Positions 1-64,000 of a stretch of DNA of 64,000 bases are shown in pieces. Made by a program: the position numbers and the translations under genes. How positions within the stretch are numbered: position 1 is the stretch's first letter; each line of letters opens with the position of its first letter. A model generated the notes under the pieces. The model was given only the letters and a program-made list of their open reading frames with translations. It ran no database searches and had not been told where the DNA came from. The stretch is taken from contig CAIZWN010000084.1 in assembly GCA_903936705.1 (NCBI GenBank), positions 1 to 64,000 of the forward strand. The letters run 5' to 3'. This DNA is from an uncultured Myxococcales bacterium. Its GTDB lineage: Bacteria; Myxococcota_A; UBA9042; DTJE01.

Positions 1-1104
1 CCGGATGTGCGCGAATTTGCCGCTCTTACCCCGACTGCGCTTGCCAACCTGACGATGAGTACGCTGTCCCGCGCCTCTGAAGGTCGCCCGGCAGACGGTG
101 CCGATCTGGCAGGACTTCTGGGCAGGGTTGATACCCGGCCGCTGCTGCCAAAGTCGCAGAACATGGCCGAATACTCGGCCGATTCAACGCGCCTTGGAAT
201 TGACTTGAATTCGGTGACCGGTAAGAAGCCTGCCATGGATAATGGGTCTGGAATTGAGCGCAGCTCGCCTACGCCTGGTAACGTGAAATTAGTTCCGAAA
301 CAGGAAGATGCAGACTCATCACTAATTGGTCTGGACCTGCCTGGTGCTGGTGCTAAACCTCGCGAAATGCCTGTTCATTCAGCTCTGGAGCCAGCCAAGG
401 AAGGACGCAAGGTTGATTCTGTCAAAACGGTGGTAGAACCAAGTCAGAGCCGGAAGTCTTGGCGGTTGCCGGCAGTTCTGGCAATTGCACTTCTATCCGT
501 AGTGGCCGTAGTCGTAGCATTGGCTGGCCGGTTGAACGTTACCCAAGTTGCAGATCCTCAGCCCTCGGTTGATCCTATTGCCAGCCAATTGGTCTCTCCG
601 GGCGAAATCAAGATGGCTTACGCGAAGCTCATCGAATTGCAGAAGGCGGCGAGCCCGGCTTCCGTGGACGTAGACCCGGCCGTTAAGATCAACGCTGACT
701 TTACCCAGAAGCTGCAGGCGCTTCAAAGGTCTCAGGCCTGGGCGTTGAGGGCGATCGACGACGAGCAGGCCAAGGCGAAGGACGCCCTGCCGAAGGCGAA
801 GGGCAAGAAGGCCGAGGCTTCAAGCGCTGCCGCCGCAGCGAAGCTGGACGAAGAGTTCAACTGGAAGAAGAACGATGCGGCTCAGGGCTTCGCCCCGCAG
901 TTCGCCAGCCTGAACAAGGCCAAGGCTGACGCCCTCAAGGCCGCTGCCAACGCGAAAGCGAAGGCCGATTCGGACACGAAGGCCCAGGTGGACAAGGATC
1001 TGGCTGCGTACCTGGACAAGGCTGTTAAGGACAGCACCACCAAGGCGAAGATCGACTGCCAGATGAACGCCGCCAAGCTCGACGACTTCAACAAGTGCAA
1101 GTAA
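1..1104 (+). CDS. Partial membrane protein, possible C-terminus of a Ser/Thr kinase
   Basis: The reading frame is open from the window edge, so the true start lies upstream; a GTG at 7 is only the first possible start inside the window. About 367 codons remain. The first ~35 residues (ending RPADGADLAGLLGRV) resemble the last helix of a bacterial Ser/Thr kinase domain, which is inference from a short match. A low-complexity linker follows, then one transmembrane segment (LPAVLAIALLSVVAVVVALA) and an Ala/Lys-rich, probably coiled-coil C-terminal half of about 170 residues that would sit outside the membrane. It ends in a Cys-containing tail (CQMNAAKLDDFNKCK). Nothing in the tail identifies a substrate. 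Confidence 0.6.
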   Translation, partial: PDVREFAALTPTALANLTMSTLSRASEGRPADGADLAGLLGRVDTRPLLPKSQNMAEYSADSTRLGIDLNSVTGKKPAMDNGSGIERSSPTPGNVKLVPKQEDADSSLIGLDLPGAGAKPREMPVHSALEPAKEGRKVDSVKTVVEPSQSRKSWRLPAVLAIALLSVVAVVVALAGRLNVTQVADPQPSVDPIASQLVSPGEIKMAYAKLIELQKAASPASVDVDPAVKINADFTQKLQALQRSQAWALRAIDDEQAKAKDALPKAKGKKAEASSAAAAAKLDEEFNWKKNDAAQGFAPQFASLNKAKADALKAAANAKAKADSDTKAQVDKDLAAYLDKAVKDSTTKAKIDCQMNAAKLDDFNKCK

Positions 1105-1147
1105 TGTTCTGTCGATTCGCCTGGGGGCTGTGGGTTTGGAAGGCGTT

Positions 1148-1279
1148 CTGTCGGGACCAGTTGTCGAGTACCAGGAACTGGATGGCTTGGGACAAGCGAA
1201 CGGCGCGCATGCTGCCGACGTAGTCTAGGTCCGCGATGGTGTTGGCAACACGCAGAACGGTGTTCAGAACCAGGCCCGG
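1148..1279 (-). pseudogene. Remnant of a ComM/Mg-chelatase-like C-terminus
   Basis: Read on the minus strand this stretch encodes VLRVANTIADLDYVG followed by an SQAIQFLVLDN segment. This matches the C-terminal helix bundle of YifB/ComM-type AAA proteins (usual form VARTIADL ... EAIQYRSLD). Only about 45 codons remain and the rest of the gene is absent, so it is a decayed fragment. It abuts the inverted-repeat element at 1303-1404. The identification rests on motif recognition alone. Confidence 0.45.
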
Positions 1280-1302
1280 TGCATGGGGCTCCTCAATCAA
1301 TT

Positions 1303-1404
1303 TATACCCACAACGCCAGGGATTCACCCGGCTACATGGTCACAAGGGCCATCGGCGGACGGCGGTTCGCCGTATCCCAAGGCGTTGGATTCGATTAGAC
1401 TGCC
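1303..1404. repeat. Inverted-repeat intergenic element, copy 1 (family 2)
   Basis: The arms CAACGCCAGGGAT (1311-1323) and ATCCCAAGGCGTTG (1374-1387) are complementary except for one extra base in the right arm. Similarity to the copy at 9614-9726 runs through the whole element and on to a TTAGACT/CTAGACT motif just outside the right arm; weaker similarity continues ~40 bp upstream (CAGAA-CAGG-CC). The length, arm layout, single unpaired base and the right-arm GTTGGAT (fits GTTRRRY) recall an integron attC site, but no integrase is present and the outer left box is a poor match. Confidence 0.6.
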
Positions 1405-1452
1405 TGTCCCTAGCCAAAAATTCCGACCGCGTTGAAATCGTGACACTTTCCT
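1405..1452 (+). repeat. Short dispersed repeat, copy A (family 1)
   Basis: This copy has the family core TCCCTAGCCAAAAATTCC followed by CGTTGAAATCGTG. Related copies lie at 3484, 16183, 18182, 19603 and 30395, all in gaps between genes or beside truncated genes. It directly adjoins the inverted-repeat element at 1303-1404. No coding function is visible. The remaining gap up to the higB start at 1586 holds no recognisable gene. Confidence 0.55.
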
Positions 1453-1585
1453 GTTCTCCTCAATTTCGTCAGACGCGCTGTTGAGGGGCCTGGCTTCGAT
1501 CAAACGGGCGAATTGTTCAGGACGAGCAACCTTCCACTTGATCCCAAGATGGGAACGGCGTACTGTTGTTCCCAAGGTGGAGCTG

Positions 1586-1882
1586 ATGCGGATTATTGCT
1601 CGAAAGACGCTGAAGGAATTCTGGGAAGCGGGGCACTCGGACGCCGAGCTGTCGCTGAAGGCGTGGTTCGCCGAGGTGAGCCGGGCGACCTGGTCGTCGA
1701 TGGCAGACGTGAAGGCCCGGTACAGGCACGCGAGCGTGATCGACGGGGAGAGGGTCGTGTTCAATATCGGCGGGAACAAGTACCGCTTGATCGCGAAGAT
1801 CTGGTTCCCAGGCCAGGCGGTCTGGGTGAAGTTCGTCGGCACCCACCGCGAATACGATGATCTGGATGTGGGTTCCCTGTGA
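1586..1882 (+). CDS. higB: HigB-type mRNA interferase toxin
   Basis: This is a 98-residue basic protein beginning MRIIARKTLKEFWEAG, a typical HigB-family start. It continues through a Trp-rich stretch and the conserved GNKYRLI and KFVGTHREYD segments near the C-terminus. HigB toxins are RelE-fold ribosome-associated endoribonucleases neutralised by HigA. The frame is open further upstream, but family alignment begins at this ATG. It is followed after 19 bp by the HTH antitoxin, which is the usual toxin-first higBA order. The module looks intact, unlike most other toxin-antitoxin loci nearby. Confidence 0.88.
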   Translation: MRIIARKTLKEFWEAGHSDAELSLKAWFAEVSRATWSSMADVKARYRHASVIDGERVVFNIGGNKYRLIAKIWFPGQAVWVKFVGTHREYDDLDVGSL

Positions 1883-1901
1883 GCCCTGGAGGGAGTAGAA
1901 G

Positions 1902-2267
1902 ATGGACATCCAGCCGATTCGGAACGACGAGGACCACGCCCTGGCGCTTGCCCGGATCGATGGACTGTGGGGCAGCCGAGAGGGAACTTCGGAAAGCGAG
2001 GCCCTGGAGGTGCTGGTGACCCTGGTGGACGTCTACGAGGCGAAGCACCATGCGATCGAGCCGCCCGACCCGATCGGGGCCATTCTTTTCCGGATGGAGC
2101 AGCAGGGTCTGACTCGGCGCGACCTGGAACCGATGATCGGCGGGCGGGCGCGCGTGTCGGAGGTTCTGAACCGGAAGCGACCGTTGACGTTGGCGATGAT
2201 CAGGCGGCTGAGGGCCGGACTCGGACTTTCGGCGGACCTGCTGGTAGGGGAGGAGCGGGCTGCGTGA
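1902..2267 (+). CDS. higA: HigA-type XRE-family antitoxin
   Basis: This 121-residue protein has an N-terminal region (residues 1-50) typical of HigA antitoxins that follow HigB. A helix-turn-helix in the C-terminal half carries QQGLTRRDLEPMIGGRARVSE and VLNRKRPLTLAMIRRLRAGL. It should bind and neutralise the upstream HigB and repress the shared operon. A start ATG at 1902 is preceded by a GGAG-type ribosome site. The 174 bp after its stop hold no complete gene; a minus-strand stretch there could be decayed coding DNA, but I could not identify it. Confidence 0.88.
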   Translation: MDIQPIRNDEDHALALARIDGLWGSREGTSESEALEVLVTLVDVYEAKHHAIEPPDPIGAILFRMEQQGLTRRDLEPMIGGRARVSEVLNRKRPLTLAMIRRLRAGLGLSADLLVGEERAA

Positions 2268-2419
2268 TGGATCGCCATGACATAATCCAGAACCGAGTCG
2301 GGGTCCTGCACGTTCCCAGGGGATCGGCCAGGCGCGGGCCCAGCATGTCGAGGAGCTTCTGGAGCCCTTCCTGCTTCTCCAGGTCGGGAACCCCTGCGCG
2401 TCACCATGGACCACGCAGC

Positions 2420-2480
2420 ATGACCGCCTTCGCCGACTCGTTCAGAAGACAATCGCGGGTGCGGTCCTGGGGACGGTTTC
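2420..2480 (+). repeat. Dispersed repeat, short copy (family 3)
   Basis: TGACCGCCTTCGCCGACTCG begins a block shared with 6074-6217. Both copies contain CAGAAGAC, TCGCGGGTGCG and a terminal TGGGGACGGTT. The copy at 6074 has about 80 extra bp between the inner block and the terminal motif, so this one may be an internal deletion form. It overlaps the 3' end of the DUF123 gene on the opposite strand. No open reading frame of its own is convincing. Confidence 0.55.
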
Positions 2481-2954
2481 GTTGACAACAACGACAAGCA
2501 ACCCCGGCAGCACCGCCACGACCTCGTCCAGGGTGGTTGGCCGACGACGCCACCACAAGTGCGCCGGGCACCGGTTGCGGCAGTCCGACATCCCGACTGC
2601 GGGCACGGGCACGGTGCCGTCAAGGTCCAGTCCGATCTTCTTGGCCAGGTTGCACTCCGTCAGCGACATGTTCTGCACCATAACGGCGCCGACGACACGC
2701 ACCCCAGGGTGCGTTGTCAGGTAGTCGATGTGCCACCGCACCCGCTTGGCGACCGCCAGGTGTCGTGCAACCCGTTGCCGAAGGTTCCGGCGGGCACTGC
2801 CGACGTAGAGGTACGAACCTGCCTCGAAGTGCAGGAACCCGAGGGCGCCGACACGGACTCGCACTGGGTCGCGAAATTCGAGAACCAGCACGTACACACC
2901 AGCGTTGATGGCGGTCGTGATGTCCTTTCCGTCAGAGGCTCCCGTCAGCACCAC
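2442..2954 (-). CDS. GIY-YIG-like DUF123 (Uri-type) endonuclease family protein
   Basis: The product carries the family's signature order: GVYVLVLEF, then FEAGSYLYVGSARRNLRQRV (the GIY-YIG-like core), ARHLAVAKRVRWHIDYLT, an ECNLAKKIG segment and DCRNRCPAHL near the end. DUF123 proteins are predicted small nucleases with no well-defined role. The annotated GTG start is uncertain because no ATG precedes the conserved core; translation may begin slightly downstream. The last ~35 residues after PAHLWW are atypical and overlap a dispersed repeat (2420-2480), suggesting the 3' end was remodelled. Confidence 0.75.
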   Translation of the reverse strand: MVLTGASDGKDITTAINAGVYVLVLEFRDPVRVRVGALGFLHFEAGSYLYVGSARRNLRQRVARHLAVAKRVRWHIDYLTTHPGVRVVGAVMVQNMSLTECNLAKKIGLDLDGTVPVPAVGMSDCRNRCPAHLWWRRRPTTLDEVVAVLPGLLVVVVNETVPRTAPAIVF

Positions 2955-3020
2955 GTTTTTCCCTCAACAGCTCTACGTTCCACGTCTGGCCAAGTGATCT
3001 GGTCGCCCTCCATTCCTCCA

Positions 3021-3382
3021 TCAGGGGCCCTTGGTCTTGCCATGCACCGCCTCTGGTTCGTACAACCGGATCGGAAGCACCGACGCGTACCGTTCGAAAT
3101 CCTTGTCCGTGGTGAACACCGCGATCTGCCTCTGCTGTGCCACGGCGCAGATCAGGAAGTCCATGGCGGACCCGGCAACCCCGGCCTTGCGGCAGGCGTT
3201 GTGTGCCTGGGCGGCGACTTCGAAGTCTTCGGTAGTCAGAGGTTCGTCGTCGAAATCCCGTAAGCGCTCGCGCAGGCGGTTGAAAACCGCACCCTCCCGC
3301 ACGCCAGACAACAACTCCTGTCGTATGGGGCCGACCAGCACGACCCGGTCAGCCGGTCGTCCAGTGCAAGGTTCGTCGCCAT
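3021..3382 (-). pseudogene. vapBC module with internal deletion (antitoxin start joined to toxin C-half)
   Basis: Reading the minus strand from 3382, an ATG opens MATNLALDDRL, the typical first residues of a VapB ribbon-helix-helix antitoxin. Around 3350 the sequence changes frame and becomes the middle and end of a PIN-domain toxin: RPADRVVLVGPIRQELLSG, then AMDFLICAVAQQRQIAVFTT and DKDFERYA, ending at the TGA at 3021. The rest of VapB and the first ~40 residues of VapC, including the first catalytic Asp, are missing. The two parts are out of frame. The locus should not make a working toxin. Confidence 0.75.
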
Positions 3383-3483
3383 GCTCATCACCTCTACACA
3401 CTAATTCACACATTACGACGTGTGGAGGCAAGTCTTCGGCGGCGTTCGAGGGTAGCAAACGGTCCACCACTTTTCTGTTACGT

Positions 3484-3578
3484 GTGCCTCGCCAATATTC
3501 AATCCGCCGTCGAAAACAGGCTCGAGCGGGCTTGATCGGCGACCGAATAGCGTCGTAAACGATCGAAATTCTCGCGGG
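3484..3578 (+). repeat. Dispersed repeat, copy F (family 1, long form)
   Basis: This copy begins GCCAATATTCAATCCGCCGT and shares about 95 bp with the copy at 19603-19700, including TTGATCGGCGACCGAAT and CGATCGAAATTCTCGCGGG. The first ~25 bp match the other members of family 1, while the rest is found only in these two copies. It lies just upstream of the broken vapBC locus. No protein product is likely. Confidence 0.6.
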
Positions 3579-3681
3579 TCGCGAGTTGCTGGCGCAGGGC
3601 CAGGATTTCAACGCGGATGGAATATTGGCTAGGGACACCCCGAAAAGTCGGGGATATTGGTTGCGGCCTGCGGCAGGATGG

Positions 3682-4479
3682 TCACTGGCCCGAAAGTTGG
3701 TAGCTGTTGGCGAAGTCGTCCTGGATAATGGTCGCGAAGCCCCCGATGGCCGTGATTTCCAGTGGGGCCGTCAGGGTCCGGGTGCGGTACATCCATCCCT
3801 TGGGCAGCGTGAGTCGGGAGCCGAGGGTCACGAGGTCGGCCTCGGTCTGGGCCACCTTCTGCACGCTGTACGACTGCATGTCGTAGATCCTCCCGTCCGG
3901 CCCCACGAGTTCGTAGACGCTCTTGCCCGCGTCGAAGCGGACCGTCGAGTTCCGCTCGACCGTCGTGCCCGTGTACGGGGTCTTGCCAAGGGTCGCCAAG
4001 TCCGCCAGTGGGACGTCGATGCTCCCGCCGTGGCGCATTTCCAGGCCGCCGAGGGTGCGAGGCGTCGGGTCGACGAACGAACCAACCTCGAAGGCGTCCA
4101 TCAGCCAGTACCGTGGGCCGTTCAGCGCCGCGAGGGTCACGCCCGCGTCGGTCGCCACCTGCGTCGCATCGACCTTGCTCCACAGGTCCTGTGGGCAGTC
4201 GTTGATGCCGAACGTGTTGTAAACCTCGACGTGGACCAGGGTGTCGCCCATCGTAACGAGCAGGATCTCGCAATATCGCATGTTCCGGATGTCCGCAGGT
4301 GGAACATCGGCGCTGTCTGCAAAGGCCGCGTCAGCGAGGTCACCGGCATCCGGCGGTGACACGGTGTCGGCGCCCACGGCCAGATCGGATTCGGCACTGC
4401 TCGAACCGCTGCATCCGGGAGCGAAGACTAAGAAGACAACCGCCAGCACGGCAAAAATCGCAAGACCACGGAGCATCAT
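3682..4479 (-). CDS. Conserved hypothetical lipoprotein
   Basis: This is a 265-residue protein with a lipoprotein signal peptide (MMLRGLAIFAVLAVVFLVFA, then PGC as the lipobox cysteine). An Asp/Ala-rich linker of about 40 residues follows, then a globular domain beginning MRYCEILLVTM. The domain contains VYNTFGINDCPQDLW, LNGPRYWLMDAF and WMYRTRTL segments. I recognise this as a widely distributed uncharacterised domain but know no function. The upstream frame is open, but the start at 4479 is supported by AGGAGG 6 bp before the ATG. It would be lipid-anchored at the envelope. Confidence 0.75.
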   Translation of the reverse strand: MMLRGLAIFAVLAVVFLVFAPGCSGSSSAESDLAVGADTVSPPDAGDLADAAFADSADVPPADIRNMRYCEILLVTMGDTLVHVEVYNTFGINDCPQDLWSKVDATQVATDAGVTLAALNGPRYWLMDAFEVGSFVDPTPRTLGGLEMRHGGSIDVPLADLATLGKTPYTGTTVERNSTVRFDAGKSVYELVGPDGRIYDMQSYSVQKVAQTEADLVTLGSRLTLPKGWMYRTRTLTAPLEITAIGGFATIIQDDFANSYQLSGQ

Positions 4480-4780
4480 CAACACCTCCTGCACCTTGAG
4501 GCCGGGACCCGTATCCAGGGCCGCATTCGAGCACGGGACGCCCGAGGGATCAAGCCTCGGGTTCCTTCCCGACGGCACTTGTCCCTCCCGATAATTCCGT
4601 CTGCCCGGAATCATGGCGCTTTCGGGAAAGGTCGAGTGGGGTCTCCCGTTCATGAAGACCTTGCTTGACCGTCCCCGCATCGCCGCTGATACTCGGTGTC
4701 AGAAAACCCTTTGCGCATGGAAGGTCCAAGGCGTTAGCTGAATTGGGTGAATCGGGGGTATCGTGATGAAGGACAGAAAT

Positions 4781-5914
4781 ATGTTCAAGAACGCCCATAA
4801 AGTGCTGCTTTCCTGTCTGGTCGTGATGTTGTCGCTTATGATTGTATCCTGCAGCGACGACGCAAGCCCTGCACCGGTCACAGGCTGGACAATTGGATAT
4901 GTACAAAATGGAAATGCGCAAACTGTTAAAATTCTGAAGACTTCCGACGGTGGCGCGGCTTGGGTCTTGCAGACTCTCCCGGCTGAATGCGAAGGCTACG
5001 CTGGCAACGACATCAGTGCAGTTAATCAAGATGTTGCATGGGCTGCCGTGGGAGGTGATTTGAGTGCGGAAACAAAGCAATGTGCGATTCTGCATACCGA
5101 CAACGGTGGAGATGAATGGACAGTTCAAACACTCCCAAGTGGAATGAAAACCCAGCATATCAAGAATATCAAGGGCGTCAGTTCTAGCGAGGCATGGGCG
5201 GTCAGTCTGCTGGGAGACGTGCTGCACACTACCGACGGGGGCGCGAGTTGGAAAGTTGTCGAAGTCCGGGACGTCGACGGAAATAGCATTCCGGTGCAAG
5301 AGATCAACCGGATGGATGTCGTGGGTTTGGATATTTGGATTGTGGACATCATGGGGGGAGAAACGGGGGTTATTCACTCTTCGAATGGCGGCATCACCTG
5401 GCGACAGGAAAAACTATCGGGCATGGATACCCTAAGCACAGGTCCAATCGTCGTATCGGCTGTCAGTTCTCAAGTGACTTGGGCTGCGATGAACAAGGAT
5501 GGATATCTCTGGTGGACATCCAACGGCGGGAATACCTGGACAAAATCAAACGATACTCTTGTTGCCAACGCCGATTATGACGACATCTGCGCCTCCAGCG
5601 CCAATGTAATCTGGATTGCATTCAACGGAAGCTTGACAGGCGGAGGCTTCACCGCTCGTGTTACTGTCACTGACGGTAACTTTCAGACGAACCAAACGAA
5701 TCACCCGCCTTATATGTTGGAGGGGATTTCCCCCATGTCGAACGATATCGCTTGGGCGGTTGGTCAAAGAATGGCTTCCATCAATCCGGATATGCCTATG
5801 AGTGCGATTTATTATACAGAAGATGGCGGAGTCACATGGCTTTCGCAGACAATGCCGACCAACGCCCTTGATGTAACGCTTTGGAAAGTGTCGTTTGTGG
5901 GGGCAAGGCGTTAA
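4781..5914 (+). CDS. BNR/Ycf48-like repeat lipoprotein
   Basis: The product has a lipoprotein signal peptide ending IVSC, followed by a beta-propeller-like domain with at least five Asp-box motifs: TSDGGAAW, HTDNGGDEW, HTTDGGASW, HSSNGGITW and YTEDGGVTW. Such repeats occur in sialidase-like and Ycf48-like propellers that bind glycans or assist complex assembly; no catalytic residues are visible. GAAGGA lies 7 bp before the ATG at 4781, although GTG/ATG codons at 4763 and 4766 are also possible. The gene is visibly more AT-rich than its neighbours, which suggests separate acquisition. The ~300 bp upstream hold no other gene. Confidence 0.75.
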   Translation: MFKNAHKVLLSCLVVMLSLMIVSCSDDASPAPVTGWTIGYVQNGNAQTVKILKTSDGGAAWVLQTLPAECEGYAGNDISAVNQDVAWAAVGGDLSAETKQCAILHTDNGGDEWTVQTLPSGMKTQHIKNIKGVSSSEAWAVSLLGDVLHTTDGGASWKVVEVRDVDGNSIPVQEINRMDVVGLDIWIVDIMGGETGVIHSSNGGITWRQEKLSGMDTLSTGPIVVSAVSSQVTWAAMNKDGYLWWTSNGGNTWTKSNDTLVANADYDDICASSANVIWIAFNGSLTGGGFTARVTVTDGNFQTNQTNHPPYMLEGISPMSNDIAWAVGQRMASINPDMPMSAIYYTEDGGVTWLSQTMPTNALDVTLWKVSFVGARR

Positions 5915-5991
5915 TGCGCGTCGCATTCGAGGACTGGATGCTGGTCGTTACGGTCGTTGCGTTGGACCGTGAGGACCCGGAGGGTTGAACC

Positions 5992-6076
5992 ATGACTGAG
6001 ATTCTCAACATGGAACTGGGCTTTCCGGTCCTGCTGGTGAATTTCAGGATGGTCGAGGCCCGCGGCGAGCGCCTGA
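5992..6076 (+). pseudogene. Unidentified gene start cut by a family 3 repeat
   Basis: An ATG preceded by GGAGG opens a frame encoding MTEILNMELGFPVLLVNFRM followed by VEARGERL. That looks like the start of a real small protein; a LGFPVxLxNxxMVExRG pattern occurs at the start of some short HTH antitoxin-like proteins, which is a weak inference. At 6074 the frame runs into the family 3 repeat and the continuation to 6225 looks non-biological. A short open stretch before it (5924-5992) may be another decayed end. Confidence 0.35.
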
Positions 6077-6217
6077 CCGCCTTCGCTGACTCGTGCAGAA
6101 GACCCTCGCGGGTGCGCTCGGGAGACAGTTGCAAGAGCGACCTGCGCAAGAACCATTCTTTGCACGAACGCCCGTCCCTGGGATCGCCTGGCGTGAAGAC
6201 GGTCTGGGGACGGTTCA
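6074..6217 (+). repeat. Dispersed repeat, long copy (family 3)
   Basis: TGACCGCCTTCGCTGACTCG starts the copy and TGGGGACGGTT ends it; both are shared with 2420-2480. The 5' boundary coincides with the point where the preceding gene fragment loses sense. The gap from here to 6470 contains only the partial family 2 element at 6374-6450; no other gene or RNA was seen. Confidence 0.55.
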
Positions 6218-6373
6218 GCCAGTGAGGCGGGATTTTTCCAGCCCTAGAGTTTCAAATAGTTGAATGATTCCAAGGCCTCCGTCTGATTTTCACACGGTGG
6301 AAGTCGCTGGTTAAATCCCAGTATCGCCCACTTCAGAACACATCGTACTTATTCAAGTTTTAAAGAGCGTCGG

Positions 6374-6450
6374 TACATGGCAATCGCACGTTGAGGGGGC
6401 GGTCTACCCCCGCGATATTGATTGGACTAGACTGCTGCACGGAGGATCAA
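6374..6450 (+). repeat. Partial inverted-repeat element, copy 3 (family 2)
   Basis: From TACATGG to CTAGACT and the following CGGAGGATCAACC, this segment aligns with the right two-thirds of the element at 9614-9726. The left arm is missing and the right arm is diverged (GCGATATTGATTGGA), so it can no longer form the full hairpin. As at 9614, it ends just upstream of a secreted-protein operon, with a TAGACT that could serve as a -10 box. Confidence 0.45.
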
Positions 6451-6469
6451 CCACCTGGATTAGAGGTTC

Positions 6470-6961
6470 ATGATGTCTACGAGGACGCCCCGCCTAGCGA
6501 TGGTTGCGTCGATCTTCCTGTTGTCCATAAATGCCATTGAGGCCCAAGGGCAGACTTCAAGCGACACGGCCCAGGCCATCGCCCGCACGGCGGAAGTGCT
6601 GGCCAGCGAGGGCCAGCACGACGAAGCAATTGCCATGTTCAAGCTGGCCTACGGCCTCGAACTCGATTCTGCGCTGCTGTACAACCTTGGCAGCCTGCAC
6701 GACAGGAAGGGCGACATTTTTCGGGGTCGCGAGTACTACGGACGATACATATCCGACGGGAAGGATCAGTACCGACTGGCCAAGGTTCGCCAGCGGTTGC
6801 AGGACGTGCTGGACAGGATTCCTGGAACACTTGTCATCGAGACGGATACTCTTGGTGCCATTGTGGAAGTGGGCGGCAAGCCGTGGGCAGCATCGGTCGT
6901 CCTATCGGCGGGGCCTGTTCTGGGCGGAGCGGTCGTTCAGGCGACTGGGAGGTTCTGGTAA
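6470..6961 (+). CDS. Secreted TPR-like protein with truncated PEGA-type C-terminus
   Basis: The 163-residue product has a signal peptide (ATG at 6470 or 6473; MVASIFLLSINAIEAQGQ region). A tetratricopeptide-like helical region (about residues 30-110) includes SEGQHDEAIAMFKLAYGLE and YNLGSLHDRKGD. It ends with GTLVIETDTLGAIVEVGGKP, the start of a PEGA domain, and stops soon after, so the PEGA part is short or truncated. The stop codon overlaps the ATG of the next gene by one base, implying translational coupling. TPR-PEGA proteins are common in deltaproteobacterial envelopes; the role here is unknown. Confidence 0.65.
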   Translation: MMSTRTPRLAMVASIFLLSINAIEAQGQTSSDTAQAIARTAEVLASEGQHDEAIAMFKLAYGLELDSALLYNLGSLHDRKGDIFRGREYYGRYISDGKDQYRLAKVRQRLQDVLDRIPGTLVIETDTLGAIVEVGGKPWAASVVLSAGPVLGGAVVQATGRFW

Positions 6962-9531
6962 TGAAAATCCCATTGACCTGTCACGGCGCGATTTCGATGG
7001 CTGTCGCGATGATCCTGATGTCGGCATGCATCCTGAACATCTCCTGTTACAAGGGCATTCCTTCGGACATCTACTTCCAATGCACGGTGGATGGCGATTG
7101 CGGAGGCGGTTGGTCCTGCCTTCCTTGTCCGGCGGCGATTGGCCTTAATGGTGTCTGCGTGAAGAACGGGGATTCCGCGCCTGACGGTTGCGCGACTGAC
7201 CTCGACATTACGCCTATCGACGGCCAGGAGGTCGATTCCAAGGATGCTGGCGACCTGCCGGATACGATTATCGATCAGGGATCAGACGACCGCAGCGACC
7301 CTGACATGACAGTATTTGATCCGTCGCAAGATCAATCGGCGGATGCTTGTGACGACGATCAACTGCCGGATTTGAGCGAAGTCGTTTCCGACGTCAACCA
7401 TGACCTTCAGGACAGCCAAGGCGTGGACATTCCCTTGGTCGGAGTTGGAGGCGCCTGTTCGGACGATGCCAACTGTCTGGGAGGTGCCTGCCTGCCCTGG
7501 CTTGCAAACGACCCTGAATCCGCGAAAGTCTGCATTGGTCGATGCGATGACGGCTGTCCTGCCGGCTTGCAGTGCCTGGCTTCGGGCGATGCCGGCGTCG
7601 CGATGTGCATGCCGATCCCAGGGGGCCTGTGCGCGGCGTGTCAGGTGCGCTCGGACTGCCCGACTTCGGGAAGCCATTGCCTGGAGATGCCTGGGGGCGG
7701 CCGCTATTGCACCACGCCGTGCCCAACCGGAACGTGCCTGATCGGCTTTACATGCACGCTGCTGGATATAGAGGGCTTGCCAGAGGATCAGCAGAACCAG
7801 TGCCTGCCGAACCTGGGCGATTGCGCTTGCACCGCGGAACTGAAGGACATGGCATTCCCGTGCGAGATCCGCAACCAGTTCGGCTCCTGCAATGGTGTGC
7901 GCCTTTGCAGCCCGTCAGGGCAGTGGTCGGCCTGCTCGTCGCGGGTTCCGTCGCTCGAAAAGTGCAACAAGGAGGACGACGACTGCGACGGCGCCTCCGA
8001 TGATGGCTTCACCTATCGTGGCCTTGGTATGGGCGCTGAATGCGTGGGCGACGGCCTGTGCGGAATCGGTAAGGTGCAGTGTAGCATCGACGGCAGTCGG
8101 GCGACTTGCAGTAATTTCGACGGTTCCGAGTCGCAGTCAACCCCCGAGACGTGTGACTTACTGGACAACGACTGCAACGGAGAGACGGATGACGGGATGG
8201 TGGCATCCGAATTCGATTGCCGCAGAAAGGGCATCTGCACGGGAACAACCATCCCAGCGGCATGCGTGGATGGCGCTTGGTTATGCGACTACTCAGTCGT
8301 CCCCGGCTTTGAGTTTGTAGAGACTCTTTGTGACGGCATCGACAGCGATTGCGACGGCGTCATCGATGCACAGTTCCTGCTTGGCGAGCCCTGCGACGGG
8401 CCGGACACGGATCAATGCAAGAACGGAATTTTCGAGTGCAGCGCCAACGGTCGAGGAGCCACGTGCGGGGTCGAGATAATCACTGATATTCGCGAGACCT
8501 GCAGCGGTATGGATGACGACTGTGATGGCATGACCGACGAGGATTTCCCGGCGGGCGAACCGTGCGACGGGCCTGATGCAGACTCATGTTTGCTGGGGAG
8601 GTACACCTGCACTGCCGACGGCACTGGCGTCGAGTGTGTTAACGAGCCAGACCCGCCAAACCCGTCAACAGCCGAGCTTTGCGACGGTCTCGACAACGAC
8701 TGCGACGGGACCTTTGACAACGGCGGCGACGCGCTCTGCCTACCAGGCCAAGCGTGCCAGGGTTCGGCGGGATGCGTGTGCGTGCCGGACTGCACCGGTA
8801 AGGCCTGCGGTGACGACGGTTGCGGAACAAGTTGCGGTAAGTGCACCGGAATAAGAACTTGTGACGGAAACGGTAAATGCTTACTTACCGACACGGATGC
8901 CGACGGGGTTCCTGACGATGGGGACGCGTCTGGCGTGGCAGGGGACTATCTTTGTAAAGGCCTGGGCCTCCCCGCTTCTTGCGACGACAACTGCCTAACC
9001 GTGCTCAATCCCGACCAGGTCGATCATGATGGCGACGGCATGGGAGATGCGTGCGACAGCAGTACTGTCTACGCGTGCTACCAGGAGACGGCGACCGAGG
9101 CAAATAGCTGTGGAGCCGTGGGAGGAGGGAGCTATTCGAAGAACGGGGCGTGGAACGATGGCGTCTGGGATGGAAGCTACACGAACGCCGATGCTACCGG
9201 GCTATACGTGACCTACGTCAAGCCGCCGAAAGTGACAGGAGCAAAGCTAAGGATTGATCGCTATCTCTGGGAGAGCACGCACGGAATCGTTGAAGGGGAC
9301 CTCCCAAGCCAATGCTGGAGTGGGCCTGTAGCACAGCTATGGATACACCAGATTAGGAGTCCCGCAGACGGGCGCTGTAGCGCGACAGCAGGGCAGTATT
9401 GTTTGTTCGTAGATTGCTTTAATGGCTCATCCTGGATTACGGGCCCCGGCGGCTCAGGTTCCGTAAATCAATCCAATCATTTCAATACGCTATACGAGGA
9501 AGGAATAACCTGGACAATTTCTCTACCCTGA
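6961..9531 (+). CDS. Large Cys-rich MopE-like putative metal-binding lipoprotein
   Basis: This 856-residue protein has a lipoprotein-like signal peptide (MKIPLTCHGAISMAVAMILM, cysteines at SAC and SC just after). GGGAGG lies 8 bp before the ATG, which overlaps the previous stop. After an Asp-rich linker it carries Cys-rich segments and a series of MopE-type motifs: CNKEDDDCDG, CDLLDNDCNG, CDGIDSDCDG, CSGMDDDCDG and CDGLDNDCDG. Then comes a CGDDGCGTSCG block and thrombospondin type 3-like Ca2+ repeats (DTDADGVPDDGD, DHDGDGMGDACD). A C-terminal domain of ~160 residues is unrecognised. MopE repeats are associated with copper or calcium binding at the cell surface; metal identity here is inference. 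Confidence 0.8.
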   Translation: MKIPLTCHGAISMAVAMILMSACILNISCYKGIPSDIYFQCTVDGDCGGGWSCLPCPAAIGLNGVCVKNGDSAPDGCATDLDITPIDGQEVDSKDAGDLPDTIIDQGSDDRSDPDMTVFDPSQDQSADACDDDQLPDLSEVVSDVNHDLQDSQGVDIPLVGVGGACSDDANCLGGACLPWLANDPESAKVCIGRCDDGCPAGLQCLASGDAGVAMCMPIPGGLCAACQVRSDCPTSGSHCLEMPGGGRYCTTPCPTGTCLIGFTCTLLDIEGLPEDQQNQCLPNLGDCACTAELKDMAFPCEIRNQFGSCNGVRLCSPSGQWSACSSRVPSLEKCNKEDDDCDGASDDGFTYRGLGMGAECVGDGLCGIGKVQCSIDGSRATCSNFDGSESQSTPETCDLLDNDCNGETDDGMVASEFDCRRKGICTGTTIPAACVDGAWLCDYSVVPGFEFVETLCDGIDSDCDGVIDAQFLLGEPCDGPDTDQCKNGIFECSANGRGATCGVEIITDIRETCSGMDDDCDGMTDEDFPAGEPCDGPDADSCLLGRYTCTADGTGVECVNEPDPPNPSTAELCDGLDNDCDGTFDNGGDALCLPGQACQGSAGCVCVPDCTGKACGDDGCGTSCGKCTGIRTCDGNGKCLLTDTDADGVPDDGDASGVAGDYLCKGLGLPASCDDNCLTVLNPDQVDHDGDGMGDACDSSTVYACYQETATEANSCGAVGGGSYSKNGAWNDGVWDGSYTNADATGLYVTYVKPPKVTGAKLRIDRYLWESTHGIVEGDLPSQCWSGPVAQLWIHQIRSPADGRCSATAGQYCLFVDCFNGSSWITGPGGSGSVNQSNHFNTLYEEGITWTISLP

Positions 9532-9613
9532 ACGACCTGCGGTTGGTGAATTTCGAGACGGTCGTCAAACGGCTTTCAGAAGCAGGGCCAGCGCATGCGG
9601 CTCCCTTTTCAAC

Positions 9614-9726
9614 TATACCCACAACGCCTGGGATTCACCCGCATACATGGTCATGATGATTGTCGGTGGACGGCTAGTTCGCGGTATCCCAAGGCGTTGG
9701 ATTAAACTAGACTACCTTCCGGAGGA
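9614..9726. repeat. Inverted-repeat intergenic element, copy 2 (family 2)
   Basis: The arms CAACGCCTGGGAT (9622-9634) and ATCCCAAGGCGTTG (9686-9699) pair with one extra unpaired base. The copy is very similar to 1303-1404. Immediately outside the right arm is TAAACTAGACT, which contains a possible -10 box TAGACT, then GGAGG before the small gene at 9735. The element could therefore act as a promoter-bearing leader, or be an attC-like recombination site; the sequence alone cannot decide. Confidence 0.6.
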
Positions 9727-9734
9727 TTAACCCA

Positions 9735-9860
9735 ATGCCCCGTGTCTGCGCCAAATGCGGACGTAAGTTCGACGGCAACGGCACGCATTTTTCGGACGAC
9801 GGTTCAATTCCGACCGAAGAGGCGGCGTCGTTGATGTTCCACAGGGGGAATTCCGCTTGA
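9735..9860 (+). CDS. 41-residue CxxC peptide, coupled to downstream lipoprotein
   Basis: This small frame begins MPRVCAKCGRKFDGNGTHF and ends at a TGA that overlaps the ATG of the next gene (TGATG). GGAGG lies 9 bp before its ATG. The single CxxC followed by CGRKFDGNG resembles half of a zinc ribbon. The coupling and ribosome site argue that it is translated, perhaps as a leader peptide for the lipoprotein gene or as a small metal-binding protein. It is unusually hydrophilic and has no signal peptide. Confidence 0.5.
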   Translation: MPRVCAKCGRKFDGNGTHFSDDGSIPTEEAASLMFHRGNSA

Positions 9861-11506
9861 TGAATCAACTGGGTGTCATGAAAGGCGTCGGCATCTTGGT
9901 TCTGGGCAGCATTGTGTTCGCGATTACTGCATGCATGACAGCGCCAGTGAGGCCTGATTCAGGGGATTCGAGTACAGACAGTCGTGGGGACCTCGGTCTC
10001 GATACGATTGTTTCATCGGACACGTTTGGGGAAACCCCTGTGGCCGACGAGGCTGTGTCTCCGATGGATCCAGGCCCGGACATATGCAACGCGAACGACC
10101 ACAAGGCATGTCTAGGCGGAAACGTTGTTTGGTATGACTCGTGCGGGAACGTGGGATCCTTCGTACAGACGTGCCAGTACGGATGCACGGAAGGTGCGTG
10201 CGACGAGAGCAACGTATGTCCGTCGGGGTGGCCGGGCCTCGAGTTTTCGCCGTTGTTGATAGAGTTCGGTGGCAAGAATATTGGACATGTCGCAGCGGTA
10301 GAGTTGGAGATCAAATCGAACGGCACCCAGGCGCTTGTCATCTCAGGCATCGCGTTCAAGACCCCGGGTGGCAGTCCTGATTTCTCCCTGGATTTCACGG
10401 ATTTCCCCGGAGGCGTCGCACCTAGTGTCGCTGCTCCGGTGACTGTCGAGATCAATGCGTCGGTCAAGTTGCTGGTGATCTATCGCCCTGATTCCAGGAA
10501 TCCAATCGAACCCTCAACCGGTCAGGTCATCCTGGACACGGCGGTGGTCGTGGTGACCAGCAACACGTGCTTCGTTACGCAGGATATCCCGCTGTCGGGC
10601 TTCGGTGTCAATGTTGATTGTCCTACGCCGGTCATCCTCATCGAGGAAGGCGAAAATGCAAGACCACAGGCCACTATTCACCTTCATGGCGAGAGCAGCC
10701 AGCCGTCCTCGGGCTCGATCAAGAGCTATTCCTGGACCGTCGATCAGCCGTCTGAACACAAGTTTTCGCTGCAGCCCAATGCCGCCTTTGAGAAGCCGAC
10801 GCACGCGGTCAACGTCGGCGGTACATACACGTACTGCCTGGACGTGTGCGACAACAACTTCTGTTCCAATGACTTGCAGTGCAAGACTACCGTCTGCAAG
10901 ACGGTCACCGTCACGCCTGACGGCGGCATCCACTGTGAGGTCACCTGGAACACTCCCGGGGACAGCGACCAGCAGAACAGCGGCACTGACGCCGGTTCGG
11001 ACATGGACGTGCACTTCCTGCATCCCTATGCCTCAGGGCCGGACCTTGATGGCGACGGGAAGCCCGATGGCTGGTTTGACACTCCCTACGACGTGTTCTG
11101 GTACAACGCTAGGCCCGAGTGGGAATCAGTTGATCCGAATGCTGATAACAATCCTTCGCTGGGCCGTGATGACACCGATGGTGCTGGTCCCGAGAATGTC
11201 AACCTTCGCATGCCGGTCAGCGGCCGCGTGTATCGGGTTGGCGTCCACTACTGGTCGGACCACGGATTCGGCATCAGCTACCCACGCCTGAAGTGTTATA
11301 TCAATAGCGAAATGGTGTTTGATCGAGACCTTGATGTTTTAGGCAAGTCAATGAAACTGTGCGACATGTGGGAGGCGGCGACCATCTTGTGGCCTGAAGG
11401 CATTGTTACGGCCGTTGAGAACCCCGACAAGAGCCTGAAGATCACTCCGAACTACATGAACCCTGCCTTTATTGTCGTTGGCGGCAACCCATGCACCGCC
11501 AAGTGA
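9860..11506 (+). CDS. Lipoprotein with choice-of-anchor, PKD-like and DUF2135/YfaP-like domains
   Basis: The 548-residue product has a lipoprotein signal peptide (VFAITACMTAPVRP) and an Asp-rich linker. Residues ~110-250 look like an ASPM/SPD-2/Hydin-type immunoglobulin domain (LEFSPLLIEFGGKNIGHVAA). Residues ~255-350 look PKD-like (IKSYSWTVDQPSEHKFSLQP, TYTYCLDVCD). The C-terminal part (VTWNTPGDSD, DMDVHFLHP, DVFWYNARPEWE, GPENVNLRMP) resembles DUF2135/YfaP-like domains. The CMTAPVRP lipobox segment recurs in the kelch lipoprotein at 21615. It is probably a surface adhesion or structural protein; no enzyme motif is seen. Confidence 0.75.
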   Translation: MNQLGVMKGVGILVLGSIVFAITACMTAPVRPDSGDSSTDSRGDLGLDTIVSSDTFGETPVADEAVSPMDPGPDICNANDHKACLGGNVVWYDSCGNVGSFVQTCQYGCTEGACDESNVCPSGWPGLEFSPLLIEFGGKNIGHVAAVELEIKSNGTQALVISGIAFKTPGGSPDFSLDFTDFPGGVAPSVAAPVTVEINASVKLLVIYRPDSRNPIEPSTGQVILDTAVVVVTSNTCFVTQDIPLSGFGVNVDCPTPVILIEEGENARPQATIHLHGESSQPSSGSIKSYSWTVDQPSEHKFSLQPNAAFEKPTHAVNVGGTYTYCLDVCDNNFCSNDLQCKTTVCKTVTVTPDGGIHCEVTWNTPGDSDQQNSGTDAGSDMDVHFLHPYASGPDLDGDGKPDGWFDTPYDVFWYNARPEWESVDPNADNNPSLGRDDTDGAGPENVNLRMPVSGRVYRVGVHYWSDHGFGISYPRLKCYINSEMVFDRDLDVLGKSMKLCDMWEAATILWPEGIVTAVENPDKSLKITPNYMNPAFIVVGGNPCTAK

Positions 11507-11643
11507 CGCAACTCCTCCACACCGCAAATCTGTGGCTACATTCGAGCTCGTAAGTCTTCGGCATGGTCCTAAGGGATGAATACGGTTCACTTGAAACCTG
11601 TTACCGAGAGCGCCATCTTACTTCCGTCTTACGGAGGTGCCCG

Positions 11644-11796
11644 ATGACGAAGACAACGGTTTCGTCGAAAGGCCAGATAGTGATCCCGAAGGGAATACGA
11701 GCCTCCCATGGCTGGGCGGCGGGCATGGAGATCGAGATTGAGGAGCGCGGGGGCTGCGTCGTCTTGCGGCCTGTTCGAAAGCTTCCCAGGACTTAG
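11644..11796 (+). pseudogene. Frameshifted MazE/AbrB-type antitoxin
   Basis: GGAGG precedes an ATG opening MTKTTVSSKGQIVIPKGIR, the classic swapped-hairpin AbrB start. The frame then gives MEIEIEERGGCVVLRPV and stops after RKLPRT, only 50 residues; relatives usually run to ~75-85. Shifting frame just before the stop yields LADLIGCSCRRLGKSKRAS, which resembles the expected antitoxin tail (DL-GC). A small indel near 11793 therefore probably broke the gene. No toxin gene follows it. Confidence 0.6.
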
Positions 11797-12133
11797 CTGG
11801 CTGACCTGATCGGCTGTTCGTGTAGAAGGCTGGGGAAATCGAAGAGGGCGTCCCGGTGAGGTTCCCGGTGACCATGGCCAGGTGATGAGTCTGGGGTACA
11901 AACGGTCCACCACCTGGCCCACCACATTTTCACCAAGGCCTGTCACGGCTATCCTGGTCCTGGGCGGGAATCGCAATGGACTATTACTGCGCACTCTTCC
12001 AAGGTTTCCCTTCCGTAGATGTGGCGGTCCGTGGCACGATTGCTCCGACGGATCATTGCCTTATCGGAGAGGCAGGATCGAATGACGGGAGAGAGGTGAC
12101 GCCGGGCGCACGCCGTCTCCCCGCGGGAGGAAG
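11797..12133. other. Intergenic gap without a recognisable gene
   Basis: These 337 bp hold the out-of-frame tail of the antitoxin fragment (to about 11860) and then ~270 bp in which I see no gene, tRNA or repeat that I can defend. GGGAGG occurs just before the start of the glycyl radical enzyme gene. Confidence 0.4.
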
Positions 12134-15121
12134 ATGCACCGACCCTCGGGAACTTCGCTGCTGGTCCGCGCCCTGCTGGGCGCCATGTCGCTCTCGATCC
12201 GCCTGAGCCCCCGCGTCCGGGCCCACTTTCTTGGGGTGGACGGGTGGATGGATTTCCGGGTAGGGATCCGCACTGTCGATGACTCGGTCCGGGCGTCCAT
12301 CCACTTCCACGACGGGCGTGCCAACGTCTCTCCAGGCGTCCCCGACGACGCGGACACGGTACTCTGCTTCCGGGACGCAGCGTGCCTGCGGCGGATGCTC
12401 AGCGCCACGCCCGAGGAAGTGATGAACATGCTGCTGCGCAGCGAGCTTTCGACGCGCGGCAACCTCGCCACCTTGAACAAGTTCAACTTCTTCCTGTCGC
12501 TGCTGCTGAAAGGTCGCCACGACGCCCTGCGCCGGCGTCGTGCGAAGGCGCGGCGGGCCGTGGACGACCGGGTGCGCCAGGCTGAAAAGCTGCGCCCGGC
12601 GGCCGTTTTGCAGCCGCGGACGGCCCATGATGCGCGATCGGCCTCGGAGCGCCTCTCGGCTGCCCCGTGTGACGCGGTGCGCTTCCTGGACGACCCCTGC
12701 CTGTCGGCCTGGTCCCTGGCTGACTTCCCGCGCCTGGCCGCGTTCCGGGAGATACACTTTACGCGGCGGCCGGTGCTATGTGCCGAGCGGGCGCGGCTGG
12801 TCACGGAGTGGTGCCGAGGGAACGGCTTCGAGACCGACGGGGAGGGGCGGCCCTGGGTCCCGGAACTGCGACAGGCCCAAATCCTACGCCACGTGCTCGA
12901 GCACAAGGCGGCGCGGATCCGCCCGAACGACCTGCTGCCGGGCACGACCACCGCCGAGGAGATCGGTGTGGTGCTCTACCCCGATACCCACGGCACCACG
13001 ATCTGGGGAGAACTGTTGTCGGTCGCCGAGCGGGAGCTGAACCCCTACGACATCAGCGACGAAACGCGCCGCCTGCTGCACTTCGACGTCTTCCCATACT
13101 GGGAAAAACGCAACGTCCGCGAGGACGTCCGGCGCAACCACGGCGAGCCACTGGGCCAGCGCCTGGACGAGCGCTTCGCTGTCTACTTCATCTGGAAGAC
13201 GGTCGCGATCTCGCACACCATTGCCGACTTTCCGCGCCTGCTGCGCCTGGGTACCCGGGGCATGGCCGACGAGATCCGGGCCGCCCGGGACGCGGCTGAC
13301 CAGGCCGACGGCGACCGCCGGGATCTTTTCGAGGCGATGGGGATCGTGCTGGAGGGGCTGGAGACCTACGCGGCGCGCCTGGCCGGGACCGCCAGCCGGG
13401 AGGCGGAGGTCGCGACTGACCCGGTTCGACGCGGGGAACTTCTTAGGATCGCGGAGATCTGCGAGCGCGTCCCACGGGAGCCGGCCCGTACGCTCCAGGA
13501 GGCCCTGACCGCGATCTGGCTGGCCTGGGTCGCCCTGCACATGGAGAACACCAACGCCGGTCTGTCCCTCGGTCGCCTCGACCAGTGGCTCCATCCCTAC
13601 TTCGAGGCGGACCTGGAGGCGGCGGGGCCGGAGGGGCGGCGGGAGGCCATCGCCCGGGCTATCGAGCTGACCGGGTGCTTCTTTCTGCGCTGCACGGACC
13701 ACCTGCCCCTGGTGCCGGACATCGGGAACTTCCTGTTCGGTGGCAGCTCGTCGGACCAGGCTGTGACCCTGGGCGGCGTGACTCCCGACGGCCGCGACGG
13801 CGTCAACGACATGACCTTCGTGCTTTTGAAGGTCACCGAGATGCTGGGCCTGCGGGACCCTAACGTGAACGCCCGGTACCACCAGGGCATCAACTCGGAA
13901 ACGTACCTGCGGCGCCTGTGCGAGGTGAACCTCGTGACGACCGCGACTCCGTCGATCCACAACGACGCGGCGGTGATGCAGGCCCTGACCGAGTTTTCGT
14001 ACCCCCCCGAGCACCTCCGGGACTGGGCCGCGACCGGGTGTGTGGAACCGACGCTTTGCGGGAGGCACTTCGGGCACACCGGAAACATCATGCTGAACCT
14101 CGTCGCGGCGCTGGAGATGGCTCTGAACGACGGCCGGCACCCCTTGATGGATTGGAAGGTCGGGCCTTCCACCGGCGACCCAGCGGGGGGCGCCTTCCCG
14201 CGCTTCGAGGACTTCGAGGCGGCGTTCCAGGCTCAGCTTGGGTTCCTGGTGGACCGGATGTGCGAGTACAACGACATGCTGGGTCGGGCCCACGCGCGGA
14301 TCCGCCCGACGCCGCTTTTGTCGGCCCTGATCGACGGGACGCTCGAAAAGGGCCGCGACGTGACCCGGGGTGGCGCTCGCTACAACACCACGGGCGTCGC
14401 CTGCATCGGGCTGACCGACGTCGTGGACTCGCTGACGGCGATCCGGCAGCTGGTCTATCGCGACAAGCGGGTCACCTTCGCGGCGCTTGCCGAGGCGCTG
14501 CGGACCGACTTTGCCAGCGAGCCGGCGCTGCATGCCCTGATCTGCACGCGGGTCCCGAAGTTCGGGTCGGGGGACGAGGAGGCGCTGGCGACCGCGAACC
14601 GCATGGCCCGCTTTACCCACGACCTCCTGGCATCCCACCGCAACCACCGCGATGCGCCCTACACCGCGGGCTTCTGGTCGATGTCGAACCACGTCGCCTT
14701 CGGATGCCTTAGCGGCGCGCTGCCTTCTGGGCGGCGGAAGGGAAAGCCTTTCACGCCGGGGCTGACCCCGTCGGCCATGGCCTCGAAGCACCTCCTGGAC
14801 CCGATCCGGGATGTCGCGCGTCTGGACCCGCGCAGCATGACGAACAACATCGCCTTCAACGTGAAGGTGGTGCCGCGGCCCGGGGGCGGGCACGCCGAGG
14901 CGGTGGACGAACTGCTGGCGCTGGCGAAGACCTACATCGAACTTGGCGGGATGCAGATGCAGTTCAACGTGGTCGGCTCGGACACGCTCCGGGAGGCGAT
15001 GGCCTACCCCGACAGGCACCGGGACCTCCTGGTGCGCATCTCCGGATACAACGCCTACTTCGTGACCCTGAACCGGGACCTCCAGTTGGAACTGGTCGAG
15101 CGCGCCGAGTACCGCGCATGA
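12134..15121 (+). CDS. Glycyl radical enzyme with SCP2-like N-terminal domain
   Basis: The product is 995 residues. The C-terminal ~780 residues are a pyruvate formate-lyase-type barrel. The thiyl cysteine is Cys636 with Glu638 in ATGCVEP, the pattern of glycyl radical dehydratases and lyases rather than PFL itself. The radical glycine is Gly971 in RISGYNAYF. The first ~150 residues are an extra domain (SIHFHDGRANVSPG, DTVLCFRDAACLRRML) resembling an SCP2 sterol-carrier fold, which usually binds hydrophobic ligands. FGHTGNIMLNL follows the active-site loop instead of residues I know from characterised members. Substrate unknown; a lipophilic substrate is inference. GGAGG lies close (3 bp) to the ATG. 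The activase overlaps its stop. Confidence 0.88.
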   Translation: MHRPSGTSLLVRALLGAMSLSIRLSPRVRAHFLGVDGWMDFRVGIRTVDDSVRASIHFHDGRANVSPGVPDDADTVLCFRDAACLRRMLSATPEEVMNMLLRSELSTRGNLATLNKFNFFLSLLLKGRHDALRRRRAKARRAVDDRVRQAEKLRPAAVLQPRTAHDARSASERLSAAPCDAVRFLDDPCLSAWSLADFPRLAAFREIHFTRRPVLCAERARLVTEWCRGNGFETDGEGRPWVPELRQAQILRHVLEHKAARIRPNDLLPGTTTAEEIGVVLYPDTHGTTIWGELLSVAERELNPYDISDETRRLLHFDVFPYWEKRNVREDVRRNHGEPLGQRLDERFAVYFIWKTVAISHTIADFPRLLRLGTRGMADEIRAARDAADQADGDRRDLFEAMGIVLEGLETYAARLAGTASREAEVATDPVRRGELLRIAEICERVPREPARTLQEALTAIWLAWVALHMENTNAGLSLGRLDQWLHPYFEADLEAAGPEGRREAIARAIELTGCFFLRCTDHLPLVPDIGNFLFGGSSSDQAVTLGGVTPDGRDGVNDMTFVLLKVTEMLGLRDPNVNARYHQGINSETYLRRLCEVNLVTTATPSIHNDAAVMQALTEFSYPPEHLRDWAATGCVEPTLCGRHFGHTGNIMLNLVAALEMALNDGRHPLMDWKVGPSTGDPAGGAFPRFEDFEAAFQAQLGFLVDRMCEYNDMLGRAHARIRPTPLLSALIDGTLEKGRDVTRGGARYNTTGVACIGLTDVVDSLTAIRQLVYRDKRVTFAALAEALRTDFASEPALHALICTRVPKFGSGDEEALATANRMARFTHDLLASHRNHRDAPYTAGFWSMSNHVAFGCLSGALPSGRRKGKPFTPGLTPSAMASKHLLDPIRDVARLDPRSMTNNIAFNVKVVPRPGGGHAEAVDELLALAKTYIELGGMQMQFNVVGSDTLREAMAYPDRHRDLLVRISGYNAYFVTLNRDLQLELVERAEYRA

Positions 15122-16032
15122 ATGTGACCGGTGACATCGCCACGGTTCTGGAGTTCAAGCGGGGGAGCTGCGACGACGGCCCCGGCCTGCGGACCGTGGT
15201 CTTCCTGAAGGGCTGCCCGCTGGCGTGTGCCTGGTGCCACAACCCCGAGAGCCGGCAGGCTGGGCCGGAGTTGGCGTTCTTTGGCGAGGAGTGCGTGGAG
15301 TGCGGGGCTTGCGCGGCGGCTTGCCCCGAGGGCGCTCTGCCAGGGGGCACCGGGGCGAGCCTGGACCGGGGGCGGTGTACCTTGTGTTTCAAGTGCGCGG
15401 ACGCATGCCCGTCGGGGGCCCTGCGACAGATGGGGCGACCCGTGACCGTGGGCGAGGCGATGGAGGTCATCGAGCGGGACGTTCCGTTCTTCCGGAACTC
15501 GGGCGGGGGCGTGACCCTGACCGGCGGCGAGCCTACGTTGTACCTGGAGTGGGTGTCGAGCCTGTTGCAACGCTGCCGGGAGCGGGGGATCCACACCCTG
15601 GTCGAGACCTGCGGCGCGTTCGCGTCCGAGGCGTTCGAGCAGCGGTTGGCGCCGTGGCTGGACGCGGTCTTCTTCGACTGCAAACTGCTGGACGGCGAGG
15701 CCCACCGCCGCTGGTGCGGCGCGGACAACGCGCGGATCCTGGACAACCTGCGTCGCCTGTCGCCGTCCTCGGGGGCGGCGCCGCGGCACGTGCTGCCCCG
15801 GATCCCCCTGGTGCCTGGCGTGACGGACACGGACGAGAATCTGCGCGGGTGGGCCGGGCACCTGGCTGGTCTGGGGTTCAGGCACGTGGCTCTGCTGCCC
15901 TACAACCCGACGTGGTCCCGGAAGGCCGAGGCGCTGGGGCGCAAGGCCGAGTTCGCATCCGCGGGGTTCGCGACGGCGGCCGACCTGGCGCGGTGCCGGG
16001 CGTGGTTCGCCGGGTTCGAGCGGGTGACCTGA
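15118..16032 (+). CDS. Glycyl-radical-enzyme activating enzyme (radical SAM)
   Basis: This 304-residue protein overlaps the glycyl radical enzyme gene by ATGA. The radical SAM cysteines are Cys33, Cys37 and Cys40 in KGCPLACAWC. A ferredoxin-like insert carries two CxxCxxCxxxC clusters at residues 59-69 and 87-97, the layout of activases for dehydratase/decarboxylase-type enzymes. TLTGGEPT is the usual GGE motif binding SAM. It should generate the glycyl radical on Gly971 of the upstream protein using SAM and a low-potential electron donor, and is oxygen-sensitive. Confidence 0.93.
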   Translation: MNVTGDIATVLEFKRGSCDDGPGLRTVVFLKGCPLACAWCHNPESRQAGPELAFFGEECVECGACAAACPEGALPGGTGASLDRGRCTLCFKCADACPSGALRQMGRPVTVGEAMEVIERDVPFFRNSGGGVTLTGGEPTLYLEWVSSLLQRCRERGIHTLVETCGAFASEAFEQRLAPWLDAVFFDCKLLDGEAHRRWCGADNARILDNLRRLSPSSGAAPRHVLPRIPLVPGVTDTDENLRGWAGHLAGLGFRHVALLPYNPTWSRKAEALGRKAEFASAGFATAADLARCRAWFAGFERVT

Positions 16033-16045
16033 TCGGAGGGACGCG

Positions 16046-16111
16046 ATGAAGCACGCGTTCCTGGCCATCGACGTGGGGACCCAGAGCTCCCGGACCCTGG
16101 TCTTCGACGCG
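16046..16111 (+). pseudogene. 5' stub of an FGGY-family carbohydrate kinase
   Basis: After GGAGGG, an ATG opens MKHAFLAIDVGTQSSRTLVF D, the phosphate-1 motif that begins glycerol/xylulose-type FGGY kinases. After about 22 codons the match ends, at ~16111, and the rest of the ~500-codon gene is missing. Its position 13 bp after the activase shows that the glycyl radical enzyme operon once had a kinase as its third gene, perhaps acting on the same pathway's polyol or sugar. Confidence 0.7.
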
Positions 16112-16121
16112 TGGGGCGACG

Positions 16122-16181
16122 ATGCGTACGAACGTGGTTCTGGACGCAGCGAAGGTGGATGTTCTGATGCGCCTCACCGGC
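16122..16181 (+). pseudogene. 5' stub of a VapB-type antitoxin
   Basis: An ATG opens MRTNVVLDAAKVDVLMRLTG, closely resembling the N-terminal strand and first helix of VapB ribbon-helix-helix antitoxins. Sense is lost after ~20 codons, exactly where the family 1 repeat begins at 16183. No VapC follows. Together with the kinase stub 11 bp upstream, it marks a deletion junction. Confidence 0.55.
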
Positions 16182-16182
16182 T

Positions 16183-16230
16183 GTGGCTGGCCAAAATTCC
16201 ATCCGCGCTGAAATCCTGGCCGCGTTCACC
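16183..16230 (+). repeat. Short dispersed repeat, copy B (family 1)
   Basis: GTGGCTGGCCAAAATTCC and then CGCTGAAATCCTGGC match the family core. The copy begins where the vapB stub ends. From here to the start of the NmrA-like gene at 16399 nothing else was recognised. Confidence 0.55.
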
Positions 16231-16398
16231 ATCACAGCGCCGACGATGCGGTCCAAAGGTGCGTCCCCATGGCACGCTGGTTCCGGCTGGACTCCCGCGG
16301 GAACCATCTGGAAACAGTGACTTACCGGCCGATTAGCTTGCCCCCTTCCCAGTCCATACGCATAGTGAATTCCGTGGTTGAACAAGGAGGCCCTTCCG

Positions 16399-17286
16399 AT
16401 GATTACGGTCATGGGTGCAACCGGGAATACCGGTGGGAACATCAGCGAGTCGTTGCTGAAGAGCGGCGTTGACGTTCGGGTGCTGGGGCGGTCCGCCGGC
16501 AAACTGGCGGCGTTGAAGGAGGCGGGTGCCGACGTGCGGGTCGGCGATGCGGGCGACGCGGGCTATCTGACCGAAGCGTTCCGCGGGGCCGAATCTGTGT
16601 ATGCCATGATTCCACCGGATCCACAGGCTTCGGATTTCCGGGCGAAGCAGGACCGCGAGGGTGAGGCCATCGCCACGGCGGTTCGCGACAGCGGCGTCCG
16701 GTACGTCGTGTTTCTGAGCAGCGTGGGGGCGAACCTCCCGGATGGGACCGGCCCAATCGCTGGCCTTCATGCGCAGGAGGAGCGCTTCCGGCGACTGGAG
16801 GGCGTGAACGTCCTGGCGCTGCGTGCCGGGTTCTTCTTCGAGAACTTCTATCCGAACCTGGGTCTTATCAAGCACAAGGGAATCAACGGCGGCGCCATCG
16901 TGCCGGACGTGCCCTTTCCGATGATCGCCAGCCGGGACATTGCAGCGGCGGCCGCCCGTGCGCTGTTGACCCGCGACTGGAAGGGACTGACCGTACGCGA
17001 ACTGCTGGGTCAACGGGACCTCAGCCAGGCCGAGGCGACGCGCATCCTGGGGGCGCGGATTGGCAAACCGGATCTCCAGTATGTGCAGTTCCCCTATGCG
17101 GACTTCACCGGGGCCTTGGTCTCCATGGGCCTGTCCGCAAGCGTTGCCGGCCTGTACGCCGAGATGGCACGGGCATTCAACGAGGGCGTGGCCAAGCCGC
17201 TGGAGGCACGCGGCCCGCTGAACACCACGTCGACCCGTTTCGAGGATTTCGCGGTCGAATTGGCCAGGGCCTACGAGGCGATGTGA
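16399..17286 (+). CDS. NmrA-like NAD(P)-binding oxidoreductase/regulator
   Basis: The 295-residue product begins MITVMGATGNTGGNISESLL, an atypical short-chain dehydrogenase Rossmann motif (GATGNTG). It continues with VRYVVFLSSVGANLPDGTG and ALRAGFFFENF. These features fit NmrA/HSCARG-like proteins, including NAD(P)H-dependent quinone or azo reductases and redox sensors; the catalytic YxxxK of classic SDRs is not evident. AAGGAGG lies 8 bp before the ATG, so the upstream in-frame TTG at 16378 is not the start. It is monocistronic, and the 174 bp after it hold no gene. Confidence 0.82.
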   Translation: MITVMGATGNTGGNISESLLKSGVDVRVLGRSAGKLAALKEAGADVRVGDAGDAGYLTEAFRGAESVYAMIPPDPQASDFRAKQDREGEAIATAVRDSGVRYVVFLSSVGANLPDGTGPIAGLHAQEERFRRLEGVNVLALRAGFFFENFYPNLGLIKHKGINGGAIVPDVPFPMIASRDIAAAAARALLTRDWKGLTVRELLGQRDLSQAEATRILGARIGKPDLQYVQFPYADFTGALVSMGLSASVAGLYAEMARAFNEGVAKPLEARGPLNTTSTRFEDFAVELARAYEAM

Positions 17287-17460
17287 TCTTCGAGGACCAG
17301 TTCCTCCCTGGACTTGAACGTTGCCATGGCCAAACAGAACAGTGCCTGGAGTAGTCGATTCGTGTTTTTGCAGCCTGCTTGGCGAGGGCTGGAAAAGCAA
17401 GCAATTCAACCTAGCCGGACTGTTGATGAGTGACTAGGGGGTCGTCCAATTGGCGGCGGG

Positions 17461-17856
17461 TCAGGGGCGAACGAATCCGGGTCGTTCCAGCAGAGCCTTG
17501 TCGAACGTCGCTACCGTCCTGCAACCTGCCGCCTTTGCGCGTTCCAGGATAAGGAAGTCCGAGAGGTCGCCCTTGGTTTTCGCGTATGCGTCCAGGGCAC
17601 GAACCGCGGCGTCGCGGTCCTCGATTTCCAGGTCCCGCGATCGCAGGAGGTCCGCCAGCACGCCAACGATTTCGGTGCGCCGAAACTCGTAGGCGGATGC
17701 AAGAACCCAGACTAACTCGCACAGCACTATCTGCGACACGAAGAGCCGTTTGCAGGCGGCGATCTCCCTCTCGATCAGTTGCAACGCCAGTCGGGCCTGA
17801 GCCGGTTCGTCTTCAACAAGAAAACGAACCAGAACGTTCGTGTCGAGACCGATCAT
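17461..17856 (-). CDS. vapC: VapC-type PIN-domain toxin
   Basis: This is a 131-residue PIN protein. MIGLDTNVLVRFLVEDEP gives the first catalytic Asp and the fold's first strand. CELVWVL carries the conserved Glu. GDLSDFLILERAKAAGC and TVATFDKAL supply the remaining acidic residues. VapC proteins are Mg2+-dependent RNases that cut tRNA or rRNA. Its start overlaps the stop of the AbrB-type antitoxin gene by 4 bp (ATGA), so both are made from one message. The module appears intact. Confidence 0.92.
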   Translation of the reverse strand: MIGLDTNVLVRFLVEDEPAQARLALQLIEREIAACKRLFVSQIVLCELVWVLASAYEFRRTEIVGVLADLLRSRDLEIEDRDAAVRALDAYAKTKGDLSDFLILERAKAAGCRTVATFDKALLERPGFVRP

Positions 17857-18095
17857 CGTTTGCCTCCGCTACTGCGGATTGCTTTGTCCATCTGTTCCAG
17901 GGTCACCGGTTGTGTGAGTCGGGACTTGAGCCGTCCTTGCAGCGACCTGAGGTCCAGGGTCTCGGGTTCGATCGTGACCACACCGTCTTCCCGGGCGCGG
18001 ATCTGGACGCGATCTCCGGGACCGACCTTCAGCAGGTTTCGTATGTCCTTAGGTAAAGTCATCTGTCCCTTGGAGGTTATAGTAGCAACGGACAT
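17853..18095 (-). CDS. AbrB/SpoVT-type antitoxin of the VapC pair
   Basis: The 80-residue protein has an N-terminal AbrB swapped-hairpin domain (SVATITSKGQMTLPKDIR) that binds DNA, and a C-terminal tail (TLEQMDKAIRSS) that should wrap the VapC toxin. AAGGAGG precedes the ATG. A good sigma70-type promoter lies ~35 bp upstream (18131-18159), so the pair is probably autoregulated by antitoxin binding there. Confidence 0.9.
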   Translation of the reverse strand: MSVATITSKGQMTLPKDIRNLLKVGPGDRVQIRAREDGVVTIEPETLDLRSLQGRLKSRLTQPVTLEQMDKAIRSSGGKR

Positions 18096-18130
18096 GGAGC
18101 CTCCTTACCTCGTGTCATTGATCCTCGATT

Positions 18131-18159
18131 AGCGTAAGGAGACGGGTTGGTTGTGTCAA
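18131..18159 (-). promoter_or_regulatory. Sigma70-type promoter of the AbrB-VapC operon
   Basis: On the minus strand TTGACA (18159-18154) and TACGCT (18136-18131) are separated by 17 bp. The predicted start would be near 18124, about 29 nt before the antitoxin ATG at 18095. Confidence 0.55.
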
Positions 18160-18181
18160 GGTGTGGCCGGGCGGGCGCGGG

Positions 18182-18250
18182 TGTCCCTGGCCAAAACTTT
18201 GTCCGACATGAATTCGTGGCATTTGTCGTTATGGCGCGATACCGTCCGCG
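18182..18250 (+). repeat. Short dispersed repeat, copy C (family 1)
   Basis: TGTCCCTGGCCAAAACTTTG begins this copy. It shares its whole length with copy D at 30395, including GTGGC-TTT and CGATACCG near the end. It lies between the antitoxin promoter and the GDPD gene. Confidence 0.6.
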
Positions 18251-18354
18251 GCCTCGCTGACGATGCCGCGCGAATTCTATGGGCTCAAGAAACCCCTTTT
18301 TATCTATCTTGACCCTGTTGGTCATGGCCGGTAGGGTGTGTCGGGAGGTGTGGT

Positions 18355-19518
18355 ATGCGCTTGATGCCCCGGGTTTCTAGTTCAACGAGCCTCCTATCGC
18401 TACTAGTCTTGGTTTCGCTGGGATGCGCCGGCCGCGCGGGTCATGCAGACGATGCCACGGATGCCTCGGATGCCTCGGATGCCTCGGATGCCATAGACAT
18501 GGCGGACGCGCCCACCGAGGTGGTAATCGACGTCGCGCCGGATCCGGATGTTGCCGCCATTCTGGACCTTGCTGAGACGCCTGCCGATGGATCCACCGAG
18601 GCGCTCGTGGAAGAAATCGAAGAGCCCCAACTCCCCCCGAAACCCCCGGTGCCACCAGTCGGCCTCTTTGACTGCACCTACGACATTACGAAGTTGCCGG
18701 GCCGGGTCTCGCCGGTACCCCTGACCTGCCCGATCGACCCTACCTGCCGGCTGCCGATGGTTGTGGGACATCGAGCGACAGGCGGGGATCTGGGCCCGCT
18801 GGCCCCCGAGAACAGCCTTGCCGCCATACGCGCCGCTATTGTCTCGGGCCTCGACGGCATCGAGTTGGACGTGCGCGAGACGAAGGACGAGAAACTGGTG
18901 GTGTTCCACAACGGGGACGTGGACGCGATCCTCGTCGGCACCGGTACGGTCAGCGACCTGACACTGGCTGAAATCCTGCAGATGCCCTTTCAAATGGACA
19001 AGGTGATTTCTGGTGGCGACTTTGCCTGCGAGCGGGTTGCGACCTTTGAAGATGCCCTGGACCTGGTAAAGGGGCGGCTCTTCGTGGATTTGGACCTCAA
19101 GACCGGCCGAATGGATCTGGTCGTGCCTATTGTGCGGGACAAGGGCATGCTGGACCAGGTCTTCTTTTCATCCGGGGACATCGCGAAGTTGCAGGAGGTG
19201 CGCGCCCTCGAGCCGAAGGCCCGCCTGCAGGTGAGGCCCGATACGGCCGAACAACTTCAGGCCGCCACCGAGGCATTTTCCCCAGCCCCTGATATCTACG
19301 AATTGCCCGAGGCGCCGAACGACTTCACATCCGTCGCCCCGAAGACCGTCCACGAACTGGGCCGGAAGGCCCTTGCGAACAGTTTCGGGCTGGACCTCCA
19401 GGCCTACTTCGCCAGCGACCCGAAACTGCTGACGGACTTGTATGTCGGGGGGCTCGACATGCTTCAGTCCGACATGCCTACGCAGGTCGTGAAGGCGCTT
19501 GGACGGTGGCCGTTCTAG
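18355..19518 (+). CDS. Glycerophosphodiester phosphodiesterase-family lipoprotein
   Basis: The 387-residue product has a lipoprotein signal peptide (LVLVSLGC, Cys24) and a long acidic linker encoded partly by a 9-bp tandem repeat. The GDPD barrel starts near residue 134. GHRATGG supplies His139-Arg140, PENSLAA gives Glu152, IELDVRE gives Glu170 and Asp172, and VFHNGDVD gives His185; these are the metal and catalytic residues of the family. The enzyme should hydrolyse glycerophosphodiesters to glycerol 3-phosphate and an alcohol at the envelope. GGGAGG lies 6 bp before the ATG. Confidence 0.87.
   Translation: MRLMPRVSSSTSLLSLLVLVSLGCAGRAGHADDATDASDASDASDAIDMADAPTEVVIDVAPDPDVAAILDLAETPADGSTEALVEEIEEPQLPPKPPVPPVGLFDCTYDITKLPGRVSPVPLTCPIDPTCRLPMVVGHRATGGDLGPLAPENSLAAIRAAIVSGLDGIELDVRETKDEKLVVFHNGDVDAILVGTGTVSDLTLAEILQMPFQMDKVISGGDFACERVATFEDALDLVKGRLFVDLDLKTGRMDLVVPIVRDKGMLDQVFFSSGDIAKLQEVRALEPKARLQVRPDTAEQLQAATEAFSPAPDIYELPEAPNDFTSVAPKTVHELGRKALANSFGLDLQAYFASDPKLLTDLYVGGLDMLQSDMPTQVVKALGRWPF
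18451..18492 (+). repeat. 9-bp tandem repeat coding for (Asp-Ala-Ser)n
   Basis: The unit GATGCCTCG is repeated in tandem about four times (first unit slightly diverged), coding a DASDASDAS linker just after the lipobox. Copy-number change would alter linker length without shifting the frame. Confidence 0.8.
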
Positions 19519-19602
19519 GACCAATACCGTTAACTCGGCCTGTAAAATCATTGATCTAAACGAATAGAGGTTTGCGGTAGTCCTGCCGTTATGCGAGCCA
19601 GG

Positions 19603-19700
19603 TGTGGCTGGCAAATATTCCATCCGCCGTCCGAAACGGGTTCGGGCGGGATTGATCGGCGACCGAATCGCGTCGTGAACGATCGAGATTCTTGCGGGGG
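19603..19700 (+). repeat. Dispersed repeat, copy E (family 1, long form)
   Basis: This ~95 bp copy is closely similar to 3484-3578 (GGCAAATATTCCATCCGCCG, TTGATCGGCGACCGAATCGC). It ends in an uninterrupted run of 11 G residues (19696-19706). The gap between the GDPD gene and the vWA lipoprotein holds nothing else. Confidence 0.6.
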
Positions 19701-19743
19701 GGGGGGCGTCCCGACGAAACCAGAAACAATCCTGGGGGCACTT

Positions 19744-21426
19744 CTACTTCGCTGAGGTGGTCAGCTTCGTGGCGACAGTTCCTGCCAGTTCAACCATCAA
19801 CGTCGAAGGATCGTTCGCGCAGAGGTTCATCGCCACGCCCTGCTGGCCAAAGGCTTGGGCCAGGGTCAGGTTCCGCAGGCCCAGGTCGGCCTGGCCGTTC
19901 TTCGACTGGCAGACATAGTTGAATGGCGCGGTTCGGGGGGCCTTGGTGTCGCACTTACAGTCGAAGTAGCGTTGGCGGATCGACGCGACGTCCTTGTTCG
20001 CGGCGTACAGTCCCAGCGTGGCGTCCGGCTTGCCATCTGTCCCGGTCAGAACGTCCCCTCCGAAGGTCGCGAAGTACACACGGCCAGGATCGGCCTTCAG
20101 GGTCTTCAGCATGTTCGCGAGATGGGCGGTGGAATACAGCGGGCACTTCAGCGAATCGAACTTCCCGCTAGTCAGGCATCTTGTCGCGTCGCAGGTGCCG
20201 TCGGGCAGGCAACCGTTCTCGTCGCGCAGGCAGGCACAGAAACCGAAATTCTCGGCAGGTACCACGTTGGAGAACACGCCGGGAGTCTTCTCGTACTCAG
20301 GTGCCGAGCAGTCGTCCTCGTCGCCGACGACGACGATCAGTAGATCGGCGTCGCCCCGCAAGAATGCCGCGGCCTGGGCGGCATTCTCGCCGGTCTTGTC
20401 CAGGGCCAGCCAAGCTGCCCGGAGGCCCTGTTCCTGGTTGCCGCAGAGGATTTGCGCGGCGCCCACTGTGACTTGGCAGCGGAATAGCAGTTCATACACC
20501 GAGGCCCTAGCCGTCGTGCGGGCAGCGATATCTATTGTCGAGTCGCCGGTCGGAAGTTGCTTCCACTGTGGATCCCAGTCTGCCGCGCCCGCCCAGTTTC
20601 CGGCGATCCATTCCTTCAGCCACTGGTCCGCCACCGTGCTGTTCAGGATCGTCGGCCCTGGTGCCGCAGGGCATTCGCTGGTCGCCGGGGGAACGATGCA
20701 GCCTGCCTGGGTGCCATCGCCTCCCGGGTACAGGCAGGTATACGATGGATCTCCGAACACGGTAGCGCACTTCCCTGGGTCGACGTCCTTGTCGCACTTG
20801 TACCGGCACCTGGTGGCAACCGTGAACAGGTAGTCGCCGGCGTAATGGTCATCGGCGCCCTGGGCCGTCTTGACCTCGGGCGTTGTATCGCACGTCCACT
20901 GATCGCTGGCCGGCTTCGCTTCGCACACCCACCCGGCTGCGTCAGGTAACGGGTTCCCTGGATTGTTCGAGGACCATTCCTGGCACTGGGCGTCCGTCAG
21001 GCAGGGAATCGTGCGCTTCTCGACGCAGCCCGGTGGAAGCGACGTTGCTGGCCTGTACACAAACTGCCCGCGGATTCCTTGGGGATTGCCGACAGGGCAC
21101 ACGTTGGTAGTCGTGACAGCGACCTGCAGGTCGATATCGACCACCTGCTGGAACGCCGCCAGGAACGCCTTCAGCGAGCGCGCCAGGTTCAACTGTTCCT
21201 GGCACATCGAGGGCGAGTCGTCCACCACCAGCAGCATGTCCAATTTCCGGGGGCCGCTGGGTGGCACGTCCGGGGAGACGTCGGTGACAACTTCCGCATC
21301 CACAGTAACATTGGCAGTCAGGTCGGCAGGTCCAGGGTCAGTTGCATCGGTCGCGCCGCCACAGGCAAAGACCTGAGGCACCAGCAGCACGAAAAGACAC
21401 GTCGTTAAACGTCGAGTCTGAATCAT
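19744..21426 (-). CDS. vWA-like domain lipoprotein
   Basis: The 560-residue product has a lipoprotein signal peptide (LVPQVFAC) and an Asp-rich linker. A von Willebrand A-like domain begins KLDMLLVVDDSPSMCQEQ, where DDSPSM is a MIDAS-like motif for metal-dependent adhesion. The domain is interrupted by a Cys-rich insert (~residues 140-260) and resumes with LLIVVVGDEDDCSAPEYE. GGGGAGG lies 5 bp before the ATG at 21426; the GTG at 21429 is less likely. Proteins of this layout are common in Myxococcota genomes; the function is unknown, probably ligand binding at the surface. Confidence 0.78.
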   Translation of the reverse strand: MIQTRRLTTCLFVLLVPQVFACGGATDATDPGPADLTANVTVDAEVVTDVSPDVPPSGPRKLDMLLVVDDSPSMCQEQLNLARSLKAFLAAFQQVVDIDLQVAVTTTNVCPVGNPQGIRGQFVYRPATSLPPGCVEKRTIPCLTDAQCQEWSSNNPGNPLPDAAGWVCEAKPASDQWTCDTTPEVKTAQGADDHYAGDYLFTVATRCRYKCDKDVDPGKCATVFGDPSYTCLYPGGDGTQAGCIVPPATSECPAAPGPTILNSTVADQWLKEWIAGNWAGAADWDPQWKQLPTGDSTIDIAARTTARASVYELLFRCQVTVGAAQILCGNQEQGLRAAWLALDKTGENAAQAAAFLRGDADLLIVVVGDEDDCSAPEYEKTPGVFSNVVPAENFGFCACLRDENGCLPDGTCDATRCLTSGKFDSLKCPLYSTAHLANMLKTLKADPGRVYFATFGGDVLTGTDGKPDATLGLYAANKDVASIRQRYFDCKCDTKAPRTAPFNYVCQSKNGQADLGLRNLTLAQAFGQQGVAMNLCANDPSTLMVELAGTVATKLTTSAK

Positions 21427-21459
21427 CACAACCTCCCCTGACCGAACACGCCGTGGCAG

Positions 21460-21600
21460 TCGAAAACGTAGGGTCTGAGGCAGATGTACAACACGGGTAT
21501 CGGCATATATATCATCCGGTACTTTACCCGAGTTCTACGATGGCCTCAAACTCTATCTTTCCAATTTTGCGGGGTTTTCGGGCAGGACAACTGGGGATGA
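21460..21600. repeat. Intergenic repeat related to 24843-24920 (family 4)
   Basis: GAAAACGTAGGGTCTGAGGC (21462-21481) matches GAAAACGTTGGGTTTGAGGC at 24880. TTTTCGGGCAGGACAACTGG (21575-21594) matches, in reverse orientation, CCAG--TGCCCTGCTCGAAAA near 24846. The two blocks thus face each other here. They lie between two divergent-content lipoprotein genes on the minus strand and could form a large hairpin or a regulatory leader. Confidence 0.4.
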
Positions 21601-21614
21601 TGGTGAGACCAGCT

Positions 21615-23384
21615 CTAGGGCTGCGCCAGGTCGATCTCCAGGTTCGGTGGGGTATACAGGGACAACACGCCGGCCGGATCCGTCTGGAATGCCTTGTCCC
21701 GCGTGCCTCCCACGACCAGCAGTCTGTCGTCGTCCAGTCGCTGCAGAACGAATCCCACCCTGGCGCCGAACCCGGGGCCAGGGTCCTGCAGGGTCGTGAA
21801 CGTCATGCTTCCAAAATCGAATCCGCACAGGTCCCCGTTCACTGCACCGGAAAAGTCCTTGTATCCGCCCATCAGCACCGCCCGGTCTGACTTGTCGGAT
21901 CCGGCCGCCTGGTGGAAGAACCTTGACGCACACGGGGCTTCCATGACCTCGGCTGTAATGTTGTCCTCAACATTCACCGTCAGTATCCACGCCTGGGACT
22001 GTGGTTCCGCCAGTTTACCGTTGTTGTAAATAGCGCCGCCAACCACCAGGAACTTCTTGTCCCTGTTCTCTGAAGGCGGCAGCGACGTCACGGACGGGAA
22101 GTACAGAAGGGGCAGGCCGCTGACTGCGTGCGAGCGGAAGGCGCCGTTGGCCCCCTGGTCCTGCCGGGACGACTGGGTGTAGATCTCGACGACGGCATCG
22201 GAATTCGTCGTGCCGCCGACAATCAGAAAGCGAGACAGGCCCTGGGGAGTGTCTTCCAGCTTCACGACCGTCGCGCCGGCGTGCTGTCGGTTCTGGGCCA
22301 GGCCATTTCGCAGATCCAGCAGTCCGCCCCGGGGGTTGGCGCCGTTTTCGTCCTTGTCGCCGTATGGAGCCCACAGCTCGGCCGTCGCGTAGCTCGCGGT
22401 GTCCAGCGGCCAGCGGCCGCCGCCAGTGACCAGGACGGTGTTGTCGAACAGCCGCGATAAGGAAGGAAATGCGCGCGGCAGCAGCATCTGCTTGGGTCGG
22501 CCCGCGTAGTCGTTGCCGGCCTCAAGGAATGTCTTCGAGGCGACGTCGAAGACCTCGTAGGAACTGAGGCTGTCTTCGGTGGAAATCGATAGCGGGAAAC
22601 TGAGGTCGCTTCTAAAGGTCGCCCGGTTCACTCCGCCGAAGACCAGCACCTTCTCGCCGTCCGGCAGAGGCACGTACACCATGCCGTGGCCGGCACGCGG
22701 GGAGGTCATGCTGCCAACCTCGGTAACGGCGCCAGTCGAGGGGTCATACAGGTAGGCGTTCTTTTCGGGGGACACCCATTCGAACGAACCGTCTGCCTGA
22801 CCCAAGCTCTTCGAAAAGCCGCCCGTGACCAGCACGCGACCGTCTCCCAGCACCGCCGTCGCGGGGAACACGCGTTGTGTGAGCGTCGCGGGGGTTGTCA
22901 GGCAGGTGTCTTCCCCGATCTTCGTCAGAACCACATTGATCTCGGTCATGCTGCCCTGGGTCACAGCTACGTCGCGCTGCCTGCCGAACCACGATGGAAC
23001 CAAGCTGTCGGCGGAATATCCCGTCACGGTGACTACGTTGTCGATGCCAAATGGTACGTCGGCCAGAACCAGTTTCGGCAGCGAACTTTCGACGTTCTCG
23101 GACTTCTGGGCCAGAACAACGGTCTGACCGGTCTCCCGGCTCGGGCCCGACACCCGGACGTCTAAGCGAACCACCTCGGCCCAGGGCCTAGAGTCCGGCC
23201 AGCAGCCGTTGCGCGGTCCGTCGGCCACGATGGACAGGGTGCCAGTCCACAGCCCGAACGAGTCTTTACTGTCGTCGGCCGCGTCGGCCGCGTCGGCCGC
23301 GTCGGCCGATGGCCTGACCGGCGCCGTCATGCAGGCGCATGCCACACAAACCGCAATAGCCAGGATTTGATTGTGATTATTCAA
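21615..23384 (-). CDS. Kelch-repeat lipoprotein
   Basis: The 589-residue product starts at a TTG (23384) with GGAGG 5 bp upstream; the open frame further upstream lacks a signal. The signal peptide leads to a CACMTAPVRP lipobox region, then an Ala/Asp repeat linker. The body is a kelch-type beta-propeller with repeated G-hydrophobic-LVTGG/VVGG blades: DGRVLVTGGFSKSLG, EKVLVFGGVNRA, NTVLVTGGGRWP, RFLIVGGTTNS, KKFLVVGGAIYN, DRLLVVGGTRDK. Kelch propellers bind proteins or carbohydrates. No catalytic residues of galactose oxidase-like enzymes are evident. Confidence 0.82.
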   Translation of the reverse strand: MNNHNQILAIAVCVACACMTAPVRPSADAADAADAADDSKDSFGLWTGTLSIVADGPRNGCWPDSRPWAEVVRLDVRVSGPSRETGQTVVLAQKSENVESSLPKLVLADVPFGIDNVVTVTGYSADSLVPSWFGRQRDVAVTQGSMTEINVVLTKIGEDTCLTTPATLTQRVFPATAVLGDGRVLVTGGFSKSLGQADGSFEWVSPEKNAYLYDPSTGAVTEVGSMTSPRAGHGMVYVPLPDGEKVLVFGGVNRATFRSDLSFPLSISTEDSLSSYEVFDVASKTFLEAGNDYAGRPKQMLLPRAFPSLSRLFDNTVLVTGGGRWPLDTASYATAELWAPYGDKDENGANPRGGLLDLRNGLAQNRQHAGATVVKLEDTPQGLSRFLIVGGTTNSDAVVEIYTQSSRQDQGANGAFRSHAVSGLPLLYFPSVTSLPPSENRDKKFLVVGGAIYNNGKLAEPQSQAWILTVNVEDNITAEVMEAPCASRFFHQAAGSDKSDRAVLMGGYKDFSGAVNGDLCGFDFGSMTFTTLQDPGPGFGARVGFVLQRLDDDRLLVVGGTRDKAFQTDPAGVLSLYTPPNLEIDLAQP

Positions 23385-23583
23385 ACGTTCCTCCACGGGT
23401 CGGTCGTCGTGGCGAGAACCATACTGGGGCTGGCCGGCCCCTTGTTGATGACGCACTCGAGAGTGTATGGTACATCAGGCACAAAACGCTATCGTGCCCT
23501 GTTTCAAGACTAAAACCGGCGTGAGGATGGCCAGGAAAGCTCACCAGGTCGACACTTGCGGTCAACCTTTCGGGAGGTGATTG

Positions 23584-24099
23584 ATGAACGGCGGGAAGGT
23601 GTTTGAGACGAGGGTGGGGCGGACGGCAGTTTTCATCTTGATGCTGGTCCTGCTGCTCGGGTGCACGAAAGGCCTTGTCGATACGCAGGTCGGCGCTGAA
23701 GGGGGAAGCAGGAAGATCCTGATTGCGGCCTATCCAACCGAGTACAAGAACAAGATCGCGCAGGGCCTGGCCAGCTTTTACAAGGACCGGGCGGTCGTCA
23801 CGCTGGTGACGATGCAGGATTTAAAGTCGATCGACTACCGGCAGTACGATGCGTTCGTGCTCATCGACCAGTTGATGGCGTGGCAGATGTTCAACTTCGA
23901 ATCGAAATGGTTCATCAACAGTCTCAAGGAACCGGAGGTCCGGCGGAGGCTGGTTCTGTACCTGACGGCCGGAAGCCCGAAGCAGAACTACAAGTTCCAC
24001 GGGGTCGATGCCATGACCGGAGCTACGATGATGAATCGGGAAGCGGAAGCCATCGAGACGATTTCCGCCAGGATTGATGCCGTTCTAGCAAACCCGTAG
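23584..24099 (+). CDS. Small lipoprotein with flavodoxin-like fold
   Basis: The 171-residue product has a lipoprotein signal peptide (FILMLVLLLGC). After it come KILIAAYPTEYKNKIAQGLA and DAFVLIDQLMAWQMF, patterns compatible with a flavodoxin-like alpha/beta fold, though the phosphate-binding loop is not the classic one. Near the end DAMTGATMM resembles the D-(x)-TGAT motif where FMN is attached in RnfG/NqrC proteins; at this length that is only suggestive. GGGAGG lies 7 bp before the ATG at 23584. Confidence 0.6.
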   Translation: MNGGKVFETRVGRTAVFILMLVLLLGCTKGLVDTQVGAEGGSRKILIAAYPTEYKNKIAQGLASFYKDRAVVTLVTMQDLKSIDYRQYDAFVLIDQLMAWQMFNFESKWFINSLKEPEVRRRLVLYLTAGSPKQNYKFHGVDAMTGATMMNREAEAIETISARIDAVLANP

Positions 24100-24154
24100 G
24101 TGTCCAGGAACAATCATTCACGACACCCCGACCGCAATGGCGATTTGCAGCGGA

Positions 24155-24634
24155 CTATTTGCAGGTGTTGGACCATTGGGCGGGGGGGGTAGAACCATAA
24201 CATTGATCTTGATTACCGATGTCGTAATAGACTGCTACGTATTCCGTCGTGGCGCCCGGACCAAAAGTGCAACTGCCCGTACATCCATTGGTATCACAAG
24301 GATTTGATGAAATGATGAGCGGAGAGGGGCACATGGTCAACGGGTTTACTGACGCCCAATAGCTACCGGTATAGTTGACACATTCATGATCTGGATTCAG
24401 GCAACTGGCCATCCCGCCGCCATTGGTATCGGTAGCGGTGACGGTATCGGCACCAGAGGTCGTGTCAGAGTCTGAACCTGTATCGGCGACCTCGGGCGCA
24501 GCGTCCGGCACGGCGTCCGGAGCGAGTTCGGAGACTATGTCCTGCGCCAGGTCCGGGGCGTCGGAGCCACCGCCCGAGCCATCGCACGCAACCATCAGGA
24601 ACGCGGTCGACAGCACGAAAACCGTATTTCTCAT
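24155..24634 (-). CDS. Small Cys-containing lipoprotein with Asp-rich linker
   Basis: The 159-residue product has a lipoprotein signal peptide (VLSTAFLMVAC), an acidic Asp/Ala/Pro linker of ~55 residues, and a compact C-terminal domain with six or more cysteines (ASCLNPDHECVNYTGSYW, SNPCDTNGCTGSCTFG). I do not recognise the domain. GGGAG lies 8 bp before the ATG; the open frame upstream is not used. It converges with the preceding gene across a 55-bp gap. Confidence 0.65.
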   Translation of the reverse strand: MRNTVFVLSTAFLMVACDGSGGGSDAPDLAQDIVSELAPDAVPDAAPEVADTGSDSDTTSGADTVTATDTNGGGMASCLNPDHECVNYTGSYWASVNPLTMCPSPLIISSNPCDTNGCTGSCTFGPGATTEYVAVYYDIGNQDQCYGSTPPAQWSNTCK

Positions 24635-24842
24635 AAGCGTTACTCCCGGCCTGTAGGCCATCAAAAAACTTCGATGCCAATCCCCTATTGATAAAAAACT
24701 GGTTAACGAGGAGAAGTTTAGTCTGAATAAGGCTGAATCGGGTAGTCTGGCTGGCAAAACCCGTCAGGTTCGTTCACTTATTGTGCTGTGCCAAGACGCA
24801 GCTGCGCCCTTTGCAGGAAAGCCCGACAGCCGCAGTTCCTTG

Positions 24843-24920
24843 ATTCCAGCCTGCCCTGCTCGAAAACCCAGTAGCTTCTGAAAACGTTGGGTTTGAGGCT
24901 GACGACGAGCCCGGGTATCT
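24843..24920. repeat. Intergenic repeat related to 21460-21600 (family 4)
   Basis: This stretch contains a block like CCAGCCTGCCCTGCTCGAAA and a block GAAAACGTTGGGTTTGAGGC. Between them, AAACCCA and TGGGTTT form a 7-bp inverted repeat around a ~17-nt loop. The rest of the 24635-25068 gap shows no gene I can support. Confidence 0.4.
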
Positions 24921-25068
24921 TCCTGTGCCTTTTGAAAAGTCCATCCGACCGGTTTCTCTTCTCGCGAGGATGGCACCTCCCTGAAAACGAGATCATGCTT
25001 GACCCTTGGCTGAAGCGCCTCGAATTCGGGTCTGACGGAAGCAAAACCCCGCCAACACTTGCAACGGC

Positions 25069-25096
25069 TTGAAACGTGATTCGGCCTTGGTATAGT
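25069..25096 (+). promoter_or_regulatory. Sigma70-type promoter of the metallophosphoesterase gene
   Basis: TTGAAA (25069-25074) and TATAGT (25091-25096) are separated by 16 bp. A start near 25103 gives a ~20-nt leader that contains the GGGGGG ribosome site before the ATG at 25124. Confidence 0.6.
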
Positions 25097-25123
25097 AGCC
25101 TATCAGAGCTGCAGGGGGGCTGG

Positions 25124-26695
25124 ATGCTACGTTGGTTTTGCTTGGTATTGGCATTACTGGCCGTGACTTCGACGGTCAGGGCGGACCCGTCGGAGGCCAG
25201 GTACTCGGCCTCGCCCGAGCGGCTCTTCTGGTTCTCGGTGATCACGGACAGCCATATCGACTCGGGCGACCGGGCCATGGAGAATCTGGCGTGGGCCGCG
25301 GGTTCGGACGCCTCCAAAGGCGACGCGATGGGCGTGGTGGGGCCGCAATTCCTGTTCAACTGCGGGGACCTGACGGATGCGACCACGGTGCTGGTGCCCG
25401 ACGGCCAGCACGACTCGGAGTGGCAGAAGTACCGGGACCTGCTGGTGGCGGCTGGCATGTCGACTGATCAGTACATCGATCTGCCGGGCAACCATGACCA
25501 GTACCTTGACGCACCGATGGACCACTACCGTGGGTACTCCATCCAGGGCGTAGGCGACGGCAAGACGCAGCACAACGTGTCCTGGACCGCGCCGTTCGGC
25601 GGGGCCTACCAGTTTCTCGCGGCTGCGACGCCCGGCAACGATGGCGCCCTGTGGATCGACAACTCCGGTATCGATTCGGGCGAACTGCTGTTTTTGCAGC
25701 AGGCGGTGGACTACGACCAGGCAGCGACCTTGCGCTTCGCGTTCGGGCACCATCCGATCGACGAGTTGAAGTATGGCAAGGAGGACCTGCTGTCGCTGCT
25801 GAAGCAGGCGCGGTTTTTGGTTTATTTCTTTGGGCACACGCACAAATACGACACGTTCTGGCGCGACGGGACGCTCCATGTGAACCTGGACTCGCTTGGG
25901 AAGGCCGACAACAACAACTACGTTCTGGTAGCGGTCGACCATGACTCGCTGGCACTTCGGCCGTTCAACGCGGGATCCTGGCCAATGGTCCTGATAACGG
26001 CCCCGATCGACGCGGGGCTGGGAGGCGGCAATCCCAACGCCTACAAGGTCCCACAGAGCTGGTCCGAGGCGCCGGTGCGGGCCCTGGTGTTTTCGAACCA
26101 GGCGGCTTCAGCCGTGGAGTACCAGGTGGACTCGGGGGCGTGGACCGCGATGGCGCCTGTGTCGGGCCCGATCTGGCAGGGGGCTATGGATGCGACGGTC
26201 CTCGCGGCGGGGCGCCACGTTCTGAGGGTCCGCGCTCAGCCGTGGCCGTCGGCGTACCACGAGATCGCGTTCGACATCGACCCGGCAGCCCCGGTACCAG
26301 ACCCGGATCCGGTCGACGGCGGCGTGTCGGATGACGGGATTCCCGATGCTGGGGCGCCGGACCAGGACACGTCCGATGAAATCGTGGAGGCGTGGATCGA
26401 GACGGATTCGGGTGGTTCGCCGGAGGTGGAAGCAGGCGATGCGTGGGTGCCGGCCGACTCGCCAGGAGTTGCCGAGGTCTCGGTCGCTGATGACTCCCAA
26501 GGCTCGGTGGATGACCCGGATGTCCTCGCTGACTTTACCGCACTGGGTTCGGATTCGACGATCAACTCCGGGCCGGGAGGTGCGCGATCCGGCGGTTGCG
26601 CGGCTGGTCCCGGCACACGAGGCCCGGCCGTCATGGGGTTGTTGCTGGTCCTGGTCTGGGCGGCTTGCCGGCCGCACCGGCGCCGGGCCAGGTGA
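25124..26695 (+). CDS. Secreted metallophosphoesterase with MYXO-CTERM-like tail
   Basis: The 523-residue product has a signal peptide (LVLALLAVTSTVRA). A calcineurin-like phosphoesterase domain carries the family metal ligands in order: VITDSHID (Asp42, His44), NCGDLTD (Asp82), LPGNHDQ (Asn123, His124), FGHHP and FGHTHKYD. After it come a beta-rich domain, an acidic low-complexity stretch, then SGGCAAGP, a hydrophobic segment (AVMGLLLVLVWAACRP) and an RRRAR tail. This is the layout of the MYXO-CTERM sorting signal, in which the Cys is processed and lipidated for surface display. The substrate is unknown. Confidence 0.85.
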   Translation: MLRWFCLVLALLAVTSTVRADPSEARYSASPERLFWFSVITDSHIDSGDRAMENLAWAAGSDASKGDAMGVVGPQFLFNCGDLTDATTVLVPDGQHDSEWQKYRDLLVAAGMSTDQYIDLPGNHDQYLDAPMDHYRGYSIQGVGDGKTQHNVSWTAPFGGAYQFLAAATPGNDGALWIDNSGIDSGELLFLQQAVDYDQAATLRFAFGHHPIDELKYGKEDLLSLLKQARFLVYFFGHTHKYDTFWRDGTLHVNLDSLGKADNNNYVLVAVDHDSLALRPFNAGSWPMVLITAPIDAGLGGGNPNAYKVPQSWSEAPVRALVFSNQAASAVEYQVDSGAWTAMAPVSGPIWQGAMDATVLAAGRHVLRVRAQPWPSAYHEIAFDIDPAAPVPDPDPVDGGVSDDGIPDAGAPDQDTSDEIVEAWIETDSGGSPEVEAGDAWVPADSPGVAEVSVADDSQGSVDDPDVLADFTALGSDSTINSGPGGARSGGCAAGPGTRGPAVMGLLLVLVWAACRPHRRRAR

Positions 26696-26829
26696 CGGAT
26701 ACCTTCCCACCTCGCGTCCCCGTTTGCGTTAGAATGGTGGACCGGCAGCCCTGCCGGACGTAGCCCGCTAGTCACTTTCCCTGGCGGTTGATTTTTTGGC
26801 GTCTCCTGCGCCGCAGTACGGAGCCCGAC

Positions 26830-27912
26830 ATGCGTTTCATGACCGACGACCTTCGAATCCGCGAGATCAAGGAACTCGCGCCGCCCGCCGCTCTGATCAG
26901 CGAACTCGCGTGCTCCGAGGCCGCTTCCCTTTCGGTGCACGACGGGCGCGTTGCAGCACACCGCATCCTGCATGGCATGGACGACCGGCTGCTGGTCATC
27001 ATAGGCCCGTGCTCGGTGCACGACCCGGCCGCCGCAGTGGAATATGCCCGGCGCCTGGCGGCCCAGCGCAACCGCCTCGCGCCCGACCTTGAGATCATCA
27101 TGCGAGTCTACTTCGAGAAGCCGCGCACGACGGTAGGCTGGAAGGGCCTCATCAATGACCCGGACCTCGACGGGAGCTTTAATATCAACCGCGGTCTGCA
27201 TTTGGCGCGCGAGTTGCTGCTGGGGATCAACGAGCTCGGCGTGCCGGCGGGCTGCGAGTACCTCGACATGATCACGCCACAGTACATCGCCGACCTCGTG
27301 AGTTGGGGAGCGATCGGCGCGCGTACGACGGAGTCCCAGGTGCACCGCGAGCTTGCTTCGGGCCTTTCGTGTCCGGTCGGGTTCAAGAACGGCACCGACG
27401 GCAATGTGCGTATTGCCGTCGACGCCATCAAGGCGGCGCAGGAGCCTCATCATTTCCTCTCGGTCACCAAGGCGGGCCACTCGGCGATAGTCTCGACGCG
27501 CGGCAACGAGGACTGCCACGTCATTCTGCGGGGCGGGGCCCAGCCCAACTACGCCACAGCGAGCGTGGATGCCGCCTGCCGCGAGCTCGCGAGCGCGGGC
27601 CTCGCGCAGCGTCTGATGATCGACGCCAGCCACGCCAACAGCAGCAAGGATCCCGAGCGCCAGTTGCCCGTGTGCGAGGACGTAGGACGCCAGGTCGGGG
27701 CTGGCGACGAACGCATCGTCGGCCTGATGATCGAAAGCAACCTCGTCGCAGGCCGCCAGGACCTCCTCCCTGGCCGCGAGCTAACCTACGGCCAGTCGAT
27801 CACCGACGGATGCCTGGGCTGGGAAAATAGCATGCAGTCGCTTGAGGCACTGGCCGCTGGCGTGCGCGCACGCCGCGAAGTGACAGCTACGGTTCGTTCC
27901 TATCGCTCATGA
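26830..27912 (+). CDS. aroG: 3-deoxy-7-phosphoheptulonate (DAHP) synthase, class I
   Basis: The 360-residue product closely follows the AroF/G/H pattern: TDDLRIREIKELAPPAAL, LLVIIGPCSVHDP, RVYFEKPRTTVGWKGLINDP, GARTTESQVHRELASGLSCP, GFKNGTDG and a late DASHANSSKDP. It catalyses the first shikimate-pathway step, condensing PEP and erythrose 4-phosphate. GGAG lies 7 bp before the ATG at 26830. Which E. coli isozyme it corresponds to cannot be told by eye. The gene ends in a TCATGA that it shares with the convergent aminotransferase gene. Confidence 0.93.
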   Translation: MRFMTDDLRIREIKELAPPAALISELACSEAASLSVHDGRVAAHRILHGMDDRLLVIIGPCSVHDPAAAVEYARRLAAQRNRLAPDLEIIMRVYFEKPRTTVGWKGLINDPDLDGSFNINRGLHLARELLLGINELGVPAGCEYLDMITPQYIADLVSWGAIGARTTESQVHRELASGLSCPVGFKNGTDGNVRIAVDAIKAAQEPHHFLSVTKAGHSAIVSTRGNEDCHVILRGGAQPNYATASVDAACRELASAGLAQRLMIDASHANSSKDPERQLPVCEDVGRQVGAGDERIVGLMIESNLVAGRQDLLPGRELTYGQSITDGCLGWENSMQSLEALAAGVRARREVTATVRSYRS

Positions 27913-28959
27913 CAAAGGGGTGGAGAGGGCGTCCAGCAGGCGGCGCGTCGCTTCCGCACCCCCGATCGAAATGCGCAGGGCCCCCGTCAGTTCTGGCTGT
28001 CCCATCACTCGGGTCCGGATGCCGTGGGATTTCAGGTGGTCGGCCAACAGCGCAACGCCTCCAGGGATCAGAAGGAAGTTCGCCTGCGATGGAAGGAAGG
28101 CGATCTTCCGCGATCGCAGAGCCGCTTCGACCCGCGGCTTATAGATGGACATCACTTCCGTGGCATAGGACAGCACCTCGTCCCGGTGTCGCAGCACCAC
28201 CAGGGCAGCGTAGGACGCCAGACTGGACAGGTCGTAGGGCCCCCTGATCTTCGCCAGTTGCATCACCATGGCCGGGGATGCCACCACGTACCCGATCCGT
28301 AACGCGGCCAGGCCGAAGGCCTTGGAGAAGGTGCGTGCCACGACGAGGTTCTGCGGGAACTGCCGGCTCACCAGCGGCAGCAGGCTGTCGCCCGAAAACT
28401 CCGCGTAGGCCTCGTCCACAAGGAACCAGGTTTCCGGGTTGTCGCGCACCAGTTCCAGCAGGACCTGGCTGGGGATCATGCCGCCGGTGGGGTTGTTGGG
28501 CTGCCCGAAGACCGCTATGCGCACCCGTCGTTCCGCCAGCCTCTCCCGGGCCACACCAGCCAGGTCGGACGCCATCATGTCAAAGGTCCTCGTGTCCGCC
28601 TGGGCCAGCGCCGCCGAATGGGCATACATGGCGAACGACGGAGCGGGGATCAGTGCGACGTCCCCGGGGTCTGTGACCGCGCGAAAGACGCAATCGATCA
28701 ACTGGTCCGATCCCACGCCGAAGAACAGATGGTCTTCGGGCAGGCCTGTGTAGGAAGACAGGGCTTCCAAAAACCCATTGTACTCGGGGTAGACCTGCGT
28801 GCGCCCCCCCAGGCACCAGCCCGCCAGTGCCTCCAGCACGACGGGTGGTAGGGGATCGGTGCGCTCGTTGAAATCCAGCAGCAATTCGTCCGTGGTAGAC
28901 CGCCCCTGCAGCGGGGGCCGGTATTCATGGACGTCCAGCACAGAGCGGCAAAAGTGCAC
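27907..28959 (-). CDS. hisC: HisC-type PLP aminotransferase
   Basis: The 350-residue protein is a fold-type I aminotransferase: LDFNERTDPLPP at the start, GVGSDQLID, FGQPNNPTGGM, WFLVDEAYAEF, and FSKAFGLAALRIGY with the PLP lysine. This fits histidinol-phosphate aminotransferase; close relatives also act on aromatic amino acids, which would suit the neighbouring DAHP synthase. GGGAGG lies 8 bp before a GTG at 28959, where family similarity begins. The 3' end overlaps the DAHP synthase gene by 6 bp, convergently. Confidence 0.85.
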   Translation of the reverse strand: MHFCRSVLDVHEYRPPLQGRSTTDELLLDFNERTDPLPPVVLEALAGWCLGGRTQVYPEYNGFLEALSSYTGLPEDHLFFGVGSDQLIDCVFRAVTDPGDVALIPAPSFAMYAHSAALAQADTRTFDMMASDLAGVARERLAERRVRIAVFGQPNNPTGGMIPSQVLLELVRDNPETWFLVDEAYAEFSGDSLLPLVSRQFPQNLVVARTFSKAFGLAALRIGYVVASPAMVMQLAKIRGPYDLSSLASYAALVVLRHRDEVLSYATEVMSIYKPRVEAALRSRKIAFLPSQANFLLIPGGVALLADHLKSHGIRTRVMGQPELTGALRISIGGAEATRRLLDALSTPLS

Positions 28960-29194
28960 GGTTGAAACCTCCCGACTCGCGACCAGGAACCTGGCCCATA
29001 TTGTAGACGCAGGGCGGCGGCGACGTGAGCCGAGGGGGAGATGCGCAAGGGTGGACGCGGTCCCGGGCCGTCCGGAACGGGCCCGTATCACTGAAGACAT
29101 ATTCGAACCGTTACCAGGACCCCTAGGTAGTTCTTCGGCAAAAACGCGACGGTCGTTCAGAAATGTGACTTGGATTTCGGCCAGATCAGGTGCT

Positions 29195-30282
29195 TCAGCG
29201 CAGCATGGCGTTCGTGACCTTGCGCGCTACCTTCACCAGGCAGGCTGCCAGTTGCGTCTGCGTCTCGGTAGCGGTTGGCTCTCCCTTGTCGCAGTACTGG
29301 TCCTGGGTGAAGGTCGGGTCCTTGCCCTGGCTCCACCAGGTGTCCCAGCAGTTCTGGAACGAGGTGGCCGGCGCCCCAACCTTCAGGGTGAAGTCTTGCA
29401 GCATAGCGTGGTGGGTTCCCTCGGCGCAGGCGTTTCGGAAGTACTGGTTCTTGTCGGTGGCGTACATCGTGTAAAGCGTGCCGCCAAACGCCTTGTTCGC
29501 GTAGACCTTCTTGTCGGGAGTCTCGGGCCGCCGGAAGAACGTCATCGTGTGGTCCAGGATCGCGAACGGCGAGGCAGGGGTAATGTAGCCGAAAACGACC
29601 ATCGGTTGCTCGGCCTTGATACCAGCGTCCATCAGCCCGTCGCCGAAGTTATACAGCACGAACGGGCTTGACTTCTTGCCCCAGGCCCAGGTCTTGCCGG
29701 TGCGACCGAATCCCTGGTCGTCCTTGGTCAGCATGCCCCAACAGGTGTTCACCATCCATAACTGCGGTACGCGGGGCCGATACAGGTCGCGGAAGAAGCG
29801 CGGTGTCAGTTCGATCCGCGTCCTGTGCCAGTCCTCGTCGATGTCCCGGAAGATGTAGCCCTTGCGCCACGCCGCGAGTTGCGTCAGCCCACCCGTGACA
29901 ATGGCGTCGGCATCGTACAACTCTCTCGTGAGAAGTGAAGGTACCGCCACCTTGATGTGCATGGCGGTCGCGGGGCTAGGCATGCTGCCGTGTGGCGGGA
30001 CTTCAGCACGCCTTCGCCGCGCACCAGGACGCCGATGGTGCCAAGGGTGTCCCCTGAGTACTCCGCGACCTCGACCCCAGGTACAGCCGCAAACAGGTTA
30101 GCGAGCGCCCCGTAGTCCTCCGGCGCCAGCGCCTGCTGGACGGCCAGTCGCGGATCTCCCTGCACGATTTCGGCGATTCCCGCCAGGACGGCCTCGGTGT
30201 CGCCGGCTGGCTGCTCGTTGCCTGAGGTTCCGCATGCACCCATCGACGTCAGCGCGATCAGGAGCACGATGTGCTGTCGCAT
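29195..30282 (-). pseudogene. Frameshifted lipoprotein gene
   Basis: The upstream part (from ATG 30282, after AGGAGG) encodes a lipoprotein signal peptide (LLIALTSMGACG) and about 95 sensible residues ending near GVLVRGEGVLKSR. The downstream part, in another frame from about 29990 to the stop at 29195, encodes AMHIKVAVPSLLTRELYDAD and some 240 further residues with Trp-rich segments. The parts fit one ~355-residue protein broken by a single-base indel near 29985. I do not recognise the family. It could also be a sequencing error or, less likely, a programmed frameshift. Confidence 0.65.
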
Positions 30283-30676
30283 CTCCCCTCCTTCAGCCAT
30301 GCGCGAACCCGGCGGGCTTCCGGCGGCGACCGCGAACGGTATTTTAGAACGACTATCACAACACGAGTCCGGCGTCGGCGCAATGCACCCTGGAATCCCT
30401 GGCCAAAACTCCGTTCAAGGTGAAATCGTGGCGTTTTCCAGCCTGACACGATACCGCCCGTAATCATGCTAGAGATGGGTCGAGACCTGTATGCCACGAT
30501 GCTTTCGGCCCTGCAGTTTGCCGGGATCGGGGTATTTACGAGCGGGTTGCTGTCCTTCCAGATGACGGCCGAAATCTTGATGCCGGTTGCTGGGACTGCC
30601 GGCCGTTTCAGTCTGGCGTAGCTAGGGCCATTTGGTCTGCATTCTCATGGCCACACTGACGGACGTTTGAGTCCTG
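30283..30676. other. Intergenic gap with a 51-codon open frame
   Basis: Apart from repeat copy D, this 394-bp gap contains an ATG-initiated frame of 51 codons (30466-30621, plus strand) starting MLEMGRDLYATML with a hydrophobic middle (FAGIGVFTSGLLSF). It has no good ribosome site and could be a decayed fragment. No RNA gene was seen. Confidence 0.3.
30395..30460 (+). repeat. Short dispersed repeat, copy D (family 1)
   Basis: AATCCCTGGCCAAAACTCCG starts the copy and ACACGATACCGCCCG ends it, matching copy C at 18182-18250 along its length with scattered differences. It lies in the gap between the frameshifted lipoprotein and the fusion enzyme. Confidence 0.6.
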
Positions 30677-32488
30677 CTACAGGACGACGGCGGGTTTGGC
30701 TAGTAATAGGTTCTCGGCTATTTCGAGTGCGCCGACAGGCCAGAACTCGGTCGGGCGAGGGTGTGCGACACCGGGGGCGGGCAGGGGGCGGCAGGACAGG
30801 ACCATTCGTTGCCACTGGATCGGCACAGCATCCCGTCCGTGGACAGCGCCCAGCAGAGCTCCGGCAATCGCGGCGTTGGTGTCGGTGTCGCCGCCGGCCA
30901 TCACAGTGTCTTCCACGCCCTTCTCGAAGGAGGTGGTTTTCAGCAGTCGATAGAAAGCGTTCTGAAATGCGACCAGCGCAAGGAACTTTTCACCTCCATC
31001 ACAGTCGGGCGTGTCGGTTGCGGCATTCTTTAGCGCAGCCAATACCTCGGGATGAATTGCGCTTGCGACGGCCCAGTCAAGTGCGAACTGATACGTCGCC
31101 TCGGGCGAATTGCCCGTGCGGATCGCATATGCCAGGGCCACGACGAACACGGCACATGCGTCCTGGCAAACCGGGTTGGGGTGGGTCAACGCGCTGTCGG
31201 CACGGGCTGCCGCGGCCACCTGGTCAGGGGGAAGGTCCCATCCCCATATCCCGAGGGGGCTGATGCGCATCAGCGAACCGTTCGCTTTCGACGCCTGGAT
31301 GGGATGACCGGAGAGCCCGGACGACGTTGTCCGCCCCATGTCGAACGGCGATGAATTATACCAGTGCAGGTAAGCGCCCAGTGTCGCGTCGTGGTTCCAG
31401 CCATTCTGCTCAACCAGGCTTCGCGCCAGCATCAGTGCCATTTCGGAGTCATCGGTGGGCTGGCCTGCGATGAGGTTCCACGTGCCGCCATCGGCCAGTG
31501 TGCAGATACCTGCCGGGAATCTTTCGGCCAGTGCGTCAGCCGACTGGAATTCGACTCGCGAACCAAGCGAATCCCCGGCAAATTGTCCGAGGATGCACCC
31601 TTGAGCTCGGGACAGTACTCCAGCGTCAGAGACGTTGCGACCCGGCGTCAGGCGCACCGTCGGGAAGCGACTGCCGTGGTGAATCCTGTCGGTGAACACT
31701 CGGCCCAGATCCCGGGACCTCAGGGCATCGACTACCGGGGCCGATCCACCGAGGACAGTACTTCCGTTTCCACCATGGTAGTCGAAAGGCCGTCCGGTCT
31801 CGCCGATGAGAACCCCGTCGACCGCCCGAACCAAGGCGTGTCCAGCAGCAACGTCCCAACCCGTCGGCGAGTTCAGCGACACTGCAACCTCGCCATCGCC
31901 GACCGCCACGAGTGCCAGACGGTAAGCTATGCTGGGCATACTCCTGAAACGGGCCGGTGTGACGCACTTCCGGTTTGCTTCGGACGCCTTGTCCGCGCTT
32001 TGGCTGACCAGGACAACGTGTCCGGCTGACAATTCCGCCGGCAGCGGATCGCGATGCACCGTCAGCCCGTTTCGCGTCAGCGCTTGCCCCTCGGCCCAGG
32101 CGATGAGGTCCCCCCGATCGTCCGGTGCGGCGAAAGCGAACACCACACCTAGCACGGGTTGTCCGTCGACCACGAGGCCGATGGATACGGCGGACCCCCG
32201 CATCCCCTTCAGGTACGAAACGGTTCCGTCGTTCGGGTCCACGTACCATCGGGCCGTTGCGTTCCTGGGTCCAGCCTCCCCGGTTTCCTCTCCGAGGAAC
32301 GCAATTTCAGGAAACGCCTTCAGCAGGCGTTCGCGGATCAGCAATTCGGCTTCGCGATCGGCATCCGCATGGGAACCGGCGCCCCTTGGCCCGTCAACCA
32401 GGTGAAAGTCGGTACGAAGAAGGTCTCCGGCCTTACGGGCAGACTCGATGGCGACAACAAGAGCCTTTTTCAGGTCGATCGGCGGCAT
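30677..32488 (-). CDS. Fusion of inositol-monophosphatase-like and ADP-ribosylglycohydrolase-like domains
   Basis: The 603-residue protein starts at an ATG with GGAGGT 5 bp upstream. Residues ~5-255 are an IMPase/CysQ-type Mg2+ phosphatase: GEET (Glu67, Glu68), DPNDGT (Asp84, Asp87) and GWDVAAG (Asp212). Residues ~285-585 are a DraG-type ADP-ribosylglycohydrolase: GCILGQFAGDSLGSRVEF, PTDDSEMALMLARSL (Asp346, Asp347) and AGGDTDTNAAIAGALLG (Asp534, Asp536), which bind the two metals. All key acidic residues of both domains are present, so both should be active. Likely linked substrates are phosphorylated ADP-ribose or PAP-like nucleotides, but that is inference. It is a single gene between unrelated neighbours. 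Confidence 0.88.
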   Translation of the reverse strand: MPPIDLKKALVVAIESARKAGDLLRTDFHLVDGPRGAGSHADADREAELLIRERLLKAFPEIAFLGEETGEAGPRNATARWYVDPNDGTVSYLKGMRGSAVSIGLVVDGQPVLGVVFAFAAPDDRGDLIAWAEGQALTRNGLTVHRDPLPAELSAGHVVLVSQSADKASEANRKCVTPARFRSMPSIAYRLALVAVGDGEVAVSLNSPTGWDVAAGHALVRAVDGVLIGETGRPFDYHGGNGSTVLGGSAPVVDALRSRDLGRVFTDRIHHGSRFPTVRLTPGRNVSDAGVLSRAQGCILGQFAGDSLGSRVEFQSADALAERFPAGICTLADGGTWNLIAGQPTDDSEMALMLARSLVEQNGWNHDATLGAYLHWYNSSPFDMGRTTSSGLSGHPIQASKANGSLMRISPLGIWGWDLPPDQVAAAARADSALTHPNPVCQDACAVFVVALAYAIRTGNSPEATYQFALDWAVASAIHPEVLAALKNAATDTPDCDGGEKFLALVAFQNAFYRLLKTTSFEKGVEDTVMAGGDTDTNAAIAGALLGAVHGRDAVPIQWQRMVLSCRPLPAPGVAHPRPTEFWPVGALEIAENLLLAKPAVVL

Positions 32489-32653
32489 TTCCACCTCCAG
32501 AGCCCTGGCAATTTGGAGGTTCAGGGTATCAGGGTGGTGCGACATCTCACTTGTAAAAAATTGAGGCGACTCAATCGACATACTGTTTTCAACCCGGATC
32601 CGTGACACGAAGGCTGTCCTGATGCATCCTCCAGAAGCAACGGAGGTTTCTGC

Positions 32654-33649
32654 ATGTCGAAGGACTGGACACCAGGTGATTTAGTCGCAATGGCCCGTGG
32701 TTACCAGAACGCTGCCGTGGTGATGGCGGCTGCGGAACTGGAGCTGTTCGACCGCCTGGCCGGCGGCGACTTCACCGCCGAGGGGGCTGCGTCCAGGCTC
32801 TCGGTCGACCTGCGCGCGCTGGCGACCCTTCTGGATGCCCTGGCGGCCATCCAGTTGCTGGACAAGCGCGGCGATCGGTACGGCGTGCCGCCCGGCGTGG
32901 AGGGCCTCCTTACCGCTGCGGGCCGCGGGAGCTTCCTGGCCCTGGTGCAGCACCACGCCAACTGCATGCGTCGCTGGACGAACCTGGCCCGCGTCGTCCA
33001 GACAGGGCAGCCAGCGCATTGTGAAGCCAGCGTGCGAGGCGAGGCTGCGGACCTTCAGGCGTTTATCGATGCGATGGACAACCTCGCCGATCCGATCGCC
33101 ACCCGGCTGATTGCCGAACTACCCGTGCCGCCGTTCACGCGACTGCTGGACGTGGGTGGCGCGTCCGGTTCGTGGACAATCGCCTTTCTTCGCCGCGACC
33201 CGGAAGCTACCGCGATTCTGTTTGACCTGGCGGCGGTCATCCCGCAGGCCGAGGGTCGGATCTCCGCGTCTGGCTTGCGTGATCGGGTCGAACTGGTCGC
33301 CGGGGACTTCTATGTCGATGTCCTTCCCGACGGCGCGGACCTCGTCTGGGTCAGCGCGATCGTCCACCAGAACTCCAGGCAGCAGAACCGGGAACTGTTC
33401 GCGGCGGTCCACCGGGCCAGCTTACCCGGCGGGCACGTTCTGATCCGCGACATCGTTATGGATGAGTCAAGGACCGCCCCGATCGCCGGCGCGCTGTTCG
33501 CCGTCAACATGCTGGTCGGAACGCACCACGGCGGCACGTTCACCCTAAGCGAACTTCGCGAGGACCTCGAATACGCCGGCTTCGTCGACGTGAGGCTTCT
33601 GCGCAGCGACGAAGGGATGCACTCGGTCGTCCAGGCCATCAAGGGCTGA
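32654..33649 (+). CDS. SAM-dependent O-methyltransferase with dimerisation domain
   Basis: The 331-residue product has an N-terminal winged-helix dimerisation domain (ELELFDRLAGGDFTAEGAAS to ~residue 90). A Rossmann methyltransferase domain follows: RLLDVGGASGSWTIAFL is motif I binding SAM, ILFDL is motif II, RVELVAGDFYVDVLPDGADL covers motif III, and GGHVLIRDIVMDES is motif IV/V. This is the Methyltransf_2 layout of small-molecule O-methyltransferases. A catalytic His may be in SAIVHQNSRQQN. GGAGG lies 7 bp before the ATG. The substrate is unknown and no biosynthetic partner is adjacent. Confidence 0.85.
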   Translation: MSKDWTPGDLVAMARGYQNAAVVMAAAELELFDRLAGGDFTAEGAASRLSVDLRALATLLDALAAIQLLDKRGDRYGVPPGVEGLLTAAGRGSFLALVQHHANCMRRWTNLARVVQTGQPAHCEASVRGEAADLQAFIDAMDNLADPIATRLIAELPVPPFTRLLDVGGASGSWTIAFLRRDPEATAILFDLAAVIPQAEGRISASGLRDRVELVAGDFYVDVLPDGADLVWVSAIVHQNSRQQNRELFAAVHRASLPGGHVLIRDIVMDESRTAPIAGALFAVNMLVGTHHGGTFTLSELREDLEYAGFVDVRLLRSDEGMHSVVQAIKG

Positions 33650-33718
33650 CTAATAGGGGCCTTCTATCAGTTCAATTTCTTGTGCGTTCTCTTTGCCACA
33701 TTCTGCGGCTCTGCTATT

Positions 33719-33754
33719 TTCCCGAGCGTTCGAGAATTGATGATTACTCGGGAA
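33719..33754 (+). promoter_or_regulatory. Hairpin overlapping the symporter ribosome-binding site
   Basis: TTCCCGAG (33719-33726) and CTCGGGAA (33747-33754) are perfect 8-bp inverted repeats around a 20-nt loop. The right arm includes most of the GGGAAGGA ribosome-binding sequence of the AGCS gene at 33766. Folding would hide that site, so the hairpin could act as a translational switch. No known riboswitch motif was recognised. Confidence 0.5.
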
Positions 33755-33765
33755 GGAATGCCAAA

Positions 33766-35094
33766 ATGCAGGAACTGGAAAACGTACTGTCGGTTATCAG
33801 TTCAGCGTTGTGGGGTGTCCCCATGATAGTTCTTCTTTGCGGGACACATCTCTTCCTTACCTTCAGGTTGAGATTCATCCAGAGACACATTGGAACCGCA
33901 ATCAAGATTTCGTTCAGCAAGAACAAGGAAGGGGAGGGGGACGTAAGTCAGTTCGGGGCGCTTACGACCGCCTTGGCCGCGACGATCGGGACGGGCAACA
34001 TTGTTGGTGTTGCGACGGCCGTTGTTGCTGGAGGGCCGGGTGCTGTTCTGTGGATGTGGCTGACCGGTGTGTTTGGAATAGCGACCAAGTATTCCGAGGC
34101 CCTGCTGTCAGTCAAGTACAGGGTAAAGAATGAAAAAGGCCAGATGTCCGGCGGGCCGATGTATGTGCTTGAACGCGGGATGAAGAGTCGTCCGTTGGCC
34201 ATTCTCTTCGCCTTGTTCACGGCGATTGCGGCTTTTGGAATCGGCAACATGGTTCAAGCAAATTCAATTGCCATGCTTGCAGAGGAGACCTTTGGTATTT
34301 CACCCTGGATTTCAGGCGTGGTAATCGCTGGAATCACCGCAATTGTAATCCTTGGGGGCATCGGCTCGATAGCCAGGGTATGCGAGAAGCTTGTCCCACT
34401 CATGGCAGTTTTCTATATCCTAGGATGTCTGATAATCTGTGTCCTGAACTATTCAACAATTCCTGACACTATTGCCCTGATCGTAAAGTCGGCTTTCACG
34501 GGGCAGGCTGCGGTTGGAGGCTTCCTGGGTGCAGGCATGCGCGAGGCCATGCGATATGGCGTCGCGCGGGGATTGTTTTCAAACGAGTCGGGACTGGGCA
34601 GCGCACCGATTGTTGCAGCCGCGGCCCAGACAAGAAATCCGGTACGACAGGCCTTGGTGTCATCGACAGGTACTTTCTGGGACACCGTGGTTGTGTGTCT
34701 TCTGACAGGTATTGTCGTCGTTAACTCAGGTCTGTGGCAGGAGGGGATGAACGGCGCAATGCTGACAAAGGCCACTTTCGCCCAGATTCCATATATCGGA
34801 CCGACAGTCCTCACTGTCGGACTGCTGACCTTTGTTTTTTCAACGATTCTTGGCTGGTCGTACTATGGCGAGAAGGCGGCCGAGTATCTTTTCGGGACCA
34901 AAGCCATAATGCCATACCGCATAATGTGGGTTATAGCTGTGATGGTAGGTTCTGTTGCAACCTTGCCTGTTGTATGGAACTTTGCGGATATTGCAAATGC
35001 GATGATGGCAATACCGAATCTGATATCACTGATCGTACTCAGCGGGGTTCTGGTCAGCGAGACGAAGCTTTACCTCTGGGATAACAAGATTTGA
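33766..35094 (+). CDS. Sodium:alanine/glycine symporter (AGCS family)
   Basis: The 442-residue protein has about ten to eleven hydrophobic segments and AGCS hallmarks: FGALTTALAATIGTGNIVGV, GPGAVLWMWLTGVFGIATKY, and GVARGLFSNESGLGSAPIVA, which line the Na+ and substrate site. It imports alanine or glycine with Na+ across the inner membrane. GGAAGGA lies 8 bp before the ATG at 33766. Its base and codon use (many A/T third positions) differ from the GC-rich neighbours, suggesting horizontal origin. It is monocistronic. Confidence 0.93.
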   Translation: MQELENVLSVISSALWGVPMIVLLCGTHLFLTFRLRFIQRHIGTAIKISFSKNKEGEGDVSQFGALTTALAATIGTGNIVGVATAVVAGGPGAVLWMWLTGVFGIATKYSEALLSVKYRVKNEKGQMSGGPMYVLERGMKSRPLAILFALFTAIAAFGIGNMVQANSIAMLAEETFGISPWISGVVIAGITAIVILGGIGSIARVCEKLVPLMAVFYILGCLIICVLNYSTIPDTIALIVKSAFTGQAAVGGFLGAGMREAMRYGVARGLFSNESGLGSAPIVAAAAQTRNPVRQALVSSTGTFWDTVVVCLLTGIVVVNSGLWQEGMNGAMLTKATFAQIPYIGPTVLTVGLLTFVFSTILGWSYYGEKAAEYLFGTKAIMPYRIMWVIAVMVGSVATLPVVWNFADIANAMMAIPNLISLIVLSGVLVSETKLYLWDNKI

Positions 35095-35252
35095 TGGTCG
35101 CGTTGCCGCTACTCGGCCTATCCTGGACGCCATTTGAAAATGCATCGGCGGGAGTTGACCACCGGTCGGACGGCCACGATACTTGCCTCGGGTCGTGGGG
35201 GCGTTGATGATGTTCCCGCAGTCCCGTCCTCCCGTCTGGCGGAGCATGCGTC

Positions 35253-36029
35253 ATGGACGAAACACCTTCGGATCCGAAAAGCACCCCCGATGTACCCGTT
35301 GCTCTACATCCTGCGCATAAGACTTTGGCCTCGGTCCTATGGCACTTTCTTCACACGGCCCCAGGGATGCTTCTGTTGGGAGCGATCGTCACGACCGGAG
35401 GAGGGACGTGGCTTAATTTCGTCGTCCAGGGCCGGTCCCAGCAGAAACAGCGCCAGTTCGAGATCTTCAAGATCATGCTGGAGGACAGTCGCGCCCTTCA
35501 GACCCAGTTGCTGACCCTTGCCAATCGCCGTTTCTACGCGCTCAGGACGATGCGCGCTCGCCTGGACAATGATGAATACCCGATTGCCGATGTGCAGGAA
35601 TATTGGGACGAAAAGGTACGGCCGCTTCGCGAGGAGTGGAACGAGAACCTGCTGCTTTTCCACGGCCGGCTGAAGTTGCTGTTCCAGGAGGAGGAGTCGG
35701 GTCCGCTGGCAGAAATCCACCTGGCGGCCCTGTTCTACAGTGAAGACGAGGGCGAGTTGAAGGCGCCCCCATTGGATATGGCCGCCCAGGATCTGGGGAC
35801 GGACCGGATGCCCAAGACGGTGCACGGGTCGTTCGTGGTGACGCAACGACTGGTGAGCCAGTTGCTGAAGGACTGCAAGGAGCGCGGCAGGGAGCAGTGC
35901 CTGAGTGAAGCGCGGACCAAGACCATACGCGGCTACCTGGACTACCTGGGCAAGAAGATCTCTGTTCTTTCGGACGGCCTTACAACCAGGCTCCTGTACA
36001 TGCCGTATGGCACAGTGCGGGCCGAGTAG
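35253..36029 (+). CDS. Hypothetical single-pass membrane protein
   Basis: The 258-residue product has a short cytoplasmic N-terminus, one transmembrane segment (about residues 35-58, FLHTAPGMLLLGAIVTTGGG) and a predominantly helical, charged C-terminal domain (QQKQRQFEIFKIMLEDSRAL onward). I do not recognise a family. A GGCGGAG stretch lies about 8 bp before the ATG. The stop is ~100 bp before the protease gene on the same strand, so the two could be co-transcribed. Confidence 0.6.
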   Translation: MDETPSDPKSTPDVPVALHPAHKTLASVLWHFLHTAPGMLLLGAIVTTGGGTWLNFVVQGRSQQKQRQFEIFKIMLEDSRALQTQLLTLANRRFYALRTMRARLDNDEYPIADVQEYWDEKVRPLREEWNENLLLFHGRLKLLFQEEESGPLAEIHLAALFYSEDEGELKAPPLDMAAQDLGTDRMPKTVHGSFVVTQRLVSQLLKDCKERGREQCLSEARTKTIRGYLDYLGKKISVLSDGLTTRLLYMPYGTVRAE

Positions 36030-36129
36030 TGGCATCACGACCAGCGCTGGTGTTTTTGAGGACCTGCCGACTTTCCTCGGGATCCGGTACCAAGCTAGAA
36101 TCAATCGCCTCCTGCATCATGGGGACTCG

Positions 36130-38598
36130 ATGTCATCTTCCCTAGCCAGCGTCTTCGGCGGACCGTGTATCGCGGCGATCGTGATTGTCTTGGCGGTCGG
36201 GCTGGCCTCATGTGGGGGGGGCAATACCGCAACTGGCAGGGCTCCGCTGCCCGGCTATCAGCCCGACCCATCCCTGTACGGGGTCGATGCTGACCCATCC
36301 CGGTTGCTGGATGTGGGGGGCGAGGGTGACGAGGTCGTTCGGGCTGCGCCGGACCTGGTAGTTCTGTTGCTTGCGAACGGTCTGGGGCGCGTCGACGCCG
36401 ACCGGTTGGCGGATCTCGTAGGCGGGCAGGTGGTCGGCCAGGTCCCGGACGTCTCCATGTTCCAGATCCGTCTGACTACGAGGGACAAGGCTGGCCTGGA
36501 CGCGGCCATCGCACTGCTGGCATCGCAGCCCGGCGTGGATTCCGCCGGGTACGACCTGGTCCTTGAACCGCTGGCGACTTCGTGCCCGGTCGTACACGAT
36601 AACCAGCGACTTGCGTCCGGCGATCGTTGCGCCTTCGACGACATCGAGTCCAACGAGGCGCTGACTCTTTTCGAGTCATGGCGGCCCTCACTTCAACTGA
36701 CCGCAATCAGGGTCGGCATCGTTGACTCGGGTCTAAACGGGAGCCACGCCGAGTTCCAGGACCAGGTGATCATCGACTCCAGCGGCCGGGACGGAACCTG
36801 GACGAAGGCAATGGACGAAACGGATCCCAAGAAGCCACACGGCACGATCGTGGCTGCAATGATGGCGGCAGCGGACGACGTCTCGGGTATCGACGGGCTG
36901 GCCCGCAGGTTCCTGGGCGACAGCCTGACCCTGGTGTTCGGCAAGATGACCGGCAGTACCTTTACGACCATTGTGTCGATGCGACGCGTCGTGGATCTTG
37001 GGGTTCGGATCGTCAACTGCAGCTTCGGCCTGAATCGGCTGGTCACCGATCAGCCCGCTTTTCGCTCGGAGTGGAAAGCCTTTTATCGCTTACTGGAAGC
37101 TCACCCCGATGTCCTGTGGGTCGTGGCCGCGCCGAACCAGCCCTTTGAAATGACGCGGACCAACCACGCGCCGGCCGGAATCCTGCTGCCAAACGTCCTT
37201 GCGGTCGGAGGCACGCAGGCTTGCAAGCCGATGGAGCGCTATATCCGATCCGCGACCGGGACGGCCATCGACATCGCAGCCCCGGCCCAGGATATCATCG
37301 CCATCCAGGCATACCGTGATGCCCCGATGCAGTACGTGTCTGGGAATTCCATTGCCGCTCCCCAGGTCACCTCGCTGGCCGCGATCCTGCGATCGATTCA
37401 GCCGAGCCTGTCGCCGAGTGCGCTGCGGGACGATTACATCCGCGGGATGGCGAACTTCGGCGCCGACGAGGTGAACGGTCGCCTCCTGAACTTCCCAATG
37501 ACCCTGGGCCGGTTGCTGTTGGACCTTCAGCCACCGCTTTCCGGCGACATTCGTGATGGCATCGACCACGAGCCGGACGGCAAGGTTGACGCGACGATGG
37601 TTCAGTACTGCAGGCTGTGCGGGTGCACGTCCTCCCTGGAGGTGGTTGGGGTAGGTACGTACCAGGCAACGTCGACGGACGAGGCTCTCGGCACCATGTC
37701 CACCGAGTCATTCGGTTTTATGATGACCGACGGGGCGACCTACGACTTCTACCTGAACTGTCCGTTGTGTCGCTTCGACCTTCGGGAATTCCCGATCGGC
37801 GCCGGTTCGGTAGCCGATTTGGCGACAGCCCAGTTCCACGTCATGAGCGGGCGTTTTGGCATTGGCCAGTCGCTGTCCGGGGCGTTGCAGATCGAGTCCT
37901 GCAGGATCGGCGAGCGAGTGAATGACCTGGCCAGCCTGATCTCGGTTACAGGTTCGTACGGTGGCGAAATGAAACTGACCTGGGCAGATCCCTACGAAGA
38001 GGAAGCTACCTCTTTCCAGGGAAGGTTCGAGGCCGGGTTCGTGGCGGCAGATCTGCCCGGCGATGATCCCCTGACGCAGTTGCTGGAAAGCAAGTGCGAG
38101 GGGGGGCGTCAGCCTCCGAAGGGCGACGTCGGAGAGATGCTGGCCCTTCCCGGCCTGCGGTATTCGTCGGGGAGCGTGGGCAGTGGGGCGGCGACGCGTT
38201 ACCACATGGTCGCAACGACATTGTCCCAGGCCGAGGCCGATGCCTGGACCGCCCACGAGACGGCGCCAGCCGGGAGTGGGTCTGCCCTGCACCTGGTTCT
38301 GCCAGCTTCGGCCTGGCCAGCCGAACCATACCAGCCGCTGACCTTGGCTGTGTCGCCTTTCCCGGACTGTGCCCTTGGGACCCCGGCGGCGGTTCCGGCG
38401 ACAGGAATCCGTGCTGCGCTTTACGACTGGGCCGGCGGCCACGCCACAGCGCGATCCTGTGCGACGTCTGGCCAGGTCACGCTGGAGGCTACCGAGGACG
38501 GCGTGCTGAATGTGACCCTGGAAGCCGGCTTTGACGGGGGGGTGGCGACCCAGTGGCCGATCCGCTTTCCGTGGGCCCTTCCTGTCGATTCCCAGTAG
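36130..38598 (+). CDS. Subtilisin-like (S8) serine protease lipoprotein
   Basis: The 822-residue product has a lipoprotein signal peptide (LAVGLASC, Cys28). A propeptide-like region follows. The catalytic triad of S8 peptidases is in order: Asp199 in VGIVDSGLNGSH, His237 in KPHGTIVAAM and Ser407 in GNSIAAPQV. The family's usual GTSMAAP has become GNSIAAP. A long C-terminal region (~residues 470-822), with Cys pairs and no recognised domain, follows. It should be a lipid-anchored envelope or secreted protease. The frame is open upstream to 35905, but the signal peptide sets the start. Confidence 0.83.
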   Translation: MSSSLASVFGGPCIAAIVIVLAVGLASCGGGNTATGRAPLPGYQPDPSLYGVDADPSRLLDVGGEGDEVVRAAPDLVVLLLANGLGRVDADRLADLVGGQVVGQVPDVSMFQIRLTTRDKAGLDAAIALLASQPGVDSAGYDLVLEPLATSCPVVHDNQRLASGDRCAFDDIESNEALTLFESWRPSLQLTAIRVGIVDSGLNGSHAEFQDQVIIDSSGRDGTWTKAMDETDPKKPHGTIVAAMMAAADDVSGIDGLARRFLGDSLTLVFGKMTGSTFTTIVSMRRVVDLGVRIVNCSFGLNRLVTDQPAFRSEWKAFYRLLEAHPDVLWVVAAPNQPFEMTRTNHAPAGILLPNVLAVGGTQACKPMERYIRSATGTAIDIAAPAQDIIAIQAYRDAPMQYVSGNSIAAPQVTSLAAILRSIQPSLSPSALRDDYIRGMANFGADEVNGRLLNFPMTLGRLLLDLQPPLSGDIRDGIDHEPDGKVDATMVQYCRLCGCTSSLEVVGVGTYQATSTDEALGTMSTESFGFMMTDGATYDFYLNCPLCRFDLREFPIGAGSVADLATAQFHVMSGRFGIGQSLSGALQIESCRIGERVNDLASLISVTGSYGGEMKLTWADPYEEEATSFQGRFEAGFVAADLPGDDPLTQLLESKCEGGRQPPKGDVGEMLALPGLRYSSGSVGSGAATRYHMVATTLSQAEADAWTAHETAPAGSGSALHLVLPASAWPAEPYQPLTLAVSPFPDCALGTPAAVPATGIRAALYDWAGGHATARSCATSGQVTLEATEDGVLNVTLEAGFDGGVATQWPIRFPWALPVDSQ

Positions 38599-38606
38599 GC
38601 AGTGCG

Positions 38607-39614
38607 TCAGGCCAGTTTGGCCCGCAGCAGCGGCAAGGTCGTAGCTATGACCTGGTCGAGTTCCAGCGCCAGTTCCCCTCCTGCGGCGAACTGGTGGCCG
38701 CCACCACCAAGAGCTTCGGCAACGTCCACTATCGGGTGAGCCCCTCGACTGCGCAGGCTGATTTTGACGCGGTTCGAATCGGCCTTGAAAAGGCAGGCGA
38801 TCTCTACTCCGTCGATATCTCCCAGGACGTTGACCAGCGAACGGACCTCGTCGCGGTCGACTGACAGGCCGTCCGTGGTGTCTGACGCGACGACCGACCA
38901 TGCCAGCCGTCCGTTGAATTCAAAGCGTGTCGTGTTCAGGACCCGAGCCTCCAGCAGCCGTGCATCCCGCGAGACCGTACCGAAGAGAGCCTTCCCGATG
39001 CCAGTGGCGTCGGCACCAGCCCGAACCAATAGGGCGCTGGTTGTGAACACATCCGCATCGTTGCGGCAGAATCGAAACTGGGCAGTGTCGAACAGGATCG
39101 CTGCGAACAGTGGATCTGCCAGCTCTGGCGACAACTGGACGCCCATTCGCAGCAGCACGTGTGTCACAAGTTCGCCCGTGCTGCTGAAGTCGCTGCCCAG
39201 GATGCCAGCTACGGTATTGCCGTTTGGCGAGTGGTGATCCAGGGCAAGCGTTGGGCCAGTCCTGGCCTGCAGCGCGGCCCCGGTGATGCCGGCCCGCCTG
39301 AATTCGGCCGTGTCGATCAGCAGCGCCAGGTCCGCTGACGCAAGGATTGCGGCGTCTGTCGAAGGCTTGTAGACCACCACGTCATCGCCGATGTCCAGGA
39401 AGCGGAATCGTCGCGCCATGGCGTCCTGGTTCCGAATCCAGACGCGTTTGCCCATGCGCCGCAGCGCTCGGGTAAGCGCTATCTGTGACCCCAGCCCGTC
39501 GGCGTCCGGCCCCTCGTGCGTGGTCAGCACAACGGTACGTGCAGCCCGGATGGCCTCCATCAAGGACATCGCGGCAGGTGTGTCCAGAATATCGGTCTTG
39601 CAGATTGTCGTCAC
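38607..39614 (-). CDS. nrnA: DHH/DHHA1 phosphoesterase, NrnA-like
   Basis: The 335-residue protein has DHH-domain metal ligands: TTHEGPDADGLGS (His33, Asp37, Asp39), LLIDTAE (Asp101) and ALDHHSPNG (Asp126, His127, His128). A C-terminal DHHA1 domain ends with GGGGHQFAAGG. NrnA-type enzymes degrade nano-RNA and hydrolyse pAp to AMP; some relatives hydrolyse cyclic dinucleotides. It is the last gene of an operon; its ATG overlaps the stop of the NUDIX gene (ATGA). Confidence 0.88.
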   Translation of the reverse strand: MTTICKTDILDTPAAMSLMEAIRAARTVVLTTHEGPDADGLGSQIALTRALRRMGKRVWIRNQDAMARRFRFLDIGDDVVVYKPSTDAAILASADLALLIDTAEFRRAGITGAALQARTGPTLALDHHSPNGNTVAGILGSDFSSTGELVTHVLLRMGVQLSPELADPLFAAILFDTAQFRFCRNDADVFTTSALLVRAGADATGIGKALFGTVSRDARLLEARVLNTTRFEFNGRLAWSVVASDTTDGLSVDRDEVRSLVNVLGDIDGVEIACLFKADSNRVKISLRSRGAHPIVDVAEALGGGGHQFAAGGELALELDQVIATTLPLLRAKLA

Positions 39615-40228
39615 GAGAGGATCTCCAGCAGTCGGTACAGGATTCGGGCAGTCACTCCCCAGAGGAGTTGTTCACCATAGGGGATGAACAGGGCGTCATC
39701 GTTGCTGCCGGGGCGTTTCCATGGAACGCGCAGCACGTGGCGCTCGTCGGCCAGATAGGCCAACGGAAACCTGAAGACTTCCTCGATTTCGGAAGTCCGT
39801 GGGCCAAGGTCTTCGAAGTCGTCGATGGCTGCGACCCATGGAACTATGTGGAATCCGGTAATCGTCACATAGTCATCCAGCCGGCCCAGCACCTGGGCGC
39901 GCGCCGGGGCAAGCCCCACTTCCTCGCTGGCCTCGCGCAGCGCTGCGGCCCTGCTGTCGACGTCTTCGGGGTCGATTGCGCCGCCCGGCAGGCTGACCTG
40001 TCCCTTGTGATCGCTGACGTCATGCGAACGGCGAGTCAGTAACACTTCCACGCCGTCGGGCCCGTCCGTCAGCAGCAGAAGGACTGCGGCGCGGCGCACG
40101 CCCTCGGGGCATTCCTCTTCCACGTGGGGCCGGCTTTCCAGGCAACTGACGACACGGGCCAGCGAAAATCTTGGATCGGGGCTGGTCAGTGGCACAGGAG
40201 CTTTGATCCTCGATTCGGACGTTCTCAT
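39611..40228 (-). CDS. NUDIX hydrolase, CoA pyrophosphatase-like
   Basis: The 205-residue protein contains VSLPGGAIDPEDVDSRAA followed by ALREASEEVGL, a NUDIX box in the form found in NudL-type coenzyme A diphosphatases. VEVLLTRRSHDVSDHKGQVS upstream is the matching CoA-type motif. It likely cleaves CoA and acyl-CoA derivatives or other nucleoside diphosphate compounds. The ATG at 40228 overlaps the folE stop (ATGA); the open frame further upstream belongs inside folE. Confidence 0.86.
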   Translation of the reverse strand: MRTSESRIKAPVPLTSPDPRFSLARVVSCLESRPHVEEECPEGVRRAAVLLLLTDGPDGVEVLLTRRSHDVSDHKGQVSLPGGAIDPEDVDSRAAALREASEEVGLAPARAQVLGRLDDYVTITGFHIVPWVAAIDDFEDLGPRTSEIEEVFRFPLAYLADERHVLRVPWKRPGSNDDALFIPYGEQLLWGVTARILYRLLEILS

Positions 40229-40791
40229 GGCTTGCCCAGACCCCTCAGGAATTCCTCTCGTGCCCGGTCGTCGCCAGCAAACGATCCACGCCATGCCGAA
40301 GTCAGGACGTCAGCGTCCTGTTTGCGGACGCCGCGCGCGACCATGCACAGGTGGGTTGCCGTCATCACGACGCCCAGTCCCTTGGGACGCAGGATATCCA
40401 TCAGGCAATCGGCTACCTGGGCGCACAAGCGCTCCTGCACCTGCATGCGGCAGGCGAAGTGATCGACTATGCGCGCAATTTTCGACAGGCCGAGAATTCG
40501 GCCGTCGGGAACATAGCCGACGTGCGCGTGCCCGGTGAAAGGCAGCATGTGGTGTTCGCACAGGGACACGAACTCCATGTCGCGCAGCAGGACCAGGTCG
40601 CGAGTGTGTTCCTCGAACACGCCATCCTCGACCACGTCCTCCAGGCTTTCGCGCTGGCCCCGCGTCAGGTACAGCATCGAGTCCAGGACTCGTGACGGCG
40701 TCTTGTCCAGGCCCGGCCGATCCGGATCCTCGCCCAGGTGCCGCAGAAATCCCCTCATCTGACGCTCGTAGGCATCGTTGTCCCACGCCAT
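40225..40791 (-). CDS. folE: GTP cyclohydrolase I (FolE)
   Basis: The 188-residue protein matches type I GTP cyclohydrolase: GEDPDRPGLDKTPSRVLDSM, then the zinc ligands Cys78 and His81 in SLCEHHMLPF, HVGYVPDGRILGLSKIAR, and Cys149 in ATHLCMVARG. It converts GTP to dihydroneopterin triphosphate for folate. Upstream frame continues to 40896, but a TACAAT -10 box (minus strand, 40825-40820) would put the transcript start near 40813, supporting the ATG at 40791. It heads a three-gene operon and is divergent from dapF. Confidence 0.92.
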   Translation of the reverse strand: MAWDNDAYERQMRGFLRHLGEDPDRPGLDKTPSRVLDSMLYLTRGQRESLEDVVEDGVFEEHTRDLVLLRDMEFVSLCEHHMLPFTGHAHVGYVPDGRILGLSKIARIVDHFACRMQVQERLCAQVADCLMDILRPKGLGVVMTATHLCMVARGVRKQDADVLTSAWRGSFAGDDRAREEFLRGLGKP

Positions 40792-40910
40792 GCACAAGGC
40801 CCCGTCGCAGTTGGGCGCGATTGTACCACCCTTGCCCAAGCGGCGCGTCGCATCTACCATCAAACCCGTTCCTGGGCTCGGTGCGCGGTGTACCAACTGC
40901 GGGGGTGATC

Positions 40911-41759
40911 ATGGAGTTCTGCAAGTACCAGGGAACCGGCAACGACTTTGTTGTTGTCGAGGCGCCTGATGGTCGACCGGAATGGCTGACGGATGATCGT
41001 GTGCGCGCCGTGTGCGATCGCCATTTCGGGATTGGCGCTGACGGCATTCTGCTGGTCGAACGTGGGCGTGCCGCCGAATGGTTCATGAGGGTCTTGAACG
41101 CCGATGGTTCCGAGGCCGAGATGTGCGGCAACGGCATTCGGTGTGTGGCAAGACACCTGCACGAGCGGATGGGCGTCACTGCGGAAGAGATCCCCATCGA
41201 GACACTTGCGGGCGTGAAAATCTGCCGGATCCGGACCACAGCGGACGGGCATGTCGAGGGAGTTGCGGTCGGTCTTGGTGCGCCGATACTGGATCGCGAG
41301 ATGATTCCAATGGCCGGTTCCGGGGACTTCCTGGGTGTTCGTACCAGCGCGATGGGACGCGAATTCATCGGAAACGGCGTCAGCATGGGGAACCCGCACT
41401 TCGTGATATTCGAGGGTGTTCAGGCAGACGAGGCCGAGCGTTTCGGGCATGTCCTGTCGACATCGCCACTGTTCCCGCGTCAGGCGAACATCGAGTTCGT
41501 CGAGGCGCTTGGGCCAGCGCATTTTCGGGTAGTGGTGTACGAACGCGGTTGCGGCCTCACGCTTGCGTGCGGCACTGGTGCCGGCGCTACAGCGGTGGCT
41601 GCCGTCCTGACCGGGCGTGCCCATGCCGGGGAACCAATCCAGCTGGATCTTCCTGGAGGCCCCCTGTACCTGACTGTGGCGCCCGATTTGTCGGGGGTGA
41701 CACTGGAGGGTCCTGCCACACTGGTGTTCGTGGGAAGTATCGACGCAATGGCACTATAA
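40911..41759 (+). CDS. dapF: Diaminopimelate epimerase (DapF)
   Basis: The 282-residue protein starts MEFCKYQGTGNDFVVVEAP, the family's N-terminal motif. The two catalytic cysteines are Cys72 in EMCGNGIRCVA and Cys219 in TLACGTGAGAT. NPHFVIF is also conserved. It interconverts LL- and meso-diaminopimelate for lysine and peptidoglycan. GGGGGTG lies just before the ATG at 40911. It is divergent from folE; the 119-bp gap carries both promoters. Confidence 0.95.
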   Translation: MEFCKYQGTGNDFVVVEAPDGRPEWLTDDRVRAVCDRHFGIGADGILLVERGRAAEWFMRVLNADGSEAEMCGNGIRCVARHLHERMGVTAEEIPIETLAGVKICRIRTTADGHVEGVAVGLGAPILDREMIPMAGSGDFLGVRTSAMGREFIGNGVSMGNPHFVIFEGVQADEAERFGHVLSTSPLFPRQANIEFVEALGPAHFRVVVYERGCGLTLACGTGAGATAVAAVLTGRAHAGEPIQLDLPGGPLYLTVAPDLSGVTLEGPATLVFVGSIDAMAL

Positions 41760-41814
41760 GGCCGACCCGGGAATCCTGAATTGCTGGAAGTTTTTTTCGG
41801 GGTAGTGGAGAGGA

Positions 41815-42474
41815 TCAGGCGTTCTTCTTCAGACGAATCTTGATCGCTTTGCGGACGGTCACGACGCTGTTAGGCGCGCCGGGGATGCCGCCCTCGATCA
41901 GAATCAGGTTCTGTGCCGGGAAAACAGCCACGACCTTCAGGTTCAGGATCGTGTGGCGGGTGTTGCCGTGCTGGCCGGGCATCTTGGTGCCCTTCTTGAC
42001 GCGGCCGGGCCACGTGCGGTTACCGATGGATCCGCCGTGGCGCTGGACTTCGTGAACGCCGTGCGTGCGGGGGAAGCCGTGCATCCCATGCCGCTTCATG
42101 ACGCCCGTGAAGCCGCGTCCGCGGGAATCGCCGATTACATCGACTTTCTCGCCCGGCTGGAACAGTGTCACGTCGACCTGGCTGCCCTGCGTGTACAGGA
42201 GAGCTTCGTCCTGCGTGACACGAATTTCCTTGACCACTTCGGGGGCTTCGACGCCTAGTTTCTCGAAGATGCCCAGTTCGGGCTTGGTCATGGACTTCAG
42301 GCGGCCCTTGCCGAAGCCCAGCACGACGGCGTCATAACCGTCGCGGCCTTCCTCGGACTTGACCTTGACAACCGTACACGGACCAGCGTGCACAACCGTC
42401 GCCGGGATGCGGTTCCCGAGGTCGTCAAAGAACTGCGTCATCCCGATCTTCTTGCCAATGATTGCAACTGACAT
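41815..42474 (-). CDS. rplC: 50S ribosomal protein L3
   Basis: The 219-residue protein starts SVAIIGKKIGMTQFFDDLG and contains GFGKGRLKSMTKP, the L3 signature region SRGRGFTGVMKRHGMHG and a long loop MPGQHGNTRHT where the PrmB-methylated Gln usually lies. L3 nucleates 50S assembly near the peptidyl transferase centre. GGGAG lies before the ATG. It normally sits in the S10 operon with rpsJ, rplD and rplW; none of these are adjacent here, so it is either a relocated or a second copy. Confidence 0.95.
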   Translation of the reverse strand: MSVAIIGKKIGMTQFFDDLGNRIPATVVHAGPCTVVKVKSEEGRDGYDAVVLGFGKGRLKSMTKPELGIFEKLGVEAPEVVKEIRVTQDEALLYTQGSQVDVTLFQPGEKVDVIGDSRGRGFTGVMKRHGMHGFPRTHGVHEVQRHGGSIGNRTWPGRVKKGTKMPGQHGNTRHTILNLKVVAVFPAQNLILIEGGIPGAPNSVVTVRKAIKIRLKKNA

Positions 42475-42574
42475 CGCTGACTCCCGAACTGCGCTAGGTT
42501 TACAACAGATCCGGCGTCTCTTGGCCGGGCCATGCTCACAAGGCGGCGGATGGTACAACGTTACGCCCGTCGAG

Positions 42575-42979
42575 TCAAACGGAATTCTGATGGCTTGTTG
42601 CGCTGGTCGAGGCAGCGGATGAAGCTTGGGCAGGTGCGGCGGCGGGAGTGGTTGCGGTATTTGCTGCGGCAGGCGTCGATGATTCGGAGGCGGTGCCCGC
42701 CGAGGCTGGCGTGGCAGCCGGCGGCGCATCAGGTGCATCCTTCCTGGCGTCGCCTTCCTGCCGGCCGTGGGTCTCGCCTCCTCCTCCCTTGCCGTTCTTC
42801 CGAGCATAATCGGTCACGTACCAGCCGGAACCTTTCAGGACGAAAGACGAGTGACTGATCAGGCGGTTCGTGAGATCCGAACCGCATGCCGGGCACGCAG
42901 TCTCGACAGGTTCCGACATCCGCTTCTCGGTTTCGAAATCGACATGACAGGCGTTGCAGCGATATTCGTACGTTGGCAT
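42575..42979 (-). CDS. FmdB-type zinc-ribbon protein
   Basis: The 134-residue protein begins MPTYEYRCNACHVDFETEKR and has a second CPACGS pair, forming the CxxC...CxxC zinc ribbon of FmdB/CxxC_CXXC_SSSS regulators. SSFVLKGSGWYVTDY is the usual continuation. After ~residue 70 comes an Ala/Pro/Thr/Ser-rich tail of about 60 residues. FmdB-like proteins are small putative regulators of unclear role. GGGGAGG lies before the ATG. It is followed by rplC on the same strand. Confidence 0.88.
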   Translation of the reverse strand: MPTYEYRCNACHVDFETEKRMSEPVETACPACGSDLTNRLISHSSFVLKGSGWYVTDYARKNGKGGGGETHGRQEGDARKDAPDAPPAATPASAGTASESSTPAAANTATTPAAAPAQASSAASTSATSHQNSV

Positions 42980-43043
42980 GGTTACCTCCCCTTTCATGGG
43001 GGTTCAATCCGCGGCGGCATGATGGGGTTCCGAGCGTGGTTTG

Positions 43044-43817
43044 TCAAGCGTTCAAGCCGGCTTCCGGGGCCAGGATCCGGCGAGCGTTATCGCCGAGGAT
43101 CGAGTTTCGTTCGTCCTTGGTCAGGCCTAGCGCGTCGATGACGGCAAGGAACGACCCCGGGTGATTCAGGTTGTGATCGCTGCCGAAAACCAAGCGGTCA
43201 CATCCCAGCACGTCAAGCGCGCGCGCAACTACCCAGTACTCGCGGATGCTTTCGGTTCCCAGGTACACGTTGGCAAGGCTCCGATCCCGGATCGCGGCTG
43301 TCGCCCCGGCAACCAAGGCAGGGGAGTCCCCTCCCATGTGCGCCAGCAGAAACTTGATCGTCGGGTAAGCCTCGGCTACCGATAGCGCAATGGGCCAGCC
43401 TGCAACTTCCTGCCAGCGGCCGCAATGCACGATGCATGGCAGGTTGTGGTTGCTGGCGTGCAGGAGGAAAGGCTTGAAGGACTTGTCTGTCAGGGGCAGG
43501 CGACTGAACGACGGGTGGAACTTCAGTGCGGATATCCGGTCGCCGCGGGATTCCAGAAACCGTGGAAGCGACTGGTCCAGAGGGTCGATCCATGCAGCGA
43601 AATAGAAGGCTGGTGTTCCGGCAAATTCCTCGACCGAGGCAAGTGTTCCAATGTTGTCGCCCGAGTCGGTTGGCATGACAAGTGCCCCGGTAATGCCAGC
43701 GCCCGACAGGACCCCGGCTACCTCGCGAAGCCCGCTGCCATGCCCGCCGAAGTCGGCGGTTTTCCAGTACCCGACATGGACATGCGCGTCGAACTTGAAG
43801 AATGGATCGGCTGGCAC
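43044..43817 (-). CDS. Amidohydrolase-2 family metal-dependent hydrolase
   Basis: The 257-residue TIM-barrel protein has the family motifs KFDAHVHVGYW (first metal histidines), ALKFHPSF, CIVHCGRW, FLLAHMGGD and VFGSDHN (catalytic Asp). Members act as decarboxylases or hydrolases on diverse small molecules. GGAGG lies 6 bp before a GTG at 43817; no ATG is near the domain start. Codons upstream in frame overlap the divergent glycosyltransferase gene and are not expected to be used. Substrate unknown. Confidence 0.83.
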   Translation of the reverse strand: MPADPFFKFDAHVHVGYWKTADFGGHGSGLREVAGVLSGAGITGALVMPTDSGDNIGTLASVEEFAGTPAFYFAAWIDPLDQSLPRFLESRGDRISALKFHPSFSRLPLTDKSFKPFLLHASNHNLPCIVHCGRWQEVAGWPIALSVAEAYPTIKFLLAHMGGDSPALVAGATAAIRDRSLANVYLGTESIREYWVVARALDVLGCDRLVFGSDHNLNHPGSFLAVIDALGLTKDERNSILGDNARRILAPEAGLNA

Positions 43818-43925
43818 CGACGTCCTCCACGATGGAACAATGCGAGTGTACCAGACGCAAATCAGTGCATGACATGGGATTCGCCGAAATCCGTGGGTTA
43901 CAATGGCGGTCCAAAGTCTGGAGAG

Positions 43926-44633
43926 ATGCGCGTGTCGCGACATCCTGGTTCCCTGTCTGTGGTCATCATGGCCTTCAACGAGAAGGACTCGCTGCCGGCC
44001 CAGGTTCGCGAAACCTTGAATTTTTTGGACGCCGCCGTCGCTGCTGGGCAGGTGGTGGTGGTGGATGACGGATCGACCGACGGGACCGGCAAACTGGCTG
44101 ACGACCTGGCAGGGCAGGACGCGCGTGTCACAGTGGTCCACCATCCTCGCAACCTGGGCATGGGTGCGGCAATCCGCAGTGGCTATGGGGCGGCCACCTG
44201 CGAATGGGTCTCGCAATTGCCGGGTGACGGGCAGATATCGCCCGACACGCTTGAACGATTTCTACGTATGACAGGGGACCACGATCTGGTCTTGTCGACC
44301 TACGATCGTCGGGGTGACGGGGTCCTCAGGACTTTGGTGACGTCAGCCTACCAGGCTGCCGCCCTGGCGATTCTTGGCGACCGCTGTCGCTTTACCGGCA
44401 CCATGATGTTCCGTCGTTCCTGGCTGGACCAGGTTCGCCTGGCCAGTGACTCTTTCATCATCAACGTGGAACTTCCGCTGAAACTGATGCGCCTGGGCGT
44501 CACCCCCGGATGGGTCTCGATCGGGTCCCCATTGCCGCGGGCGCATGGGCGTTCCAAGGTGCTGACGGTAGGACGAATCGCGATCGTTCTTCGCGAGATG
44601 GTTTCTCTGAAACGGGAACTGGGGGTATCCTAG
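43926..44633 (+). CDS. GT2-family glycosyltransferase
   Basis: The 235-residue protein has the GT-A core: LSVVIMAFNEKDSLPAQVRE, VVVVDDGSTDGTGKLADDLA, HHPRNLGMGAAIRSGYGAAT and LPGDGQ, which stands in for the DxD metal-binding motif. This resembles dolichol-phosphate-mannose-synthase-type enzymes acting on lipid-linked sugars. It lacks a C-terminal transmembrane region. GGAGAG lies just before the ATG at 43926. It is divergent from the amidohydrolase gene. Confidence 0.86.
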   Translation: MRVSRHPGSLSVVIMAFNEKDSLPAQVRETLNFLDAAVAAGQVVVVDDGSTDGTGKLADDLAGQDARVTVVHHPRNLGMGAAIRSGYGAATCEWVSQLPGDGQISPDTLERFLRMTGDHDLVLSTYDRRGDGVLRTLVTSAYQAAALAILGDRCRFTGTMMFRRSWLDQVRLASDSFIINVELPLKLMRLGVTPGWVSIGSPLPRAHGRSKVLTVGRIAIVLREMVSLKRELGVS

Positions 44634-44715
44634 TCCGGTACAGAGAACCACGGCGGCATCCGGTCCGTTTTCTCGCGACGTGTTTGCTGCGCTGCCGGGG
44701 GGTACAGGCGGGGAA

Positions 44716-45027
44716 ATGCCGAACGCTTCGCTGCGAAAGGGAATCGAGTCAATGGTGGCCGAGGTGCTTCGTGCACACGTCCTCGATGCCGTGCTGGCGC
44801 GGCCCGAGGTGCGAAAGGGCCTTTCGCCCGAGGCCATCGAGCGGATACGCAAGGACATGCTGGAACGCCTGCTGGTTTCCGAGGAACAGGGACGAGCCGA
44901 CCGCGGCGAGGTTGAGGCGTTGCTGGATGGCGCCCTGGTATCGACCGGGCCCGCTGGCATCGCGATCAAAGCCCTGATCAAGGCCGGCTGGGAGCGTCTT
45001 GCGACCAGGGGCGGGGAGGGCGGATGA
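44716..45027 (+). CDS. Small helical protein coupled to a UbiB-like kinase
   Basis: The ~103-residue protein is predicted all-helical, rich in Arg/Glu/Leu, and starts MPNASLRKGIESMVAEVLRA after GGGGA; an upstream in-frame start at 44680 is possible. VRKGLSPEAIERIRKDMLER is its most regular helix. I do not recognise it. Its TGA overlaps the ATG of the UbiB/AarF gene (ATGA), so it may be a partner or regulator of that kinase. Confidence 0.65.
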   Translation: MPNASLRKGIESMVAEVLRAHVLDAVLARPEVRKGLSPEAIERIRKDMLERLLVSEEQGRADRGEVEALLDGALVSTGPAGIAIKALIKAGWERLATRGGEGG

Positions 45028-46706
45028 GCGGTGCGGTCGACCTGATCAGACTGACCTTCCGCCTGCGTGATCTGCGGCGGGTGCGACGTATTGCCGGCGT
45101 TCTGGCCCGGCACGGTTTTGCTGACGTAGCGGCGCGCATGGGTCCCGCGGCATGGGCGCGCAGCGTTTTCAGGGCGCTGTTGCGGCGTCCGCGTGTCTCA
45201 CCCATACCGGTCGAGCGCAGGCTGCGCCTGGTTCTGGAGGAATTGGGGGCTACATTCATCAAGCTTGGCCAGATGCTGGCCACCCGCCCTGACCTTGTGC
45301 CAATGGCCCTGGTTGACGAGTTGCGTCACCTGCAAGACGAGGTGCCGCCATTCCCGTTCGAGGACGTAATACTGATCGTAGAGAGCGAACTCGGATGCCC
45401 GATGGGCGAGGTGTTTTCGCATGTCGAGGAGATTCCGGTTGCGGCCGCGTCGATTGCGCAGGTCCATTTCGCGACATTACTGACCGGCGAGTCTGTCGTG
45501 ATCAAGGTCCAGCGCCCGAACCTTAACCGGCAGATTACTGGGGACCTGCGCATCCTTGCTGGTCTTGCTTCGGCGCTGGAGGCTCGAGTTCCGGAGGTGC
45601 GTCACTTCCGCCCGCGTGCAATCGTCGAGGAATTCACGAAGTCGCTGCAGCGCGAGACCGACTTTGTGGGCGAGGCGGCCAGCATGGACCGTTTTCGCGC
45701 GATGTTTGCCGACGAACCGGGGCTGGTGGTGCCGAAACCATTCCACCAGTGGACAAGACGCCGAGTGTTGACGATGGAACGCGTCGACGGGGTCAAGGTC
45801 ACCGACGTGGCTGCGTTGAAGGCCCTGGGCGTGGATCTGGCCGCGATCGTCCAGCTTGGCATGAGAATCACTCTGCGTTCGATTTTCGAGCACGGTTTCT
45901 TTCATGCCGATCCTCACCCAGGAAACTTCTTCGTTCGCAAGGACGGCAGCATCGTGCTGCTGGACTTCGGGATGATGGGGACCATCGAGCCGCGCAGGGT
46001 CGATGAGATGCTGGCCTTCATGGTGGCGGTTCTGACCGGGGACGTCGACATGGTGGTGGATCAGTTGCTGGACGCCGACCTGATCGGCGATGAAACCGAT
46101 CTGCGGGGGCTGCGTTCCGACTTGAAGTCCATCCTCGTGCGTTACGCGGATGCGAACCTTGGTTCAGTGGACATCGCAGCCTTCCTTCAGGAGGTCATGT
46201 CGGTCACGATCAGGCACCACGTGGTCCTGCCGGCGGATCTGCTGCTGGTCGGCAAGGCCATCGCAACGATGGAGGGGATCGGGCACCAGGTGTATCCCGA
46301 GTTCAAGCCTCTGGAGGCTATCCAGCCTTACCTGACCGAGGTCTATGTCCGTCGCCTGCTGGACGCCAAGCGCCATTCCCAGGTTGTTGCGCGTTCGGTG
46401 ATGGACGGTCTGTCGCTGCTGAAGGATGCACCCTTCGACATAAGGCGGGTCCTTCGCAAATTGCGCAAGGGCGAATTGACGATGAATCTGCGGTCGTCTG
46501 GCGACGAGGCCAGGATTCGCAACACATCGTCGGTTGCCAACCGTGTTGTTTTGGCGGGACTTTTCGCGACCTTTTTCTTCGGAGCCGTCGTGTTGCTGGA
46601 CCAGGGAGGCTCGGTGCGCACATTCGCAGGCTGGGCGTCGGCCGGGTTGTCCTGGCTGTTCTTCCTGGGTTTGGGCTGGTCCCTGTTGCACGGGGATGGG
46701 AGGTGA
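45024..46706 (+). CDS. UbiB/AarF (ABC1) atypical kinase family protein
   Basis: The 560-residue protein has the ABC1 hallmarks: the KxGQ motif at Lys80-Gln83 (FIKLGQMLATRPDL), the Ala-rich nucleotide loop at ~140-148 (AAASIAQVH), Lys161 in VVIKVQRP, FFHADPHPGNFF and IVLLDFGMMGT. The last ~60 residues contain two hydrophobic segments, giving the C-terminal membrane anchor. UbiB proteins support quinone or other isoprenoid lipid biosynthesis by an ATPase activity. It forms a run with the small protein before it and the OmpA gene after it. Confidence 0.92.
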   Translation: MSGAVDLIRLTFRLRDLRRVRRIAGVLARHGFADVAARMGPAAWARSVFRALLRRPRVSPIPVERRLRLVLEELGATFIKLGQMLATRPDLVPMALVDELRHLQDEVPPFPFEDVILIVESELGCPMGEVFSHVEEIPVAAASIAQVHFATLLTGESVVIKVQRPNLNRQITGDLRILAGLASALEARVPEVRHFRPRAIVEEFTKSLQRETDFVGEAASMDRFRAMFADEPGLVVPKPFHQWTRRRVLTMERVDGVKVTDVAALKALGVDLAAIVQLGMRITLRSIFEHGFFHADPHPGNFFVRKDGSIVLLDFGMMGTIEPRRVDEMLAFMVAVLTGDVDMVVDQLLDADLIGDETDLRGLRSDLKSILVRYADANLGSVDIAAFLQEVMSVTIRHHVVLPADLLLVGKAIATMEGIGHQVYPEFKPLEAIQPYLTEVYVRRLLDAKRHSQVVARSVMDGLSLLKDAPFDIRRVLRKLRKGELTMNLRSSGDEARIRNTSSVANRVVLAGLFATFFFGAVVLLDQGGSVRTFAGWASAGLSWLFFLGLGWSLLHGDGR

Positions 46707-46710
46707 AACT

Positions 46711-47469
46711 ATGAAGCGACTTCTGATTGGGACCTTCGTGGCGGTGATGTTCATGGGGTGCGTCAAGAAGGATGTCTATCTGAAGGACACCGGCGCGTTG
46801 AAGGATCGGATCGCGAGTCTTGAGGCCGATAATGGAAAGCTGAATGGCGAGAAGGACAAGTTGATCGGCGAGAAGGACAAGCTGAAAGGAGATAACGACA
46901 TCCTGGGCGCGCAGTTGTCGGCCATGGGTGGCAAGAATGTCTCGCTTAACGACAACCTCAAGCAGACCATCGCCAAGATGAACGAACTGAAGGCCCAGGC
47001 GGAAAACCGGAAGGTCAAGATTGCCGAATTGAAGGCGAAATTGCAGTCAATGGTCTCGGCGGGTCAGTTGAAGATCCGGACCGACAAGGGGCGCATGATT
47101 GTCGAGATGGCCGAAAAGGTGTTGTTTGATTCAGGCAAGTTCAAGTTGAAGCCCGAAGGCCTGTTGGCGCTGGAACAACTGACTGAAATCCTGAAGACCC
47201 TGGAGGGACGTACATTCCAGGTGGCCGGCCATACCGACGACGTGGGCGCCGACGACATGAACTGGACGCTGTCGCTGAACCGAGCCAAGTCGGTCGCGCA
47301 GTACATGATCGAAAAGGGCATGCCTGCCGAGCGTCTGTCTGCTGCCGGCTATGGCAAGTTCCAGCCCGTGGCGCCGAACGACTCCCCCGAGGGCAAGGCC
47401 CAGAATCGCCGCATCGAGATCGCCCTGGTTCCGAATATCGAGGAGATCCTGGGTTTCGGCGCGGAGTAG
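46711..47469 (+). CDS. OmpA-family peptidoglycan-binding lipoprotein
   Basis: The 252-residue protein has a lipoprotein signal (LLIGTFVAVMFMGC), a coiled-coil region with repeated GEKDKL units (about residues 35-120) and a C-terminal OmpA domain: KVLFDSGKFKLKPEG, VAGHTDDVGADDMNWTLSLN, RAKSVAQYMIEKGMPAERLS and NRRIEI. The Asp and Arg of these motifs bind diaminopimelate in peptidoglycan. GGGAGG lies before the ATG, only 4 bp after the UbiB stop, implying co-transcription. Confidence 0.9.
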   Translation: MKRLLIGTFVAVMFMGCVKKDVYLKDTGALKDRIASLEADNGKLNGEKDKLIGEKDKLKGDNDILGAQLSAMGGKNVSLNDNLKQTIAKMNELKAQAENRKVKIAELKAKLQSMVSAGQLKIRTDKGRMIVEMAEKVLFDSGKFKLKPEGLLALEQLTEILKTLEGRTFQVAGHTDDVGADDMNWTLSLNRAKSVAQYMIEKGMPAERLSAAGYGKFQPVAPNDSPEGKAQNRRIEIALVPNIEEILGFGAE

Positions 47470-47471
47470 GG

Positions 47472-48029
47472 TTATTGGCAGGCCCCGTTGCGGCATACCT
47501 TTCGTTCCGCGGCGCAATCCTTGACCATCGCCTGGTATCCCAGCACGTTGCAGTCGGTAAGAATGTCGTTGTGGCACGTGGGCTGTGAAGTACCGGGAGG
47601 GCACGTAGAGTCGGTGTATGCGCACATCGCCAGTGAGGGACCATCGGGGGCGCCTGCCAAATCCTTTCCGCTGACGCACGCCTGACCACTTTTGGCGGTG
47701 CAGTCGCTGGTCATGTCCCATGCGTAGGCTCCGTCCTCGGTGCAACGGCCTGTGTATCGGCCAGCAAGACATTTCGAATATCCTTCCTCGGCCGCTGTGC
47801 AAAGGACTAGAGGCTTGGCAAAACACGTACCGTTCAGGCACTGGGCGGCGTCTCCGCAGTCCTTCGATTCCCAGTGGTATCCGCCAGCAGTTTCCCCGAC
47901 CTGGCAGCTCCACTGTACATTGCCGACGCAGTGGTCTTCGTTGATAGAACATTCTGGACCGGCGCAGGACGAAACTGCCGCTGCCAGCAATCCGGCCATG
48001 GCCATCAAAACAACGCAACGAGACATCAT
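47472..48029 (-). CDS. Cys-rich lipoprotein
   Basis: The 185-residue product has a lipoprotein signal (MAMAGLLAAAVSSC). About 18 cysteines follow in CxxxxC-type spacings (ECSINEDHCVGNVQWSCQVG, CTAAEEGYSKCLAGRYTGRC, RKVCRNGACQ at the end). The layout suggests several small disulphide-bonded modules; no known domain was identified. AAGGAG lies 7 bp before the ATG at 48029. It is convergent with the OmpA gene, with 2 bp between stops. Confidence 0.75.
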   Translation of the reverse strand: MMSRCVVLMAMAGLLAAAVSSCAGPECSINEDHCVGNVQWSCQVGETAGGYHWESKDCGDAAQCLNGTCFAKPLVLCTAAEEGYSKCLAGRYTGRCTEDGAYAWDMTSDCTAKSGQACVSGKDLAGAPDGPSLAMCAYTDSTCPPGTSQPTCHNDILTDCNVLGYQAMVKDCAAERKVCRNGACQ

Positions 48030-48229
48030 CAGCGGTCTCCTTCCCTTCTTGGGCGGGTGGATCCTATCACGACTGGCTTTCTGCCAAGTCGCAGCGAACG
48101 GCGGCATGTGCTTCTGCAACGACTATTGCAGCGGATATCGATGCTGGAGCCGATGAACCTCGGGTTTCCGACTGCTACGCCTGCAGGCCAACCCCCTGGA
48201 CCCGCGTTGCCAGCGCGAGTATCTTTCGT

Positions 48230-48958
48230 TTGGCCAAACGCCCGCGATGGGAAATGCTGCCGGTTGCCAGACAAAGGACCTTGTGTGCCTTCGCGGCAAT
48301 TGCTTTAGCCGTTGCGATGGCATGTGCATCCCGCGGCGCCCTGGCTGGCGATTCGTCAGCCGAAACCCTGGCTGCCAGGGACGTGGGGTCGGTCCGCGTA
48401 GGTCCAATTCGTGTCGAAGGTGGCGCCAATCGGGATCGCGGCCGATTGTCGCTGTCTCTGGGCATCGGCCAGCGCTTGCTGTGGACGTCACCCGAAGCCG
48501 TTTTACCAGTCACGTGGCCTGTATCACTGCGCGCCTACACTGCTCGGCGGCAGCCGCTGGTCGTCCTTGTCCAGTCGGGCGGTATCTTGCCGCTGGCGCC
48601 TTCAGTCCGCTCCCGCGGTCGTTCTGGCAAATCGTCAGCGCACCACCATCCTTCGTCGAACGCCAGGGAACAGGATGCGAACCTGGCCACCGCCCTCGGG
48701 GATCTGGTTATCGATTACGGGACGGGTACTCTTGATGATCCTGGCGAACCGTTCGACCAGTCGGCGCTTCAGGTGCCTGCCGCCCAGAATCGTTCCCATG
48801 CCGCCGCCGTCCCGCCATCCGGAGTTTCGTCCAACCCGACATCTTTGATGCACTGTAAGGTGGCGCTTGAATGGCCCCCGGAAGACGGCGAACACCGTCT
48901 AGCCTGCGGCCCTTTCACTGTAGTGTTACAAACTCGCTGGGTAAAAAAGCGGCGTTGA
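48230..48958 (+). CDS. Hypothetical secreted protein
   Basis: This plus-strand frame has a plausible signal peptide (FAAIALAVAMACASRGALAG) followed by ~200 residues without a recognised domain. The start may be the TTG at 48230 or the ATG at 48254; neither has a strong ribosome site. Codon use is compatible with coding. It lies between two minus-strand lipoprotein genes. A gap of 200 bp upstream holds no feature. The call is tentative. Confidence 0.45.
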   Translation: MAKRPRWEMLPVARQRTLCAFAAIALAVAMACASRGALAGDSSAETLAARDVGSVRVGPIRVEGGANRDRGRLSLSLGIGQRLLWTSPEAVLPVTWPVSLRAYTARRQPLVVLVQSGGILPLAPSVRSRGRSGKSSAHHHPSSNAREQDANLATALGDLVIDYGTGTLDDPGEPFDQSALQVPAAQNRSHAAAVPPSGVSSNPTSLMHCKVALEWPPEDGEHRLACGPFTVVLQTRWVKKRR

Positions 48959-48974
48959 CCCCAAAGTCACGTGG

Positions 48975-50447
48975 TCACGGATCTCCGACCGATGCGTTGT
49001 CCGCCCCCGGTGTCGCATCCCCTGGCGGGTTGTCCGGGGCGTCACCCATCGCGCAGCCGCCGGTCACCTTCTGATAGCAGAACCGGATGCACTTCTTGCC
49101 CTTGGACTGGCCCTTGTCGTCCTTGATGTCCTGGCACTGCCAGCCCTGCGGGCACGGGTTCTTTTCGTCCGGTCCGCACGGGGGCATGCAGTAGGATCCC
49201 TTGTCCTCGTCGGTTTTCGGGTCCTTGAAGCCGATGCACAGCGTGTTTTCGTCGCCGCATGGGCTGTCCGCCTGCTGGTCGCATACCTCGCAGTACTTGC
49301 CCACTGCCGTCTCGCACTTCTTGTTCGGGAGGTCGCAGACCTGTCCGCAACTGCACCAGTAGTTGGCGTCGCACCCGCGATCCACGCACACCTTGTTGAT
49401 CGTGTCGCACAGCTTGGAAGCCTGCTTGCAGTCGAAATCGATAAGGCACCCACTGATGCACGTCTTGGTTGCGGTCTCGCAGTACTGCTCGGGCTCGCGG
49501 CAGTCGATCGGCGAAAAGCACATGCCCGGAATCGTGCAATGACCCTTGATGCAATCCCATTCCTTGCCCGGCATGGGCGAAGGATCATCGCATCCCTTGA
49601 TGTCGGCATCGGCCAGCGAGCCAGTGCATGCATCCATGCACATTCCGGCGTTGCACACCTTCAGCGAACCGCACTCGGTGTCAGCCGTGCATCCCGGGAC
49701 GCAGCGATGGGTCTTCGGGTGGCACGCTTCGCCAAAGGCGCAGTCCAGGGCGTCCCTGCAACCGCAAACGTGCAGATCCTCCCAGCACTTCTCCTTGAGG
49801 CCGCAATCCTGGTCATCCTTGCAGCGCGACTGCAGATTTCCGCAGTTCAGGGTACCTGGGACGCAAACGCCGGCCGTGGCCTCGCCTTCGACGCGAGCGC
49901 ACGTGTAGGAACCCTGGACGGCCCCTTCGACCGCGCACATTCCGGTGCTTAGGGGGCACCATGGCGCGCAGACCTTTTGTGACATCGTGGTCGTCAGGCC
50001 GGCCACCGTGATGGTGTCGACGCAATGGGACATCTGTCCCCAGCACTGCCGATCGGTCTCGCATGCCTCACAGGCCGGCAGCAGTGGGTGGCAGGTCTTG
50101 TCGCATTCGTTGCAGTAGGCCTCGGACCCGCAATTCTTGTCCTCGCGGCAGCCATTCGTGGTCTTCGGGTCCAGGACTTCGATGCACTTGAACTCGCAGT
50201 TGCACGCGAACGTCGCCCCCTTGATGTCGATGCACTGCTGATCGGTCTCGCATTCGCGAGGCGGCGGGGTATCAATCGCCACGATTCCGTCCGGCAGGTC
50301 GGAAGGGTTGCTGCCGTCAGGAAACACGATCACGTCCTGTGGATTGCTGCCGGTGTCGCCCTTGTCCTTGCTGCCCCCGCAGGCTACGACCAAAGTCAGC
50401 ATCGATATGGAGAAAAACGCCGCAAACCCGGTCGACCTGCGATTCAT
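48975..50447 (-). CDS. Large Cys-rich lipoprotein (MXAN-type repeats)
   Basis: The 490-residue product has a lipoprotein signal (SISMLTLVVAC), an Asp/Pro-rich linker, then about 60 cysteines in repeats of the form CxxDxQCxxxxxxxxC and CxxGxCxxxC (ECETDQQCIDIKGATFACNC, DQDCGLKEKCWEDLHVCGCR, CMDACTGS). The pattern is typical of secreted disulphide-rich surface proteins in Myxococcota. No enzymatic motif was seen. GGAGG lies 6 bp before the ATG at 50447. Confidence 0.82.
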   Translation of the reverse strand: MNRRSTGFAAFFSISMLTLVVACGGSKDKGDTGSNPQDVIVFPDGSNPSDLPDGIVAIDTPPPRECETDQQCIDIKGATFACNCEFKCIEVLDPKTTNGCREDKNCGSEAYCNECDKTCHPLLPACEACETDRQCWGQMSHCVDTITVAGLTTTMSQKVCAPWCPLSTGMCAVEGAVQGSYTCARVEGEATAGVCVPGTLNCGNLQSRCKDDQDCGLKEKCWEDLHVCGCRDALDCAFGEACHPKTHRCVPGCTADTECGSLKVCNAGMCMDACTGSLADADIKGCDDPSPMPGKEWDCIKGHCTIPGMCFSPIDCREPEQYCETATKTCISGCLIDFDCKQASKLCDTINKVCVDRGCDANYWCSCGQVCDLPNKKCETAVGKYCEVCDQQADSPCGDENTLCIGFKDPKTDEDKGSYCMPPCGPDEKNPCPQGWQCQDIKDDKGQSKGKKCIRFCYQKVTGGCAMGDAPDNPPGDATPGADNASVGDP

Positions 50448-50569
50448 TGGTGTCCTCCGTAGTCTCGAATCGTTCCCGATTACCGTCATCAATCGACGGT
50501 TGCCATGCGGCATTGTAGGCAATCCGGTTCAGCGGCAAAAGGCCTTTTCAACCGGAAGATCCGCAAGAT

Positions 50570-51718
50570 TCAAGGAGCCAGTATATCGACCGCGTTCACG
50601 GTCCCGCCGCCGCCCACGAAGAACAGGCGTCGTCCAGCCACCTCGGGAGTGCCCCGGACGCCATGCTTCAGGGCCAATCGGACCATTGGTGCGCCGTTCG
50701 ACTGGCGCAGCAGCCAAAGCCCGCGATCGCCGCCAACGACAACAGCGCCGGCCACCAGCACCGGCGAAGCTGCTGCCGTCGTGGCCAGCCTGGTGCGCCA
50801 CCTGACCGCGCCATCGGACAGTCGCATCGCCACTACCATTCCGTCGGCGGTTCCGGTTATCAAGGAATCCCCCGACACGATCGGGCGACTGGCCCCGAAC
50901 TCGGACGCTCTCCAGACCAGTTCGCCGCTGGACATCCGGATTGCCGCAGGTCCCTCGCCAAAGGCCGATGTGTAGACGATTCCGTCAACCACTACGGGGG
51001 TCGAATCGACGTCGCTGGCTCCGCGAATGTCACGCGACAGATCGAATTCCCACACAGTGTTTCCGGTCGCTGCATCCAGTGCCAGCAGCATCCCATCGGA
51101 AAATCCGGCAAGGACCCGGTTACCGTGCACTACCGGCGATGCCACTCCTTCCGAACTCAGCAGTCGCGGGCGTTCCCTGTGGGCCTCCCAACGGAACGTG
51201 CCGCTGGTGGCTTCGATGGCGTAAAGTTTGTCGATTGTCGACGAGGCAAATACCAGGCCGCCCCAGGCGGCCACATCGCTGTAGAAACCTGCGTCGGCGC
51301 AAAACGGCTTGTCCCATGTGGCCTTGCCGGTAGTCGGATCGAGGCGGTACAGGCATCCGTCAGACGACGCCACGAACAGCCCGTCGGCGGTCAGGAGCGG
51401 CTTGCCTCGAACCGCGCCGCGCGTGGCGAATTCCCACGCCAACTTGCCGCCAAGGGCCTCGAACGCAAGTACCTGACCGCTCTTCACGCCGCAGACCACA
51501 AGACCAAGTCTGGTCATGGACAGGCATTGCCCGAAATCGCTGGGTGTCAGCGCGAATGAGTCGTTGTCATAGGCCAGAAATCCCCAGGCTGGGGCGAAGG
51601 AGGACTCGACACACAGTTCGCCTGCCGGCTGACCGGGTGGTGACGGAGGGATTTGGGCCTCGGCTGTCGACGGGACCGACAGGGCCAAAACAATCGCTGC
51701 ACAGCAGACGCGCGTCAT
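50570..51718 (-). CDS. bamB: PQQ-like beta-propeller protein, BamB-like
   Basis: The 382-residue product has a signal peptide ending STAEA. Seven or so blades of PQQ-type repeats follow: SGQVLAFEALGGKLAWEF, DGCLYRLDPTTGKATWD, LYAIEATSGTFRWEA, LLALDAATGNTVWEF and others. BamB is the propeller of the beta-barrel assembly machine. No lipobox is seen, unlike E. coli BamB. The gene immediately follows a YfgM-like gene on the same strand, an order that is conserved with E. coli yfgM-bamB and supports the call. Confidence 0.72.
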   Translation of the reverse strand: MTRVCCAAIVLALSVPSTAEAQIPPSPPGQPAGELCVESSFAPAWGFLAYDNDSFALTPSDFGQCLSMTRLGLVVCGVKSGQVLAFEALGGKLAWEFATRGAVRGKPLLTADGLFVASSDGCLYRLDPTTGKATWDKPFCADAGFYSDVAAWGGLVFASSTIDKLYAIEATSGTFRWEAHRERPRLLSSEGVASPVVHGNRVLAGFSDGMLLALDAATGNTVWEFDLSRDIRGASDVDSTPVVVDGIVYTSAFGEGPAAIRMSSGELVWRASEFGASRPIVSGDSLITGTADGMVVAMRLSDGAVRWRTRLATTAAASPVLVAGAVVVGGDRGLWLLRQSNGAPMVRLALKHGVRGTPEVAGRRLFFVGGGGTVNAVDILAP

Positions 51719-51738
51719 CTGGCCCTCGTTGTGCGCAC

Positions 51739-52518
51739 TCAGCGAACCGACTGCAGACGTTCCTCGAGCACCTTGCGAGCTACGAGTTGCGGACCGGGCA
51801 TCCTCTCAACGTCGCCGCTCAGAGCTTCGATGCCCTTCTGGTAGAACTCGGCAGCCTTGCTGCGGTCAACGGGATCTCCGGCGCCGGCCTTTGCCGTCGG
51901 GTTGTACATGTCGCCCAGGTGCAGGAAGCCGTAGGACTTCGCCAGCGCCGGCTCGACCTTGGTCAGTTCGCCGAATGCGACCTCGGCATCGGCCCGCCGC
52001 CCAGCCTGGTCGGCCGCGACGCCGATGGACTCCCATGCAAGCCAGACAAACGGGGATGTCGGGTTGGCGTCCACGAATGCCTTCCAGGCTGTCGCTGCCG
52101 CCGCCGCATCGCCAGCCTTCATCAAGGCTGCGCCCTTCGACAGCATTGCCAGCCCAGACAGTTCGGACTTGGCGTTGTCGGCCAGGAACTTGTCCAGGTC
52201 GGCCAGGACCTTTCTGGCCCGGCCGGCCTCGTCCTCGGCAGCCTTCTTGCCTGCCTCGGCGTCGGCGGGTTGCTCTGTCGAGGCCGCCAGCGGCGCGAGT
52301 GCCTTCAACAGCGCCGTGGACCGATCGACCGCATGACTTGTGTTCATGCGCGACAGCAGGACGCCGCCGACAATCGCGACGATGATCAACCCGGCGCCAG
52401 CGCCAACCCATCCGCCGTACAGACGGAAGAAATTGACAACCTTGCCCATCGACTCCTGGAATTCGTCCGGAGCCTGGAGTTCCTTCTTCGTTACCTTGCC
52501 AACCTTCTGTGCGGACAT
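51739..52518 (-). CDS. YfgM-like membrane-anchored TPR protein
   Basis: The 259-residue product has an N-terminal cytoplasmic tail, one transmembrane segment (residues ~35-57, YGGWVGAGAGLIIVAIVGGV) and a periplasmic helical TPR-type domain (GDAAAAATAWKAFVDANPTS, AEVAFGELTKVEPALAKSYG). YfgM is a SecYEG/PpiD-associated chaperone-like protein. The ATG at 52518 is used. Overlap with the next gene is absent, but the two are only 20 bp apart and likely form one transcript. Confidence 0.75.
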   Translation of the reverse strand: MSAQKVGKVTKKELQAPDEFQESMGKVVNFFRLYGGWVGAGAGLIIVAIVGGVLLSRMNTSHAVDRSTALLKALAPLAASTEQPADAEAGKKAAEDEAGRARKVLADLDKFLADNAKSELSGLAMLSKGAALMKAGDAAAAATAWKAFVDANPTSPFVWLAWESIGVAADQAGRRADAEVAFGELTKVEPALAKSYGFLHLGDMYNPTAKAGAGDPVDRSKAAEFYQKGIEALSGDVERMPGPQLVARKVLEERLQSVR

Positions 52519-52580
52519 CGGTTGTCGTCCTCTTCAGCGTTTGCGGCAGGCCCCGTGCCTGACGCGGTGGACCAAACCTG

Positions 52581-52651
52581 TTCTCCGGCAGGGATTCGAA
52601 CCCCGATAACAGGAACCAAAATCCTGTGTCCTGCCATTGGACGACCGGAGA
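52581..52651 (-). tRNA. tRNA-Gln (anticodon UUG)
   Basis: The minus strand folds as a full cloverleaf: acceptor TCTCCGG/CCGGAGA (7 bp), D stem GTCC/GGAC, anticodon stem CAGGA/TCCTG with loop TTTTGGT giving anticodon TTG, and T stem CGGGG/CCCTG with loop TTCGAAT. The discriminator is A and CCA is not encoded. It lies just after the pilY1 operon and before yfgM. Confidence 0.97.
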
Positions 52652-52672
52652 CCACGCCCATCGGGCGCACGG

Positions 52673-52701
52673 TTTGTACCATCATCGCGCCACTTCGGCA
52701 A
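52673..52701 (-). promoter_or_regulatory. Sigma70-type promoter of tRNA-Gln
   Basis: On the minus strand TTGCCG (52701-52696) and TACAAA (52678-52673) are separated by 17 bp. The predicted transcript start is about 15 nt before the mature tRNA 5' end. Confidence 0.5.
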
Positions 52702-52719
52702 GGGTTGAAGGGCCCCGGA

Positions 52720-55700
52720 TCAATCCAGAAGATTGCCCCACGAGGAAACAAAGATGGACTCGACGGCGCGCCGGATGGTCCGGGATGCCATGTTGATGGG
52801 ATCCGCGGGGGACCCGTGGGTCGGAATCTCCTTCGGATCCTCTGCCTTGACACCGGTTTGGACGACCAGTTGCGGGACGGCCAAGGCGGCAAGTGCAAAT
52901 GGTGCACCAGAACCCCCGGATGGGTTGGTTGACCCGCTGATTGCTTCCCCCGAACTGCACGCAGGGCGAGTGACGACCGACAGTCCGTACGGTATCGACC
53001 CGGATGTGGTCGTTCCAATCAGTTCGGTAACGACCATCTTCGTTGGATCTTGCGAACTGTTCAGCTTCGGTACCATTTGCGAACAGTTGTCGCGGTGGCT
53101 GTCAAAAGCGGCGCCGTACAGCCTTCCAATGCCGGCGCTGCACGAGGTCTCTGGATTTGGGGTGAAGGTCGTGAAGTAGGCGACGCTGCTGAATATCACT
53201 GGCTGGCCCATCATGCGCTCGCATTCGAGGTCGGGAAGCTCCGGGAGTTCGGGATCGTGTTCAGGCTGCATGTTGCCCATGAACCCCAGGAACTTCTTCC
53301 AAAGCAGGGTCGGGCCAACCTGCCATGTGGGCTGCGATGGTGCTGCGTCCGGGTCGGTGCTGGCAGCCGTGTAGGCCATTCGGCAAGCTTGATCAGACCA
53401 GGGCGAACAAGCCGCCCCCGGCCTTCCTGTGTAAGGTTCAATCGTCTCGGCCAGGGACACGACGAAATTCCGTTGCAGGGTTGATGATTCCGAACAATCC
53501 AGGGAATCCATCTCTCCGCTGCCGTAGACGACTACCAGACTGTTGGTCAATGACTGGATTGCCAGTGCGGGAGCCTCGTAGACTGGTGCCCTGATGGGAG
53601 AGCTCAGCGTCGGCACCGGCGACAACGACTTGTATGGGTCGTAGAACATGGTCAGGGTCCACGCGCTGGTGATCTCGGACCCCAGTTCCAACCGCCACAA
53701 CCGTCCTGCCGCGTCCCCCATGAAGCATCGGGACATGAAGGTTCCCGGGAAGGTCGAGAAGCATGCAACGCTGCCAACCATGTCGGCGTCGATTTGATGG
53801 TCCGACACCGAGCAGTTGTTGAACACGTTTGCATTGCCGGACTTGAACTCGGCTAGCCTGGCCCCCGTATCCATGCGCACTACGAACACCGACTTGCCGG
53901 CGTCGGAACCAAGCCCGGATCCGTTCCCGCCCGGGATCACTGCGACCGCCAGTTCTCGCAGTTTCGTTTCACGCGGCACGCACGATGTCGTTTCATCGGG
54001 ACAAACCTGGACCGAACCGATCTCGGGCCGGCCCCAGGTACGGCCCAGCATGCTGAAGTCGTTCCTTTCGGGATGACTGTCGTTGTCTGGATTGCAGGCG
54101 ACTTCACCCTGAACACAGCGGCCGGCCTCGGCCGAGATGTCCCACATGAACTGCCAGTTTGAAGTAGTCGGGTCGGTCACATCCAGTGCCGCCATCCCGC
54201 GCCCGCCGTCACGGTCGCCGATCAGAAGTACCGAACGCCATGCCGAGCCTGTCTCGCCGTCCACACCAGCTTGTGCTCTTGACAGCACGACGTCCTTGAC
54301 GACCGGGGTACCGTCCAGCAACGTCCGGATACCATTGGGCAGTTCGGCAAGTCTGGGCAGCGTGTGAGGCGGCACGAACGCCCATTCCTCGCGGCCCCAA
54401 TCCTGATCAACAATGTTGCCGTTTGGGCGATCGACCTTGAAGGCGTGCAGCAGGCCGTCGTGTGTCGGGGCATACAACATCACCGGTCGCAATGCGATCG
54501 ATGCCTTGTAGCTGCGGAATGAAGGGATCTGTAGGTCGGTGCCTTGCAAGCGCCCCTGAACAGCAGGGGTTCCGTGATCAATGGCCCCTGTCCTGTATCC
54601 GCGACGACATGAGTCGGTGTCTGCCAGGACGTATTCGATCAGGTTGCGGCGGAAGTCCGCAAGATTTTGTTCGCGGGTGTTGGTGATCGGCAGGAAGTCC
54701 GTGCTGCAGAAACCCGTGCTGGCATCGCGCGAAAAATCCGGTATCAAATTGCCTGCGGATGGAGCCCCGAGCATCAGGGCCGTAAGATCAGGGTTTCCCA
54801 CGTCGAACTGATTCAGCAGGCCCTCGATCACGGTCTTGACTTCGCGGTTGCCGTCGGGACGCTGGTTCAACAGGTCGGACATGACCTGGATGACCGACAG
54901 CGACGACTGGTCCGGGAGATTTTCGTCCTGGCCACACTGGTAGACAAGGCGTCTGAGGATCCCTTGGCGCAGGAACGGAATCCAGCCAAGGCCGGTCTGG
55001 TCGCGAACTTTCGCGTGGACGGCGTTGAACTGGTATTGCACGTCAATGCCGTTACCCGTCTCGTTCGTGACTACCGTTCGTGTTCGCGACTGGGTCGCAA
55101 CGTCCAGGTTGCCCAGGATCTGGGTAAATGCGCGGACCAGATCCGTGCCGCTGTTGGCCTCGAAATACGTGCCGCTGATATTTCCACCATCGGTTGCAAT
55201 GTCCCAAGCCTCGCTGGACACCGAAGCGTTCAGCTTGAAGCCGATGACATAGAGATTCACTCCTATGTCGCGCAGTTCCTTGGCCTGCAGCCTCGCGGAT
55301 ATGTATGGCGGCGAAGGCGCGAGGTTGGCACGTCCGTCGGTAACCAGGATGACCGTCTTGGTGCGGCATTTCAGGTAGGCGTCCGAAAGAATGTCCGGGT
55401 CATTCTCGAAAAAATACTTGGCGTCGAACAACTGTGGTGAAATCGGTGTTCCACCGTATGGAATCGCGGAAAGGATTGAGGCCTGGACCAGTTCATTCTG
55501 AGCGCGAACCTCCGAAGCCACGTCCGAGGCCCAGGGATGAACGAATTTGCCGGTCAGCGCTCCCTCGTTACGGGCACCATAATTCTTGGTCTCCTCGGGA
55601 CCGTAAGAGTAGCCGCCAGACTCGCCTGTGTCGGGGCTCTCCTTCGTGTCGAACGTCATGACTCCGAATTTGAAGGACTCGATGCTTCGGTCGATCAGTC

Positions 55701-56097
55701 CATCCAAGCGCTGGTCCCCAAGCGCCACGATATGCGGTACCACGTAGGGGCAGTCCTCGCGAGGGCAGGGCGAGACCGCGACGTTGTTGCGCTCCTGTTT
55801 CTCGCATGTGTAGTTGTCGAAGGTGCCGGTCAGCACTTCCTGGGCCACTATGAATCGGCTTTTACCCCAGGTGCCATCGACGGCCGGACAGCCCGGCGGA
55901 TCCAGAAAATCGTCGTTATTGCCGATCTCGGCGGCCAGCGAGTTGACGTCGTACTCCATCGACCCGGACGTATCCAGCAGCAGCAGGACGATTGGCTTGA
56001 CCTCGTGCAAGGGCAGGTCCTCGGCCATGGCTGTGCAAGGAACCAGGGCAGTAATAATGGTGGTCGTCGCAAGCAGGGTCGTGTTGAAAAGCCGCAT
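52720..56097 (-). CDS. pilY1: Type IV pilus tip adhesin PilY1
   Basis: The 1125-residue protein has a signal peptide (TTTIITALVPCTAMA), then a von Willebrand A domain with MIDAS DTSGSM (Asp42, Ser44, Ser46) and TVILVTDGRANLAPSPPY. The C-terminal half is the PilY1 propeller (APTHDGLLHAFKVDRPNG, SVLLIGDRDGGRGMAALDVT). PilY1 sits at the pilus tip and controls extension, adhesion and surface sensing. The ATG at 56097 follows pilX by 8 bp, with a GAGG overlapping the pilX stop. It ends the minor-pilin operon. Confidence 0.93.
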   Translation of the reverse strand: MRLFNTTLLATTTIITALVPCTAMAEDLPLHEVKPIVLLLLDTSGSMEYDVNSLAAEIGNNDDFLDPPGCPAVDGTWGKSRFIVAQEVLTGTFDNYTCEKQERNNVAVSPCPREDCPYVVPHIVALGDQRLDGLIDRSIESFKFGVMTFDTKESPDTGESGGYSYGPEETKNYGARNEGALTGKFVHPWASDVASEVRAQNELVQASILSAIPYGGTPISPQLFDAKYFFENDPDILSDAYLKCRTKTVILVTDGRANLAPSPPYISARLQAKELRDIGVNLYVIGFKLNASVSSEAWDIATDGGNISGTYFEANSGTDLVRAFTQILGNLDVATQSRTRTVVTNETGNGIDVQYQFNAVHAKVRDQTGLGWIPFLRQGILRRLVYQCGQDENLPDQSSLSVIQVMSDLLNQRPDGNREVKTVIEGLLNQFDVGNPDLTALMLGAPSAGNLIPDFSRDASTGFCSTDFLPITNTREQNLADFRRNLIEYVLADTDSCRRGYRTGAIDHGTPAVQGRLQGTDLQIPSFRSYKASIALRPVMLYAPTHDGLLHAFKVDRPNGNIVDQDWGREEWAFVPPHTLPRLAELPNGIRTLLDGTPVVKDVVLSRAQAGVDGETGSAWRSVLLIGDRDGGRGMAALDVTDPTTSNWQFMWDISAEAGRCVQGEVACNPDNDSHPERNDFSMLGRTWGRPEIGSVQVCPDETTSCVPRETKLRELAVAVIPGGNGSGLGSDAGKSVFVVRMDTGARLAEFKSGNANVFNNCSVSDHQIDADMVGSVACFSTFPGTFMSRCFMGDAAGRLWRLELGSEITSAWTLTMFYDPYKSLSPVPTLSSPIRAPVYEAPALAIQSLTNSLVVVYGSGEMDSLDCSESSTLQRNFVVSLAETIEPYTGRPGAACSPWSDQACRMAYTAASTDPDAAPSQPTWQVGPTLLWKKFLGFMGNMQPEHDPELPELPDLECERMMGQPVIFSSVAYFTTFTPNPETSCSAGIGRLYGAAFDSHRDNCSQMVPKLNSSQDPTKMVVTELIGTTTSGSIPYGLSVVTRPACSSGEAISGSTNPSGGSGAPFALAALAVPQLVVQTGVKAEDPKEIPTHGSPADPINMASRTIRRAVESIFVSSWGNLLD

Positions 56098-56105
56098 CGT
56101 CTACC

Positions 56106-56690
56106 TCAAGGGCACGCCACCGGGCCTACGAACATGGTCGCCATCGAACGTGCCTGTGCGTTGCGGTCCACCGTCAAAGACTGGGCATTCGCGGTGCCGG
56201 TCGGAAGATCGTTCCGGTACATTCCGTCAGTCTCAGAGGTATAGCGCCGGAAACAGTACTCGCCAATCTGGAAGCCAGGGGCCCGCGGCGTGGTAAGGGC
56301 GGTCACCATCTTGCTGCTCCACCTAGCGGTATTGACTGTGACTCCGTCCCATCCGAACGAACCCGAACCGTCCGTTGAACTATCGAAAAAATTGTTCGAG
56401 AGGTCTCCCATGGCCACCAGGCCTTTGCCATCGAGCGGGTCGAGATTGGCCGCAACGAACTGCGTGAATGCCGAAGGATTCAGGCCGGCAAACGCCATTG
56501 TTCCCTCGGCCCCGGACGATGCTATGTTGCGCGCCACTTGGGCTACTCGTGAGTTTCCCGTCAGGTTCAGGTTGTTCGATGCGGACTGCATGGCGACCAA
56601 CCCGATGCCGGTCAGGGCCAGCAGCAACAGAAGGACAATGAAAAGGATTGCACCACTGTCGTCCCTGGATCGCAAGTCGAAGCGTCTCAT
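56106..56690 (-). CDS. pilX: Type IV pilus assembly protein PilX
   Basis: The 194-residue protein starts with a short basic leader and a hydrophobic helix (GAILFIVLLLLLALTGIGLV) without the Phe-Thr-Leu-Glu of pilins, as in PilX minor pilins. The rest is a small soluble domain. PilX primes pilus assembly with PilV, PilW and FimT. Its ATG overlaps the pilW stop (ATGA). Confidence 0.82.
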   Translation of the reverse strand: MRRFDLRSRDDSGAILFIVLLLLLALTGIGLVAMQSASNNLNLTGNSRVAQVARNIASSGAEGTMAFAGLNPSAFTQFVAANLDPLDGKGLVAMGDLSNNFFDSSTDGSGSFGWDGVTVNTARWSSKMVTALTTPRAPGFQIGEYCFRRYTSETDGMYRNDLPTGTANAQSLTVDRNAQARSMATMFVGPVACP

Positions 56691-57835
56691 TTGACGTTCC
56701 TCACCAGGAAGGATGGCAGCCCCACGCGGACAGCCAGGCTTACTGTGCTTGCCGCTCCTTTCATCGCCGCGTCCACCTCGTACTGGTCAAGCGGCTTGTC
56801 CACGCCAGTGCGGGGGATGAACACCCGGGATTCGTCCTCGTCGCGGGTACGGGTGGTCAGTTTGACCGTCACAAATCTCAGGTCCTGGGGACGCGCGTTG
56901 CCAGTCAGGTCCAGTTGCTGGCCGGACGAGCTCACGATGTCGTCGAGCGTGGCGTATTGCTGTTGCACGGGCATTCGACGGGTTCGATCGGTATCGACGA
57001 CGAAATCGAAGAACTGGAGATCCGCGACGTACTCGGCGATCCGCACGGTGGACTGGGTCATCAATGCGTCAAGCGAGGCGTTGGTGCCGTCCAGTTCCTG
57101 GCGAACAAGGTCCACCTTGCCCGTCTCGGACGGGTCCGTCTGCAGTGTGTACCTGATTACTCCGACGACGTTGACCTCGAGCCCGACGCCGAAACCCTGC
57201 ACGCCGCAGTAGTTCGGAGGCGAGGCAACCGGGGCTATGGTAGTCAGCGTGATCTGCCGGTTGTCATAATCGGCCGAAGCGATCGGAACGTAGGTCTCGA
57301 ACTGGTCGGCGTTCACGATCCGCAGAAATCGCTTCGGCTTGAAGATCTGATCAAATTCTTCGCGTGTCTGGGGAAATGGAGCCCCGTCTTCCGCCCCTTG
57401 CAAGACAACCTGGTTGCCAGTGATCTTCCTGGTGAAATAGAGTGTCGGATTCCAGAAGGCGCCCAACAGCGTGATTTGCTGCGGATAGACGTTCGTGTTC
57501 GAGGTGACGTTGGCGACAGCCCCGCCAGTGGCAAAGACGATACCCGGGAGGTATTCGGAAGGCTTGGGGCAGACGTTCGAGTCTGCTCGCGAGTTGGGGG
57601 TCGCCAGGAAGCCGGCCGAGGAAATGTCACGCTGCAGTTGGCCCAGCCCAAAACGGGCCTGCTGCATGGCGCCCATCGTCTGTTCCTGGACCCTGAAGCC
57701 CCTGGCACTTATGGAGTATATCGAGTAGACCGACACGATCAGGATCATCGAGACGGTCGATGCCACCATCAGTTCGACCAGCGTCAAGCCGCTGTCGCGT
57801 GGAACGCCGTCTCGGTCATTGAGCCACGAAAACAT
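56687..57835 (-). CDS. pilW: Type IV pilus assembly protein PilW
   Basis: The 382-residue protein has a prepilin leader ending in G followed by LTLVELMVASTVSMILIVSV, so PilD should cleave after that Gly and the Glu at +5 is present. FRVQEQTMGAMQQARFGLGQ and LQRDISSAGF are typical of PilW. It is a minor pilin of the tip complex. Its ATG lies 20 bp inside the pilV gene end, and its stop overlaps pilX. Confidence 0.88.
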   Translation of the reverse strand: MFSWLNDRDGVPRDSGLTLVELMVASTVSMILIVSVYSIYSISARGFRVQEQTMGAMQQARFGLGQLQRDISSAGFLATPNSRADSNVCPKPSEYLPGIVFATGGAVANVTSNTNVYPQQITLLGAFWNPTLYFTRKITGNQVVLQGAEDGAPFPQTREEFDQIFKPKRFLRIVNADQFETYVPIASADYDNRQITLTTIAPVASPPNYCGVQGFGVGLEVNVVGVIRYTLQTDPSETGKVDLVRQELDGTNASLDALMTQSTVRIAEYVADLQFFDFVVDTDRTRRMPVQQQYATLDDIVSSSGQQLDLTGNARPQDLRFVTVKLTTRTRDEDESRVFIPRTGVDKPLDQYEVDAAMKGAASTVSLAVRVGLPSFLVRNVK

Positions 57836-58460
57836 TCCTCATCACCGTCGTTGGAAAGGCGATCGAGAACACGTCCTCCGGATGCGCCTCCATGATGGCC
57901 GGGCAAGCGTCGTAGTCTGCAGCCTTGCCCTGCTCACGAACCCACAGAACCCGCACATCCGCACGAATCAGGAAGTTGGGTACCAGCCAGGTCAGCCGGT
58001 ATCGGACACAATACCGTTGGTTGCGATCGCCCGGGATTACCGCCAGAACGCCTGCGTCATAGTCGGGCTGGTAGCCCAGTTGGTTCACCATCGCGAATTC
58101 GGCGCTGGACGGGTAGAACAAGGCGTCGGTCCACTCCATGTCCATACCGGCGCCAGGAGCGCCCACGTTTTTCAGGTACTTGAACCTGGTCTGCAGAACG
58201 CCTCCATCCGACTCAAGAGAGTCGTTGGTCCAGGCCAGTGCCTCCATCCGTATGGTCTGCTGGACGTGGTGAGCGAGTTCCACCGCGCCTGCAGCGTTCC
58301 AGGAGTTCTCGGTTGCACGAAGGACTGCGGCTTGCAGATGACTCATGGCCAGAAAGCCAATCATCGTCACCGCGATGACGATCATGACCTCGACCAGAGT
58401 AAAGCCTTGGGTAAATCGTCGCGAGTCTTTCGAGGCCGAAGCTGAAAGCCCGCAGTTCAC
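57816..58460 (-). CDS. pilV: Type IV pilus minor pilin PilV
   Basis: The 214-residue protein has a prepilin motif GFTLVEVMIVIAVTMIGFLA, which is PilV-like, with the +5 Glu. The start is a GTG (58460) that overlaps the stop of fimT (GTGA); no ATG lies nearer. The soluble part has YRLTWLVPNF and other beta segments. It is a member of the tip-priming complex. Confidence 0.83.
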   Translation of the reverse strand: MNCGLSASASKDSRRFTQGFTLVEVMIVIAVTMIGFLAMSHLQAAVLRATENSWNAAGAVELAHHVQQTIRMEALAWTNDSLESDGGVLQTRFKYLKNVGAPGAGMDMEWTDALFYPSSAEFAMVNQLGYQPDYDAGVLAVIPGDRNQRYCVRYRLTWLVPNFLIRADVRVLWVREQGKAADYDACPAIMEAHPEDVFSIAFPTTVMRNVFVAQ

Positions 58461-59080
58461 TCCACCACCACCCTTGCAAGGCCACTGAACGGGATCACCA
58501 CGGCGTGGATCGGGCCTTCCGCCACGCCGGCTGGGTTGACTCGCTGCATTCGGAAGCGAGCCGAGCCTCCTGCGAAATCGTCGGTGGACGGGATGATGAC
58601 AGGAACCTGGTCGCTTTGGACCTGGAACACGCGCCCGTCCGGCTTTATGCACAGGGGAGCCAGGGGGGGGGCTGCAAGGTTCGCTGGAATCGTAGCCAGC
58701 ATCGAAATTGTCGGGAAATCAGTCTTCAAGTCCAGACTGCGTACGCAGGAAGCTGTGGGCGGCGTTGCGGGGAAGAAGCCAAAGCATGATGGGGTGGTAT
58801 TTTCCCATACTTGCAGGCTGCCAGGTTGAGGGGGCAGCGTGCCGCAAGCTCCGCGAGTCTCGTTGTATGGCATGATTTCGTAGGCCAGGTTGCGTGATGC
58901 AGCCTGGACGCGAGCGTATTCGACCAGGTCCAGAACCGCCTGTCCTGCGTCTATTACCTGCCTTCGCTGCAGGGCCTCAAGGACCGATGGCAGTGCAATG
59001 ACGGCAAGGATGCCCAGCATTGCCACTGTGACCATGAGCTCGACGAGGCTGAAGCCCCCAGCGAACTTTCGGCGACACAT
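58457..59080 (-). CDS. fimT: FimT/GspH-type minor pilin
   Basis: The 207-residue protein begins MCRRKFAGGFSLVELMVTVA, a prepilin cleavage site with Glu at +5, followed by the conserved MLGILAVIALPSVLEALQRR region of GspH/FimT. FimT initiates the minor-pilin complex and in some species binds DNA for uptake. GGAGG lies 10 bp before the ATG. It is the first gene of the operon; the 210 bp upstream hold no gene, only the probable promoter region. Confidence 0.88.
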   Translation of the reverse strand: MCRRKFAGGFSLVELMVTVAMLGILAVIALPSVLEALQRRQVIDAGQAVLDLVEYARVQAASRNLAYEIMPYNETRGACGTLPPQPGSLQVWENTTPSCFGFFPATPPTASCVRSLDLKTDFPTISMLATIPANLAAPPLAPLCIKPDGRVFQVQSDQVPVIIPSTDDFAGGSARFRMQRVNPAGVAEGPIHAVVIPFSGLARVVVE

Positions 59081-59293
59081 GATTTTAGATCCTCCACCGG
59101 CGGGCAGAAAGTATGCAACTGTCGTGCCACTATAATGGAGTTGCGGTAATTGCCTATGGTATTGATATTTCAGGCTAAGCTTCAAGTTTCGACGAGGGGA
59201 GCGCCTTCCTGGTATGCAATCCTTACATACAGTGAAACTCTTTTTCAGAATCGAATGTCCGGATATTCGCGGGGATCCAAGGCAGGTCAATCA

Positions 59294-61168
59294 TCAGAAC
59301 ATTACGCCGAACCGACCTCGGATCGACATGGACCAGCGTGCAGACCTGGCGGCGTGGCATGACTGTGGGTTGCCGGCGGCATCGGGCGCGCAGCCGTAGT
59401 CGGCCGGCATGTTGAATCCCTTCAGCGGGAAAAGGACACCCCAGTCCAGCCCGGCAAAAAAGGCTCCCTTCTCTTCGTAGAATATCTTCAGGTCCAGTTC
59501 AACGCCTAGGTTCGCGTCGCGGCCAGGAGTGGCGGTTTTCTCGAAGGCCCGCGCATACATGATTTCGAGGCGTCCAGCCAGTGCGTCCTGCTCGCCCTCG
59601 AAAAGGTCATACTGCACGAATGGCTTGACGTACCACGAGTTGGTGACGGTTCCGACGACGTTTCTGAACAGCATCTGATCGACGTGGTAGTCTGGGTGGA
59701 AATAGAACGACTTCAAGGACTTGAGGTTCTTGTTGGTGGTCACGTTGCTCTGGTCACGGAACCCCCACCAGGGGGCGTTGGTGCCTGTGGCGAACCCGGC
59801 GTATAGGCCGGTTGAAATCGGCCCTCGCTGGTATTCGCCCTCGATGGCACCGCCGAAGGACTGGATGTCCAGCGAGTTCTCGCCGTCGCGTACCCACGCC
59901 GACTGACTGGTGTCGTACTTGAACCTGGGCACCCTGTCGATGTGGCCGAAGACGCCGGCAGCCTCGAGTTCGATGCGGACGGTCTCCTTCAGCGAAGGCT
60001 TCCATTCCAGCTTCAGCCAGAGATCCGGAGTCAGCATCCATGCGCCACGCTTTTCAAGTACCACTGTGTCGTAGGCTGATGGTGTGGTTTTGGTAGTCGT
60101 CGTCCCGTCCATCGTCGGCGAGACGTCCATGTCCTGCTTGCGGAAATCAATGTAAAGGCCGCCGTCCACTACCAGTTTGTTCTGGACGGTCAATCGGCGG
60201 AAACGGGCCTGGCGCTCGGCCTCGGTGTCGGGGCGCTTGAACAGCGCCAGCGAGACGTCGAATGCGTTGTCCGCACTGGACAGGTCATGGACTTCGCCGT
60301 AGGCCAGCGAGGAATCGGCCGAGGTCGGACCGCTGGCCGCCCAGGCGTAGCCCAGTTCCGCGTACATGCCCCACAGGCGGGTCATCACATTCACGCGGTC
60401 CTGGTAGGTTCCAAAGTCGGAGTCCAGGTCACGGCCCGAGTTCTCCACCATGCCCAGGCCCCAGTCTCGGGCCATGCGACCGCCAGTGAACTGCAGCATG
60501 AACCCCTTCTCGTCCTTAGGGGTGATCGGAGTCCAGACGACGTATGCCTGCTTGACGCGTATCGGATCCTTCATCGGAGCCTGGCTGCGGCTGAAGATTG
60601 CCAACGGCGCGTCGGCACGGTCGGCATCGGAGTCGGGGGTGCTGCCCAGCATCAGGTTGTCCAGCATGTCGACTTCAGTGTGAATCGACAAGGACTTCGC
60701 GACGTGAAGTACCGGGGCCCAGCGCAGGCGCATGTTGGCGCCGCCAATCCAGTCCTCTCCGCGCGGGGTGTTCACCATGTTGGTGGACAGGGGAGGGCTG
60801 AAAGCGGACGTATCGACCGTTCTGCCATCGGCGTGGGCATTTGTTCCGAGGTGGCCGCGCCAGTAGCCGTCCAAGCGAATCCGGAAATAGCCGTGATGCT
60901 CGAACCAGGGGTAAGAAGGGCGAACCGTGGGCGGCGAGGCCGGCGACCAGTCGCGAGCCACTTCGTCAGCCTTCCTTGACAGCAGGTCGTCTACCCCGGG
61001 CAGCGCCTCCTGGGCAGGTATCGCAGGCGCCTGTACAGCCGGGGCTTCTTTCGATTCAGGGGCTGGTGATGCGGCCGGAGGATCCTCGTCCATCCCTGAC
61101 GTTCCGGCAAACACCGGAACCGCCCACAAGGACGCGACCAGGATTGCGGCGAACCACGCGATTCTCAT
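59294..61168 (-). CDS. Outer-membrane beta-barrel protein (TIGR04551-like)
   Basis: The 624-residue protein has a signal peptide (ILVASLWAVPVFA) and a Pro/Ala-rich region. It then shows repeated amphipathic beta-strands typical of a porin-like barrel (HHGYFRIRLDGYWRGHLGTN, MRLRWAPVLHVAKSLSIHTE, AGRLEIMYARAF, SMSIRGRFGVMF at the very end). The terminal Phe matches the outer-membrane barrel C-terminal signal. It resembles a myxobacterial protein family known as TIGR04551; this is recalled, not searched. GAGG lies 8 bp before the ATG. Confidence 0.72.
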   Translation of the reverse strand: MRIAWFAAILVASLWAVPVFAGTSGMDEDPPAASPAPESKEAPAVQAPAIPAQEALPGVDDLLSRKADEVARDWSPASPPTVRPSYPWFEHHGYFRIRLDGYWRGHLGTNAHADGRTVDTSAFSPPLSTNMVNTPRGEDWIGGANMRLRWAPVLHVAKSLSIHTEVDMLDNLMLGSTPDSDADRADAPLAIFSRSQAPMKDPIRVKQAYVVWTPITPKDEKGFMLQFTGGRMARDWGLGMVENSGRDLDSDFGTYQDRVNVMTRLWGMYAELGYAWAASGPTSADSSLAYGEVHDLSSADNAFDVSLALFKRPDTEAERQARFRRLTVQNKLVVDGGLYIDFRKQDMDVSPTMDGTTTTKTTPSAYDTVVLEKRGAWMLTPDLWLKLEWKPSLKETVRIELEAAGVFGHIDRVPRFKYDTSQSAWVRDGENSLDIQSFGGAIEGEYQRGPISTGLYAGFATGTNAPWWGFRDQSNVTTNKNLKSLKSFYFHPDYHVDQMLFRNVVGTVTNSWYVKPFVQYDLFEGEQDALAGRLEIMYARAFEKTATPGRDANLGVELDLKIFYEEKGAFFAGLDWGVLFPLKGFNMPADYGCAPDAAGNPQSCHAARSARWSMSIRGRFGVMF

Positions 61169-61224
61169 GCAGACACCTCGCTCCCTTGGCGGGCGGCCTA
61201 CTGTAGCCGCACGGATGGGGAGTG

Positions 61225-62190
61225 TCAATTTGCGGGGCTGCCGAAGGAACGCACCAGCCGCAGCAGGATCTCGCGCCTGACGGTCGCCGGCAGCACGACG
61301 GTTGCATCCCCCGCAAACGACAGGACCCAGCCTGCCAGGAACACTTCCGAATCGTATGGGATTCGGACGTCGATCGTCCCGTCGGGCCGTTCTGTCACGT
61401 CTGCCGGCGGGTGGCGTTCGCGTATCCACGGGGCGACGCGTTTGGCAAAGCGGACCAGTGCCTCTGGTGGTTCGGCGCCTTGCCTGATCCCGCCTGGGGC
61501 CATGGTCGATTCAGGCGGTGAAACATGCCTGCCAGTCCTGCGGCACCCGACAATTCGGTCCATGCGGAATCGACGCTCGTCATGGCGTAGACGGCAGACT
61601 GCGTCCAGGTACCAGGTGCCGTTGCGGTTCACCAGACCTTTCGGAGACACCAGGCGGCGCGTGACCTCGTCCCGTGATGCCGACCAGTACTCGATTTCCA
61701 GTTCCTCGCCTGTGCGTGCCGCGGCCTGGATGTCCGTCCAGCGGGCATCCGTCGGTTCCAGTGTCGGGATTTCAAGTGACACTGGGGTATCGCAATCAGC
61801 GGGGCGAGGTTCTACGTGGGGAATCACCTTGGCAAGGATGGCGGTGGCCTCGTGGCCCAGGGCTTGCGAGGGGCCCGAGCAGGCGGCCCGGACAGCGGCG
61901 GCAAGTGCCGCGAATTCGGATGCCGTCAGTGGCAGTGGTCGTCGTCCCAACCCCTGGTCCAGGTTTGGAGGCAGATCGACGGTCTCTCCGTCGATGTCGA
62001 TGTCGACGAACTCGTAGCCACGATCCTCATCCCCGTGGACCATCTGCAATCTGGAAACGGCTTCCACAACGGCATGTCGGTCCAGGCCAATGCGGGCAGC
62101 CAGGTCGTCGATGTTCATGGTCCCGCCGGCCCTGCGCAGTGTCGCCAGGACAAGTTGCAGTTGCTCGACGTCGCGCGCCGTGGAATTCAT
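61225..62190 (-). CDS. WYL-domain transcriptional regulator (first of a pair)
   Basis: The 321-residue protein has an N-terminal winged-helix-like region (QLQLVLATLRRAGGTMNIDD, VVEAVSRLQMVH). A WYL domain follows with LEIEYWSASRDEVTRRLVSP and NGTWYLDAVCRLRHDERRFR, where the W-Y-L signature is WYLDA. WYL domains sense ligands, often nucleotide or DNA ends. Its ATG overlaps the stop of the upstream WYL gene (ATGA). The arrangement is like PafB/PafC pairs, which act as a heterodimer in the DNA-damage response. Confidence 0.87.
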   Translation of the reverse strand: MNSTARDVEQLQLVLATLRRAGGTMNIDDLAARIGLDRHAVVEAVSRLQMVHGDEDRGYEFVDIDIDGETVDLPPNLDQGLGRRPLPLTASEFAALAAAVRAACSGPSQALGHEATAILAKVIPHVEPRPADCDTPVSLEIPTLEPTDARWTDIQAAARTGEELEIEYWSASRDEVTRRLVSPKGLVNRNGTWYLDAVCRLRHDERRFRMDRIVGCRRTGRHVSPPESTMAPGGIRQGAEPPEALVRFAKRVAPWIRERHPPADVTERPDGTIDVRIPYDSEVFLAGWVLSFAGDATVVLPATVRREILLRLVRSFGSPAN

Positions 62191-63266
62191 GCCGCTTCCT
62201 CCGGTTCAGGCGGGTCGGAATGGGCGGCGGCAACCCGATCGACCAGCTCGGCAAACCGATCGACGGCCTCGGGAGGCCCGAGGATCCGGGCTCGCCCCCA
62301 CAGTGACAGGACAAGGCCCAGCAGCGGTTGCAAGTCGGTGGCCGTCACTTCAATCGTCAGGCCGCCGTCAGGCAACTGGGCGACGGTGCGTGCGCCGGCA
62401 AGACGCGTGCCTGATATTCCGGCCACCGTCCGGTCCAACGACAACGTGACGCAAACGGCAGGATGCTTCGCGAATTCCCAGGGTTCTCGGCGCGTCCAGG
62501 CCGAATTATCGAAGTCCGCGGGCCGTTCAAAGGCGGCCGCCGGGCCATCTGCGCGAACCTGTTGCATTCGGTGGGCGTCAAACAGTCGCACATCGTTACG
62601 AAGGTGGCACCACCCGACCAGATGCCATACCCCGCGTCGCAGGAACAGGCTCCACGGGTCCAGCAGTCGCGAAACGTCATTCCCTGAACCCAGCGATCGA
62701 TAGGTGACTCTGATTTGCCGACGCTCGATTACCGCTTCGGCAAGCGTTGCGAGGGTTTGTTTCAGGTTGGGGGCGCGGACGGCCAGTCGATGACCGCAGG
62801 ACCAGGCCGCTGCCACGTGTCCGTCGGCCGTTGAGAGATCAAGCCCCGAGGTAAGGGCCGACAATTTTGCGATGGCCATGGAAAGGTCGGATCCCAGGGG
62901 AAAGCCCTCGATTCCCCGGACCAGCGCCGCCGCCAGCCGGACCGATTCCGCCTGGGTCGCGTCCAGGTAGAGCTCTGGTGCGCGGAAGGCATCGGAATCA
63001 AGAATGTATCCTTCGTCGTCGCCGTCCCCACCCTTCAGGTGCCGGATCCGCAGACCCAGCGAGCCCAGGATGTCCTGGTCGCGCAGGAACTTGCGTCGCC
63101 CTGCCACAAAGGCCTTCCGGGACGGTTCGTCGCCAGCGTCCGACTCCGGGGGGCCGTATGCCCCGTCCATCCGCTCTTGAATCCAAGCAAGGGGAACGGG
63201 GACGCGGCGGTCCAGCAGCAGCGCGACCAGTGAAAGGATGCGTATTCCTGGGGCTTCGTCGATCAT
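62187..63266 (-). CDS. WYL-domain transcriptional regulator (second of a pair)
   Basis: The 359-residue protein starts MIDEAPGIRILSLVALLLDR, a helix-turn-helix region, and has a WYL domain: RRQIRVTYRSLGSGNDVSR, RRGVWHLVGWCHLRNDVRLF, where the signature is WHLVG. The C-terminal extension (LTIEVTATDLQPLLGLVLSL) is typical of WYL_C domains. It probably acts with the overlapping WYL gene downstream. The start is the ATG at 63266; the in-frame extension to 63311 is not supported. Confidence 0.86.
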   Translation of the reverse strand: MIDEAPGIRILSLVALLLDRRVPVPLAWIQERMDGAYGPPESDAGDEPSRKAFVAGRRKFLRDQDILGSLGLRIRHLKGGDGDDEGYILDSDAFRAPELYLDATQAESVRLAAALVRGIEGFPLGSDLSMAIAKLSALTSGLDLSTADGHVAAAWSCGHRLAVRAPNLKQTLATLAEAVIERRQIRVTYRSLGSGNDVSRLLDPWSLFLRRGVWHLVGWCHLRNDVRLFDAHRMQQVRADGPAAAFERPADFDNSAWTRREPWEFAKHPAVCVTLSLDRTVAGISGTRLAGARTVAQLPDGGLTIEVTATDLQPLLGLVLSLWGRARILGPPEAVDRFAELVDRVAAAHSDPPEPEEAA

Positions 63267-63406
63267 GCGGGAATCGTAGACTGAGGTTCGGCTGGAAGGC
63301 AAATCCGGCATGAAGTCGTTTGACGCACAGGGTCCGCTGTGCTTTGATCCTGTTCCGTTCAGTAGAACGTTCTATGGTGGCCGTCGGGCCGACAAGGAGG
63401 CGTGTG

Positions 63407-63982
63407 ATGCTGCGTTTCGTGGCGGTATCTCTTGTTATGATCGTGGTGTCGATGGCTGGCGAAGTGCGTGCTCAGGAGGCCGCGAAGACGGCAGTATCTG
63501 ATCGCGACGACCGTCCAGTGTTCGTGTTGAAGGGCTTCACAGGTCGCGGTTACCAGGTGGAATCCAGGGAGGAACTGAAGGGCATCGGGAAGGACTTTCA
63601 GGTGCTGGTTCTTTCTCTGACACTGCCCGAAGCTGAGTGCAAGTGCAAGGAACTTGGGAAGTTGCAGCGGCTGTTCGTGCTGGAGGGTGAGCGGGTCGAA
63701 ATGGACTCGTTCGTCGAGGACGGCATCGAGGACGCGATCGAACCCAGCATCAATACGACCACGTTCTTCGACCTGAAATGGAGCGTCACGAAATCCAAGC
63801 CAGCTTTGCTGGTGCTGACCGGGGTCACGCCGCAGCAGTCGCCGGGCGAGGCGGCGCGACCTGCCCAGAGGACCCTGGTGCTTTCGTACAGCCAGGAAAA
63901 CGGTTTCGAGATGGTGGCCGACACAGTCAGTTTGAAGCCGGCGATAGTCGGACCCACGGATGTGCGCGTACCTCTCAAGTGA
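63407..63982 (+). CDS. Hypothetical secreted protein
   Basis: The 191-residue protein has a signal peptide (FVAVSLVMIVVSMAGEVRAQ) and a charged soluble domain with a CKCKELGKLQRLF segment and INTTTFFDLKWSV. I do not recognise the family. AAGGAGG lies 6 bp before the ATG at 63407, which excludes the upstream in-frame start at 63320. It is divergent from the WYL pair. Confidence 0.72.
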   Translation: MLRFVAVSLVMIVVSMAGEVRAQEAAKTAVSDRDDRPVFVLKGFTGRGYQVESREELKGIGKDFQVLVLSLTLPEAECKCKELGKLQRLFVLEGERVEMDSFVEDGIEDAIEPSINTTTFFDLKWSVTKSKPALLVLTGVTPQQSPGEAARPAQRTLVLSYSQENGFEMVADTVSLKPAIVGPTDVRVPLK

Positions 63983-64000
63983 TCAGATAGGCCCAGTTTC

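Follow-up and report, generated by a model that had tools for sequence, protein, structure and literature searches.

A single-chain fusion of an IMPase-like phosphatase and a DraG-like ADP-ribosylglycohydrolase in Myxococcota, a possible eraser of ADP-ribose marks

Introduction

Antiviral systems centred on an ADP-ribosylglycohydrolase (ARG) have been predicted by Iyer, Burroughs, Anantharaman and Aravind (2022; PMC9503650, section 3.8). In these systems the ADP-ribosylglycohydrolase is found with a phosphatase in one chain or operon, in the company of a WYL or Nudix sensor (in about 42% of the systems), a restriction endonuclease and a helicase, and there is no coupled ADP-ribosyltransferase; a peptide-binding chaperone (vWA, SseB or TY-Chap) or an ARPP is a further mark of the kind. 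The phosphatases are of the rhodanese-type, calcineurin-like, HD and HAD 5'-nucleotidase kinds; the terms 'inositol', 'IMPase' and 'monophosphatase' do not appear in the main text of that article. No record of an IMPase-DraG fusion, and no assay of any member, was found in open-access papers, an earlier mention of the fusion being nevertheless possible. We describe here such a fusion, encoded in a stretch of 64,000 nucleotides (the window) that begins contig CAIZWN010000084.1 of an uncultured Myxococcales bacterium (assembly GCA_903936705.1).

Domain layout and active sites

The gene lies on the minus strand, with its stop codon at 30677-30679. Its start ATG is common to the fusion gene and its nearest relative in the homologue alignment; more in-frame starts are found upstream, as far as 32608. 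It had been predicted from the letters of the DNA that an IMPase-like and a DraG-like domain share a single chain, and this is borne out by the open frame and by two Pfam domains that score far over their cut-offs (Inositol_P, E 1.2e-35, 124 bits against 27; ADP_ribosyl_GH, E 1.7e-62, 212 bits against 26).

Table 1. Features of the fusion gene, in window coordinates
Feature	Position	Strand	Basis
IMPase-DraG fusion CDS	30677..32488	-	Open frame, 603 aa from ATG at 32488
Inositol-monophosphatase-like domain PF00459, residues 6-239	31772..32473	-	Pfam, Foldseek, invariant catalytic residues
IMPase metal motifs E67-E68 and D84-P-N-D87-G-T89	32222..32290	-	Invariant, 31/31 fusions
IMPase fold end and inter-domain linker, residues 240-296	31601..31771	-	Low conservation, lower model confidence
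DraG/ARH-type ADP-ribosylglycohydrolase domain PF03747, residues 297-556	30821..31600	-	Pfam, Foldseek
DraG metal motif T345-D346-D347 and D383	31340..31456	-	DraG alignment; kept in 27-29/31
DraG metal motif GGDTDTN, residues 532-538	30875..30895	-	D534 in 30/31, D536 in 28/31
C-terminal tail R..VL.CRP...HPRP..FWP...LEIAE.LL, residues 557-603	30680..30820	-	DraG-clade-specific, beyond Pfam match

The companion claim, that both domains keep all their metal-binding acidic residues, also stood once the motifs were found complete and the residues were aligned over 31 fusions. The IMPase half of the window protein carries GEE (67-68), DPNDGT (84-89) and WD (212), and its residues D44, E67, E68, D84, D87, G88, T89, R97, R190 and D212, as well as P85, do not vary in any of the 31 fusions. 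The DraG half carries TDD (345-347), PFD (383), NG (403), TH (436) and GGDTDTN (532-538), with T345, D346, D347, D534 and D536 all retained in 27 of the 31; a single change is seen in L024, and the site appears dead in L030, L032 and L035. In L073, L074, L075 and L109 the IMPase half is kept and the DraG-like tail is shortened and degenerate. The DraG site has thus decayed in several lineages, in all of which the IMPase site is intact. D383 is the equivalent of Asp97 of R. rubrum DraG, the role of which is described in PMC7050489, and E313 is that of the Glu-flap glutamate, both being present in most members; the ExxA adenine motif (Glu121 of DraG) is not conserved in the fusion as judged by pairwise alignment only. 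The C-terminal tail is common to the fused and the stand-alone members of the DraG clade to which the fusion belongs.

Modelling with AlphaFold2 on the family alignment gave a mean pLDDT of 94.6 and a pTM of 0.94, from which a single, rigid packing of one half against the other is predicted; model confidence dips near residues 261-280. With Foldseek, the IMPase half matches SuhB/IMPase structures (TM about 0.78) and the DraG half the DraG proteins of R. rubrum and A. brasilense (TM 0.84-0.87), and none of the fold matches listed is a solved structure spanning both halves. Matches in a viral fold library, mainly ADP-ribosylglycohydrolases plus one fructose-bisphosphatase, each cover one half by alignment length, and no viral protein with both domains was found among them.

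Neither half reaches the equivalog families with which it was compared. The DraG half does not reach the DraG equivalog TIGR02662 (107.9 bits against a cut-off of 337), and the IMPase half is under every NCBIfam cut-off, those of the CysQ, HisN and SuhB equivalogs included (80/229, 79/275 and 67/332 bits, respectively). Membership of CysQ, suspected from the motifs GVVxAP, WDxAAGHA and GxPxDY, was not borne out, as CysQ lies outside the clade and the folds favour SuhB/IMPase. No PF00459 protein other than the fusion was found in the host genome. DraT (PF07357) gave no match there, in a search in which the positive control gave no match either. PADLOC-DB profiles matched neither the fusion nor its stand-alone halves.

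Distribution, selection and history

The full-length fusion is present in 32 of the 379 Myxococcota genomes sampled (about 8%), belonging to 11 families and including that of the window, with 38-80% identity to the window protein in the others. It is also carried by four plasmids of Pseudomonadota (Azospirillum brasilense, A. ramasamyi, Rhodobacter sp. CZR27 and Pseudomonas luteola), and by one contig of the viral collection IMG/VR, L147. The 80% identical copy comes from an independent assembly of the same genus. Comparison with this relative gives dN/dS values of 0.09-0.13 (IMPase half) and 0.14-0.20 (DraG half), with purifying selection on both; the nearest relative is 83% identical in the IMPase half, 78% in the DraG half and 61% in the linker (263-285), the least conserved part. 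Independent assemblies and purifying selection together rule out an assembly or frameshift artefact at the junction. Far from being confined to one assembly with an error at its junction, or from having lost its active sites, the two outcomes that the original prediction had named against itself, the fusion is widespread and both its sites are intact here.

The IMPase halves of the fusions group together in the IMPase tree, in a clade that has full SH-aLRT support and excludes SuhB and CysQ of E. coli and other IMPases of Myxococcota; stand-alone IMPases of Pseudomonas plasmids nest within it. The DraG tree places stand-alone DraG proteins of Myxococcota and of Rhizobiaceae plasmids in between the fused ones or next to them. 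Both trees were built quickly, and many of their inner branches are weak; by their topology the halves appear to have been separated, or singly lost, on several occasions. In one family, two genomes (G252 and G284) have both halves unlinked, on different contigs; in eight further genomes a stand-alone DraG cousin is accompanied by ordinary IMPases only. The window's own genome also keeps, at C33:4254-4414 (L002, L003), the broken 3'-end remnant of a second fusion copy, corresponding to residues 543-597 in two frames with about 71% identity.

A search for KptA, the RNA 2'-phosphate enzyme, among the genomic neighbours of such fusions had been proposed with the original prediction. Over the 379 genomes, a strong KptA match is found in 12 of the 32 that carry the fusion, against 53 of the 347 others (Fisher p 0.005), an excess that loses its significance once the genomes are split into size classes (p 0.09 and 1.0). 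KptA is lacking in the 20 remaining fusion genomes, and a link to KptA and RNA repair is thereby ruled out as a requirement. In the host genome, which is 96% complete, both KptA and the macro domain are absent.

Gene neighbourhoods

At the window locus, as in most Myxococcota, the fusion gene is alone between unrelated neighbours; at the window locus it has no coupled gene for an ADP-ribosyltransferase (ART), a WYL protein or a NUDIX protein. Among the Myxococcota no conserved operon surrounds the fusion except for a WYL pair in one family, f22: in four of its genomes (G193, G213, G360 and G362) two WYL-regulator genes lie directly upstream, and in three of these four no WYL gene beyond that pair was found in the whole genome. 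The 25 commonest families of neighbours within two genes of the fusion on either side include neither an ADP-ribosyltransferase nor a sirtuin.

Two side observations concern the window itself. A divergent O-methyltransferase gene (32654-33649, plus strand; PF00891 and a dimerisation domain) is separated from the fusion by 45 bp, counted from the farthest of the fusion's upstream starts, and an O-methyltransferase also adjoins the fusion in L004. A tandem pair of WYL-domain regulators is found on the same contig (61546-62756, minus strand), about 29 kb from the fusion, and resembles the pair that adjoins the fusion in the f22 genomes.

On mobile elements the company is different. A WYL gene stands just upstream of the fusion on the P. 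luteola plasmid, and a TM0106 nuclease-helicase gene downstream. In Rhodobacter CZR27 a NUDIX gene follows 8 bp after the fusion, with WYL and TM0106 genes nearby and a SIR2-family gene about 10 kb away. In L147 a NUDIX gene follows after 85 bp, and then McrBC; between L147 and Rhodobacter the fusions are 65% and the NUDIX proteins 63% identical, and the order, fusion then NUDIX, is shared. The NUDIX proteins of the fusion loci gave no HTH match. In these same two loci (L147:2850-4163; L078:13725-15045 in Rhodobacter) an unnamed domain of 250 aa, with a conserved HLHRSWTG motif and no Pfam match, goes with the NUDIX, joined to it in L147 and adjacent to it in Rhodobacter, and so accompanies the fusion in both.

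Stand-alone cousins of the DraG half keep similar neighbours. They overlap or abut Mrr-McrB-McrC genes in L150, L160 and L161, lie beside Mrr and an AAA ATPase in L148, beside a PDC-S68 helicase in L149 and beside a McrB-like gene in L151; L147 to L151, L160 and L161 all come from the viral collection (IMG/VR) and may be mislabelled host islands. The clusters of L150, L160 and L161 (about 3825-8939) consist of overlapping genes for a Mrr-like restriction endonuclease, McrB, McrC and the DraG-like hydrolase, and no PADLOC model exists for the last of these.

A possible eraser of ADP-ribose marks

We may take as the best explanation, in a tentative way, that the fusion is a two-headed eraser of ADP-ribose marks, likely with a role in stress or antiviral defence, where it would reverse foreign ADP-ribosylation. 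The DraG-like half, the fold and catalytic residues of which are established above, would cleave, at its two-metal centre, the alpha C1'' bond by which ADP-ribose is held on a macromolecule. The IMPase-like half would take a phosphate off the same adduct, or off a breakdown product of the released ADP-ribose, for which ribose-5-phosphate, or AMP after NUDIX cleavage, are candidates. The relatives on mobile elements would be under the control of WYL or NUDIX proteins or work together with them, and they travel with restriction and helicase genes, a company that makes a stress or antiviral role likely. ADP-ribosylation by phage or other foreign ADP-ribosyltransferases would in this way be reversed, an IMPase-type enzyme occupying the slot that other phosphatases fill in the ARG-centred systems. 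The fusion would thus most likely help to undo a chemical tag that plays a part in conflicts with viruses, and not clean up after RNA repair.

In favour of an eraser are the conservation of both sites under purifying selection, closest folds that point to DraG and to SuhB/IMPase, the presence of the DraG-type aspartate and of the Glu-flap residue, the WYL and NUDIX genes beside fusions, the defence genes beside the L147 fusion and the stand-alone DraG cousins, and the agreement of these parts with the published prediction. Against it, the gene is alone in the window and in most Myxococcota, with no coupled ART, WYL or NUDIX here, the DraG site has degenerated in a number of lineages that keep the IMPase site, and stand-alone halves exist; this decay and these stand-alone versions indicate that neither half absolutely needs the other. 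The original prediction had proposed sequential processing, with reversal of a phospho-ADP-ribosyl modification as one of its examples. The general idea that a modification is reversed suits the context; a strict two-step relay is not obligatory, because the DraG site decays repeatedly and the IMPase site never does.

This asymmetry also lends itself to another explanation, unlikely in our view though deserving to be weighed, namely that the phosphatase is the main and possibly housekeeping enzyme, the DraG half being an accessory for binding, folding or regulation that is active in some lineages only. The IMPase site is invariant and the DraG site is lost or shortened in the loci named above, the stand-alone IMPases of Pseudomonas plasmids nest in the fusion clade, and the host has no other PF00459 protein that we could find. 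Yet 27 of 31 fusions retain an intact DraG site, the DraG half is under purifying selection, its stand-alone counterparts from the same clade live on in genomes that lack the clade's IMPase, and a patchy distribution with carriage on plasmids is ill-suited to housekeeping.

Removal of a 2'(3')-phospho-ADP-ribosyl group in strict sequence, the IMPase half stripping the adenosine 2'-phosphate from an NADP-derived adduct and the DraG half then freeing ADP-ribose, or the reverse, is a doubtful alternative; in chemical terms such a substrate demands both steps. NADP(H) phosphatase activity has been described in an archaeal IMPase and in a bacterial PAP phosphatase (Fukuda 2007 and MJ0917, cited in PMC8553519), the 2' and 3' hydroxyls of the proximal ribose face the solvent in DraG (PMC7050489), and the IMPase half has the two invariant arginines R97 and R190. 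That half, however, forms its own clade, with CysQ and SuhB outside, and scores below the NCBIfam cut-offs, so that a substrate is not transferable to it from known families; moreover, no NADP-dependent transferase is linked to the fusion, and several lineages manage without a working DraG half.

Less probable still would be a role in metabolite repair or salvage, in which the DraG half would remove alpha-NAD(P) or O-acetyl-ADP-ribose and the IMPase half would dephosphorylate. NADP phosphatase activity within the IMPase superfamily (PMC8553519) and the solitary gene of Myxococcota, as might be that of a metabolic repair enzyme, are consistent with it; the presence of the full fusion in only about 8% of the sampled genomes and the mobile and defence contexts seen elsewhere speak against it. 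We would give a slender chance to a dedicated eraser of a hitherto undescribed phospho-ADP-ribosyl mark, inside a mobile antiviral module and with the halves in obligatory successive steps, such as for 2'-phospho-ADP-ribose placed by an NADP-using viral transferase. Finally, clean-up of ADP-ribose-1''-phosphate from KptA-dependent removal of RNA 2'-phosphates, the example offered in the original prediction, is very improbable: both folds act on ribose and phosphate groups and KptA is somewhat commoner in fusion genomes, but the host has neither KptA nor macro domains, most fusion genomes do without KptA with no significant association within genome-size classes, and either half alone would turn this substrate into ADP-ribose, leaving no second step.

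If the fusion is an eraser of ADP-ribose marks, the predicted ARG-centred antiviral systems would gain a further kind of phosphatase and a wide host range, from Myxococcota to plasmids of Pseudomonadota. Being a single polypeptide, the fusion is easy to purify and test, and its substrate would reveal which phosphorylated ADP-ribose species matters in such conflicts, because release of ADP-ribose and dephosphorylation would share one rigid chain.

Comparison with known systems

The archaeal MJ0917, an NADP phosphatase/NAD kinase, likewise combines an IMPase-type domain and another enzyme of NAD chemistry in one fusion (PMC8553519); its partner is a kinase and not an ADP-ribosyl hydrolase, and the comparison is one of domain make-up. 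With SuhB/inositol monophosphatase, HisN and CysQ the IMPase half has in common the fold and all the two-metal catalytic residues, and it differs from them as a separate clade below the equivalog cut-offs, with its clade-invariant R97 and R190. With DraG, the second half shares the fold, the TDD and GGDxDT metal motifs, the Glu-flap glutamate and the Asp97-type aspartate, but it scores below the equivalog, does not conserve the Glu121 ExxA motif, and has a phosphatase partner and a C-terminal tail of its own.

It is with the ARG-centred systems of PMC9503650 that the resemblance goes furthest. There as here an ADP-ribosylglycohydrolase is joined to a phosphatase in the same chain, and relatives of the fusion have restriction and helicase genes as neighbours, as well as WYL or NUDIX genes (the four f22 genomes, Rhodobacter, P. 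luteola and L147), which are found neither beside the window's fusion nor beside most Myxococcota copies, these being alone. The phosphatase, of IMPase type, is not among the types listed there, and no chaperone or ARPP gene was identified here in searches aimed at other families. As the parts list of its relatives matches these systems, the fusion may be read as an IMPase-type variant of the predicted ARG-centred antiviral kind, a reading that draws on the relatives and not on the window locus.
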